Part shown: piece by piece, positions 1 to 36,290 of the stretch | How positions within the stretch are numbered: position 1 is the stretch's first letter | How the letters are laid out: the number at the start of each line of letters is the position of its first letter | Origin: a virus | IMG/VR virus record: IMGVR_UViG_3300017971_000159 | Location: 1 to 36,290 of that record | Strand: one strand, 5' to 3' | Length of the DNA stretch: 36,290 nt | Notes under the pieces: generated by a model | Database searches by the model: none | Told to the model about the DNA's origin: nothing | What the model saw: only the letters and a program-made list of their open reading frames with translations | Program-made: the position numbers and the translations under genes

Positions 1-186
1 ACTATTGACGAATTGACGATGTATAGCTACAAGACAGATCCAATGACACAGAAGGTGCTTCCTGTTCTTGAGGACAAGAAGAACCACGTCATTGATGCGT
101 TGAGATACGCATGCGAAGGAGCAAGGCGGGCGTCTGCCAACAAGCCAGCGCCAGCGCATGTAATACCAACAGCTAACAGGTGGTAA
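1..186 (+). CDS. Terminase large subunit, C-terminal end (continues from 36290)
   Basis: These are the last 61 codons of the packaging ATPase/nuclease whose first part is at 35130-36290. The reading frame is continuous across the artificial contig ends, because position 1 equals 36168 and begins a codon. The fragment contains the late nuclease-domain motif HVIDALRYACEG. Its Asp (residue 378 of the joined 407-aa protein) is the expected third metal ligand of the RNase H-like nuclease. The stop TAA at 184-186 lies 2 nt before the portal ATG. Seen: the continuous frame and the motif. Known: Terminase_3/P22 gp2-type large terminases end this way. Confidence 0.93.
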   Translation, partial: TIDELTMYSYKTDPMTQKVLPVLEDKKNHVIDALRYACEGARRASANKPAPAHVIPTANRW

Positions 187-188
187 AG

Positions 189-2276
189 ATGGCACGCAAA
201 ACCAAAGAGCAAAAGTTGAATGAAATCCACCAGGATGCATTGGCTGAGTTTGATGTAATCCAGGCGGCTCTACGTGATGAGCGGCTGCAATGCCTGAAAG
301 ACCGCCGGTTCTACTCCATCGCCGGGGCGCAGTGGGAAGGCCGACTTGGTGAGCAGTTCGAGAATAAGCCGAAGTTTGAAGTCAATAAGATCCATCTCGC
401 TGTTATCCGCATTATCAACGAATACCGAAACAACCGCGTCACCGTCGATTTCATCAGCAAAGAAGGAAACGAGAACGACAAGCTCGCTGATACTTGTGAC
501 GACCTATACCGAGCTGATGAGCAGGATAGTTGCGCCGATGAAGCTTACGATAACGCCTTTGAAGAAGCTGTGGGCGGTGGCTTTGGTGCCTGGCGACTTC
601 GTACCGCCTATGAGGACGAGGAAGACGACGAAGACGAGCGCCAGCGCATCAGGATAGAGCCTATCTATGATGCTGACAGCTCTGTTTACTTCGACCTAAA
701 CGCCAAGCGTCAGGATAAGGCAGACGCCAAACGCTGCTGGGTACTCACGGCGATGTCTCCCGATGCGTATGAGTCAGAGTGGAATGATGATCTAGCGTCA
801 TGGCCTAAAGACGTAGACCAGCTTGAATTCGACTGGGCCTCCCCTGATGTGGTGTTTGTGGCTGAATACTACGTTGTTGAGGAAAAGCCGGAGGTAATCC
901 GCATCTACAAGACCATCAGCGGAGAGGAAGAGCGATACACGCAGGCCGACTTTGAGAATGACATTGATCTTGAAATGAAGCTGGACGCAACTGGCGCAGA
1001 AGAGGTCAGGCAGAAGAAGGTCAAACGCCGCAAGGTTCGCAAGTACATCATGTCCGGAAGCAAGATCCTTGAGGATTGCGGGTACATTGCCGGAAAGCAC
1101 ATACCTGTAATCCCCGTCTACGGAAAGCGATGGTTTGTGGATAACGTTGAGCGCTGTATGGGGCATGTGCGTCTAGCCAAAGATCCGCAGCGTCTGAAGA
1201 ATATGCAACTATCCAAGCTCGGCGAGTTGTCGGCACTGTCTAGCACAGAGAAGCCGATTGTTACCCCAGAGCAGATAGCGGGTCACCAGATCATGTGGTC
1301 TGAAGACAACATCAAGGAGTATCCATATCTGCTAATCAACCCCATCACAGATGCCAATGGGCAGCAGGTTATATCTGGCCCAGTTGGATACACCAAGCCA
1401 CCGCAAATCCCGCCAGCAATGGCGGCTCTATTGCAGCTCACCGAAACAGATATGCAGGACATTCTCGGCAACCAGCAGCAGGGAGACAAGATTGTCTCTA
1501 ACATCTCAGGTGAGGCGGTTGATATGATCCAACAGCGCCTGGATATGCAGACGTTTATCTACATGTCCAACTTCTCCAAGGCCATGAAGCGGTGTGGTGA
1601 GGTGTGGCTCAGTATGGCGTCCGATGTACTGGTTGAAGATGGCCGAAAGATGAAGGGCATAGGCGAACAGGGGAACATGAGCACCATTGAGCTGATGCGG
1701 CCAACAACAGGGGAGGCTGGCGGTGTTGAGTATGAGAACGACCTATCAAAAGCCAAGTTTGATGTTGCGGCAGAGGTTGGCCCATCATCTTCTAGCCGTC
1801 GCTCGGCTACCGTGAAATCGTTGATTGGGATGATGCAGGTATCCCAAGACCCAGAGACGCAGCAGGTATTGCAGGCAATGATCATGATGAACATGGAAGG
1901 CGAGGGCATATCCGATGTGCGCGGGTTCTTCCGCAAGAAGATGCTGCGCATGGGTGTTGTCGAGCCTACCGAGGAAGAGCGCCAGCAGATGCTTGAAGAG
2001 GCGCAGAATGCAGAGCCGGACGCTAACACCAAGTATCTGGAAGCCGCCGCACAGCAGGCAGAGGCAGAGGCAGCGCAGGCCCGCGCTAATACCGTTAAGA
2101 CGGTCGCCCAAGCCGGAGAGGCGCAAGCGAAAGAGGAGAAGGTGAAGGCCGATACAATCAAGACGCTTGCAGAAGCAGAGAAAATAGGAACAGAGAATAT
2201 CGCGCAAACAGCGCGGTTAATGGATCAATTAGCGGATACCGCCCAGCCGCCGCAATTGGGTGAGAATGAGGAGTAG
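189..2276 (+). CDS. Portal protein, P22 gp1-like
   Basis: This 695-aa protein is the size of P22-type portals (about 725 aa). It forms the dodecameric ring at one capsid vertex through which DNA is packaged and ejected, and on which gp4- and gp10-like factors assemble. The start ATG at 189 is chosen because AGGTGG sits 5 nt upstream; a GTG at 180 in the same frame lacks such a site. The N-terminal half is acidic with a charged Glu/Asp run (about residues 140-155). The C-terminal 90 residues are Ala/Glu/Gln-rich and probably a long coiled helix, as in the P22 barrel. Its position directly after terL and before scaffold and coat is the P22 order. Confidence 0.93.
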   Translation: MARKTKEQKLNEIHQDALAEFDVIQAALRDERLQCLKDRRFYSIAGAQWEGRLGEQFENKPKFEVNKIHLAVIRIINEYRNNRVTVDFISKEGNENDKLADTCDDLYRADEQDSCADEAYDNAFEEAVGGGFGAWRLRTAYEDEEDDEDERQRIRIEPIYDADSSVYFDLNAKRQDKADAKRCWVLTAMSPDAYESEWNDDLASWPKDVDQLEFDWASPDVVFVAEYYVVEEKPEVIRIYKTISGEEERYTQADFENDIDLEMKLDATGAEEVRQKKVKRRKVRKYIMSGSKILEDCGYIAGKHIPVIPVYGKRWFVDNVERCMGHVRLAKDPQRLKNMQLSKLGELSALSSTEKPIVTPEQIAGHQIMWSEDNIKEYPYLLINPITDANGQQVISGPVGYTKPPQIPPAMAALLQLTETDMQDILGNQQQGDKIVSNISGEAVDMIQQRLDMQTFIYMSNFSKAMKRCGEVWLSMASDVLVEDGRKMKGIGEQGNMSTIELMRPTTGEAGGVEYENDLSKAKFDVAAEVGPSSSSRRSATVKSLIGMMQVSQDPETQQVLQAMIMMNMEGEGISDVRGFFRKKMLRMGVVEPTEEERQQMLEEAQNAEPDANTKYLEAAAQQAEAEAAQARANTVKTVAQAGEAQAKEEKVKADTIKTLAEAEKIGTENIAQTARLMDQLADTAQPPQLGENEE

Positions 2277-2280
2277 TAGA

Positions 2281-3141
2281 ATGGATGTAGATCAGGAAGC
2301 AGTAGAGCAAGAAGAGATTAGCCAAGATGATGCTATTGAAATTGAAGGCGCAGCCGATGAGGTTGAGGGTGCCGAGATTGAGGATGGAGAGCAGGATGCC
2401 GAGGAAGGTAGCGAAGATGATGCCATAACCGTCACCATTGGCGATGAAGAGCCGGAAGAAGAGCAGGCAGCGGCCCCCGATTGGGTGCGCGACCTACGCA
2501 AGAAAAACCGCGAAGACCAGCGCCGTATTAAGGAGCTTGAAGCTAAGCTTAGCGCGCAGGAGTCGCCGCAAAAGCAGGCGTTAGGAGCAAAGCCAAGGCT
2601 TGAGGATTTCGACTACGATGCCGATAAGTTCGAGGTTGAGCTTGAATCGTGGTATGAGCGCAAGCGTGTTGCTGATGATGAGGCTGCGCAGGTAGAGAGC
2701 GCACAGAAAGCCCAGGAGTTGGCGTGGAATGCCAAGCTTGATGCGTACAACCAAAAGAAAGAGGAGCTAAAGGTTCCTGATTATGAGGATGCCGAGCTTG
2801 CCGTTCAGGATCTATTCGATGTGACCCAGCAGGGCATTATGCTCCAAGGGGCTGACAATCCCGCACTTATCACTTACGCGCTAGGCAAGAATGATAAGAA
2901 GGCAAAGGAGCTTGCCGGAATCAAAGACCCCGTTCAATTTGCATTCGCTGTTGCGAAACTGGAGACCCAATTGAAAGTATCAGGAAAGAAGAAGCCGCCA
3001 GCGCCTGAAAAGAAGGTAAGCGGCGCAGCCAATTCAGCGGGCGCGGTTGACTCCACATTGGAGCAGTTGCGGGCAGAAGCAGCAAAGACCGGCGACTATA
3101 CCAAGGTCAGCGCGTACAAGCGAAAGAAGCGCGCCTCTTGA
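2281..3141 (+). CDS. Scaffolding protein, P22 gp8-like
   Basis: This 286-aa protein probably guides coat assembly inside the procapsid and then leaves. The first 75 residues are extremely acidic, the middle (about 80-240) is predicted helix with coiled-coil character, and the C-terminus is basic (KKKPPAPEKK and a final YKRKKRAS). A basic C-terminal end that binds coat is the known feature of P22 scaffold (303 aa). The start ATG at 2281 is preferred over the in-frame GTG at 2260 because GAGGAG lies just upstream. The gene sits between portal and coat, which is diagnostic. Its stop codon overlaps the -35 box of the coat promoter. Confidence 0.85.
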   Translation: MDVDQEAVEQEEISQDDAIEIEGAADEVEGAEIEDGEQDAEEGSEDDAITVTIGDEEPEEEQAAAPDWVRDLRKKNREDQRRIKELEAKLSAQESPQKQALGAKPRLEDFDYDADKFEVELESWYERKRVADDEAAQVESAQKAQELAWNAKLDAYNQKKEELKVPDYEDAELAVQDLFDVTQQGIMLQGADNPALITYALGKNDKKAKELAGIKDPVQFAFAVAKLETQLKVSGKKKPPAPEKKVSGAANSAGAVDSTLEQLRAEAAKTGDYTKVSAYKRKKRAS

Positions 3142-3166
3142 CAAATCCATTGTTTAGCTGATAATG
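3138..3166 (+). promoter_or_regulatory. Sigma70-type promoter for the coat gene
   Basis: A perfect TTGACA (3138-3143) is followed after 16 bp by GATAAT (3160-3165), or after 17 bp by ATAATG. The -35 box overlaps the scaffold stop codon. This would give coat and downstream genes a separate strong transcript, consistent with the high coat dosage needed. Confidence 0.75.
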
Positions 3167-3295
3167 GCAGTATATAGGTATCGCCGCCCCTGAATCGGCA
3201 GAGTAGTACACAGGTCGCCATCCAGCCCGATCAAGTGGATGAGTAAAGACGGCGCATTAGCGCATTATTTCTCATTCACATGAAAGGGCTTTATT
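3167..3295 (+). ncRNA. Structured 5' leader of the coat mRNA
   Basis: This is a non-coding stretch of about 129 nt between the promoter and the coat ATG. Hairpin 1 is GCCG (3183-3186) with CGGC (3196-3199). Hairpin 2 is CGCCATCCA (3216-3224) pairing with TGGAT (3236-3240) and GGCG (3251-3254), interrupted by a 10-nt 3' bulge. The loop of hairpin 2 (GCCCGATC) could instead pair with the ATCGGC arm of hairpin 1, so the leader may switch or form a pseudoknot. A short palindromic GCGCATTAGCGC follows at 3252-3263. The function is unknown; translation control or mRNA stability is an inference. Confidence 0.4.
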
Positions 3296-4561
3296 ATGAG
3301 CAACGAATTTTCCAAAGAGGAGCGCGTCGCGTTTGAGGAGCTGTTGGAAGGCTTCAACGACGCACTCGTTCTATCTCGCAACGTATCCAAATACAACACC
3401 GATCAAACCATGATGGAGCGCACCAACGACACCATCTGGCGCCCGCAGCCCTACATCTCTCAGTCCTATGACGGCACTGATCAGACCGGCAATTTCAACA
3501 AATACACTCAGCTTTCAGTTCCTGCCACCATTGGCTTTAACAAGTCCGTACCGTGGAGCCTGAGTGCTACCGAGCTGCGCGATCAGCTGCAAGAGAACCG
3601 ATTGGGCAGTTCGGCCAAGCAGAAGCTTGCCAGCGACATCAATATTGCCGTGATGAACGTAGCCGCCCAGCAAGGCACTATGGTCGTTAAGCGTACTGCT
3701 GCCGCCACCGGCTTTGATGATGTGGCCCAGTGCGAGGCCATCATGAATGAGCAGGGCGTGATGTCCGATGATCGTTACCTGGCGCTGTCAACTCGCGATT
3801 ACAACGGCATGGCAAGCAATCTGGCTGGCCGTCAGACTATGAACCAGAAGCCGACAACTGCATACGAGAAAGCCTATGTGGGCCAAGTGGCAAGCTTTGA
3901 AACCTACAAGCTGGATTATGCTAACCGCCTAACCGCTGCCGCTGGTGGTGGCGCACTCACCATCGACACCCAGGCGTCAGCTGGCAACTACTACACTCCA
4001 GTGGCAACCAGCACCGCCGCAACTGGCGAGGTTGGCAACGTCGACAACCGCTATCAGACCATCACCATTTCCGCCACCACTAACGTGGCCGCCGGTGACT
4101 GCTTCACTATCGCAGGCTCTGAGGCTGTTCACCATATCACCAAGGGCAGCACCGGTCAGCTCAAGACTCACCGCGTAATCTCGGTTGATTCCGGCACTAC
4201 CATGACCATCAGCCCGCCGATCATCTCCGGGCAGGGCGGAACTGATGCCGAGCTTCAGTATCAGAACTGTGAGGTAACGCCATCGGCCACCGCCGCTATC
4301 GTCTTCCTCAACACCGTGACCGCCAACATCAACCCGTTCTGGCACAAGGATGCTATCGAGATCCTCCCTGGCCGTTATGCTGTACCTACTGACTCCGGTG
4401 CCCGCGTCATGCGAGCAACTACCGATCAGGGCATTGAGCTGGTGATGACCAAGCAATACGATATCAAGACGATGGAAACCTTCTATCGCTGTGATACGCG
4501 CTTCGGTGTTGTCAATAAGCAGCCTGAAATGTCAGGCATCATGCTGTTCAGCCAGACCTAA
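3296..4561 (+). CDS. Major coat protein, P22 gp5 family
   Basis: The protein is 421 aa (P22 coat is 430). Segments resembling the P22 coat family include the N-terminal NDTIWRPQPY region, the VDNRYQTITISATTNVAAGD stretch of the inserted telokin-like domain, and the C-terminal NINPFWHKDAIEI...YDIKTMETFYRCDTRFGVV. It builds the T=7-type shell with the portal and scaffold. The ATG at 3296 has an AAAGGG Shine-Dalgarno. The gene is flanked by its own promoter upstream and an intrinsic terminator downstream, so it is probably the most heavily transcribed gene. Confidence 0.93.
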   Translation: MSNEFSKEERVAFEELLEGFNDALVLSRNVSKYNTDQTMMERTNDTIWRPQPYISQSYDGTDQTGNFNKYTQLSVPATIGFNKSVPWSLSATELRDQLQENRLGSSAKQKLASDINIAVMNVAAQQGTMVVKRTAAATGFDDVAQCEAIMNEQGVMSDDRYLALSTRDYNGMASNLAGRQTMNQKPTTAYEKAYVGQVASFETYKLDYANRLTAAAGGGALTIDTQASAGNYYTPVATSTAATGEVGNVDNRYQTITISATTNVAAGDCFTIAGSEAVHHITKGSTGQLKTHRVISVDSGTTMTISPPIISGQGGTDAELQYQNCEVTPSATAAIVFLNTVTANINPFWHKDAIEILPGRYAVPTDSGARVMRATTDQGIELVMTKQYDIKTMETFYRCDTRFGVVNKQPEMSGIMLFSQT

Positions 4562-4566
4562 CTGAT

Positions 4567-4590
4567 TAGGGGCTTCGGCCCCTATCTTTT
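4567..4590 (+). terminator. Intrinsic terminator after coat
   Basis: A 7-bp stem TAGGGGC (4567-4573) with a TTCG tetraloop and GCCCCTA (4578-4584) is followed by TCTTTT. It begins 5 nt after the coat stop codon. It is probably partial, since the genes downstream have no obvious promoter of their own. Confidence 0.8.
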
Positions 4591-4611
4591 GTCAAATTCA
4601 GGAGAAGTAAA

Positions 4612-5205
4612 ATGCCTATTGTTTATCCTAACGGTACATCCACTAAGATCACCGTTCCAGCGACCGAAAGCATCGCCGTATATACCGAGGGCACTGCCAC
4701 GGTCTATCGTATCGTCGGTTATCCGAATCAACCCGACACACGCGACAACATCGGCATCGTTTCAGCCGGTCAGACCGTGTTCGGCGCTTATGCGTCAGGC
4801 GCAACTATTGTCATCGAAGCTAGCGCAGATAAGGTCTACTACGAAGTGGGTGCGGCTCCATCTGTCCCGCAAGCATCAAGTGGCACCCAGGGCGACCCTG
4901 TAGCCGTCGATGTAACCGGCGCTGTGTCTGCCGCTGCCATGCTCGGCGGGATCGTTACATCAACTACCGCCGCCGCTGTTGCTGGCACCGTCCCTACTGG
5001 CACCGTCATGGATGGCGCGAGTGAGTTTGCGGTGAATGATTCGTTTGACTGGTCTGTTATCGCAACTGGCGCAAACGCCTTTACCGTCACCGCTGCCGCA
5101 GATCATACCATTGTGGGCACTGCTGCTGTGGCTTCCACTACCTCCGGACTGTTCCGTACCCGCAAGACCGATACAAACACCTTTGTCACCTACCGCATCG
5201 GTTAA
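4612..5205 (+). CDS. Putative virion structural/decoration protein
   Basis: This 197-aa protein is Ala/Thr/Val-rich with no charged core, the composition of beta-rich phage surface proteins. A strong AGGAG precedes the ATG. The C-terminal approximately 55 residues (SFDWSVIATGANAFTVTAAADHTIVG...LFRTRKTDTNTFVTYRIG) form a beta-sandwich-like repeat similar in style to the 156-aa protein at 6098. Its position immediately after coat fits a capsid decoration or head-fibre base role. The function is inferred from context only. Confidence 0.6.
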   Translation: MPIVYPNGTSTKITVPATESIAVYTEGTATVYRIVGYPNQPDTRDNIGIVSAGQTVFGAYASGATIVIEASADKVYYEVGAAPSVPQASSGTQGDPVAVDVTGAVSAAAMLGGIVTSTTAAAVAGTVPTGTVMDGASEFAVNDSFDWSVIATGANAFTVTAAADHTIVGTAAVASTTSGLFRTRKTDTNTFVTYRIG

Positions 5206-5212
5206 TTCTAAC

Positions 5213-5230
5213 GCGGGGTGAAAACCCCGC
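5213..5230 (+). other. GNRA-capped hairpin in a 3' UTR
   Basis: GCGGGGT and ACCCCGC form a perfect 7-bp stem closed by a GAAA tetraloop, 7 nt after the stop at 5205. No U-tract follows, so it is not a standard terminator. It may protect the upstream mRNA 3' end or mark a processing point. Confidence 0.55.
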
Positions 5231-5248
5231 AACTTAGGAGGATTTGTT

Positions 5249-5302
5249 ATGCCTTGTGGCAAAAGCAAGAAATCACGCAAAGGAAAAGGGACAAAGAAAT
5301 GA
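5249..5302 (+). CDS. Tiny basic peptide
   Basis: A 17-codon ORF encodes MPCGKSKKSRKGKGTKK, nine of whose residues are Lys/Arg. It has the best Shine-Dalgarno in the neighbourhood (TAGGAGG, 7 nt before the ATG), and its TGA overlaps the next gene's ATG (ATGA), so the two are translationally coupled. It could be a nucleic-acid-binding micro-protein or simply a translation-coupling leader. A second Lys-rich mini-gene lies at 19151. Confidence 0.55.
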   Translation: MPCGKSKKSRKGKGTKK

Positions 5303-5610
5303 GCTTTCCAACTATCGTATACCGCTGCCCTGGCGACCACCAACGACCGGGCGGCACTTACAGTTATCGCGGCGTTGCCGATGATGAGCAGCTTGAGGCT
5401 GCGCTGACTGATGGCTGGTTCGTGACATTGGGCGAAGCCATTGACGGCAAGAGTTCCGCCATTGAGACTGATCCCGCCGAACCAGAATCCAATGCCCCGC
5501 CCACCCGCAAAGAGCTGGAGCAGCAAGCAAAAGAGCTGGATATCAGCTTTAACGCACGCACCAGTGACGAGAAGCTGCTGGAGCGCATCAACGAGGCTCT
5601 TGGCGGCTAA
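5299..5610 (+). CDS. Head-associated hypothetical protein with SAP-like tail
   Basis: This 103-aa protein starts at the ATG in the ATGA overlap with the basic peptide; an in-frame upstream GTG at 5218 would need a poor start. The N-terminal half contains a CPGDHQRPGGTYSYRGVADDEQLEAALTDGW segment. The C-terminal segment PTRKELEQQAKELDISFNARTSDEKLLERI resembles the short helical SAP/HeH DNA-end-binding motifs found in head genes. Its TAA overlaps the gp4-like ATG. The gene position before gp4 suggests a head-completion role; this is inference. Confidence 0.6.
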   Translation: MSFPTIVYRCPGDHQRPGGTYSYRGVADDEQLEAALTDGWFVTLGEAIDGKSSAIETDPAEPESNAPPTRKELEQQAKELDISFNARTSDEKLLERINEALGG

Positions 5611-6089
5611 TGTCGTGGACTAAGCGTCAATTCGTGATCCAAGCCTTCGAGGAAATCGGCTTTGCTTCATATGCCTATGACCTTGAGCCGGAGCAGTTAC
5701 AGGCCGCGCTAAGGCGGCTTGATGCGATGATTGCAACGTGGAACGCCAAAGGCATCCGCCTTGGTTATCCGCTGCCATCAACACCAGAGAATAGCGACCT
5801 AGATACCGAGACAAACGTGCCCGATTCAGCCAATGAGGCAATCTATACGAATCTTGCTATCCGGGTTGCCCCTAGCGTTGGTAAGGCCGTATCCATCGAC
5901 ACAAAGGCAGCAGCAAAGGCTGCTTATGATGCCATGATGCTTGCGTTTTCTGTTCCGCCTGAGAGGCAGCTACAGGGTGATATGCCGTCTGGTGCTGGAA
6001 ATAAGGGGTGGCGCTTCGATGAAGAATACCTGCGTGAGCCAGAAGATCCGCTGCTTGCTGGCGGCGATGGCGAAATAGAGTTCAACTAG
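5610..6089 (+). CDS. Tail accessory factor, P22 gp4-like
   Basis: The protein is 159 aa (P22 gp4 is 166). It closes the portal after packaging by forming a ring under it and stabilises packaged DNA. The family signature is visible: an N-terminal helical segment FVIQAFEEIGFASYAYDLEPEQLQAALRRLDAMIATWNAKGIRLGY, then NLAIRVAPSVGKAVS and a late MPSGAGNKGW motif that mirrors gp4 MPTGSGN. P22 gp4 also has reported peptidoglycan-hydrolysing activity; I cannot tell whether this copy does. The start overlaps the upstream stop (TAATG). Confidence 0.85.
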   Translation: MSWTKRQFVIQAFEEIGFASYAYDLEPEQLQAALRRLDAMIATWNAKGIRLGYPLPSTPENSDLDTETNVPDSANEAIYTNLAIRVAPSVGKAVSIDTKAAAKAAYDAMMLAFSVPPERQLQGDMPSGAGNKGWRFDEEYLREPEDPLLAGGDGEIEFN

Positions 6090-6097
6090 GAGGCATC

Positions 6098-6568
6098 ATG
6101 CCGACAATTAATCAACTTTCGGCGACTGATAGCGTTACTGCTGGCGACTTGCTGGCGGCGTACATTCAAAGCGCCGGAGATGCCAGAAAGGTATCAGTGA
6201 CAACGCTGCTTGCTTATATGCAGGCCAATCTCACGTTTACCGCGGCTGGCATTGCCGCGTTTGAAACTCAATATGCTGCGCCGTCTGCAACTGGGTTTAC
6301 TGTTCCGTTCACTGACAGCAGCGCAAACACGCATCTGATTCTGACCCCGACCGCCGGATATGCTGCTGGCACAATCACGCTACCTGCTGTTGCAAACTGT
6401 ATCGACAAGCAAGAGGTGTTGGTGAATTGCACCCAGCAAGTCACGACATTGACCGTTGATGGTAATGGCGCTGTCGCGGTAACCGGAGAGCCTGCATCGC
6501 TTGGTGCTGATGACTTCTTTAGGCTCAAGTACGACTTAACAACTCAGACATGGTATAGGGTGGGATAA
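6098..6568 (+). CDS. Putative tail/head structural protein
   Basis: The protein is 156 aa. The N-terminal approximately 55 residues (INQLSATDSVTAGDLLAAYIQSAGDARKVSVTTLLAYM) form a helical attachment-like segment often seen on small podoviral tail proteins. It is followed by a beta-rich domain with TDSSANTHLILTPTAGYAAGTITLP and a C-terminal FFRLKYDLTTQTWYRVG. AGGAGG lies just upstream of the ATG. The location between gp4- and gp10-like genes supports a tail or neck role. Confidence 0.6.
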   Translation: MPTINQLSATDSVTAGDLLAAYIQSAGDARKVSVTTLLAYMQANLTFTAAGIAAFETQYAAPSATGFTVPFTDSSANTHLILTPTAGYAAGTITLPAVANCIDKQEVLVNCTQQVTTLTVDGNGAVAVTGEPASLGADDFFRLKYDLTTQTWYRVG

Positions 6569-6570
6569 TT

Positions 6571-6822
6571 ATGGAAAAGATCGACCAATCACCAAACGTC
6601 ATTGCCGTCACGCCTAGTGACTCAACCGTTTATGATCCGCCACTCGTCGGGCTTCGTGTCGGCACGACCGCTGGAAATATCACAGTCAGGAGCGGCGGGC
6701 AAGATGTCATCATTGTTGCCGCCCAGGTTGGCGAGAATATCAACTGCAAGGTCAACAAGGTTTATTCAACCGGAACAGCTGCCGTTGGCATCAACGGATT
6801 CCAATGGAATGAGCTTGTATAA
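6571..6822 (+). CDS. Small spike-base-like virion protein
   Basis: This 83-aa protein has the pattern VTPSDSTVYDPPLVGLRVGTTAGNITVRSGGQDVIIVAAQVGENINCKVNKVYSTGT. It resembles the short single-domain spike base proteins known from gene transfer agents and phages (RCAP_rcc01079 type). It starts 3 nt after the previous stop, and its stop overlaps the gp10-like ATG. This suggests co-assembly with the tail machine. Confidence 0.6.
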   Translation: MEKIDQSPNVIAVTPSDSTVYDPPLVGLRVGTTAGNITVRSGGQDVIIVAAQVGENINCKVNKVYSTGTAAVGINGFQWNELV

Positions 6823-8222
6823 TGCAAATACCAATCCTTAACGGGATTTACACCGATGATGTAGCGGACTTCCGCACGTCATACCCTGTCAATATGGTTC
6901 CGGTTCCTGTGCAAAACGGAATCAGTAATGGGTATCTGAGGCCAGCCGATGGAATGGAGTCACTAGGCACTGGCCCTGGCGTAAGCCGTGGCGGGATAAA
7001 CTGGAATGACACATGCTACAGGGTAATGGGGACTAAGCTTGTTTCTGTTGCTGCTGACGGAGCTGTAACAGAGATAGGTGATGTAGGTGGAACCGACCAA
7101 GTCACGTTTGATTATTCATTTGACCGCCTAGCAATAGCGTCAAATAACAATCTGTTTTACTGGGACGGCACGACGTTAACTCAAGTCACAGATCCGGATC
7201 TAGGTACAGTACTTGATGTCGTTTGGGTTGATGGATACTTCATGACCACCGATGGAGAGTTTCTTGTTGTCACTGAGTTAACAGACCCAACCCAAGTAAA
7301 TCCTCTCAAGTACGGAAGCTCAGAGGCCGACCCCGATCCAGTTGTTGCGCTAATCAAAGTGAGAAACGAGGTATACGCGCTCAATCGCCACACTATTGAG
7401 GTATTCGATAACATTGGCGGCGAGTTCTTCCCTTTCCAGCGCATCGAAGGGGCGCAACTCCAAAAAGGCACAGTAGGCACACACGCTTGTTGCCGGTTTG
7501 CTGACTCTATCGCATTCCTTGGGGGGGGCAGGAACGAGGGGGTATCAGTCTATATGGGAATAAACTCAAACGCGGTGAAGATCGCCACGCGAGAAATAGA
7601 CGACATCCTAACAGGATACACAGAGGATAAGCTTTCTGCTGTGCGTCTTGAGCAGAGAATAGACAAGGCCCACAAACATCTATGGGTCAGGCTTCCAGAT
7701 CAGACTCTAGTTTACGACATGGCGGCATCCCAAGCCGCAGGCGAAGCCGTGTGGTTTAGCCTGTCTAGCTCCATTTCTGGTCTAGCCGAATATCGTGCAA
7801 AGGATTTGGTGTGGTGTTACAACGATTGGCTGATCGGAGACTCTCAAACATCATCGGTTGGAAGATTAATTGACTCAAAGGCATCACATTTTGGCGACGC
7901 CGTGAGGTGGGAGTTTGGGACATCAATCTTCTACAACGAAGGTAATGGCGCGATAATCCATGAACTCGAACTGATAGCATTAACTGGCCGCGTGGCATTT
8001 GGCGAAGATCCAGTGATAAGCACATCATATTCAACTGACGGGGTCACGTGGAGTCAGCCGAGATATATCAAGGTCGGAGCTGCCGGGAACCGGAATAAGC
8101 GCCTAGTATGGCTCCAGCAAGGGCCGCTAAGGCAGTGGCGCGCCCAGCGATTTCAGGGCACAAGCGACGCATTCATTACGCCATCTAGGTTAGAGGCTCA
8201 AATAGAGCCGCTGGCGGTGTGA
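6822..8222 (+). CDS. Tail accessory factor, P22 gp10-like
   Basis: The protein is 466 aa (P22 gp10 is 472). It forms the hub between the gp4 ring and the tailspikes/needle. Conserved stretches include YPVNMVPVP near the N-terminus, GVSRGGINW, the ALIKVRNEVYALNRHTIEVF region, QKGTVGTHACCRFADSIAFLGGG and the C-terminal YSTDGVTWSQPRYIKVGAAGNRNKRLVWLQQGPLRQWRAQRF. A run of eight G residues (7521-7528) encodes the Gly-rich LGGGRN and is the only long homopolymer noticed in the virion block. Confidence 0.88.
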   Translation: MQIPILNGIYTDDVADFRTSYPVNMVPVPVQNGISNGYLRPADGMESLGTGPGVSRGGINWNDTCYRVMGTKLVSVAADGAVTEIGDVGGTDQVTFDYSFDRLAIASNNNLFYWDGTTLTQVTDPDLGTVLDVVWVDGYFMTTDGEFLVVTELTDPTQVNPLKYGSSEADPDPVVALIKVRNEVYALNRHTIEVFDNIGGEFFPFQRIEGAQLQKGTVGTHACCRFADSIAFLGGGRNEGVSVYMGINSNAVKIATREIDDILTGYTEDKLSAVRLEQRIDKAHKHLWVRLPDQTLVYDMAASQAAGEAVWFSLSSSISGLAEYRAKDLVWCYNDWLIGDSQTSSVGRLIDSKASHFGDAVRWEFGTSIFYNEGNGAIIHELELIALTGRVAFGEDPVISTSYSTDGVTWSQPRYIKVGAAGNRNKRLVWLQQGPLRQWRAQRFQGTSDAFITPSRLEAQIEPLAV

Positions 8223-8223
8223 T

Positions 8224-8505
8224 ATGGTGCAAAAGCTAAAGCTAACACGGAATCAGCTTGGAGGGTTTCTACCTGATCACGAGTCAATCAAACAATTTGA
8301 AAAACTGTTTGATCTTGTTGAGCCGCTTGCCCCTGACTTCCTTAATGAGCTTACTATTGCCGTTGGTAATGCCAACGCAAGGGCTACACAGGCAAATGAC
8401 CTTATAGAGGCTCTGACGCAGCTTGCGGAGCTTTCAGTATTGTCACCACCAAGAACGCAAGAGCAAAAGAATCAAGAGGTGTTGGCGTGGCTTTCGATGC
8501 AATAA
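8224..8505 (+). CDS. Small helical hypothetical protein
   Basis: This 93-aa protein is nearly all helix: FEKLFDLVEPLAPDFLNELTIAVGNANARATQANDLIEALTQLAELSVLSPP. It begins 1 nt after the gp10-like stop, and its 3' end overlaps the next gene by 19 nt. Short coiled proteins at this place could be trimeric needle/plug or chaperone-like factors. No tail-needle (gp26) homologue is otherwise apparent, but this protein is far shorter than gp26 (233 aa). I do not assign a function. Confidence 0.55.
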   Translation: MVQKLKLTRNQLGGFLPDHESIKQFEKLFDLVEPLAPDFLNELTIAVGNANARATQANDLIEALTQLAELSVLSPPRTQEQKNQEVLAWLSMQ

Positions 8506-8828
8506 CCCCGACTAGATTTGGCGCTAGTGAGCTGGCAATAGCGCCAGCCCTTACGACGATCAGAACAACCCCGGCGCATGCTCGGGATATATTAAAGACA
8601 TTCGATATTGCCAATAACGGCACAACGGCGGCAGTTGTTTCTGTGTACCTTGTGCCAAGCGGTGACGCAGCGGGTGCAGATAATTTAATTGTCCCCGCTT
8701 CAAGTGTCCCAAAAAACTCCATATTCCAATGGACAGGCACGCAGGTCATGGGTGCAGGTGCAACCATTCAGGCAAATTCATCTATAGCTGATGTAACCCT
8801 TACTGCATCGGGCGGGGAGGCGATCTAA
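8487..8828 (+). CDS. Virion beta-domain protein, paralogue A
   Basis: This 113-aa protein starts at a GTG with GAGGT upstream. The core YLVPSGDAAGADNLIVPASSVPKNSIFQWTGTQVMGAGATIQANSS...LTASGGEAI matches in layout the 111-aa protein at 10036 (NLVASGDAAGDANLVLDTKAIAPNETYTCPELVGQTLEPDGYIST...ISASGREIT). The two paralogues bracket the 403-aa protein. A small beta-sandwich structural unit of the tail or spike base is likely. The stop overlaps the next ATG. Confidence 0.6.
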   Translation: MAFDAITPTRFGASELAIAPALTTIRTTPAHARDILKTFDIANNGTTAAVVSVYLVPSGDAAGADNLIVPASSVPKNSIFQWTGTQVMGAGATIQANSSIADVTLTASGGEAI

Positions 8829-10039
8829 TGGCAGTCACCATATACCCAGAGAAAGAGCCAAAGAAGACCGAGACAGTTGGTAGCTCAGGAGCAAAGGCTG
8901 ACGTATCCCGGTATGGGCAAGTTGTAACGGGCATGCGCGGTGATGATGTATTAGTACGCTTTGAATACAACAACTCAGATGAAGATGTTGACGAGACAGT
9001 CAGCGGAACGGGGGCGACAGCTAATGCAGACGCGATGGCGTCAGTCTCCCCCGGCACCGGAGTTGGCACGGCAGAAATATCAAGCCTTCGATATGTGACC
9101 TACAGACCAGGGCATGAGGTGTATACGTTCTTCACCACGATATACGCAGCACCAGAAGCAAGCACATATCAACGACACGGCATATTCAATGGCAGCAACG
9201 GATTTTTCTTTGGGTATGAAGGGACGACATTTGGCGTATCTATCAGAAAAGACGGAAGCGACACACAGACGGCGCAAGCAAGCTGGAATGTAGACGTATG
9301 CGACGGAAGCGGGCCATCAGGGTTCAACCTTAACCATGAGGCGCTATTGCAGTACAAGATCACTTATGGATGGCTAGGCTCTGCACCTGTGAGTTTCTGG
9401 GTATATGGAGGTGCTGATTATGACTGGATACTGATTCATGTCATAGATCAAACAAATACATCAACATCCCCAACAATTAGCGAGCCATCGCAAGGTATAA
9501 AGATTGAATCAGGTCGCACCACAGGGACTGGCGCGGCAATGCTGACAAAGACATCATCCTGGGGAGCTGGAACTATTGAGGGTATCCACACTCACGCAGG
9601 CCATCGCGTATTTGCAGGAAATACATCAACATCCCTTGTGGCAGCAACTGAGACCCTGATGTCGTCATTCAGAAATAAATCAACATTCCAGGGAAGAGCA
9701 AACAAGGTAGCGATTGAGGCTGTGTATATGGGTGCGGCGACAGATGGCAATAAGTCGGTGTTGATAAACTTCTACAGAAACGCAACAGTGACGGGCGGCA
9801 CGTGGAATGATGTTGATGCAAACAACTCTGTCACAGAGGTCAATACCACGGCGACATTCTCTGGGGGGAAATACGAGATGACCGTTCCGCTATCTAAGGT
9901 TGATTCCGTGTCTCTAGATCTTGGTGGGGGGCATATCCACCTTGAGTTGTTTCCTGGCGAGACAATGACCGTCGCAGGGTTGTCGGCAAATGCAAACGAT
10001 GTTGTTCTTTCATTCCGCTGGGAGGAGTATTTCTCATGA
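8828..10039 (+). CDS. Putative receptor-binding/adhesin structural protein
   Basis: The protein is 403 aa. The middle, RYVTYRPGHEVYTFFTTIYAAPEASTYQRHGIFNGSNGFFFGYEGTTFGVSIRKDG, carries the GxxxxxDG/NGFFFGYxGTxFG signature seen in lectin-like (concanavalin-type) beta-sandwich domains of tail and capsid fibres of marine and soil phages. The C-terminal half is beta-rich with a terminal GGGHIHLELFPGETMTVAG. It is a second potential host-contact protein besides the tailspike. The function is inferred from motif resemblance and position. Confidence 0.6.
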   Translation: MAVTIYPEKEPKKTETVGSSGAKADVSRYGQVVTGMRGDDVLVRFEYNNSDEDVDETVSGTGATANADAMASVSPGTGVGTAEISSLRYVTYRPGHEVYTFFTTIYAAPEASTYQRHGIFNGSNGFFFGYEGTTFGVSIRKDGSDTQTAQASWNVDVCDGSGPSGFNLNHEALLQYKITYGWLGSAPVSFWVYGGADYDWILIHVIDQTNTSTSPTISEPSQGIKIESGRTTGTGAAMLTKTSSWGAGTIEGIHTHAGHRVFAGNTSTSLVAATETLMSSFRNKSTFQGRANKVAIEAVYMGAATDGNKSVLINFYRNATVTGGTWNDVDANNSVTEVNTTATFSGGKYEMTVPLSKVDSVSLDLGGGHIHLELFPGETMTVAGLSANANDVVLSFRWEEYFS

Positions 10040-10371
10040 CCGTCACAGTTAAAAACATCATTCCGCGCAAGCAGGCCGAGGCGGCGCAAACCACGCAATA
10101 CACCGCGACGAATGCAAAGACCATTATTGACAAGTTCACGGTGACGAATACCAGCGCGACGAACGCAACGCTAAGTTGCAATCTTGTGGCAAGCGGTGAC
10201 GCGGCTGGTGACGCCAATCTAGTGCTAGACACCAAGGCGATAGCGCCCAATGAGACATACACATGCCCTGAGCTTGTGGGGCAGACCCTAGAACCTGACG
10301 GGTATATCTCAACACTGGCCGGAGCTGCATCAGCATTAACAATAAGCGCATCCGGCAGGGAAATCACCTGA
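10036..10371 (+). CDS. Virion beta-domain protein, paralogue B
   Basis: This 111-aa paralogue of the 8487 product shares the VASGDAAGDANLVL / PSGDAAGADNLIV block and an SASGREIT / ASGGEAI end. It starts inside the last codons of the 403-aa gene (ATGA overlap). The pair probably arose by tandem duplication and could form two non-equivalent rings around the protein encoded between them. Confidence 0.6.
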   Translation: MTVTVKNIIPRKQAEAAQTTQYTATNAKTIIDKFTVTNTSATNATLSCNLVASGDAAGDANLVLDTKAIAPNETYTCPELVGQTLEPDGYISTLAGAASALTISASGREIT

Positions 10372-10393
10372 TGCTTTATTTTCTGTCAAAATG

Positions 10394-10402
10394 TGTCATA
10401 AT
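10394..10402 (+). promoter_or_regulatory. Extended -10 promoter before the SET-cupin gene
   Basis: TGTCATAAT (10394-10402) is a TGn-CATAAT extended -10 element in the 94-nt gap between the genes ending at 10371 and starting at 10466. No good -35 is seen (TTTATT-like at -35). It may provide separate expression of the SET protein and the ejection proteins. Confidence 0.45.
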
Positions 10403-10465
10403 CGGGACAGCTGAGCATATTAAGAGCGGCCAGCAGCTCAATGAACTCTCTGAATGGAGAATGCA

Positions 10466-11413
10466 ATGAGCGAAGCCGCCGAAATGCACGATCTAGCGGA
10501 ACCCCCGCAAATTCAAGATATTGATCTCTTCATTGAAGACAATGAGCTTCATGGCGTGGCCGAATCGCTTGGCCTGACGGCAGAAGACCTACGCATGATG
10601 CGCAGCCGGTTTTTTGGTGAAGTGTGTACGCGAGATGATGTTCTTAGCTTTGAGTCAGAAATTAAAGCAATGTCAACGGCGTTTGATGAGTGCCCATACC
10701 CCTTATTCCATACCTTTGCAGATGGGATGTATACGCGAGAGATTCATTTCAATAAGGGTGATTTGATTGTTGGCGCTATTCACAAAAACGAATATTTTGT
10801 TAACGTCCTAAAGGGGCGGATCTGGGTTGTCTCTGAATTCGGAGCCAAAGAGATATGCGCTCCAGCATCGTTTACTGCAAAGGCTGGCGTTAAACACATC
10901 GGCTTCACCCTTGAAGACACCGTCTGGACTGACACCCACAGGGTTGAATCTGACAATATAGCTGACGCTGAGAAGGAGATATTCGCAGAATCTTACGATG
11001 ACTTAGACAATCATAACAAGGTTGTTTATTCCAAGATGTGTGATGATATCGGAATGTTTGAGCAAGACATTAGGAGCGCGTCATTAATTGAGAGTGATCT
11101 AATTGATCAGCCTCATTTAGATCCAGTGGAGATAAAAAACTCAGATATAGAGGGGATGGGTGTTTTTGCAACTCGCAATATATACGCTGGCGGCACTATT
11201 GCAGTCGCAAGGATTGGCGACAAAAGAACCTCTGCTGGTAGGTATGTGAATCATTCTGACAATCCGAACTCTGCCGGAACCATAGATAATGGAGTCGGCT
11301 ACTTTGTGGCGATTAGAGATATTGGAAAAGGCGACGAGATCACGGCGGATTATCGAGAAATCAGAAAGCAGGCTGAATTGTTAGATCGAGGTGATTTATG
11401 TCAGGATGGGTAG
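10466..11413 (+). CDS. Cupin-SET domain fusion, putative protein-lysine methyltransferase
   Basis: The protein is 315 aa. The ATG at 10466 has GGAGA 5 nt upstream; an in-frame ATG at 10454 lacks one. Residues about 75-160 look like a cupin barrel (HTFADGMYTREIHFNKGDLIVGAIH..EYFVNVLKGRIWVVSEFG...GVKHIGFTLEDTVWTDTH). Residues about 221-297 form a compact SET domain: EGMGVFATRNIYAGG, then RYVNHSDNPNS (residues 259-269, the NHS cofactor-binding motif) and GDEITADY (289-296, catalytic-site Tyr). SET proteins transfer methyl groups from SAM to lysine. The target could be a virion protein or a host factor. It lies between tail and ejection genes and overlaps the next gene by 16 nt. Confidence 0.8.
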   Translation: MSEAAEMHDLAEPPQIQDIDLFIEDNELHGVAESLGLTAEDLRMMRSRFFGEVCTRDDVLSFESEIKAMSTAFDECPYPLFHTFADGMYTREIHFNKGDLIVGAIHKNEYFVNVLKGRIWVVSEFGAKEICAPASFTAKAGVKHIGFTLEDTVWTDTHRVESDNIADAEKEIFAESYDDLDNHNKVVYSKMCDDIGMFEQDIRSASLIESDLIDQPHLDPVEIKNSDIEGMGVFATRNIYAGGTIAVARIGDKRTSAGRYVNHSDNPNSAGTIDNGVGYFVAIRDIGKGDEITADYREIRKQAELLDRGDLCQDG

Positions 11414-12363
11414 CTGGAGCGGTAGTTGTTGGCGGATATTTGTCAAGTGAGGCCCAAAAAGATGCGGCCAAGTCTGCGTCAAAGGCTCAATCAAAGGCGG
11501 CGCAGGCGGGGATCTCCGAGGAGCGCCGTCAGTATGAGGAGCTTCAAAAACTGATGGCCCCGTATGCTGCGGCTGGGATACCTGCTCTCCAAGAGCAGCA
11601 GGCGCTGCTGGGGCTTGGGTTTCAAAGCCCAGAGCGGGCGGAATTACAAAGTAAGATAGGCAGGATTAGGGGCACCATCTCGCAGCTAGAGGCCGAGCGG
11701 GCTAATCTCGAAAAGTCTGCACAGGCGAGTGGCAGCGGGATGGTCGGGGGTATCAAGTGGAAAGCATATAATAAAGGAATTTCTTTAATAGATCAGCGAT
11801 TAGCGGAGGAAGCGGCGGCACTTACTGATGCGGAGTCTCGCTTTTCGGCGATGCCACAGCAAGATGCAGCAGCTCAACAAGCGGCAGCAGTACAGAGAAT
11901 AACGCAGTCCCCTATGCTGCAAGAGCAAATCAGGCAGCAGGAAGAGGCGCTACTGCAAGGCGCTTCTGCAACTGGAGGACTTCGAGGGGGGAATGTTCAG
12001 GCCGCACTAGCGCAGTTTAGGCCTGCAATGATCAATCAAGCAATCCAACAACGATATGAGAACTTGGCCGGAATGACCACTCTCGGGCAGCAGTCGGCTG
12101 CTGGGGTTGGCGCTTCTGGGATGCAATCAGGCAGCAATATTGCAGCCCTTATGGCTCAACGTGGCGCGGCACAAGCTGGTGGGGCGCTGGCGGCAGGGCA
12201 AGCTCAGCAAAGCATGATAAACACCATTCCGCAAGCGCTTGGCACGTATTATGGCGCTGGCGGAACATTTGGAGGGTCAACTGCTCCAGCTTCTACACAA
12301 TATGGAACGACTGCCGGATCTCAGCAATCATCAATGCTCGCCGCGCAAGACGCAGGATTTTAA
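11398..12363 (+). CDS. DNA-ejection (injection) protein 1, P22 gp7-like role
   Basis: This 321-aa protein has a small hydrophobic N-terminus (MSGWVAGAVVVGGYLSS) followed by a very Ala/Gln-rich helical body, with RYENLAGMTTLGQQSAAGVGASGMQSGSNIAALMAQRGAAQAGG, typical of podoviral pilot proteins stored in the capsid and ejected ahead of DNA. Such proteins form a trans-envelope channel. It is the first of three tandem ejection-type genes before the tailspike, matching the P22 7-20-16 block. Assignment to gp7 specifically is by position. Confidence 0.72.
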   Translation: MSGWVAGAVVVGGYLSSEAQKDAAKSASKAQSKAAQAGISEERRQYEELQKLMAPYAAAGIPALQEQQALLGLGFQSPERAELQSKIGRIRGTISQLEAERANLEKSAQASGSGMVGGIKWKAYNKGISLIDQRLAEEAAALTDAESRFSAMPQQDAAAQQAAAVQRITQSPMLQEQIRQQEEALLQGASATGGLRGGNVQAALAQFRPAMINQAIQQRYENLAGMTTLGQQSAAGVGASGMQSGSNIAALMAQRGAAQAGGALAAGQAQQSMINTIPQALGTYYGAGGTFGGSTAPASTQYGTTAGSQQSSMLAAQDAGF

Positions 12364-12365
12364 TT

Positions 12366-13541
12366 ATGCCAGCTCCAATTGACTACACATCGCAAGTCGC
12401 AAGCCCGTTTGAATCAGCGGTTCAAGGCCTTAAGCTTGGCACTGGGTTAGCTGGAATGCGAGAATCAAGAGAGTCTAAACAGCTTGCGCTTGAAGCCCAG
12501 CAGAGGCAGAGCGCGATCATTAGCGACCTGATTAACGATCCCAACCCAACGGCTGCTAAATACGCTAGAGCAACGCTTGCGGCTCCACAACTTAAAGACC
12601 AACTCAAACAGTCATGGGAGATGCAAACGGAAGAGAAAAAGAGGGCGTCAATAGCCGAGATTGGGAGCGTTTACTCTGCCTTAGCTAACGATAAGCCGCA
12701 GGTTGCAATGGATATTCTCAACCAGCGAGCGGACGCGCTCGAAAATACCGATGGAGACCCGCAGCAGATACAGGCAGCGAGGACGATGGCGAAAATGATA
12801 GACCTTAATCCAGCCGTAGCCAGAACGCAGACCGGCTTCCAGCTTGCGAGCATTCCAGGCGGGGAAGACATTATCGAGAGCGCATCCAAACTTGCAGAAA
12901 CGCGCAGAAAAGAAGGTTTGTACCCTAGCGAAATCAAGCAAGCTGCTGCTGACATTGGCAAAACAGAAGCGCAAACGAAAAAGATTCTAGCAGAGACTGA
13001 TAAGCTAGGAACAGAGTCACAAAAGGCCATTTTAGAGCTTGAGCGAATGAAAGAGGGTGTCGCAGATCCTGAAAAGCAGTTTGATCAAGAGGAAAAGCTG
13101 CGGAAGGAATACGCCAAGAGAACGGGCGCATTCACCGAGTCGCGGCGCACGTATGACAATCTAAAGTCTTCTGCTGCTGCTGGTGCTGCTGGAGATATTG
13201 CTCTAATTACATCGTTTATGAAGATGCTCGATCCTGGATCCGTTGTCCGTGAGACAGAATTTGCCACGGCGCGAGATACAACGGGGCTGCTCACTAGGCT
13301 GCAAAACATGGCGACAAAGATCGAATCTGGAGAGTTCCTATCTGAGCCCCAGAGAAGGTCATTCGTCAATCTGGCTAGCAAGTACATGGCAGCAACCGAA
13401 AAAGAAGAAGGGCGAGTGAGAGAGGACTTAGGAAAGGTCGTGGAGAACTACAACCTAAACCCAGAAAACGTATTTGGCACAATGGCCGATGGCGCAGTAG
13501 CGCCAGCAGCAGCCCCTAAGAACGTAACGGTGGACTACTAA
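12366..13541 (+). CDS. DNA-ejection protein 2, P22 gp20-like role
   Basis: The 391-aa protein is almost entirely helical with long coiled stretches (KIETRRKEGL-type and GKTEAQTKKILAETDKLGTESQKAILELERMKEG, about residues 195-232). The AAGDIALITSFMKMLDPGSVVRETEFATA motif (about 277-305) is widely shared by phage internal/tape-measure-like proteins. The stop overlaps the next ATG (TAATG). Role: internal virion protein ejected with DNA. Confidence 0.7.
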   Translation: MPAPIDYTSQVASPFESAVQGLKLGTGLAGMRESRESKQLALEAQQRQSAIISDLINDPNPTAAKYARATLAAPQLKDQLKQSWEMQTEEKKRASIAEIGSVYSALANDKPQVAMDILNQRADALENTDGDPQQIQAARTMAKMIDLNPAVARTQTGFQLASIPGGEDIIESASKLAETRRKEGLYPSEIKQAAADIGKTEAQTKKILAETDKLGTESQKAILELERMKEGVADPEKQFDQEEKLRKEYAKRTGAFTESRRTYDNLKSSAAAGAAGDIALITSFMKMLDPGSVVRETEFATARDTTGLLTRLQNMATKIESGEFLSEPQRRSFVNLASKYMAATEKEEGRVREDLGKVVENYNLNPENVFGTMADGAVAPAAAPKNVTVDY

Positions 13542-15823
13542 TGCCATATTCAATCACCACAAGGGACGGCATCACCATTGATGATATTCCCGATGATGTG
13601 CCGCCAGATGCGCAAGAGCTGAAAGATCAGGTCGCACAAACCCGTGTCATGATGGCTGAAACAGAGGGGCAAGAGTTGCCACCTGAAATGCCACGCGGAG
13701 AGGCTACCGGCGAAGATGTTGGCATCCTTGAGTCAATAGGCGAGGCAGTTACTGGCGCAGAAAGGGAAACTCCAGAGACTCAAGCGCTGCCGGATTGGGC
13801 AACAATGCCAGAAATGAACGAGCCGACAATGGAAAGCTTCAAGGCTGCGCTCGGAACTATGGCGACAGGGCCGGAAGAAACCGTCCAGATATTGAAGGCC
13901 AACTATCCCGATATTCAAGTGAGACAAGACGCAAGGGGTAATTACCTCATGCGCTCATCTATTGATGGGCAAGAGTACGCAATTAAACCAGGATTCAAGT
14001 TGAGCGATGTCCCCCGCGCTGCTGGGGTTGCGCTTTCTTTTACCCCTGCCGGAAGAGCTACGACCATTCCCGGCGCTGCGGCTGCTGGCGCTGGTACTCA
14101 GGCCGCTATTGAGGCGTCGCAGGCTGCCACAGGCGGCGAAATTGATGCCGGAGAAGTGGTAGCGGCGGGGCTTGGCGGCGCAGCTGTTCCGCTTGCCTCT
14201 CGCGGCGTTGAGGCTGTAACGGGTGCGGCTAGGCAGGCATTCGGCGGGGGCGCTAGAGAGGTTGTAGAGGAGACCGCCGAAGAGGTAGCCGAAGAGGTCG
14301 GGGATGTCGTGCGAAAGGCATCATCGGGAGGAATGGGGTCTGTTAAGGCATCCGAGAGGCTTGCTCAGATGGCGAAGGTCAACCCGGAGGCAAAAGCGGC
14401 AGCTGATAGGTTGGGAATCGACCTGCCTGCCGACGTGTTCAGCGATAGCCCGCAAGTCAGGGCTGCGGCAGGCTTGACGCGCTCAGCAGCAGGGACAGAA
14501 GCCGAGGCGGCGTGGCGCTCCACTGTACGCGGAGCTGTAGACAAAGCAGATGAGGCGATAGCCAAGTTTGACACCGCGTTCATCGAAGGCGCTCCGGCTC
14601 CTGGAGCTGTATCGCAGACTATCCGCGAATCCTTGACAACGACCCGTGCTCAGCTAAACAAAGAGGCTGGCGATATATATGCAGCCGTTGATAATGCTGT
14701 TCCACCGAAAACTGTCGTCAGCCTGCCGAATCTCCGCGCCGCACTCAGCCAGATAAAGGAAGAGGTTGGCGCGGGTGGCTTGTCGGCGCAGGAGAAGAAG
14801 CTGGCAAACCTTCTTGATGAGGGCGGCGTCACCTATGGTAGGCTGAGGAGAGAGAAGAACCTAATAGGCCAAGCGATGGCGGGTAAAGACTCTCCCTATG
14901 GGAACATGGAGGCTGGAGCGCTAAAGCGCTTATATGCTTCGCTGTCAGAGGATCAACTAAGCAACGTCGGTAGTGTAGCGGGCGAGGAAATGCGCAAGCA
15001 GCTACGTTCCGCAAACCTTCTTTACGCCAAAGAACGGGCGTTAGGCAAGCGGATAATTAACGCGTTTGGCCAGGATGTTGATGGAAGCGTTGCAAACCTG
15101 ATGCGCCAAGCCATAACGTCAGCCGCTAAAGGTGACTCGGCAAAATTCACCAAGCTCATGAAGGCTGTTCCAGATGACCTGAAAAAGGAAACGGTGGCAA
15201 CGGCATTAGCATCTGTAACGAGATCTGCAAGGGGCGCGGAGCGCGGCGGCTTTGGATTTAGCGAATTCGCCAAGACATACCAAGGGCTTCGGGCTAACCC
15301 AGAGGTTTACAGTCAAGTCGTGAAGGCTCTAGGCAAGGAGTCACACGGCATGATGCGTGATCTGTTTGAGGTGTCAAAGCGAATCACTGAGGCAAGGGCT
15401 AACGTGCTGACAACGGGCAAGGCAAATCAGGCCATTGTTGGGGCGATGAAGGCAGAGGGCTTTGTCGGCAAGGTTATGGAGAGTGCGGCAGGAAAGGCTG
15501 CAACAACCGGCGCGGCTGCGATTGGTGGCGGCGCTCCTGCTGCGGCTGGAGCGTCTTGGTTAATGAGTGCACTTGCTGGCGGGAAAAGGGACGCAATCGA
15601 GGCGGCTGGAAAGTTGTTTGCAAGTGATGAATTTCAGCGGCTCGCCATTGATGCCGCAACAAAGCCAGAAGTCGGAAATCAAGCAGTAAAAAATCTCGCA
15701 TTTTCAAAGCAATTTAAGAGATTCGCAGAGGCTGCAAAGCTTCCCAGAAAGATGACAGATAGAGAGCAGTGGATATTGAATGCACTGCAAACACAAAGAC
15801 AGTTTGACCAGGAGGAGCAATAA
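13541..15823 (+). CDS. DNA-ejection protein 3, P22 gp16-like role
   Basis: This 760-aa protein is the largest ejection-type product. The N-terminal approximately 125 residues are acidic. A Gly/Ala-rich hydrophobic stretch follows (GVALSFTPAGRATTIPGAAAAGAGTQAAIEASQAATGGEIDAGEVVAAGLGGAAVPLA, about 165-225) that may insert in membrane. The rest is helical, with another Ala/Gly hydrophobic segment near residue 660 (AAGKAATTGAAAIGGGAPAAAGASWLMSALAGG). I see no lytic transglycosylase motif, so wall opening must come from elsewhere. The stop overlaps the tailspike ATG. Confidence 0.68.
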   Translation: MPYSITTRDGITIDDIPDDVPPDAQELKDQVAQTRVMMAETEGQELPPEMPRGEATGEDVGILESIGEAVTGAERETPETQALPDWATMPEMNEPTMESFKAALGTMATGPEETVQILKANYPDIQVRQDARGNYLMRSSIDGQEYAIKPGFKLSDVPRAAGVALSFTPAGRATTIPGAAAAGAGTQAAIEASQAATGGEIDAGEVVAAGLGGAAVPLASRGVEAVTGAARQAFGGGAREVVEETAEEVAEEVGDVVRKASSGGMGSVKASERLAQMAKVNPEAKAAADRLGIDLPADVFSDSPQVRAAAGLTRSAAGTEAEAAWRSTVRGAVDKADEAIAKFDTAFIEGAPAPGAVSQTIRESLTTTRAQLNKEAGDIYAAVDNAVPPKTVVSLPNLRAALSQIKEEVGAGGLSAQEKKLANLLDEGGVTYGRLRREKNLIGQAMAGKDSPYGNMEAGALKRLYASLSEDQLSNVGSVAGEEMRKQLRSANLLYAKERALGKRIINAFGQDVDGSVANLMRQAITSAAKGDSAKFTKLMKAVPDDLKKETVATALASVTRSARGAERGGFGFSEFAKTYQGLRANPEVYSQVVKALGKESHGMMRDLFEVSKRITEARANVLTTGKANQAIVGAMKAEGFVGKVMESAAGKAATTGAAAIGGGAPAAAGASWLMSALAGGKRDAIEAAGKLFASDEFQRLAIDAATKPEVGNQAVKNLAFSKQFKRFAEAAKLPRKMTDREQWILNALQTQRQFDQEEQ

Positions 15824-18009
15824 TGGCAGCGCTAACAGTATCATCACCATATAAGCTGTTCACAGACATTGACGGCAATCCGCTCGAAAGCGGCTACATC
15901 TATATCGGGACGGCTGGCCTAAATGCCGAGGCATCGCCAATTCAAGCATATTGGGATGCAGCGCTTACGGCCCCAGCAGTCCAGCCAATCAGAACTATTG
16001 GGGGCCATGCTTCGCGCAATGGTGCTGCCGCAAATATCTATGTTGATGCGTCTGATTATTCTGTGGTTGTCAAAAACAAGAATATGACGCTAACCTATTC
16101 GGCCCTTTATAACGTGGCAGGCACTGAGAATATCCCGACATTTGCATCAAAAGCTGACGCTATTGCGTGGATTGATTTGTACGGGATTGTTGGTGGGCAA
16201 CAATTTTTTGTTACATCAGAAGACGGCGGATCATTTATTGGCAAGACTGGCGCGGCGGCTGCAACCTACGCAGATGATGGCGGCGCATATTGTGGCACTC
16301 AATTTATACCAACAGGCGGAGATGGTAGCTCGGCACTTGTTAGGGAATACTCCGGCACGGCGGATGCGCGTTGGTTTGGTGCGGCAAATGACGTCGCAAC
16401 TGACTCTGCTGCGTCTGTCGCATTAATGGCCGCGTCACTCGGTTATGTTGCGTTTTCAGTCGGAACATACCTCATTTCCACGTCCTCAATTTCAGTGCCG
16501 ATCATATTCAGCTATGGCGCCTCACTAACGGTTGCGACAGGTAACACGCTTACCATAGCCGCACGCATCGAGTCCCCAAGGCAGTACATATTTCAGGGTG
16601 ATGGAGACTACGTGCTTACACAATCCGGTGGCGGTGAAGAATCGCGGCAGGTTCATGCCTCTTGGTTTGGCGCGTTCCCCAATGCCAATACTGGCGTTGC
16701 CGATCAAGCCCCCTACATTCAAAAGGCGTTTGACTCTGTGGGCGATCTACGGGAGTCCGTTGTTCAGTTTGATAACGGGAACTATGTTATCAAACAGGCA
16801 ATGACCGTGGGCAGGGGGACCGCAGTTATCGGCGTCGGCACACGGCGCACGGTATTTAGATTAGAGGCGTCGGGCTTCGACGTGTTCACCACGATAAATC
16901 AAGCCTGTAAATTTGAAAACATTCAATTCGAGGCGCAGTTCGGCGTTATCTCTAGCTTTACCGGCGCGTACATTAATATACAGCACGATCACTGTGAGAT
17001 ATATAATGTTGATGTTGGAGAAGGGTCTAACCCGATCATCATAGACTCAAATAATTGTCGCGTAAAAAACATTAAGTTTGGCGGCGCACATATATTTGGC
17101 GCTGGATCTGCGATTGTGAATATTCGCGGCGGCCAGCTGCATGAGATTGAGGATATTGTTAATGCGACATCGCCAGGATCGACGCATGAGTCAATCGTGA
17201 ATGTCGGCGGAAGTGCGACGGGGACAATATCAGCCGTTTCGGTTCGAGGGGTAAAACATTTTGCTGCCGTCCCGTCGGTATTGATAGAAGCAACAAGCGG
17301 CAATGTTTCCGGCGTGACTGTGTCTGGTGTGAAGTCAAACGCATCCACGGGTACGACATCCGAGGCGATCATTCTCAAGACTGGTAACACCCACAGTTTG
17401 ACTAATATTCTAATCGATCAATTTGTAATCAACGCTCAACCAACAAACGGGATACTGCTTGACCAGAGTAGCACGGGGGAAATGAGCGAGATCGTTATTG
17501 ATAATGGAATCATTATAGGATCATCTGGCATCGGTATAGATCTACAAGAAAACGCAGGAACTCTATCTAACATAACTGTCGGTTCCGGCGTTGATATTAA
17601 AGATAGAGCGACCCCCATCAGCTTTACTGGCTCACCATCAGGGGTGAAGATAGCGCCAAACGTATGGGGCGCATCTTATGCCGGTGTGACTTTCGATACT
17701 GGAAACGTTGGAGACGATTCTGCATACGCTATAAATATGGGTCAAGATTTCAGCGGACAGATAATGTTATCCTCATTAACTGACTTTATCGGTAGAGGGG
17801 TGTTCGCGTTTAAGACTTCTGGAACGCCTTTTCTGGTTAATGTCGTGACGGTGAACTCGTTGGGTCTGTATACGGGCGCGCTAACCGGGACTACTGGCAC
17901 GGACACGCAGGTCAACTTATCTGTGGACTCAAACGGTTTGGTATATGTCGAAAATAGAACAGGGGCGACGAGGCGATTTTTCGTTACCGTTCTCGCGGCT
18001 AACGCGTAA
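15823..18009 (+). CDS. Tailspike with P22-type head-binding domain
   Basis: The protein is 728 aa (P22 tailspike is 667). Residues 1-110 (SSPYKLFTDIDGNPLESGYIYIGTAGLNAEASPIQAYWDAALTAPAVQPIRTIGGHASRNG..NIYVDASDYSVVVKNKNMTLTYS) match the P22 head-binding domain pattern that docks on the gp4/gp10 neck. From about residue 200 onward, short Ile/Val/Asn/Gly repeats typical of a right-handed parallel beta-helix follow, ending in a beta domain. Such spikes bind and often cleave surface polysaccharide; the catalytic residues are not evident to me. This is the main host-range determinant. Confidence 0.85.
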   Translation: MAALTVSSPYKLFTDIDGNPLESGYIYIGTAGLNAEASPIQAYWDAALTAPAVQPIRTIGGHASRNGAAANIYVDASDYSVVVKNKNMTLTYSALYNVAGTENIPTFASKADAIAWIDLYGIVGGQQFFVTSEDGGSFIGKTGAAAATYADDGGAYCGTQFIPTGGDGSSALVREYSGTADARWFGAANDVATDSAASVALMAASLGYVAFSVGTYLISTSSISVPIIFSYGASLTVATGNTLTIAARIESPRQYIFQGDGDYVLTQSGGGEESRQVHASWFGAFPNANTGVADQAPYIQKAFDSVGDLRESVVQFDNGNYVIKQAMTVGRGTAVIGVGTRRTVFRLEASGFDVFTTINQACKFENIQFEAQFGVISSFTGAYINIQHDHCEIYNVDVGEGSNPIIIDSNNCRVKNIKFGGAHIFGAGSAIVNIRGGQLHEIEDIVNATSPGSTHESIVNVGGSATGTISAVSVRGVKHFAAVPSVLIEATSGNVSGVTVSGVKSNASTGTTSEAIILKTGNTHSLTNILIDQFVINAQPTNGILLDQSSTGEMSEIVIDNGIIIGSSGIGIDLQENAGTLSNITVGSGVDIKDRATPISFTGSPSGVKIAPNVWGASYAGVTFDTGNVGDDSAYAINMGQDFSGQIMLSSLTDFIGRGVFAFKTSGTPFLVNVVTVNSLGLYTGALTGTTGTDTQVNLSVDSNGLVYVENRTGATRRFFVTVLAANA

Positions 18010-18413
18010 TGAGTAACTATATATTTGGCAAGCGGTCTGAAAGCTGCATTGCCACAATTCACCCCGACCTGACCGCCGTGCTACGAAGAGGACTAGAGCT
18101 ATCGCCTTATGACTTCGGCGTGATCGAGGGCGCGAGAACTTATGAGCGACAGGTTGATCTATTCAATGCCGGTGACTCAACCACCACGAACAGCGAACAT
18201 CTAGCCAAAGCAGATGGATATTCACATGCTGCCGACATTCTTGCCTATGTTGACGGAAAACATACCTACGAACACAAGTATTATCGCAAGGTGATCCAAT
18301 CGTTATTCACCGCAGCAATTGAGCTAGGTGTGCAAATAGAAGTCGGCGCATTGTGGCGTGACTTTTTAGACAGTCCTCACATTCAACTGAATCAGGATTA
18401 TCGAGATGCTTGA
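18009..18413 (+). CDS. Endolysin, M15-family L-alanyl-D-glutamate peptidase-like
   Basis: A 134-aa peptidoglycan peptidase. Zn-site motifs of the VanY/M15C fold are visible: E40-GARTYERQ, SEH64...SHAAD76 (first His and Asp ligands) and DSPH124 near the C-terminus (third ligand), with W116 preceding. The length is normal for T5-type phage endopeptidases. There is no signal peptide, so it needs a holin. The ATG overlaps the tailspike stop (TAATG), placing lysis genes directly after the spike, as in many podoviruses. Confidence 0.85.
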   Translation: MSNYIFGKRSESCIATIHPDLTAVLRRGLELSPYDFGVIEGARTYERQVDLFNAGDSTTTNSEHLAKADGYSHAADILAYVDGKHTYEHKYYRKVIQSLFTAAIELGVQIEVGALWRDFLDSPHIQLNQDYRDA

Positions 18414-18702
18414 TAAAATCGCTCAATTCCTCAAGGATGCCAGGGCAATATGGCTTGGCCTGCTATCTATCATTGCCGCAGCTGCATGGGCTGGTGATCA
18501 AAGATGGATGCCAAAGGAAGACAGTGACAAGCTTATTTCTGTTATCGAGATCCGCCAGCTTTCACAGCGAAATGACGAGCTAGAGATTCAGAAGGCATAT
18601 GCCGCAGATCCGCAGCAAATACAGATGATGGATGCGATCATAAACATCAACAACAACAAGATTCAGACGATCATCAACGAAAAGCAGATAACTGGGGAAT
18701 GA
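18406..18702 (+). CDS. Small membrane-anchored protein, possible inner spanin
   Basis: This 98-aa protein has one N-terminal transmembrane helix (about residues 14-30, AIWLGLLSIIAAAAWAG) followed by a charged helical/coiled tail (ELEIQKAYAADPQQIQMMDAIININNNKIQTIINEKQ). The topology fits an Rz-type i-spanin, but no lipobox-bearing Rz1 partner is visible nested or adjacent. The first codons overlap the endolysin 3' end. Function is tentative. Confidence 0.55.
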   Translation: MLDKIAQFLKDARAIWLGLLSIIAAAAWAGDQRWMPKEDSDKLISVIEIRQLSQRNDELEIQKAYAADPQQIQMMDAIININNNKIQTIINEKQITGE

Positions 18703-18703
18703 T

Positions 18704-19147
18704 ATGAGCTTTTGGGGTAAATTATTCGGCACAGAGAAGGCGCTCAACGGCATCGTTGACGGCGTAACAAAGGGCCTTGATGCGCTGGTATATACTGACG
18801 AGGAAAAGGCAGGAGACGCAGCGGCAGACCGCACAGAGGCGCGGCAAATGGTGGTGCAATGGATGGCGGCGACGCAGGGGCAGAACCTTGCTCGCAGACT
18901 CATCGCCCTATCAATCACCGGCGTTTGGTTGCTACAATATATAGTATCGCAGGGAATGAACTTCATAGCCGTGTTCGTCGAGTCACCGGATGAGCTAAAT
19001 GAGGCGGCAGAGGTCATGCGAAATGGGGCGTCTGATATGTCGCCAGCAGTAATGCTTATACTGGCATTTTACTTTGCAGCGCCTCATATGGGCGATATAG
19101 CAAAGGCTGTAACTGGGAATTTCACTAAAAGCGTAAACAAGGGGTAA
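18704..19147 (+). CDS. Holin, 3-TM/GTA_holin type
   Basis: The 147-aa N-terminus MSFWGKLFGTEKALNGIVDGVTKGLDALVYTDEEKAGDAAADRTEARQMV resembles the amphipathic leader of the GTA_holin_3TM family. It is followed by hydrophobic helices at about 78-105 and 122-137. It would control the timing of endolysin release across the inner membrane. It starts 1 nt after the upstream stop within the lysis cluster. Confidence 0.7.
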   Translation: MSFWGKLFGTEKALNGIVDGVTKGLDALVYTDEEKAGDAAADRTEARQMVVQWMAATQGQNLARRLIALSITGVWLLQYIVSQGMNFIAVFVESPDELNEAAEVMRNGASDMSPAVMLILAFYFAAPHMGDIAKAVTGNFTKSVNKG

Positions 19148-19150
19148 ATC

Positions 19151-19255
19151 ATGGCAGGCGGAAACGGAAAGACACGAAAGAAGAAGGCAGGCACAAAGAA
19201 ACCAAAGCCGCGCAAGAAGGGGCGAACAGCTAAAAAGGCAGACTCAGAATGCTAG
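19151..19255 (+). CDS. Lys/Arg-rich mini-protein
   Basis: The 34-aa MAGGNGKTRKKKAGTKKP... is about 45% Lys+Arg and ends ADSEC. It has ATG 3 nt after the holin stop and a stop that overlaps the next gene start (ATGCTAG). Composition resembles DNA-compacting tails or ribosome-binding peptides. It is the second very basic mini-gene in this genome (see 5249), and function is unknown. Confidence 0.55.
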   Translation: MAGGNGKTRKKKAGTKKPKPRKKGRTAKKADSEC

Positions 19256-19713
19256 AGCTTTTGACTCTCATGCTTGCCATCTTGATCGTCGTTGCCGCGT
19301 TGCAGCCGACAGCCGAGAGGAAGTATGCGGGCATGGTGTTTGCTGTGCTTGCGGCCATACATCATGCGCTGATGTTTAATGTCGATGGCTGGCTATACTA
19401 CTTCACAGCCGCCATTGCTGATGCCATGGTCATTATGCTAACGATCAGACTGAGACCCATATCAAAGGTGATAGAGACAGTCCATACAATCTGCTACATC
19501 TCAATCCTGATGAACTTTATAGGGTGGGTGATGTTCATGTCATACCTTCCACACCACGCCTACAACGCATCATTCCTGCTAATCTACGGCTGGGCAATAA
19601 TAAACCTCATGAGAGGGGAATCTACCGATGGCGGAACTAATCGAGTGGGCGTGGGGAATAATCACGTTCTCCCTTCTCCTGGCGAGAGTCATTATCGCCA
19701 TCAAAAACAATAG
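19249..19713 (+). CDS. Polytopic membrane protein of unknown function
   Basis: The 154-aa protein has four hydrophobic helices: about residues 2-19, 27-45, 50-66 and 82-117 (the last may be two). The C-terminal 35 residues are polar (RGESTDGGTNRVGVGNNHVLPSPGESHYRHQKQ) and are encoded where another ORF overlaps in a second frame. Its position in the lysis cluster suggests a second holin/antiholin or a superinfection-exclusion protein; no family recognised. Confidence 0.55.
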   Translation: MLELLTLMLAILIVVAALQPTAERKYAGMVFAVLAAIHHALMFNVDGWLYYFTAAIADAMVIMLTIRLRPISKVIETVHTICYISILMNFIGWVMFMSYLPHHAYNASFLLIYGWAIINLMRGESTDGGTNRVGVGNNHVLPSPGESHYRHQKQ

Positions 19714-19822
19714 GGCAAGACATGTCATTGAAACAAGACTTGACGCAATTTGCGACGGATGCAGCGACAAACCCGAAGACTGTGGTTGCTGTCAGTACGG
19801 CAACATCAGGCATAGGCCTTAG
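19628..19822 (+). CDS. Small single-TM cysteine-rich protein, overlapping
   Basis: This 64-aa product has a hydrophobic helix (residues 6-24) followed by a Cys cluster CDGCSDKPEDCGCC. GAGGGG precedes the ATG. It overlaps the end of the 154-aa gene and the start of the 82-aa gene in different frames, an arrangement like nested lysis genes. The Cys cluster resembles the GCDGVCDGCDDKPC tail of the 30319 product, so the two may share ancestry. Confidence 0.5.
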   Translation: MAELIEWAWGIITFSLLLARVIIAIKNNRARHVIETRLDAICDGCSDKPEDCGCCQYGNIRHRP

Positions 19823-19970
19823 TACCGCGATAGGCTGGCTAGAGAAGGGGATAGGCGTTGCCGCGTCTGCTGCTGGCCTTACCCTGGCGCTGCTAATGGT
19901 TAGAAAGGTTATGCTAGAGAGTGCCAAGCTTAAAATCGAGATAGAGGCGCTTAATAAAGATAACGACTAG
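19722..19970 (+). CDS. Small membrane protein, holin-like
   Basis: The 82-aa protein has a soluble N-terminus (MSLKQDLTQFATDAATNPKTVVAVSTATSGIG) followed by a Gly/Ala-rich hydrophobic segment (about 34-62) and a charged C-terminal helix KIEIEALNKDND. The layout resembles class II holins. It is the last gene of the rightward late block. Its 3' end meets a convergent leftward gene. Confidence 0.55.
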   Translation: MSLKQDLTQFATDAATNPKTVVAVSTATSGIGLSTAIGWLEKGIGVAASAAGLTLALLMVRKVMLESAKLKIEIEALNKDND

Positions 19971-20046
19971 CGTCACATCTGCCGCCTCTTAATTCATTAA
20001 TTTACATGCTACGACCTTGCATGCTCCGTATAATCTACTGTTATGC
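19958..20046. other. Possible degenerate attC-like site in the convergent junction
   Basis: Read leftward, GCATAAC (20040-20046 reverse complement) contains the stop of the 73-aa gene and GTTATCT closes the site at 19958-19964. Between them lie CATGC/GCATG inverted repeats (20005-20023). The arm complementarity is weak and no matching cassette start is seen, so this is only suggestive. Confidence 0.2.
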
Positions 20047-20262
20047 ATAACCATTATTCAAAGCATTGGTTATCGCTTTTAAGCATTCTGGACAGACGAT
20101 AAGCCTACCTCCTTGCTCGCCATTTAATGCTGCATGGGTAACGTCCTGAAAAAAGGGCTTTAATTCGTAAGTATTTCCGCACCACGTTTCTTTTCCGTCT
20201 GCTCTAACCGCGTTACCGAAACCAACGCAATGTACATATTCAGGCCTGCGCATAATAAACAT
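20041..20262 (-). CDS. Small zinc-ribbon-like hypothetical protein
   Basis: This 73-aa protein, or 70 aa from the second Met (MRRPEY), has Cys/His pairs HC..., WCGN and CPEC that could bind one zinc. It is the most 3' gene of the leftward transcript. It is preceded by a promoter of the shared TTTTGCTAA class and separated from the SSB gene by a leftward terminator, so it is expressed alone. The function is unknown. Confidence 0.55.
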   Translation of the reverse strand: MFIMRRPEYVHCVGFGNAVRADGKETWCGNTYELKPFFQDVTHAALNGEQGGRLIVCPECLKAITNALNNGYA

Positions 20263-20283
20263 CTCCAGCGTTATTCAACTACC

Positions 20284-20311
20284 ATCTTAGCAAAAGTATA
20301 ACATAAATCAA
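20284..20311 (-). promoter_or_regulatory. Leftward promoter, shared TTATACTTTTGCTAA class (1)
   Basis: On the minus strand: TTGATT (20311-20306), a 16-bp spacer and TAAGAT (20289-20284), with an extended -10 TGC. The spacer carries TTATACTTTTGC, identical to the promoter at 27405. It drives the 73-aa gene. Confidence 0.65.
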
Positions 20312-20330
20312 CAATTATTTATCATCAGGC

Positions 20331-20356
20331 AAAAAAAGACCTGCATTGCAGCAGGC
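20331..20356 (-). terminator. Leftward intrinsic terminator
   Basis: On the minus strand CCTGC...GCAGG (20355-20351 with 20344-20340) with a 6-nt loop is followed by seven T residues. It ends the leftward transcript after the SSB-like gene. Confidence 0.8.
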
Positions 20357-20395
20357 CAAAAGGGCGCGGCTAGGTGCCGCAGGAGGTGTTAGGCT

Positions 20396-20716
20396 TTAAA
20401 AGGGGATATCGTCATCAAAGTCGTCAAAGTTACCGCTAGGAGCGCCGCCATAGCCACCCTGTGCTGCCCCCTGCTGGTTGTTCTGCTGCTGGGGCTGCTG
20501 TTGGGTGTTATTCTGGCGAGGTTCGAACAGAGAGGCGATAATCATATCGCGCCCCTGCTCCATGAACGCCGCCAGGTTAACATGCGGATCAAGTAGCAGA
20601 TACGGGCCTTTATCGCCCTGCATTACTGCGCCGAGATTCATCCATTTAGCTTTCTGGTTGCCGTCTTTGTCAGCGTATTCACCTGCCTTGATGGCGATGT
20701 CATATTTCTTACTCAT
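20396..20716 (-). CDS. Single-stranded DNA-binding protein-like
   Basis: This 106-aa protein has a short N-terminal OB-like region (KKYDIAIKAGEYADKDGNQKAKWMNLGAVMQGDKGPYLLLDPHVNLAAF), then a Gln/Gly-rich linker (about 72-92). It ends in FDDFDDDIPF, the acidic tip by which SSBs recruit partner proteins. It is smaller than bacterial SSB (about 178 aa) but similar to phage SSB-like proteins. GGAGG lies upstream of the ATG. It is in the same operon as a RecE-like nuclease, so recombination or replication use is likely. Confidence 0.75.
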   Translation of the reverse strand: MSKKYDIAIKAGEYADKDGNQKAKWMNLGAVMQGDKGPYLLLDPHVNLAAFMEQGRDMIIASLFEPRQNNTQQQPQQQNNQQGAAQGGYGGAPSGNFDDFDDDIPF

Positions 20717-20738
20717 CTCTTCCTCCGGTTAAATTACA

Positions 20739-20823
20739 ATATAACAGTTAAATTTGTGAAGTGGTGCATTTTGTCCGTATAGGGGTGTTATGCGCCACTT
20801 TTGGGGTATATCCCTTGTTATAA
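20739..20823 (-). other. attC-like recombination site 8 (after the MT-A70 gene)
   Basis: Read leftward, R'' is TTATAAC (20823-20817), holding the methylase stop codon, and R' is GTTATAT (20745-20739). The arms AAGTGG/CCACTT (20759-20764 with 20795-20800) continue into GCAT/ATGC after a single mismatch, giving an imperfect palindrome. A 16-nt block around R'' (GTGCGTTATAACAAGG) is identical to that of the site at 31278. Confidence 0.55.
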
Positions 20824-21345
20824 CGCACCATCAAGTTCGGCAGTGCATTCAACCTCATTGCCCCATACGTCCCATCCTTCTGCGGGGTAACGGCAAAACA
20901 GCTCCACACGGTTTACATCTGGAAACCACGCTTTTATTAGGTCTCGTATTTCATTTGGTTTCTTGCTGTGCTTTCCTCTCGCAAATTCAAAAACACTGCT
21001 ACGCCTATCCTTTTGATCAGGCGGGCTAAACTTGCCCCTTGTCCCAACTAATAGAATCTCATGCTGGCCTCTAAACCAGTACCCCATTCCTATCTTCTTT
21101 TTATCCCATACCGCCTGTGATTTATAGCTAAACCCCCATGCTTTCATCACTTCTATCCCCTCTAGCAGCTTAGGGGCTGTAGTCCACAGGTATAGAACGC
21201 TATTGTCATCTGCTGGAACATTCAGAGCACATAGCTCCTTCTGTGTCATTGTCGGGTATTGGTTCTCAATCTTCCTTGAGTCACTTTTGCTGAAGCTATA
21301 GCGCCACGGTGGGTCTGCGTAAATTACCTGGTATTTCTTTGTCAT
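20818..21345 (-). CDS. MT-A70 family N6-adenine DNA methyltransferase
   Basis: The 175-aa start ATG at 21345 is supported by AGAGGAACG; the open frame further upstream runs into the preceding attC-like site. Residues 9-14 carry the DPPW catalytic motif (VIYADPPWRYSF). LYLWTTAPKLLEGIEVMKAWGFSYKSQAVWDKKKIGMGYWFRGQHEILLVGTRG and a late FCRYPAEGWDVWGNE are the characteristic MT-A70 blocks. It transfers methyl from SAM to adenine N6, and in phages this usually shields DNA from restriction. It is flanked by two attC-like sites and so looks like a mobile cassette. Confidence 0.85.
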   Translation of the reverse strand: MTKKYQVIYADPPWRYSFSKSDSRKIENQYPTMTQKELCALNVPADDNSVLYLWTTAPKLLEGIEVMKAWGFSYKSQAVWDKKKIGMGYWFRGQHEILLVGTRGKFSPPDQKDRRSSVFEFARGKHSKKPNEIRDLIKAWFPDVNRVELFCRYPAEGWDVWGNEVECTAELDGAL

Positions 21346-21370
21346 CAATCGTTCCTCTTGTGTAGGTACG

Positions 21371-21430
21371 GTATAACAATGCAATCTAGCGGACAACAAA
21401 AAGCGTTGCCGCTAATCGCCAGCGTTACTC
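21371..21430 (-). other. attC-like recombination site 9 (before the MT-A70 gene)
   Basis: Read leftward, R'' is GAGTAAC (21430-21424), containing the stop of the 251-aa gene, and R' is GTTATAC (21377-21371). The arm TAGCGGCAA (21414-21406) pairs with TTGTCCGCTA (21396-21387), leaving one extrahelical base, the asymmetry expected of attC. R' GTTATAC matches the closing TTATAAC of the methylase cassette in six of seven positions. Confidence 0.65.
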
Positions 21431-22180
21431 CCCAAACCTCGCAATCACCATATCATCAAGCTCCGCGATCTGCGGCACTGGCAAATGCTGACCCATAGCC
21501 GCTGCGGCTTCGGCCTCTTCCTTGCTACTGGCATTGTTTACCATGTCGGTGATCTCGGCGTAGGTGGGCGGCGCTGCATTATTGCTCGCTGATGCTGCCC
21601 CCATTATATCGCCCTTGTCTTCAATCTCTTTCAGCTTCTCAGAGTATGCAGAGCGCGCTTGGTTCTTCTCTGCATCACCAGCAAGCGCACCGGCCATGAT
21701 AGCCGCCTCTGATAGTTGCCCCTTGGTTGTTGCGGAGGCAATCTTATCAAGCACATCGCCTAGGTTGGCAACTGGCTCTACCGATAGCGGAGATACCTTG
21801 TAGGGCGCGCGCTTGCCCCTGCTTGCCGTTAGCTGCATCGTCATAACCGAGTCAATATGACTTACATGGCTAATACGAATTCCACCAACCTTGACCCCAC
21901 CAAACTTAACCAATGGATCATTGTATAGCTGCATGGAGCGCCCAGCCCATTCCGCGCCATTATCACCCCATGCATAAATTAAGACGCGCCTCATGGATTT
22001 ACATGGCTTGTAAGGTCTGCCGCCATCACCCTCATAATGGATAGATATAGGCTGGTCGGCGCTACCTCTTTTTACAGATGTGACCTTGATCGTTTTAGCT
22101 ACGCCAACAAGATCATCGGCATTTAATTGGTCGCTTTTCGGGGTTATTGTGTCCCGTAAGCTAGACACGCTACTATTCAT
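21425..22180 (-). CDS. Hypothetical recombination/replication protein beside RecE-like nuclease
   Basis: The 251-aa protein has N-terminal 120 residues containing DLVGVAKTIKVTSVKRGSADQPISIHYEGDGGRPYKPCKSMRRVLIYAWGDNGAEWAGRSMQLYNDPLVKFGG, a compact domain often seen in phage recombination loci but without a name I can give. The C-terminal 100 residues are helical and Ala-rich, ending in an acidic segment. No RecT-, Beta- or ERF-like annealase is visible elsewhere, so this may be the nuclease's partner. It has its own promoter of the shared class. Confidence 0.6.
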   Translation of the reverse strand: MNSSVSSLRDTITPKSDQLNADDLVGVAKTIKVTSVKRGSADQPISIHYEGDGGRPYKPCKSMRRVLIYAWGDNGAEWAGRSMQLYNDPLVKFGGVKVGGIRISHVSHIDSVMTMQLTASRGKRAPYKVSPLSVEPVANLGDVLDKIASATTKGQLSEAAIMAGALAGDAEKNQARSAYSEKLKEIEDKGDIMGAASASNNAAPPTYAEITDMVNNASSKEEAEAAAAMGQHLPVPQIAELDDMVIARFGE

Positions 22181-22209
22181 TTCTACCTCCTACTATTATT
22201 TGAATTAAG

Positions 22210-22238
22210 ACTTTAGCAAAACTATAACGGCTAGTCAA
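22210..22238 (-). promoter_or_regulatory. Leftward promoter, shared TTATAGTTTTGCTAA class (2)
   Basis: On the minus strand: TTGACT (22238-22233), 17 bp, TAAAGT (22215-22210), with TGC extended -10 and the TTATAGTTTTGC spacer core. The -35 box lies in the last codons of the nuclease gene. It drives the 251-aa gene, MT-A70 and SSB genes. Confidence 0.65.
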
Positions 22239-23034
22239 GGCACCATTCAGGCAGCATCAGTGGCATAGGCTCGCCACTCTCTGAATACCCGCCAAACTTG
22301 TCAGAATCAATTGCTTGCTTAAGGTCGGCAAGGTTCTGCCTATACTTCCATCTACCAGCCTGAAAGTGCTCATCCTCCATAGTATAAACCTCGACATTGT
22401 ACGGCGGCGACTTCTCTACAACAGCGAAGGCAAACGCTGTTACATTTCCACCTGCTGCATTGTAACCATCTAAATAATACGCGCCCTGGACATCATATCT
22501 AAACTTGGCCGCAGACCTACCGAATTCCCTAGGCGATGCGTCCGTGGTGGTTTTTAAGTCGATTATGGCGCTGCCTTTCATGTAGTCTGGCCGACACCGA
22601 CAAAGCAGCCCCGTTTCCTCGTCAATCCAATATGCCGATTGCTCAGCAATCCCGCCTGTCAACAACTGACTAGCCGATGGGTGAGCCATTACCGCATCGC
22701 GCATTCGCTGGATATTGTCAAAGTCATCGGCCTTAATAATCAACTTGCCATCTGACACCTCCTGAAATTCAGCATAAGCCGCCTTGCCAATCTTCGTGCG
22801 CCGGTCAATTCCATCGGGCAACACCGCGATCTCATCGTCGAACTTTTCAGGCTCAAGAATCAGCGTGTGAGCTGACGTGCCAATTCTCATCGCCTCTGTA
22901 GATTCTGACTTGTGGCTCATGTGGTATAAATAGTGGGCCGGAGACTTGCTGAATCGGTCTAGCATTGTTTTGCTAACCCCATCCCCTGAGTGATATTTTT
23001 CGTTGCTTATGTCTTCATATATTCCTGTGTCCAT
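22231..23034 (-). CDS. RecE/exonuclease VIII-like PD-(D/E)XK nuclease
   Basis: This 267-aa protein matches the C-terminal nuclease domain of E. coli RecE (DUF3799/PDDEXK_12 style): YHSGDGVSKTMLDRFSKSPAHYLYH near residues 14-38, MRIGTSAHTLILEPEKF (about 50-66), CRCRPDYMKGSAIIDLKTTTDASPREFGRSAAKFRYDVQGAYYLDGY (about 146-192, with D..K catalytic pair in DLKT). It degrades 5' strands of double-stranded DNA ends to start recombination or concatemer formation. It is 5 nt from the HNH gene upstream. Confidence 0.82.
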   Translation of the reverse strand: MDTGIYEDISNEKYHSGDGVSKTMLDRFSKSPAHYLYHMSHKSESTEAMRIGTSAHTLILEPEKFDDEIAVLPDGIDRRTKIGKAAYAEFQEVSDGKLIIKADDFDNIQRMRDAVMAHPSASQLLTGGIAEQSAYWIDEETGLLCRCRPDYMKGSAIIDLKTTTDASPREFGRSAAKFRYDVQGAYYLDGYNAAGGNVTAFAFAVVEKSPPYNVEVYTMEDEHFQAGRWKYRQNLADLKQAIDSDKFGGYSESGEPMPLMLPEWCLD

Positions 23035-23039
23035 GATAT

Positions 23040-23531
23040 TTATCCTCTGCCGTGCGATGGATGAAAGTCGTATTGCCTCTCTGCTGACTCTCTTGCCGCC
23101 GCAGCTTCTTTTTTGCTAGCGAATCGCCCGAGGTTTATGGAGCGACCATTAACTTGTATTCTCGCCGCCCACAACCCCCTTGCTGCGTCCCAGCAAACAC
23201 CAACAATTCCAGATGTATTGTGACTAGGGATCGGCATGTTTCTTCGGTTTTCAATCGCCTCAACATCTCGCAGGTTCGCTATTTTGTTGTTTGCTTTATC
23301 CCTATCCTCGTGGTCTATTTCTCCACACGGAAACCCCCCATAGACATAAAGCCACGCTAACCTGTGCGCCTTATATCGCGCTTTATCTGCTCCGATAATC
23401 GAATATCCATGCTTATCTGTTGCGCCAGCAATACTTCCAGCTTTAATCCCGCGCTTTGATACGCGCCAGGTGAATACGCCTGTATCAGGATCGTAGTGTA
23501 GTAATTCTTTAAGTCTTTCTTGAGCAAGCAT
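23040..23531 (-). CDS. HNH homing endonuclease with AP2 DNA-binding domain
   Basis: The 163-aa start ATG at 23531 has GGAGGG upstream. Order: N-terminal LLHYDPDTGVFTWRVSKRGIKAGSIAGATDKHGYSIIGADKARYKAHRLAWLYVYGGFPCGEIDHEDRDKANNKIANLRDVEAIENRRN (HNH_3, with IDHEDRDKANNKIANLR the metal site). Then TSGIVGVCWDAARGLWAARIQVNGRSINLGRFASKKEAAAARESAERQ, an AP2-type three-strand DNA reader. It is free-standing (not in an intron) and placed just upstream of the nuclease gene. It is a selfish element in the early operon. Confidence 0.85.
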   Translation of the reverse strand: MLAQERLKELLHYDPDTGVFTWRVSKRGIKAGSIAGATDKHGYSIIGADKARYKAHRLAWLYVYGGFPCGEIDHEDRDKANNKIANLRDVEAIENRRNMPIPSHNTSGIVGVCWDAARGLWAARIQVNGRSINLGRFASKKEAAAARESAERQYDFHPSHGRG

Positions 23532-23603
23532 CTGAAACCCTCCAATCATAGAGTTATCAATCATAGAAATATGTGGCAACAGGTGATTGAAGTCTGCTTT
23601 TCA

Positions 23604-23657
23604 GCCGCTAAGCCTAGCCACACATAAAACTATAGATTAATTAGCGGCATCAATCAA
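23604..23657 (-). promoter_or_regulatory. Leftward promoter with an inverted repeat across the -10
   Basis: On the minus strand: TTGATT (23657-23652), 17 bp, TATAGT (23634-23629). An 8-bp inverted repeat TTAGCGGC (23641-23648) / GCCGCTAA (23604-23611) flanks the -10 and the start region. It could be a repressor operator or an RNA hairpin. It drives the HNH and nuclease genes. Confidence 0.55.
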
Positions 23658-24022
23658 TACTCACAGCGATTATCAATCGCCTCCTGCCGCAGCCGTGACT
23701 CTTCTTCGCTCTCAATATACTCAGTCACCCAGCTATAGAAAACAGCACCAAGGGCTAGCAACGCCTCTTTGTCGCCATTATCGACAGCGATTCGCTTAAT
23801 TGCCGCCAGCGAATCCTCATCAAAATTACTGGTGTGCGGCGTATTCTCGATTGCCTCAAAGATAATGCCTGAGCCGCCATCAAGCGCATCCATCACGGCA
23901 TCGTCAATGTTTTCCTGGATATACTCCTGGATATCATCATCCTCGCATTGCGAGTCGAGATAATCATTGAGCTGCCTATCTTGCCATGCCGCATGTGCGC
24001 GACCAAATTCTTGTCTGTTCAT
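23654..24022 (-). CDS. Acidic hypothetical protein
   Basis: The 122-aa protein is strongly acidic (ESEEESRLRQEAID end; CEDDDIQEYIQENIDDAVMDAL). Its ATG is inside an ATGA overlap with the 29-aa gene upstream, which fixes the start at 24022 rather than 24034. It is probably helical and soluble. The acidity suggests a DNA mimic or inhibitor of a host nuclease, but this is a guess from composition only. Confidence 0.55.
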   Translation of the reverse strand: MNRQEFGRAHAAWQDRQLNDYLDSQCEDDDIQEYIQENIDDAVMDALDGGSGIIFEAIENTPHTSNFDEDSLAAIKRIAVDNGDKEALLALGAVFYSWVTEYIESEEESRLRQEAIDNRCEY

Positions 24023-24108
24023 TTCGCCACCCATTTTAGGCTTTTGTCACCAAGCAAAAGCACAAGCTCCCGCATCGTCATTTCTTTTGGTAGGTCGATA
24101 TAGGCCAT
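24019..24108 (-). CDS. Short coupled ORF
   Basis: The 29-aa MAYIDLPKEMTMRELVLLLGDKSLKWVAK has a very good GGAGGGG Shine-Dalgarno and overlaps genes on both sides: its ATG shares bases with the upstream TGA, and its TGA overlaps the downstream ATG. It looks like a real micro-protein in an early operon. Confidence 0.55.
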   Translation of the reverse strand: MAYIDLPKEMTMRELVLLLGDKSLKWVAK

Positions 24109-24335
24109 CACTTAACCCCTCCGCAGTGATACAGCCACGGCATACCAGCAGTGCGTACACTTTCAGTTTGCGCCCTCCACCATGCTTCGGCGCTGCGGCC
24201 TATGCGGCGTCGAACATACCTTGCTGTGCCGTCATAGCTGCTACCAAGAATGGCTTCACCTCGCTTTTTTGCTGGTGACTGAATATCCATCCTGCATGAT
24301 GTGTAATTAGTTAACGCTGTTCCGTATTGTTTCAT
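24108..24335 (-). CDS. Hypothetical early protein
   Basis: The 75-aa start ATG at 24335 follows GGGGCGGG. The sequence is basic with RYVRRRIGRSAEAWWRAQTESVR in the middle, which could be a DNA-binding helix. It is the first gene of the leftward operon. No family recognised. Confidence 0.5.
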   Translation of the reverse strand: MKQYGTALTNYTSCRMDIQSPAKKRGEAILGSSYDGTARYVRRRIGRSAEAWWRAQTESVRTAGMPWLYHCGGVK

Positions 24336-24455
24336 TTTCCCGCCCCTGTCCTGTATTTGTAACCCATAGTTTACATTAAAAATAATATATATCAAGCATT
24401 TTATTATAAATAAATTTCTGCTATTGTATGTCTAACCATATAAGAGGGGCGAGAA
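24336..24455. promoter_or_regulatory. Divergent early control region
   Basis: This AT-rich 120-bp gap separates leftward and rightward early genes. A leftward promoter is visible: TTGATA (24395-24390), 16 bp, TAAACT (24373-24368). A rightward promoter must be here too, but I cannot place it with confidence. It is the only gene-free divergent start in the genome and is therefore the likely decision or early-transcription centre. Confidence 0.5.
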
Positions 24456-25052
24456 ATGCAACACGTTGCTGCGTTATTTATTCAGGATGATGGGTGTTAT
24501 TCCGGTTGGCCTTGGATTGATTGTTGGGGAGAGTATAGGGACGCTAGAAAATATGATGGAACTATACCTGTTGTGGCGCATCCACCGTGCCAGTTATGGG
24601 GCGCTTTGGCGTCAGTCAATTACGCAAGATGGGGCGGCGACCATAATAAGCCAGGGAATGATGGCGGCTGTTTCGCCTCTGCGCTTGAGTCTGTCAACAG
24701 GTGCGGCGGGGTACTAGAGCATCCAGCAAAAACAAGGGCGTGGGCAGCTTATGGGCTAGAAAAACCTAGAGGCGATGGCTGGCAGCGCAGCGGCGTCGGG
24801 TGGGTGTGCGAGGTGTGGCAAAGCGCCTATGGGCATCGAGCGAACAAGGCGACGTGGCTATATTATGTCGGCCATAAGAAGCCAAACGATCTAATATGGG
24901 AAAGGATTACTGGCTCCCACCAGGTCGGATTTCATGATCAAAGGGGGAAATCGAAAAACAAACCAACCCTAGGCAAGCGAGAGGCGAACGCCACTCCATT
25001 AAGATTCCGCGACGAACTACTAAAGCTCGCAATTCATTCAACAAAGAGGTGA
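24456..25052 (+). CDS. Hypothetical phage protein with HPPCQ motif
   Basis: This 198-aa protein is first in the rightward early operon, with GAGGGGCGAG upstream. VAHPPCQLWGALASVNYARWGG (about 39-60) resembles the PC(Q) loop of cytosine-5 methyltransferases, and a later LEHPAKTRAWAAYGL follows. However, the other C5-MTase motifs (SAM-binding FxGxG) are absent, so it is not a full methylase. Proteins with this HPPCQxWG signature are common in phages and unassigned. Confidence 0.6.
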   Translation: MQHVAALFIQDDGCYSGWPWIDCWGEYRDARKYDGTIPVVAHPPCQLWGALASVNYARWGGDHNKPGNDGGCFASALESVNRCGGVLEHPAKTRAWAAYGLEKPRGDGWQRSGVGWVCEVWQSAYGHRANKATWLYYVGHKKPNDLIWERITGSHQVGFHDQRGKSKNKPTLGKREANATPLRFRDELLKLAIHSTKR

Positions 25053-25055
25053 AAA

Positions 25056-25316
25056 ATGCAACTGAATAGTACTATGACCATCAACAAAACCGGACAGCCG
25101 ACTAAATCGGCCATTGAAAAGGCAAAGAAGCTCACTAAGCGGCTAATTGAGGCGCAGGATAAAAAGGTAATTGCAGCCGAGCTAGGGGCGCAACTGCCGA
25201 ACGTATACCGATGGGAGCTGGTGCCAGGCAAGTACCTGCCCGCATTCGTTGCGAAGTTCGGCGATGGGGCGACTATGGATCAACTGAGGCCGGATTACTT
25301 TCACTGCAAGGGTTGA
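25056..25316 (+). CDS. YdaS/Cro-like DNA-binding regulator
   Basis: The 86-aa helix-turn-helix lies in KKLTKRLIEAQDKKVIAAELGAQLPNVYRWELVPGKYLPAFVAKFGDGATMDQLRPDYF. The VYRWE recognition end and LRP(D) C-terminus are typical of YdaS/Cro-type proteins. It probably represses or times the divergent early promoters. It is just downstream of the first rightward gene, the classic cro position. Confidence 0.68.
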   Translation: MQLNSTMTINKTGQPTKSAIEKAKKLTKRLIEAQDKKVIAAELGAQLPNVYRWELVPGKYLPAFVAKFGDGATMDQLRPDYFHCKG

Positions 25317-25486
25317 TTTTGCAGTGATTGTTGTATAGAGTTTGCTTTGTCTGGTGGATGATTCGAGCCTGAATCCAGATGTATCAATAAGGACTAATGA
25401 CCGTTTTTTGGTCTGCTGGTGAGGTTCCTTGTTCCTCGCTCGAAACCGGCAGATCAAAGAGCGGTTTTTTATTGGAGCAAAGAAAG
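25317..25486 (+). promoter_or_regulatory. Structured leader of the replication operon
   Basis: This 170-nt gene-free stretch contains an 11-bp stem GGTCTGCTGGT (25410-25420) / ACCGGCAGATC (25445-25455), with one internal GAGG/CCTC hairpin. The 3' arm competes with two alternative pairings that end in a T6 run: AAACCG (25443-25448)/CGGTTT (25462-25467) and GCTC (25438-25441)/GAGC (25459-25462). Mutually exclusive antiterminator- and terminator-like folds point to attenuation, about 20 nt before the initiator ATG. Confidence 0.45.
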
Positions 25487-26512
25487 ATGAGAGAGTATGG
25501 GCAAATTCAATGTTCGTTTTGGGGTAGTCCAGAGATAGCGGGGCTTGATAGCAACGGCAAGCTGTTGGCCGCTTACCTTTTAACTGGCCCACACAGTAAT
25601 GGCCTTGGGTGTTTTAGGGTGCCATTGGGGTACGTAATGGCGGATCTGGGATGGGATAAAAAAACCGTATCGAAAGGGTTTGAAGACCTTATTGATAGCG
25701 GGTTTTGCTTGCGGTGTAACGATACAGAATGGGTCATTATGCCAAAATATTTAAAATGGAATCCGATAGCCAACCCTAAAGTTGGCGCTGCCAGAGTAAA
25801 AGAGGCACGCGCATGCCCAACAGTAGCATCAATCTGGCCTGCGATGGTGGAGGCTATTGATATCTATGCCGGGAAACATTTACCTAAAGATTTCCGCGAT
25901 ATAATAACAGAGAAGTGGAAGCCGATAGCATGCAAAATCCCGGAAAAAACAAGGCAGTACGTCCTTGATAGGGGTGGGAATCAATGCTCAGAATGCGGAG
26001 CAAAAGACGACATAACGATCGATCATATTCGTCCTGTTGCGTATGGCGGAACACACGACGAAAGCAATTTAAGAGTGCTATGTCGTAGCTGTAATTCTAA
26101 GTGGTTTCCAAATGGTATCGAAACCTTATCGAAACAAGACCCTACCCTACCCTACCCTACCCAGACCCAACCCAGAGAGGAAAACACCCTAGGCAAAGTC
26201 GATAGATTCCAAGATTTCTGGGACGCCTTCGCAGACAAGCGCGGAAAGGATGGGGCAGAGAGAGTATGGAAAAGACGAAAGCTGGATGAGATTGCTGATT
26301 ATGTCATTGAGGGCGCTTCACAGTATGCAGCGACAAGAGGCACCGAGCGAAAATACTGGAAACAGGCCCAAGGCTGGCTCAATGATGGCCGGTGGCAAGA
26401 TGATCTAAGTCACAAGACGCAGCAGCAGCAAAACGACGATGACGCATTTAACGCGTGGTTCTACGGCACAGAGGATGCCGCACCAATCGAGGGAGAGCTA
26501 GAGCATGAATGA
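25487..26512 (+). CDS. Replication initiator with an internal HNH domain
   Basis: The 341-aa start ATG at 25487 has GGAG upstream. Residues 1-145 resemble the winged-helix N-termini of phage replication organisers (GKLLAAYLLTGPHSNGLGCFRVPLGYVMADLGWDKKTVSKGFEDLIDSGF...MPKYLKWNPIANP). Residues about 153-206 are a complete HNH nuclease: C167-SEC170, DITIDH180, ESNLRVLCRSCNSKW with C199/C202. Residues about 240-305 are the typical C-terminal replication-protein block (FQDFWDAFADKRGKDGAERVWKRRKL...YWKQAQGWLNDGRWQDDL). A CCCTA repeat encodes part of the linker. Confidence 0.75.
   Translation: MREYGQIQCSFWGSPEIAGLDSNGKLLAAYLLTGPHSNGLGCFRVPLGYVMADLGWDKKTVSKGFEDLIDSGFCLRCNDTEWVIMPKYLKWNPIANPKVGAARVKEARACPTVASIWPAMVEAIDIYAGKHLPKDFRDIITEKWKPIACKIPEKTRQYVLDRGGNQCSECGAKDDITIDHIRPVAYGGTHDESNLRVLCRSCNSKWFPNGIETLSKQDPTLPYPTQTQPREENTLGKVDRFQDFWDAFADKRGKDGAERVWKRRKLDEIADYVIEGASQYAATRGTERKYWKQAQGWLNDGRWQDDLSHKTQQQQNDDDAFNAWFYGTEDAAPIEGELEHE
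26140..26162 (+). repeat. Pentanucleotide repeat (CCCTA)x4 plus CCC in a coding region
   Basis: Four whole CCCTA units and a partial fifth lie between the HNH and C-terminal blocks of the replication initiator (codons about 218-226, PTLPYPTQ). Five is not a multiple of three, so gain or loss of one unit would shift the frame. Confidence 0.85.
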
Positions 26513-27185
26513 CGCAGACAAGGCGCAATTTCTCAGCGCACTAATCACAATGGGCGCACTTTACGACAAAGACGATGCCGACGTTAGGAAGAAAAGCCCG
26601 CTGTATTGGCAGGCGCTCAATCACCGCAGCCTGGATGAGATACTGGATGCAATGAACAAACACGCCAGAGATGCGGACAGGGGCCGATTTTTCCCTAAGC
26701 CTGCTGACATTGAGGCGCAGATGCCGGAATCGCTCGAAATGTGGCCTTCGCCAAATGAAGCATGGGCAATGGCACCGAAGGATGACTACGCGTCAACAGC
26801 AATGTGTGAGGAAATAGCGCAGGCACTAGGCATTGCGCAGCCACTCATAGACTCAGGCGACACGATAGCGGCGAGGATGGCGTTTCTTGAGGCCTACAAG
26901 CGCCGTGTAGGCGATGCAAAGGCGCAAGGCAAGCATCCGCACTGGTTCAAGAGCTTAGGCGAAGACAGTTCATCCCATTATCAGGCCGACGTGAAGCTGG
27001 TACAGATGCGCAACCTATCGCTGTCGCCATCTGAGCAATTGGCGCTGCCAGAACCGCAGCAAGTAAACCAAATATCGCTTGAGTACCTGGGCGAGAAAGC
27101 AAAAGAACACGCAACCGACAAGGAAGCGGCACATAAGAATCTAATGGGAATACTGGGAATGCTTAAAGGTGATGGCAATGAGTGA
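26505..27185 (+). CDS. Helicase-loader-like replication protein (lambda P-type role)
   Basis: The 226-aa protein overlaps the initiator gene by 8 nt. FLSALITMGALYDKDDADVRKKSPLYWQALNHRSLDEILDAMNKHARDADRGRFFPKPADIEAQMP (1-75) is the compact block of phage P-like loaders that recruit host DnaB. The rest is helical with Gln/Ala-rich stretches. Position after the initiator is the O-P order of lambdoid phages. No phage helicase or polymerase is seen, so host replisome use is implied. Confidence 0.7.
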   Translation: MNDADKAQFLSALITMGALYDKDDADVRKKSPLYWQALNHRSLDEILDAMNKHARDADRGRFFPKPADIEAQMPESLEMWPSPNEAWAMAPKDDYASTAMCEEIAQALGIAQPLIDSGDTIAARMAFLEAYKRRVGDAKAQGKHPHWFKSLGEDSSSHYQADVKLVQMRNLSLSPSEQLALPEPQQVNQISLEYLGEKAKEHATDKEAAHKNLMGILGMLKGDGNE

Positions 27186-27408
27186 CCAAGAAACCGAGAA
27201 GAAAAAAGGGATGCGCCGTTCTGTGCTGCTGCCTGGGGAGAATAGCGAGATGTTCAATATGGCTATGCTGGAATCTGGGAAGTCGGAAAAGGAGTTTAGG
27301 GAGCATAGGCTACTGCTAAACGGATGGACTGAGCAGGATGAGCAGACTTTTCTGATGAATTTATCCGCTGTTGGAAAATTTGCACAACTTGGGCCTGATT
27401 ATAGTTGA
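27178..27408 (+). CDS. Small hypothetical protein
   Basis: This 76-aa protein with an AAGGTG Shine-Dalgarno overlaps the loader gene by 8 nt. It has charged, helical content (ETEKKKGMRRSVLLPGENSEMFNMAMLESGKSEKEFREHRLLLNGWTEQDE) and is the last gene of the replication operon. It ends inside the -35 box of the promoter that opens the cassette array. Confidence 0.5.
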   Translation: MSDQETEKKKGMRRSVLLPGENSEMFNMAMLESGKSEKEFREHRLLLNGWTEQDEQTFLMNLSAVGKFAQLGPDYS

Positions 27409-27433
27409 CGCCCCATTATACTTTTGCTAAGGT
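27405..27433 (+). promoter_or_regulatory. Promoter of the cassette array, shared TTATACTTTTGCTAA class (3)
   Basis: TTGACG (27405-27410), 17 bp, TAAGGT (27428-27433), with TGC extended -10. The spacer core TTATACTTTTGC is identical to the one at 20284. The first cassette boundary GTTAGGG (27432-27438) overlaps the -10 box, so the promoter ends where the array begins, as an integron Pc would. Confidence 0.7.
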
Positions 27434-27459
27434 TAGGGAAAGTTAGTTAGGAGGTAGCC

Positions 27460-27693
27460 ATGAACAAGAAGAGCCACAAAACAAACCGCATGAAGGTCTA
27501 CAGCCTTATCGGCAAAAGGCCGATGACATCAAAGCAGCTTGAGCGTATAGCGATGCAGCGAGGCGTTAATGTCAACTATTATGAGATATGCCGAAGGATG
27601 TCGGAGCTTGTTCGGGCTGGGTTTGTTGAGAGTAGCGGGCGTGCTGAGTGTCCTATTCTCGGATCAACATGCAGCTTATGGGTTAAGGTATAG
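27460..27693 (+). CDS. Cassette 1: winged-helix DNA-binding protein
   Basis: The 77-aa protein has AGGAGGT before its ATG. RMKVYSLIGKRPMTSKQLERIAMQRGVNVNYYEICRRMSELVRAGFVESSGRAECPILGSTCSLWVKV is a winged-helix fold (helix-helix-recognition helix-wing). It probably regulates transcription of host or phage genes. It lies in the first cassette, nearest the promoter, and opens with GTTAGGG at 27432. Confidence 0.7.
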   Translation: MNKKSHKTNRMKVYSLIGKRPMTSKQLERIAMQRGVNVNYYEICRRMSELVRAGFVESSGRAECPILGSTCSLWVKV

Positions 27694-27719
27694 CGACTTT
27701 ATTAAAAGGGCGCATTCAG

Positions 27720-27772
27720 CCCTAACTACGAAGCGCCGCAGTATGGCGCTCCTTTTGAAATACGTGTTAGGT
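27720..27772 (+). other. attC-like site 1
   Basis: R'' CCCTAAC (27720-27726), R' GTTAGGT (27766-27772, a perfect GTTRRRY). The inner AGCGCC/GGCGCT hairpin (27732-27737 with 27745-27750) and an ACG/CGT arm give a 53-bp imperfect palindrome. R'' pairs with the array-opening GTTAGGG at 27432. Confidence 0.75.
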
Positions 27773-27778
27773 GTAGCT

Positions 27779-27967
27779 ATGAAAATAGATGATGGATTTA
27801 AGAGATTCACGAAACACACAAAAGACGAGTGCGGCTTTTGTGTTAACTGTGTGCTTGGGCTGTGGGGTGTTTCTGCACCTACGAAGGAGCAGGCAGAGAA
27901 TGAGGCCAGGCACTACTTTGCGCAGTATTGGAGTGACGGCGAGTACGATCACTTAATTAACACCTAA
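27779..27967 (+). CDS. Cassette 2: hypothetical small Cys-containing protein
   Basis: The 62-aa ATG lies 13 nt after the cassette boundary, close spacing typical of integron cassettes. KIDDGFKRFTKHTKDECGFCVNCVLGLWGVSAPTKEQAENEARHYFAQYWSDGEYDH has a CxxC pair (CGFCVNC) and an aromatic C-terminus. The stop TAA lies inside R'' of attC 2. The open frame continues upstream through attC 1. No family recognised. Confidence 0.6.
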   Translation: MKIDDGFKRFTKHTKDECGFCVNCVLGLWGVSAPTKEQAENEARHYFAQYWSDGEYDHLINT

Positions 27968-28095
27968 CGCTGCGCTTGAGCAGCAGGCCGCAAACGAAAC
28001 CAACAAACCATAGGACTACTAAAATGACCGACGGAACCGCAGAAGTTGAACCAACCGCCGACGAGGCCTGTCTGCCTCAAAGCGCCTTGTTATCT
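27962..28095 (+). other. attC-like site 2, long
   Basis: R'' ACCTAAC (27962-27968, perfect RYYYAAC), R' GTTATCT (28089-28095). The arms GCGCTT/AAGCGC (27972-27977 with 28080-28085) and CAGGCC/GGCCTG (27984-27989 with 28064-28069) pair with several unpaired bases between, as in VCR-length attC sites. The large loop holds the ribosome binding site and start codon of the next gene. R'' pairs with GTTAGGT of attC 1. Confidence 0.78.
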
Positions 28096-28443
28096 GACGC
28101 CTTAAAAGCAATATGCTTGACGCGTGATTATGTGGGTGAGGATACATTGCCAGCGCTTGAAGGGTGGTCATGGTATGACGCTGGAAAGAAAATAGCGGAC
28201 GCGATAAGCGAAGATGAATGGGCTTGCGAGTTTAGAAAACGGGTAAACCGCTACAGAAGCAAAGATGTGCGTGAGAAGTTTGATGTTGGCGATTGGGTGT
28301 TTGGCATTGGTGAACATGAAGGATGCTCAGAGGTATTTGAAGGCACGTATTGCGACTTCCAGCCATTCAGCTACTTAGATGATTTCAACCCTGATAATTT
28401 CCGGCTAGCTACTGAGCTAGAGATTGAAGCTGCGAAGAGCTAA
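28024..28443 (+). CDS. Cassette 3: hypothetical protein starting inside attC 2
   Basis: The 139-aa ATG at 28024 has AGGA 8 nt upstream, both within the attC 2 loop, and the frame crosses the G^TT boundary (QSALLSDALK). The C-terminal region, FDVGDWVFGIGEHEGCSEVFEGTYCDFQPFSYLDDFNPDNFRLATELEIEAA, is a beta-rich domain with a terminal RLATxxEIEAA common in phage small proteins. Without the attC-coded part the native start would have to be a TTG or GTG near 28117-28137. Function unknown. Confidence 0.55.
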   Translation: MTDGTAEVEPTADEACLPQSALLSDALKAICLTRDYVGEDTLPALEGWSWYDAGKKIADAISEDEWACEFRKRVNRYRSKDVREKFDVGDWVFGIGEHEGCSEVFEGTYCDFQPFSYLDDFNPDNFRLATELEIEAAKS

Positions 28444-28446
28444 GGC

Positions 28447-28519
28447 AGATAACGCCAAACTAAAAGGCGCGAAGCCGTCCGAATGAGCGAAGTGAATGAT
28501 GTTTAACTATTTGTTATGC
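28447..28519 (+). other. attC-like site 3
   Basis: R'' AGATAAC (28447-28453), R' GTTATGC (28513-28519). The centre has GGC/GCC (GGCGCGAAGCC) and arms CCAAACTAAA against TTTAACT, weaker than in the other sites. It begins 3 nt after the stop of cassette 3. R'' is the exact complement of GTTATCT, which opened that cassette. Confidence 0.65.
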
Positions 28520-28543
28520 GCTACGGCGCTGGGAGAGAATGAG

Positions 28544-28723
28544 ATGAAGGAGCCAACCGTAAAGCGTTGCACTATGCGCGATGCGATAGATGAAAATGAC
28601 GCCGATGAAATACACCTTGAATGCCGTATGTCTGACGGACAAAAGGGCGCTTTTGTTGTTGTGGATGGTGATTTTCCTGAGCTTGCGAGAAAGTTGCATG
28701 ATTTTTTAAATGCTGACGCATAA
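28544..28723 (+). CDS. Cassette 4: hypothetical small acidic protein
   Basis: The 59-aa ATG at 28544 follows GGGAGAG. KEPTVKRCTMRDAIDENDADEIHLECRMSDGQKGAFVVVDGDFPELARKLHDFLNADA is acidic and likely one beta-alpha domain. The stop TAA lies inside R'' of attC 4. The open frame also runs upstream across attC 3 (NYLLCATALGENE), so a longer start at 28496 or 28499 is possible. Confidence 0.58.
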   Translation: MKEPTVKRCTMRDAIDENDADEIHLECRMSDGQKGAFVVVDGDFPELARKLHDFLNADA

Positions 28724-28789
28724 CGCCGGTTTAACCGGATAGGAGAGAACGCAGTGAACGACGAGTCCGAGTTAAAACCATTGTTATGC
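28718..28789 (+). other. attC-like site 4
   Basis: R'' GCATAAC (28718-28724), R' GTTATGC (28783-28789). The arms GGTTTAA (28728-28734) and TTAAAACC (28772-28779) pair with one extrahelical A. The loop contains GGAGAG and a GTG start codon. R'' pairs with GTTATGC at 28513. Confidence 0.8.
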
Positions 28790-28945
28790 GCCGATTTCGA
28801 TTTAAACAAATTGATCGCCGCTAGAAAAATGAGAACACATTGCGGGAAATATACCGCAGATGAGTTACTGGACGAAGTTGTGGCACTATACAACAAATAC
28901 TACTTGCCACAGATTAAGAAATTACAGGATGCGCTAGGTGCATAA
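28754..28945 (+). CDS. Cassette 5: hypothetical protein starting inside attC 4
   Basis: The 63-aa GTG at 28754 with GGAGAG upstream lies in the attC 4 loop; the frame crosses the boundary as KPLLCADFDLNKL. The LLCA tetrapeptide is simply the R' box TTGTTATGCGC read in frame. The rest (AARKMRTHCGKYTADELLDEVVALYNKYYLPQIKKLQDALGA) is helical. The stop TAA is inside R'' of attC 5. Confidence 0.55.
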   Translation: MNDESELKPLLCADFDLNKLIAARKMRTHCGKYTADELLDEVVALYNKYYLPQIKKLQDALGA

Positions 28946-29022
28946 CGCTGGTTTAAGGCGCGCAAGTAAAGCAGTAAGAAATGTGACGCGGAACCCGCGT
29001 CGTTTTGAAACCATTGTTATGA
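28940..29022 (+). other. attC-like site 5
   Basis: R'' GCATAAC (28940-28946), R' GTTATGA (29016-29022). A perfect GACGCGG-AAC-CCGCGTC hairpin (28984-29000) forms the tip, and GGTTT (28950-28954) pairs with AAACC (29008-29012). R'' pairs with GTTATGC at 28783. Confidence 0.8.
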
Positions 29023-29032
29023 GGCGATATAG

Positions 29033-29191
29033 ATGAAACAGCCATTGATTGAGAGATTACTGAACTGGATATGTGACACCTTTGGGCACACAAAGAGTGG
29101 TAGTAGAAATGCTGAATGGCTGCATGATGGGAATAGGCATTACCAATGCACAAGATGTAACCGCATTGTATCGAGGCCGGAAGCCTCATAA
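29033..29191 (+). CDS. Cassette 6: small zinc-ribbon-like protein
   Basis: The 52-aa MKQPLIERLLNWICDTFGHTKSGSRNAEWLHDGNRHYQCTRCNRIVSRPEAS carries C14...H19 and CTRC, a possible one-zinc ribbon. The ATG is 17 nt after the cassette boundary. The stop TAA is inside R'' of attC 6. Confidence 0.6.
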   Translation: MKQPLIERLLNWICDTFGHTKSGSRNAEWLHDGNRHYQCTRCNRIVSRPEAS

Positions 29192-29242
29192 CAAGGAGCT
29201 ATGCGGAAAGCATCAGCTTTACCGCATCAGCGGGAGTTAGAT
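29186..29242 (+). other. attC-like site 6
   Basis: R'' TCATAAC (29186-29192), R' GTTAGAT (29236-29242). GCT-ATGCGG pairs with CCGCAT-C-AGC, leaving one extrahelical C, and the tip is AAAGC-ATCA-GCTTT. R'' pairs with GTTATGA at 29016 and extends to nine matched bases. The arm sequence TAACAAGGAGCTATGCGG is shared with the site at 31278. This site closes the continuous array. Confidence 0.8.
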
Positions 29243-29244
29243 AT

Positions 29245-29295
29245 ATGCAAACAGCATTAATTATAGTCGGCTTTCTGCTAGTGCTTATCCTATGA
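29245..29295 (+). CDS. Tiny single-TM peptide
   Basis: MQTALIIVGFLLVLIL (16 aa) begins 2 nt after attC 6. It is entirely hydrophobic and its TGA overlaps the next ATG (ATGA). The GGGAG in attC 6 would be its ribosome binding site. It may act as a coupling leader. Confidence 0.4.
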   Translation: MQTALIIVGFLLVLIL

Positions 29296-29462
29296 GTGAT
29301 AGAGAGCACATGCTTAACTGTTTGGCTAGGTGGGTATTGTCGCACTTTAAGACGGCGCAAGGGCGTAGGGATAGCCTTATGCGTATGGAGAAGAAGCACG
29401 GCAAGGCTTTTGTTGATGATTTAAGAATGCGGATGACTAGAGAGTGGGAGAAGAAAAAATGA
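29292..29462 (+). CDS. Small basic helical protein
   Basis: The 56-aa MSDREHMLNCLARWVLSHFKTAQGRRDSLMRMEKKHGKAFVDDLRMRMTREWEKKK is a charged helical protein of the type often found beside phage methylases and Nin-region genes. Both ends overlap neighbours by ATGA, forming a tight operon with the methyltransferase. Confidence 0.6.
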   Translation: MSDREHMLNCLARWVLSHFKTAQGRRDSLMRMEKKHGKAFVDDLRMRMTREWEKKK

Positions 29463-30133
29463 TTAAGTTAATGCAGGGTGATTGTCTGGAGCGTATGAAG
29501 GAGATACCCGATGGGTCTGTTGATTTGATTTTGACCGACCCGCCTTACGGAATGAATTATCAGTCCGCCAGGCGGACTGATAAGGATAAGTGGAAGCCAA
29601 AGATAGCGAATGATAAATCGCCTTTTATTTGGTGGATCAATGAGGCTATGAGGGTTGTTAAGGATGGAGGGTGTGTTGTTTCTTTTTGTAGATTCGATAG
29701 TTGGTCTGCATTTGAGTATGCATTTAAGATGGCCGGATTCTGCGTGAAGGCCGAGATCGTTTGGGATAAAATGACTCATGGAACAGGGGATTTGCGCGGA
29801 TGCCCAGGGTTCAGGCATGAGATCGCCATTTTCGCCACCAAAGGAAGATTTGCATTTGGTAATGGCAGGCCGCAATCACTGATTTCAATACCAAGAATAA
29901 GCCCATCAAAACTAATGCACCCAAACGAAAAGCCCGTCGAGCTTATGGATTGGCTGATTAGGTACTATGCACCATCGGAAGGAGTGGTGCTCGATCCATT
30001 TACCGGAGTTTCCCCTGTGGGGGTTGCAGCGGTCAGAAATAATCGCAAATTCATAGGGATAGAGCTTGATCTCGATTACTTCAATATTGCGTTGAACCGA
30101 GTAGAGGAAGAGAAGGGGTTGAATCATGAGTGA
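29459..30133 (+). CDS. N6_N4 DNA methyltransferase (DPPY type)
   Basis: The 224-aa ATG at 29459 overlaps the upstream stop. LILTDPPYGMNYQ (24-36) is the catalytic motif IV, and the late VVLDPFTGVSPVGVAAVRNNRKFIGIEL (about 178-205) is the SAM-binding motif I, with the usual G-S-G-T replaced by G-V-S-P. The order catalytic-first, SAM-last is that of the beta class. This is the second adenine/N4-cytosine methylase in the genome; it is not flanked by matching boxes. Confidence 0.85.
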   Translation: MIKLMQGDCLERMKEIPDGSVDLILTDPPYGMNYQSARRTDKDKWKPKIANDKSPFIWWINEAMRVVKDGGCVVSFCRFDSWSAFEYAFKMAGFCVKAEIVWDKMTHGTGDLRGCPGFRHEIAIFATKGRFAFGNGRPQSLISIPRISPSKLMHPNEKPVELMDWLIRYYAPSEGVVLDPFTGVSPVGVAAVRNNRKFIGIELDLDYFNIALNRVEEEKGLNHE

Positions 30134-30329
30134 TGAAGCAGGCATTGCCAACGACTACGCAGAAGAAGAGCGGTCGCTGGCAATTAGAAATATAAGGTCG
30201 AGTATTGGCAGTGGGTTGTCACATTGCACAAAGTGCGACGAGCCTATCTCGGAGCTGCGCCAGGATATAGGGGCGACGCTTTGCGTATACCATACCGAGG
30301 AAAAGGAGCGGCAAGATCGTGGCTATTGA
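30126..30329 (+). CDS. DksA/TraR-type zinc-finger protein
   Basis: The 67-aa protein has HCTKCDEPISELRQDIGATLCVYH (about 33-56), the C4-like zinc finger of phage DksA/TraR homologues. An acidic helical N-terminus precedes it. Such proteins bind the RNA polymerase secondary channel to alter promoter choice. It overlaps the methylase gene. Confidence 0.75.
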   Translation: MSDEAGIANDYAEEERSLAIRNIRSSIGSGLSHCTKCDEPISELRQDIGATLCVYHTEEKERQDRGY

Positions 30330-30594
30330 TTTCTTGCTAGGTCTGCCATGTGCTGTTATAGTTACAATATTACTAATCAGGGAGGGCAGGAAAATGACCA
30401 CATGCGAAGACTGCGCAATCATGCGCGATGTAGAGTTCCAGAAAGAGGAATGTGAGGCGCTACATGCTCGAAACATGGAGCTTGAGAATAAGGTGATGCA
30501 CCTAGAGGCAACATTGCAGGCAATGCGAATTGCTGCCAGTGGGTGCGACGGCGTTTGTGATGGTTGTGACGATAAGCCCTGTTTGGGCGTTTAA
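30319..30594 (+). CDS. Coiled-coil protein, possibly with an N-terminal TM helix
   Basis: This reading is 91 aa from GTG 30319 (hydrophobic FLLGLPCAVIVTILLI) or 66 aa from ATG 30394, which has the stronger GGGAGGGCAGG. The core MRDVEFQKEECEALHARNMELENKVMHLEATLQAMRIAAS is coiled coil, and the tail SGCDGVCDGCDDKPC is a Cys cluster. A GTTATAG box at 30355 could be a cassette boundary upstream of the shorter start. Confidence 0.5.
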   Translation: MAIDFLLGLPCAVIVTILLIREGRKMTTCEDCAIMRDVEFQKEECEALHARNMELENKVMHLEATLQAMRIAASGCDGVCDGCDDKPCLGV

Positions 30595-30613
30595 TAATTA
30601 ATGGGGTGATGTA

Positions 30614-30862
30614 ATGAATTTATACCAATGCCAAGAAAAAGCAAAAGACATGGGATTTGATAAGGCTAAATTTTTTGCAATGTTTCCCGCTGGGCCTATC
30701 GAGTGTCAATGGCTGGATGCGTATATGGGACTTTTAAAGGTTGACGCAGAAGGGATGCGTGATGGTTTTGTGATGACGAAGCAGATAGATGAAATGTTCC
30801 CCGGCCTTAAATGCTCCGATTTATGGGTAGAGGGTGAGGCCGTAGAACTTATGAGGAAATAA
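30614..30862 (+). CDS. Hypothetical protein
   Basis: The 82-aa MNLYQCQEKAKDMGFDKAKFFAMFPAGPIECQWLDAYMGLLKVDAEGMRDGFVMTKQIDEMFPGLKCSDLWVEGEAVELMRK is a mixed alpha/beta soluble protein. It is 1 nt from the next gene, so they are co-transcribed. No family recognised. Confidence 0.55.
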   Translation: MNLYQCQEKAKDMGFDKAKFFAMFPAGPIECQWLDAYMGLLKVDAEGMRDGFVMTKQIDEMFPGLKCSDLWVEGEAVELMRK

Positions 30863-30863
30863 A

Positions 30864-31283
30864 ATGAAACAGATATTTTTAGAAGATTTAAAGGACATGA
30901 CAGAAGTTGAGATTAAAGCGCATATTGCCGGAGAGTATGGCGGCGATAAAAGTGGTTTTGATTACGGTGAGCCTGATGCAAATGATGTGGCGAACGTAGC
31001 GAAGACTTTAGAAGAGTATGACGTTCTAGTAGCTTACGAATCTGTAGGTAGCTGTGGTTGCGACTCTTCTTCATATTTCCTGCTACAGCACAAAGAGACT
31101 GGCGTGTACCAAGAGTTCAGTGGCTCGCATTGCTCATGCTATGGATTTGAGGGGCAATTTGATTTACAGGAAGCGCCCATTGAATACTTAAAGAGCGATA
31201 AGTTTAACTTTTGCTGCGGCGGCTATGACGATAACGAAACAGAAAACCAACAGGCCGTGAAGGCGTTTGTTAGTGCGTTATAA
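30864..31283 (+). CDS. Hypothetical cysteine-rich phage protein
   Basis: The 139-aa GSCGCDSSSYFLLQHKETGVYQEFSGSHCSCYGFEGQFDLQEAPIEYLKSDKFNFCCGGYDDNE carries CGC, CSC and CC clusters and a GSHCSCYGFEGQ motif widespread in phage accessory genes of unknown role. The stop TAA is inside the R''-like TTATAAC of attC 7, like a cassette gene. Confidence 0.6.
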   Translation: MKQIFLEDLKDMTEVEIKAHIAGEYGGDKSGFDYGEPDANDVANVAKTLEEYDVLVAYESVGSCGCDSSSYFLLQHKETGVYQEFSGSHCSCYGFEGQFDLQEAPIEYLKSDKFNFCCGGYDDNETENQQAVKAFVSAL

Positions 31284-31319
31284 CAAGGAGCTATGCGGAG
31301 CATCAGCGGAATGTTAGGG
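31278..31319 (+). other. attC-like site 7, solitary and short
   Basis: R'' TTATAAC (31278-31284), R' GTTAGGG (31313-31319). The fold GCT-ATGC-GGA-GCAT-C-AGC mirrors attC 6 with a shorter tip and the same extrahelical C. The cassette opener expected (GTTATAA) is not seen nearby; GTTATAG at 30355 is closest. Confidence 0.6.
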
Positions 31320-31334
31320 ATTTAGGAGGTTGTG

Positions 31335-31694
31335 ATGAAAAAGCTGATAGTAGATTTAACCAAAAAAGAGCTGAACCACTGTGTCGCTAAGGCGCAGGGG
31401 TGGGAACTGGTTGAAGGTTGCTGGAGAGATTCTACCGGTACTCACCTAAATCAATATTGCTCCTTAACAAAAGGTAATACCTATCGCCCAACCACCAACC
31501 CCGCACAGTGGGCTGAGTTAATTGAGAAGTTCGATATGTATCTCAATAAAGGGAAGCCTTACTGGTGGGCAAAAGTTGGTGGAGCGTATTCTGGTTTTAG
31601 ACATATTCAAGGTAAAACCCCATCAATCGCAATCTGCCGCGCTGTAGTGGCATCGGTTTATGGGGAGTATGTGGAGGTGAGTGATGAATCATGA
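31335..31694 (+). CDS. NinX-like (DUF2591) accessory protein
   Basis: The 119-aa protein has AGGAGG before its ATG. YRPTTNPAQWAELIEKFDMYLNKGKPYWWAKVGGAYSGFRHIQGKTPSIAICRAVVASVYGEYVEV is the DUF2591/NinX pattern (NPAQW, AICRAVVAxxYG). These are phage Nin-region proteins of unknown function. It overlaps the next gene by 11 nt. Confidence 0.7.
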   Translation: MKKLIVDLTKKELNHCVAKAQGWELVEGCWRDSTGTHLNQYCSLTKGNTYRPTTNPAQWAELIEKFDMYLNKGKPYWWAKVGGAYSGFRHIQGKTPSIAICRAVVASVYGEYVEVSDES

Positions 31695-32097
31695 AGAAGA
31701 GTTGAAGATTTGTGATGAGGCTTCCCAAGGAGATTGGGAGCTTTTGTTTGAGGAAAGAGAAGATAAGCTCTATACATTACGGAGAGTACAAGATAAAAAG
31801 AGTAAACGAGCAATCATTCTGACATCCGCTACAGATTGTGATGATGATTACAAATTTATCGCCCACTTCAACCCCAAGCGTGTCCGTGAGTTGCTTGAGG
31901 CAGAGCAAAAGGCAGAGCGCCTGTCGTCGCGAGGATTTGAGGCGCTTCACTTCGAGAATAAAGAGTTGCGACATGAGCGGGATGAGCTGAAAGAGGCTTT
32001 AAAAAATTTACTCCGCGCAGATGAGATGCCTCCGAGTGATATGCAGGGTGAGATGGCCGTAAAGGCGGTGGCTAAAGCAAGGGAGTTATTGAAATGA
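31684..32097 (+). CDS. Ea22-like accessory protein
   Basis: The 137-aa KFIAHFNPKRVRELLEAEQKAERLSSRGFEALHFENKELRHERDELKEALKNLL matches the Ea22/ead-like phage family, where a short domain is followed by a coiled coil. GGAGGTGAG precedes the ATG at 31684. The role in phage is unclear; the stop overlaps the next ATG. Confidence 0.65.
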   Translation: MNHEEELKICDEASQGDWELLFEEREDKLYTLRRVQDKKSKRAIILTSATDCDDDYKFIAHFNPKRVRELLEAEQKAERLSSRGFEALHFENKELRHERDELKEALKNLLRADEMPPSDMQGEMAVKAVAKARELLK

Positions 32098-32246
32098 GTG
32101 GTATGATGGATAATACAACAACTGACGATTATCGAAAGGCTATTAGTGGAAATGGCCCGCAAATACAAAGGAGAAGAAAAATGATCCTCCCCTGCATCTA
32201 TGAGCCAGTGGTGGCTCCGGTTATTACCTGTTTGGGGTGTTTGTGA
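32094..32246 (+). CDS. Short coupled ORF
   Basis: The 50-aa protein overlaps genes on both sides (ATGA upstream, GTGA downstream). An internal ATG at 32181 with AAGGAGAAG is also possible and would give only 21 aa (MILPCIYEPVVAPVITCLGCL, hydrophobic). It may exist mainly to couple translation into the DUF1064 gene. Confidence 0.4.
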   Translation: MSGMMDNTTTDDYRKAISGNGPQIQRRRKMILPCIYEPVVAPVITCLGCL

Positions 32247-32545
32247 TTCGCCACAAGTACAAGGCAAAGCCGACAGAAGTTGATGGGATTAGGTTCCCAT
32301 CGAAGAAAGAGGCTCGTTACTATGTTGAGCTGAAATTGCGCGTGGCATCTGGCGAGGTGCTGTTTTTCCTTCGTCAAACGCCGCTGCACCTTCCAGGCAA
32401 TACAAAATACGTTGTCGATTTCCAGGAGTTCCACGCAGATGGCACGGTTCACTTTGTCGATGTAAAGGGTATGGAAACGGCAACATTCAAACTAAAGAAA
32501 AAGCAGGTAGAGGCCATCTACCCGATAGAGATAGAGGTTGTGTAG
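32243..32545 (+). CDS. DUF1064 family putative nuclease
   Basis: The 100-aa GTG at 32243 overlaps the upstream TGA (GTGA). VDGIRFPSKKEARYYVELKLRVASGEVLFFLRQTPLHLPGNTKYVVDFQEFHADGTVHFVDVKG has the E...D...D-V-K layout (residues about 21-78) of small PD-(D/E)XK-like phage nucleases in DUF1064. It may process recombination or replication intermediates. Confidence 0.72.
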   Translation: MIRHKYKAKPTEVDGIRFPSKKEARYYVELKLRVASGEVLFFLRQTPLHLPGNTKYVVDFQEFHADGTVHFVDVKGMETATFKLKKKQVEAIYPIEIEVV

Positions 32546-32546
32546 C

Positions 32547-32747
32547 ATGAAATAGAGAATAGTAAGATTTGGCGATGAACGGGACTACTGCTTTAACTGT
32601 GAGCGCCCTGTAGAGCGATGCGGCGAAGCTTCAACTACCTGCACATATACTGAGGCGACAATACATGACAAGAATCGCCGCACTATTACAGACCCGATAC
32701 AAAGGACATGCGGCGTGGTCGAGTTGATTCGGTTGCAGCATAGTTGA
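32547..32747 (+). pseudogene. Small Cys-rich ORF interrupted by an early amber codon
   Basis: ATG-AAA-TAG (32547-32555) is followed in frame by 63 sense codons, RIVRFGDERDYCFNCERPVERCGEASTTCTYTEATIHDKNRRTITDPIQRTCGVVELIRLQHS, ending at TGA 32745. CFNC and later Cys look like a zinc finger. No other start codon is well placed. Either the gene is broken, starts at a non-ATG codon, or TAG is read through. Confidence 0.5.
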
Positions 32748-32756
32748 AAATAATTA

Positions 32757-32784
32757 TTGCACTTTGTTATTCTTTTGATATAAT
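32757..32784 (+). promoter_or_regulatory. Sigma70 promoter with extended -10
   Basis: TTGCAC (32757-32762), 16 bp, TATAAT (32779-32784) preceded by TGA (TGn). Strong consensus. It drives the string of small genes from 32819. Confidence 0.78.
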
Positions 32785-32818
32785 AGCTACAACATCAACG
32801 AAAACAGAGGGCAAGAAA

Positions 32819-32986
32819 ATGAAAAACATTCAAATCATGAACCAAGCAGACAAAATCATGGCCGAGTGGGTAGCTGCTGGAGAAAATGGTTTTTTCCTCG
32901 ACTTCTACACCAGCAAGACAGACCACCAGCTTGGCGATAAGGAGTACTCATTGGTTTACGACATGCTGATGGATGGCCTTCTGTAA
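32819..32986 (+). CDS. Hypothetical small protein
   Basis: The 55-aa MKNIQIMNQADKIMAEWVAAGENGFFLDFYTSKTDHQLGDKEYSLVYDMLMDGLL follows AGAGGGCAAG. It is acidic and helical, the first gene behind the strong promoter. No family recognised. Confidence 0.58.
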   Translation: MKNIQIMNQADKIMAEWVAAGENGFFLDFYTSKTDHQLGDKEYSLVYDMLMDGLL

Positions 32987-33132
32987 TGTGGGCCGTAAGG
33001 ATTAAAGGCAAGCACTCGACGCTGATTGTCGAGTATGAGTCTTTCGATGCTGCGTGCGCTGGCGCAGAGCGGGCGCGCATGAAGATAGCTTTTGCAATGT
33101 CACATATTGAGGTGGTTGAAAATGGAAGATGA
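32986..33132 (+). CDS. Hypothetical small protein
   Basis: The 48-aa MWAVRIKGKHSTLIVEYESFDAACAGAERARMKIAFAMSHIEVVENGR has a beta-hairpin then helix. It shares bases with the upstream stop (TAATG) and overlaps the next gene, so it is translationally coupled on both sides. Confidence 0.5.
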   Translation: MWAVRIKGKHSTLIVEYESFDAACAGAERARMKIAFAMSHIEVVENGR

Positions 33133-33340
33133 AGAAACAAAGCTTGGTGATATTTTGTGGTGTTCTGGTGGGTTACACGAAGCGCCGAATAGCATTAAAT
33201 TCTACGAAAGGCACTATGAGCTAATAATTGGCATAGGAAACGATCACTCGGCCAAGTTGATAATTGATGAAGGGTCGCTGCATGCGCTTTGTGAGCGGCA
33301 AGACATAAAAATAAAAGATGTGATGGCTGTAGAAAAATGA
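33122..33340 (+). CDS. Hypothetical protein
   Basis: The 72-aa protein starts at ATG 33122. EDEETKLGDILWCSGGLHEAPNSIKFYERHYELIIGIGNDHSAKLIIDEGSLHALCERQDIKIKDVMAVEK has an acidic start and beta-rich middle. It overlaps neighbours by ATGA and 11 nt. Unassigned. Confidence 0.5.
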   Translation: MEDEETKLGDILWCSGGLHEAPNSIKFYERHYELIIGIGNDHSAKLIIDEGSLHALCERQDIKIKDVMAVEK

Positions 33341-33612
33341 GGATCCCAAAATACAGGATAAAAGTGCTATATCATGGGCCTTATGTTAGATATGCGCCAC
33401 AAGTAAAGCGATGGTTTGGCTGGCGATGTATTTCAGAAAAAGGTGAGTCGATTGATGAGGTGTCGCAAGGCTCAATAGAAAAGTGCCGCCAATTAATAGA
33501 TAGGAATGCATCACTTCTAGTAAGGCAAAAGGATTATAACGAGCATATTATCTATATAGAGCCATGTATAACATGGCTAAATGGAGATATTGATGAATTT
33601 AACAAAAGATGA
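33337..33612 (+). CDS. Hypothetical protein
   Basis: The 91-aa basic protein MRIPKYRIKVLYHGPYVRYAPQVKRWFGWRCISEKGESIDEVSQGSIEKCRQLIDRNASLLVRQKDYNEHIIYIEP is mixed alpha/beta. It starts in an ATGA overlap and ends inside the next gene. Unassigned. Confidence 0.5.
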   Translation: MRIPKYRIKVLYHGPYVRYAPQVKRWFGWRCISEKGESIDEVSQGSIEKCRQLIDRNASLLVRQKDYNEHIIYIEPCITWLNGDIDEFNKR

Positions 33613-33784
33613 TGCCGAAATTGTGAGGCAATGGTTTGATGCGCTTGAGGACACAAGGCCTGATTACATCGAAACAAAAGATTATGCTTTAGCAAAGAGG
33701 CTGTACGAGTTTTTGGAAATGCGCGTTCCTGGGCCTGTAGATCGCGGGGCTGTTGATTATTCTGGATATAACGAACACATTTAA
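33593..33784 (+). CDS. Hypothetical protein
   Basis: The 63-aa protein begins at ATG 33593 with GGAGATATTG upstream; an in-frame ATG at 33581 is the alternative. MNLTKDDAEIVRQWFDALEDTRPDYIETKDYALAKRLYEFLEMRVPGPVDRGAVDYSGYNEHI is helical and acidic. Unassigned. Confidence 0.5.
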   Translation: MNLTKDDAEIVRQWFDALEDTRPDYIETKDYALAKRLYEFLEMRVPGPVDRGAVDYSGYNEHI

Positions 33785-33797
33785 TCGGAGGCGCACT

Positions 33798-34058
33798 ATG
33801 GCCAAAGAACTTGCAAATTTCTTTTATGACCAGTTAGCTGGGAAGTCTAATGGGCAAATGGCGGAGATTCCGAATAACCCTGTAATTTATTCATTGCTAG
33901 CTGCACACGGGGCGCTGGATAGCAGAAAGGAGTTTGCTCAATTCCTGTTTAATGTGGCCGATTTTCTAGGCGACGAGTACAGCAGCGGGATAGAAGATAC
34001 GGCAATAAGAAATGCGGCAGATGCCATAAGAGATGCGATTTTACACTGGGAGGATTGA
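33798..34058 (+). CDS. Hypothetical protein
   Basis: The 86-aa ATG at 33798 follows CGGAGGCG. MAKELANFFYDQLAGKSNGQMAEIPNNPVIYSLLAAHGALDSRKEFAQFLFNVADFLGDEYSSGIEDTAIRNAADAIRDAILHWED is a compact helical protein. Unassigned. Confidence 0.55.
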   Translation: MAKELANFFYDQLAGKSNGQMAEIPNNPVIYSLLAAHGALDSRKEFAQFLFNVADFLGDEYSSGIEDTAIRNAADAIRDAILHWED

Positions 34059-34059
34059 T

Positions 34060-34317
34060 GTGGAAAACCAAGCCCGCGACAAATTCGAGCAGGAGAGGGA
34101 AGAGCTGCGGCGTGAGTGTGCCGCCAGGAAGGTAGAGCGCGAGAATGAGCCTAAGCGCCGATATCGCCGCAGCAGCGGGCGCTGGGGTGATGATGCCATA
34201 GATCGGCTTGTGAGCGAGAATAAGCGGCTTAGGGCGGCTGTTAATGCCATTATGGCAAGCGAGCTTGTCAGTGACGAGGCGAAAGGGGTATTATTTCAGG
34301 GCATTAAGCCGGTATAG
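34060..34317 (+). CDS. Basic coiled-coil protein
   Basis: The 85-aa GTG at 34060 follows GGGAGGATTGAT. Arg/Glu-rich coiled coil: ENQARDKFEQEREELRRECAARKVERENEPKRRYRRSSGRWGDDAIDRLVSENKRLRAAVNAIM. Its stop codon (34315-34317) lies inside the 5' acceptor arm of the tRNA-Thr gene. Confidence 0.5.
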   Translation: MENQARDKFEQEREELRRECAARKVERENEPKRRYRRSSGRWGDDAIDRLVSENKRLRAAVNAIMASELVSDEAKGVLFQGIKPV

Positions 34318-34383
34318 CTCAGATGGTAGAGTGCTTCACTTGTAATGAAGATGTCGCGGGTTCGATGCCTGCTACCGGCTCCA
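34308..34383 (+). tRNA. tRNA-Thr (anticodon TGT), CCA encoded
   Basis: Acceptor GCCGGTA / TACCGGC, D arm GCTC...GAG, anticodon stem CTTCA/TGAAG with loop CTTGTAA (anticodon TGT), T arm with GGTTCGATGCC, encoded CCA at 34381-34383. It would read ACA codons. It overlaps the 3' end of the preceding gene. Confidence 0.93.
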
Positions 34384-34581
34384 AATCAGCCAGCAATGGC
34401 AGATGCTTGTCTGATGTCGCAAGCCTAAACAAGAGTCATCTAGCGGAACCGTGGGCGAAGTCGGTACTATACCAGCGCAAACCTTATGAGCGCGGCGGAT
34501 AAAGTGAAGGCGTGTTTTGGTGCAGATATGCACTGTGCGGCTACGGCGTCAAGGTAGCGCCGGAGTCGTAACCGGCACAAT
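34384..34581 (+). ncRNA. Structured spacer between tRNAs, with a tRNA-like element
   Basis: The 198 nt carries no ORF. Hairpins: GCCA-GCAA-TGGC (34389-34400), GCTTG/CAAGC inside AGAT/ATCT (34401-34441), GTGCA-GATA-TGCAC (34520-34533). Positions 34534-34579 form a tRNA-like fold without a T arm: acceptor-like TGTGC/GCACA, a D-like GGCG/CGCC arm with an AAGGTA loop, and an anticodon-like GCCGG/CCGGC arm with AGTCGTAA. It may be a decayed tRNA or a separate RNA processed from the tRNA transcript. Confidence 0.4.
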
Positions 34582-34659
34582 AGGCCTAAAGCTCATGTGG
34601 TATGAGCGCCCGACTCATAATCGGGAGGTACGCAGGTTCAAATCCTCGTAGGCCTACCA
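34582..34659 (+). tRNA. tRNA with CAT anticodon (Met, or Ile if modified), CCA encoded
   Basis: Acceptor AGGCCTA/TAGGCCT, D arm GCTC...GAGC, anticodon stem CCCGA/TCGGG with loop CTCATAA (anticodon CAT), CCA at 34657-34659. The T stem GCAGG against CCTCG pairs at only three of five positions, so the gene is somewhat degenerate. Confidence 0.8.
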
Positions 34660-34669
34660 ATTCTCGATA

Positions 34670-34698
34670 TTGAACATAATAAAAATCAAGCATATACT
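34670..34698 (+). promoter_or_regulatory. Sigma70 promoter for terS-terL
   Basis: TTGAAC (34670-34675), 17 bp, TATACT (34693-34698). It is 11 nt after the tRNA 3' end and 29 nt before the terS start, so it opens the packaging/virion transcript. Confidence 0.75.
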
Positions 34699-34726
34699 GT
34701 AAGTCCGTCCATACGAGATGAGAGAC

Positions 34727-35158
34727 ATGGCAGCAACAGCCGACGCCAACGCAGTAGGAAGACCTCCAAAGTATAAGACGCCAGAAGACATGCAGTCTGC
34801 TGTTGATGAGTACTTTGAGAACCTGCCGCCGTACACCGTAGTCGTTATGGGGGAGTCAAAGGAAGTGAGGATGCCAACCATAACAGGCCTGGCGCTTGCG
34901 CTCGGCTTCTCTAGCAGATCATCGCTTTATGAGTACGAAGGCAAGCCAGAGTTTACCGACACCATTAAAAAAGCCCGCATGCGAGTAGAGCATGATTACG
35001 AGATGCAGCTAAGGACATCTACCCAAGGGCAGGCTGGCACTATATTCGCCCTAAAAAACCTTGGTTGGAGAGATAAGCAAGAGCAGGAAATCAGCGGGGA
35101 GTTGGGAATTACTAAAATAGAGCGAACCATTGTCAGTCCTAAGTCTTCCGACTCCTGA
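34727..35158 (+). CDS. Terminase small subunit, P22 gp3-like role
   Basis: The 143-aa protein recognises the packaging start site and hands DNA to TerL. GRPPKYKTPEDMQSAVDEYFENLP...MPTITGLALALGFSSRSSLYEYEGKPEFTDTIKKARMRVEHDYEMQLR...GTIFALKNLGWRDKQ is the pattern of P22-type DNA-packaging proteins (GP3_package). Start 34727 is preferred over ATG 34718 on weak ribosome-site grounds. The tail overlaps the terL start by 29 nt. Confidence 0.8.
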   Translation: MAATADANAVGRPPKYKTPEDMQSAVDEYFENLPPYTVVVMGESKEVRMPTITGLALALGFSSRSSLYEYEGKPEFTDTIKKARMRVEHDYEMQLRTSTQGQAGTIFALKNLGWRDKQEQEISGELGITKIERTIVSPKSSDS

Positions 35159-36290
35159 GTGGGCGATTCCGCTGCTAAGTCCATCCAGATACAAAGGGGC
35201 GCATGGTGGGCGCGGCTCTGGAAAATCCCACATGTTCGCTGAGATGCTCATTGAAGAGCACATAGCCGACCAAGATCAAAGCAGCGTTTGTGTCCGAGAG
35301 ATTCAGAAATCGCTCAGTCAGTCAGTCAAAAAGCTGCTTGAGATCAAGATTGAGCAGATGAATGCCGGTGGGTATTTTGAGATCCAAGATTCCGTCATCA
35401 AGTCAAAGCGCGGGAACGGGCGAATCATCTTCCAAGGCATGCAGAACCACACAGCCGACACAATCAAATCACTTGAGGGGTACGATAGGGCATGGGTTGA
35501 AGAGGCTCAGAGCCTTAGCCAGCGCAGCCTAGACCTATTGCGACCAACCATCAGAAAGCCAGGGTCAGAGCTTTGGTTCACATGGAATCCGCTCAACAAC
35601 TCAGACCCTATTGATGTGTTACTGAGGGGCAAAACACCGCCCAAGGATGCCACTGTGGTTGAGGTGAATTACACTGATAATCCATGGTTCCCCGATGTGT
35701 TGCGCGATGAAATGGAGTACGACAAGCGGCGCGATCCAGACAAATATGCCCATGTGTGGCTGGGCCAATATGCAAGAAACAGTGAAACCAGGGTGTTTAG
35801 GAATTGGCGCATTGAAGAGTTCGAGACACCAGATAGCGCCATCCATAGGCTTGGGGCTGATTGGGGTTTCTCTGTAGACCCGACAACACTGATCAGGTGC
35901 CACATAGTCGGCAGGACGCTCTATGTTGACTATGAGGCGTACATGGTCGGCTGTGAGATTATGGACACCCCAGACCTATTTATGACAGTTCCAGAGGCTG
36001 AGAAGTGGCCGATTACCGCTGATAACGCAAGACCGGAAACCATCAGCCACATGCGCAAAAACGGGTTCCCCAAGATAATGCCAGCCGTTAAGGGGCCGAA
36101 ATCCCTGGAGGACGGGGTGGAGTGGCTGAAAACCTTTGATATTGTAGTTCATCCGCGATGCGTCCATACTATTGACGAATTGACGATGTATAGCTACAAG
36201 ACAGATCCAATGACACAGAAGGTGCTTCCTGTTCTTGAGGACAAGAAGAACCACGTCATTGATGCGTTGAGATACGCATGCGAAGGAGCA
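35130..36290 (+). CDS. Terminase large subunit, N-terminal part (continues at 1)
   Basis: A 407-aa ATPase-nuclease when joined to 1-186. No ATG lies before the Walker A motif; the frame opens after a TAG at 35118-35120, and TTG at 35130 is the best start. Residues 26-33 GGRGSGKS are Walker A, RAWVEEA (120-126) Walker B, and ADWGFSVDPTT with D244, then D298 (TADNARPE) and D378 are the nuclease ligands. Terminase_3/PBSX-like family as in P22-type headful packaging. The window ends inside it. Confidence 0.9.
   Translation, partial: MSVLSLPTPEWAIPLLSPSRYKGAHGGRGSGKSHMFAEMLIEEHIADQDQSSVCVREIQKSLSQSVKKLLEIKIEQMNAGGYFEIQDSVIKSKRGNGRIIFQGMQNHTADTIKSLEGYDRAWVEEAQSLSQRSLDLLRPTIRKPGSELWFTWNPLNNSDPIDVLLRGKTPPKDATVVEVNYTDNPWFPDVLRDEMEYDKRRDPDKYAHVWLGQYARNSETRVFRNWRIEEFETPDSAIHRLGADWGFSVDPTTLIRCHIVGRTLYVDYEAYMVGCEIMDTPDLFMTVPEAEKWPITADNARPETISHMRKNGFPKIMPAVKGPKSLEDGVEWLKTFDIVVHPRCVHTIDELTMYSYKTDPMTQKVLPVLEDKKNHVIDALRYACEGA
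36168..36290 (+). repeat. Terminal copy of bases 1-123 (circularity overlap)
   Basis: The last 123 bases are identical to the first 123 and lie in the middle of the terL reading frame. This is the overlap expected at the ends of a circular contig, not a biological terminal repeat. The unit genome is about 36,167 bp. Confidence 0.95.

Follow-up and report, generated by a model that had tools for sequence, protein, structure and literature searches.

A phage genome held as a single IMG/VR virus record (36,290 bases, analyzed over its whole length and referred to here as the window) was found to contain, at positions 27432-29242, six consecutive gene units separated by attC-type sites. We consider it likely (probability of roughly 0.86) that this phage carries a CALIN, i.e. 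cassettes with small genes, delimited by true attC sites, without an integrase of its own and presumably moved by a host IntI. An integron-type array is supported by the rule that its boxes follow, by a covariance model from which the window sites were held out, by phage genes on both sides of the array, and by other phages organized alike. The initial annotation had proposed such an array without integrase in a phage; the kind of element held up, but the polarity assigned to its attC sites, its unprecedented status and the label "virulent" did not.

Gene units, boxes and attC sites

Each of the six units was delimited by 7-nt opening and closing boxes that were exactly complementary (7/7), all six reverse-complement pairs of the initial annotation being reproduced at their positions. 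Box mismatches numbered 0, 0, 0, 0, 0 and 0 across the gene units and 1, 2, 2, 0 and 1 across the hairpin sites, and when closing boxes were dealt randomly six matches arose in 2 of 720 permutations. In dinucleotide shuffles of the window, where the longest chain of matched units was counted, this chain reached three units with any GTT box (300 shuffles) and two with boxes restricted to GTT[AG] (500 shuffles); the tighter GTT[AG] rule was adopted because a looser chain rule gave chance chains of up to five. Since complementarity went with the gene unit rather than with the hairpin, it indicates recombination through a circle, the joining of both unit ends in such a circle being the only process that predicts unit-matched boxes. 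The same rule was obeyed by class 1 plasmid controls and by phages TJE1 and MW202573. As had been noted before, five of six stop codons lay in the closing box or 3 nt from it, the exception being gene 1 (27 nt away).

Two covariance models (CM) were used: R1, built from 11 class 1 attC sites, and R2, built from the R1 set plus the attC sites of TJE1, MW202573, P12002L, H101 and G001 (IMGVR_UViG_3300032258_000006), with the window sites held out; their E-values are rough, owing to a short calibration. R2 recovered four array sites (4, 5, 3 and 1, in order of decreasing score; Table 1) in 1.3 kb, which places at least two attC sites within 4 kb. With class 1 training alone (R1), site 4 was the only array site recovered, weakly (E 0.36), and the site at 21371-21430, one of the two strongest attC sites in the window, was matched strongly. 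R1 also recovered published sites of TJE1 (25.2 bits) and MW202573 (42.1 bits), and the known phage CALINs TJE1, MW202573, P12002L and H101 were detected with the same CMs. No match to R2 was found in 80 terminase-related loci or contigs (782 kb), in 17 full records of terminase relatives, or in PBR31, MW202867, MW202475 and MW202748.

The imperfect-palindrome hairpins described in the initial annotation were seen at sites 1, 2, 4, 5 and 6, part of one arm being lost at site 1, but not at site 3, which folds poorly (z about -0.3). Site 2 gave no meaningful CM score and showed a long stem, GCGCTTGAGCAGCAGGCC, whose opposite arm had three bulged bases; site 5 displayed extrahelical C and A spaced 6 nt apart (GGTTT[C]AAAACG[A]CGC). 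The polarity signals of site 6 conflicted, R2 favouring the plus strand and bulged bases suggesting the minus strand; its partial copy at 31278 scored weakly with R2 on the plus strand (12.3 bits), its bulges also suggesting minus. The extent given in the initial annotation needed correction as well; the attC at 21371-21430 and the partial copy of site 6 had been missed.

Among the cassette genes, gene 2 had relatives in Vibrio phages and gene 3 in Gordonia, Rhodococcus and Caulobacter phages; where other phages have homologues of genes 2 and 3, these are not flanked by attC sites. None of the six genes (0/6) matched the plasmid collection searched, and the six proteins matched no known defence or counter-defence family. 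The contents look more like phage accessory genes than like known resistance cassettes.

Table 1. Positions, strands and properties of the main features in the window
Feature	Position	Strand	Remarks
MT-A70-family DNA methyltransferase gene	20818-21399	-	ATG at 21345; 21371 attC upstream
attC outside array, canonical	21371-21430	+	R1 33.2 bits, E 3.4e-6; R2 35.4 bits
DnaD-like helicase loader with HNH domain	25397-26512		first gene of rightward block
Helicase-loader-like gene	26505-27185		after DnaD-like gene, before array
Promoter-like motif TTATACTTTTGCTAAG	27415-27429	+	putative, read from sequence; directly 5' of array
Opening box GTTAGGG, unit 1	27432-27438	+	exact complement of CCCTAAC at 27720
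Cassette gene 1	27460-27693	+	77 aa; phage family phrog_1123, weak HTH match
attC 1	27720-27772	-	R2 14.3 bits on - vs 3.4 on +; hairpin z -3.5
Cassette gene 2	27779-27967	+	62 aa; stop codon within closing box
attC 2	27962-28095	-	134 nt; fold; polarity from end motifs AGATAACAA / GCGTTAGGT
Cassette gene 3	28024-28443	+	139 aa; ATG inside attC 2 (alternative TTG 28087)
attC 3	28447-28519	-	R2 24.4 bits on - vs 6.1 on +; poor fold
Cassette gene 4	28544-28723	+	59 aa; stop codon within closing box
attC 4	28718-28789	-	R1 12.5 bits on -; R2 35.4 on - vs 11.1 on +
Cassette gene 5	28754-28945	+	63 aa; GTG start inside attC 4; stop in closing box
attC 5	28940-29022	-	R2 32.1 bits on -; none on +
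Cassette gene 6	29033-29191	+	52 aa; stop codon within closing box
Terminal site 6	29186-29242		strong hairpin, fold z -4.9; R2 12.7 on +, 5.4 on -
Partial copy of site 6	31278-31319		25 nt at 92%; at stop codon of 139-aa gene 30864-31283

In the methyltransferase unit outside the array the boxes (GTTATAC and TTATAAC) matched at 6 of 7 positions, and the location of the 21371 attC beside an MT-A70 gene agrees with the association of phage CALINs with DNA methyltransferases that has been reported. A similar element (TAACAAnGGnTATACCCCAAAAGTGRCGYATAAC, with a hairpin) followed the last closing box at window positions 20739-20826 (minus strand) and at the start of the G001 contig (1-126); it could be an array end or an attI-like site. 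At 20041-20262 (minus strand), a 73-aa gene with its stop within a GCATAAC box and a degenerate opening box (ATTATGC) is perhaps a decayed cassette.

Polarity of the attC sites relative to the genes

On the gene-sense strand, class 1 attC sites start with RYYYAACAA after the gene, end with GCGTTRRRY and carry two bulged bases, 6 nt apart, in the left arm. Window sites 2-5, read on the gene strand, start with TAACGC and end with TTGTTA, and are thus canonical on the other strand. The TAACAA/GCGTTRRRY ends, the extrahelical bases and the CM scores together assign sites 1-5 to the minus strand, which makes them antisense to the genes, contrary to the initial annotation. The genes are therefore inverted relative to the attC sites, and each gene's own attC is upstream, not downstream. 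Between the junctions at sites 4 and 5, a stretch of similarity (30 nt, 83%) extended from the hairpin across a GTTATG box and reached the beginning of the gene behind it, as expected if a hairpin and the gene that follows it travel together. Genes were antisense to sites 1, 3, 4 and 5, and also to the 21371 site, which lies on the plus strand beside genes that run leftward. Co-orientation of gene and attC is usual in integrons, but it does not define a CALIN.

Within a small sample, antisense polarity was found in four of the six phages examined, namely this phage, G001, MW202573 (sites on the minus and genes on the plus strand) and P12002L (site on the plus and methyltransferase genes on the minus strand); TJE1 was sense and H101 mixed. 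An assignment of H101 to the antisense group was rejected, since unannotated sense ORFs make its polarity mixed; at H101 26919-28987, these ORFs follow a repeated leader behind two attC sites, and the antisense genes alone are annotated. The "divergent directions" of P12002L are the sole mention of polarity in the text of Qi et al. 2023 (PMC9892861), and our comparison points to recurrent antisense polarity as a regularity absent from the discussion in that text.

In the antisense arrangement the IntI-active strand would be the gene-sense strand, and for genes running with the replication fork it would be the lagging-strand template. Inversion of the Vibrio cholerae array to the lagging-strand arrangement raised cassette excision (PMC11023631); if the same is true here, antisense polarity would favour frequent cassette turnover. 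This belongs to a wider reading, which we regard as possible but rather doubtful, in which phages keep a cassette pool of their own, with the gene inverted relative to the attC and distinct from the bacterial pool. Should the antisense regularity hold widely, the source of phage cassettes would be separate, with the host integron integrase as the shared tool.

Phage context, relatives and alternative explanations

The window had identical termini of 123 bp, on account of which a closed circle is the probable form of the 36,290-base record. The genes for the head were P22-like (portal phrog_156, major head protein, head closure Hc3 and large terminase), and two gene blocks diverged, one running leftward (24.4-20.0 kb) and one rightward from 24.5 kb. 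An N6/N4 methyltransferase gene followed the array, and then a NinX-family gene and a Holliday junction resolvase, so both flanks consist of phage genes, with replication upstream and the methyltransferase and NinX-family genes downstream. In lambdoid phages, accessory "nin" genes occupy the same position as this array. Scans found no relatives of the 26505 gene or of the methyltransferase. Near copies of the promoter-like motif at 27415 were present at about 20303 (minus strand) and, as TTATAGTTTTGCTAAAG, at about 22224 (minus strand). The left edge of the array (27386-27438) was considered as an attC or secondary IntI site and was rejected or at most left open, the promoter-like motif lying there without a hairpin. 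The window also contained tRNA-Thr and tRNA-Met genes (34308-34383 and 34582-34659), the former similar to Klebsiella phage tRNAs (85-89%).

No match to TIGR02249 was found in the record, in agreement with the initial annotation; there was thus no integron integrase near the array, nor a complete integron (intI plus attI), intI being absent. No integrase was recognised among the window proteins tested, a subset of the ORFs. The label "virulent" was not borne out, as the annotation of PBR31, a cultured relative by terminase, lists an integrase and repressors. Given the absence of an integron integrase from the record, we infer that a host IntI would act in trans on folded single-stranded attC sites, by which cassettes could be gained, lost and reordered, a single cassette consisting, in gene-sense order, of the attC and then the gene. 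The array occupies the accessory stretch after the replication genes, where a phage promoter might express it and its cassettes might benefit the phage.

No attC was present in MW202867, which is nearest in its structural genes (portal 70%, coat 73%, terminase 80%), or in the cultured Xanthomonas phage PBR31 (terminase 72-73%, gene after the replication gene 34%), and MW202573 (terminase 64%) had its array at a different place and with different genes; the array is therefore not a fixed feature of this lineage. The comparison with close relatives called for in the initial annotation thus confirmed that the array is absent from MW202867 and PBR31, but it yielded no clean gain or loss of cassettes, as the replication modules also differ among relatives, and no near-identical phage pair differing by one cassette was found. 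Integrons are reported in 93% of Xanthomonas genomes (PMC12444791), and this frequency, together with the kinship to PBR31, gives no more than a hint of a possible host group. G001 had seven exact units adjoining an O/DnaD-like replication gene, its attC sites being antisense to the genes; the site at 26820, which lies in the other arm, has this orientation too. This contig came, by luck, from an IMG/VR pattern scan with pieces of the window attC sites; it has further attC sites at 2778 and 26820, and its array is absent from the literature cited here. A gapped attC pattern scan of IMG/VR gave chance matches only, and a scan with TAACAAGGAGCTATGCGG gave no viral match and one chance match in bacterial genomes.

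The main competitor of a mobile CALIN is a dead relic, that is, a block of bacterial cassettes acquired once, since fixed and now immobile. The poor fold of site 3, the partly lost arm of site 1, the partial copy at 31278 and the lack of an IntI in the phage agree with it, but boxes still exactly matched in 6/6 units, the good preservation of sites 4, 5 and 21371, and cassette genes related to those of other phages and in no case to the plasmid collection make it unlikely. Considerably less probable is that the hairpins act as regulatory stem-loops between genes (as terminators or T4-type promoter stem-loops) in a region shuffled by homologous and not site-specific recombination. This would suit a plastic phage region of small genes in which some neighbouring sites (4 and 5) share sequence; however, homologous shuffling predicts neither variable boxes that match across the unit but not across the hairpin, nor attC-specific ends or CM scores. 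An assembly chimera, in which a phage was joined to a bacterial integron fragment, is conceivable for a metagenomic contig, yet it is highly improbable in view of the phage genes on both sides of the array, the 123-bp identical ends, as in a closed circle, the second attC elsewhere in the genome (21371) and the independent phages with the same arrangement.

Comparison with known cassette arrays

An array inside a phage had been called unprecedented, but Qi et al. 2023 (PMC9892861) had described 17 phage CALINs, of which three belonged to isolated virulent phages, and five of six phage attC sites recombined with attI1 via IntI1 in E. coli. The kind of element is therefore already published, and the present array, with six cassettes in a new phage lineage, extends a known but thin list. 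The phage CALINs of Qi et al. (TJE1, P12002L and PH101; also MW202573) likewise consist of attC-bounded cassettes without intI, and MW202573 and P12002L share the antisense polarity; in contrast, the array described here comprises a run of six units with one gene each, accompanied by an attC elsewhere in the genome, belongs to a different phage lineage and carries unrelated cassette genes, and TJE1 is sense-oriented. With class 1 and chromosomal integron arrays it shares the RYYYAAC/GTTRRRY boxes, the box rule and the bulges 6 nt apart, but it has neither intI nor a recognised attI, and its genes are antisense to the attC sites, whereas sense orientation was seen in the class 1 controls. T4-type promoter/stem-loop modules also have small phage genes separated by hairpins; unlike them, this array has unit-matched boxes and an attC profile.
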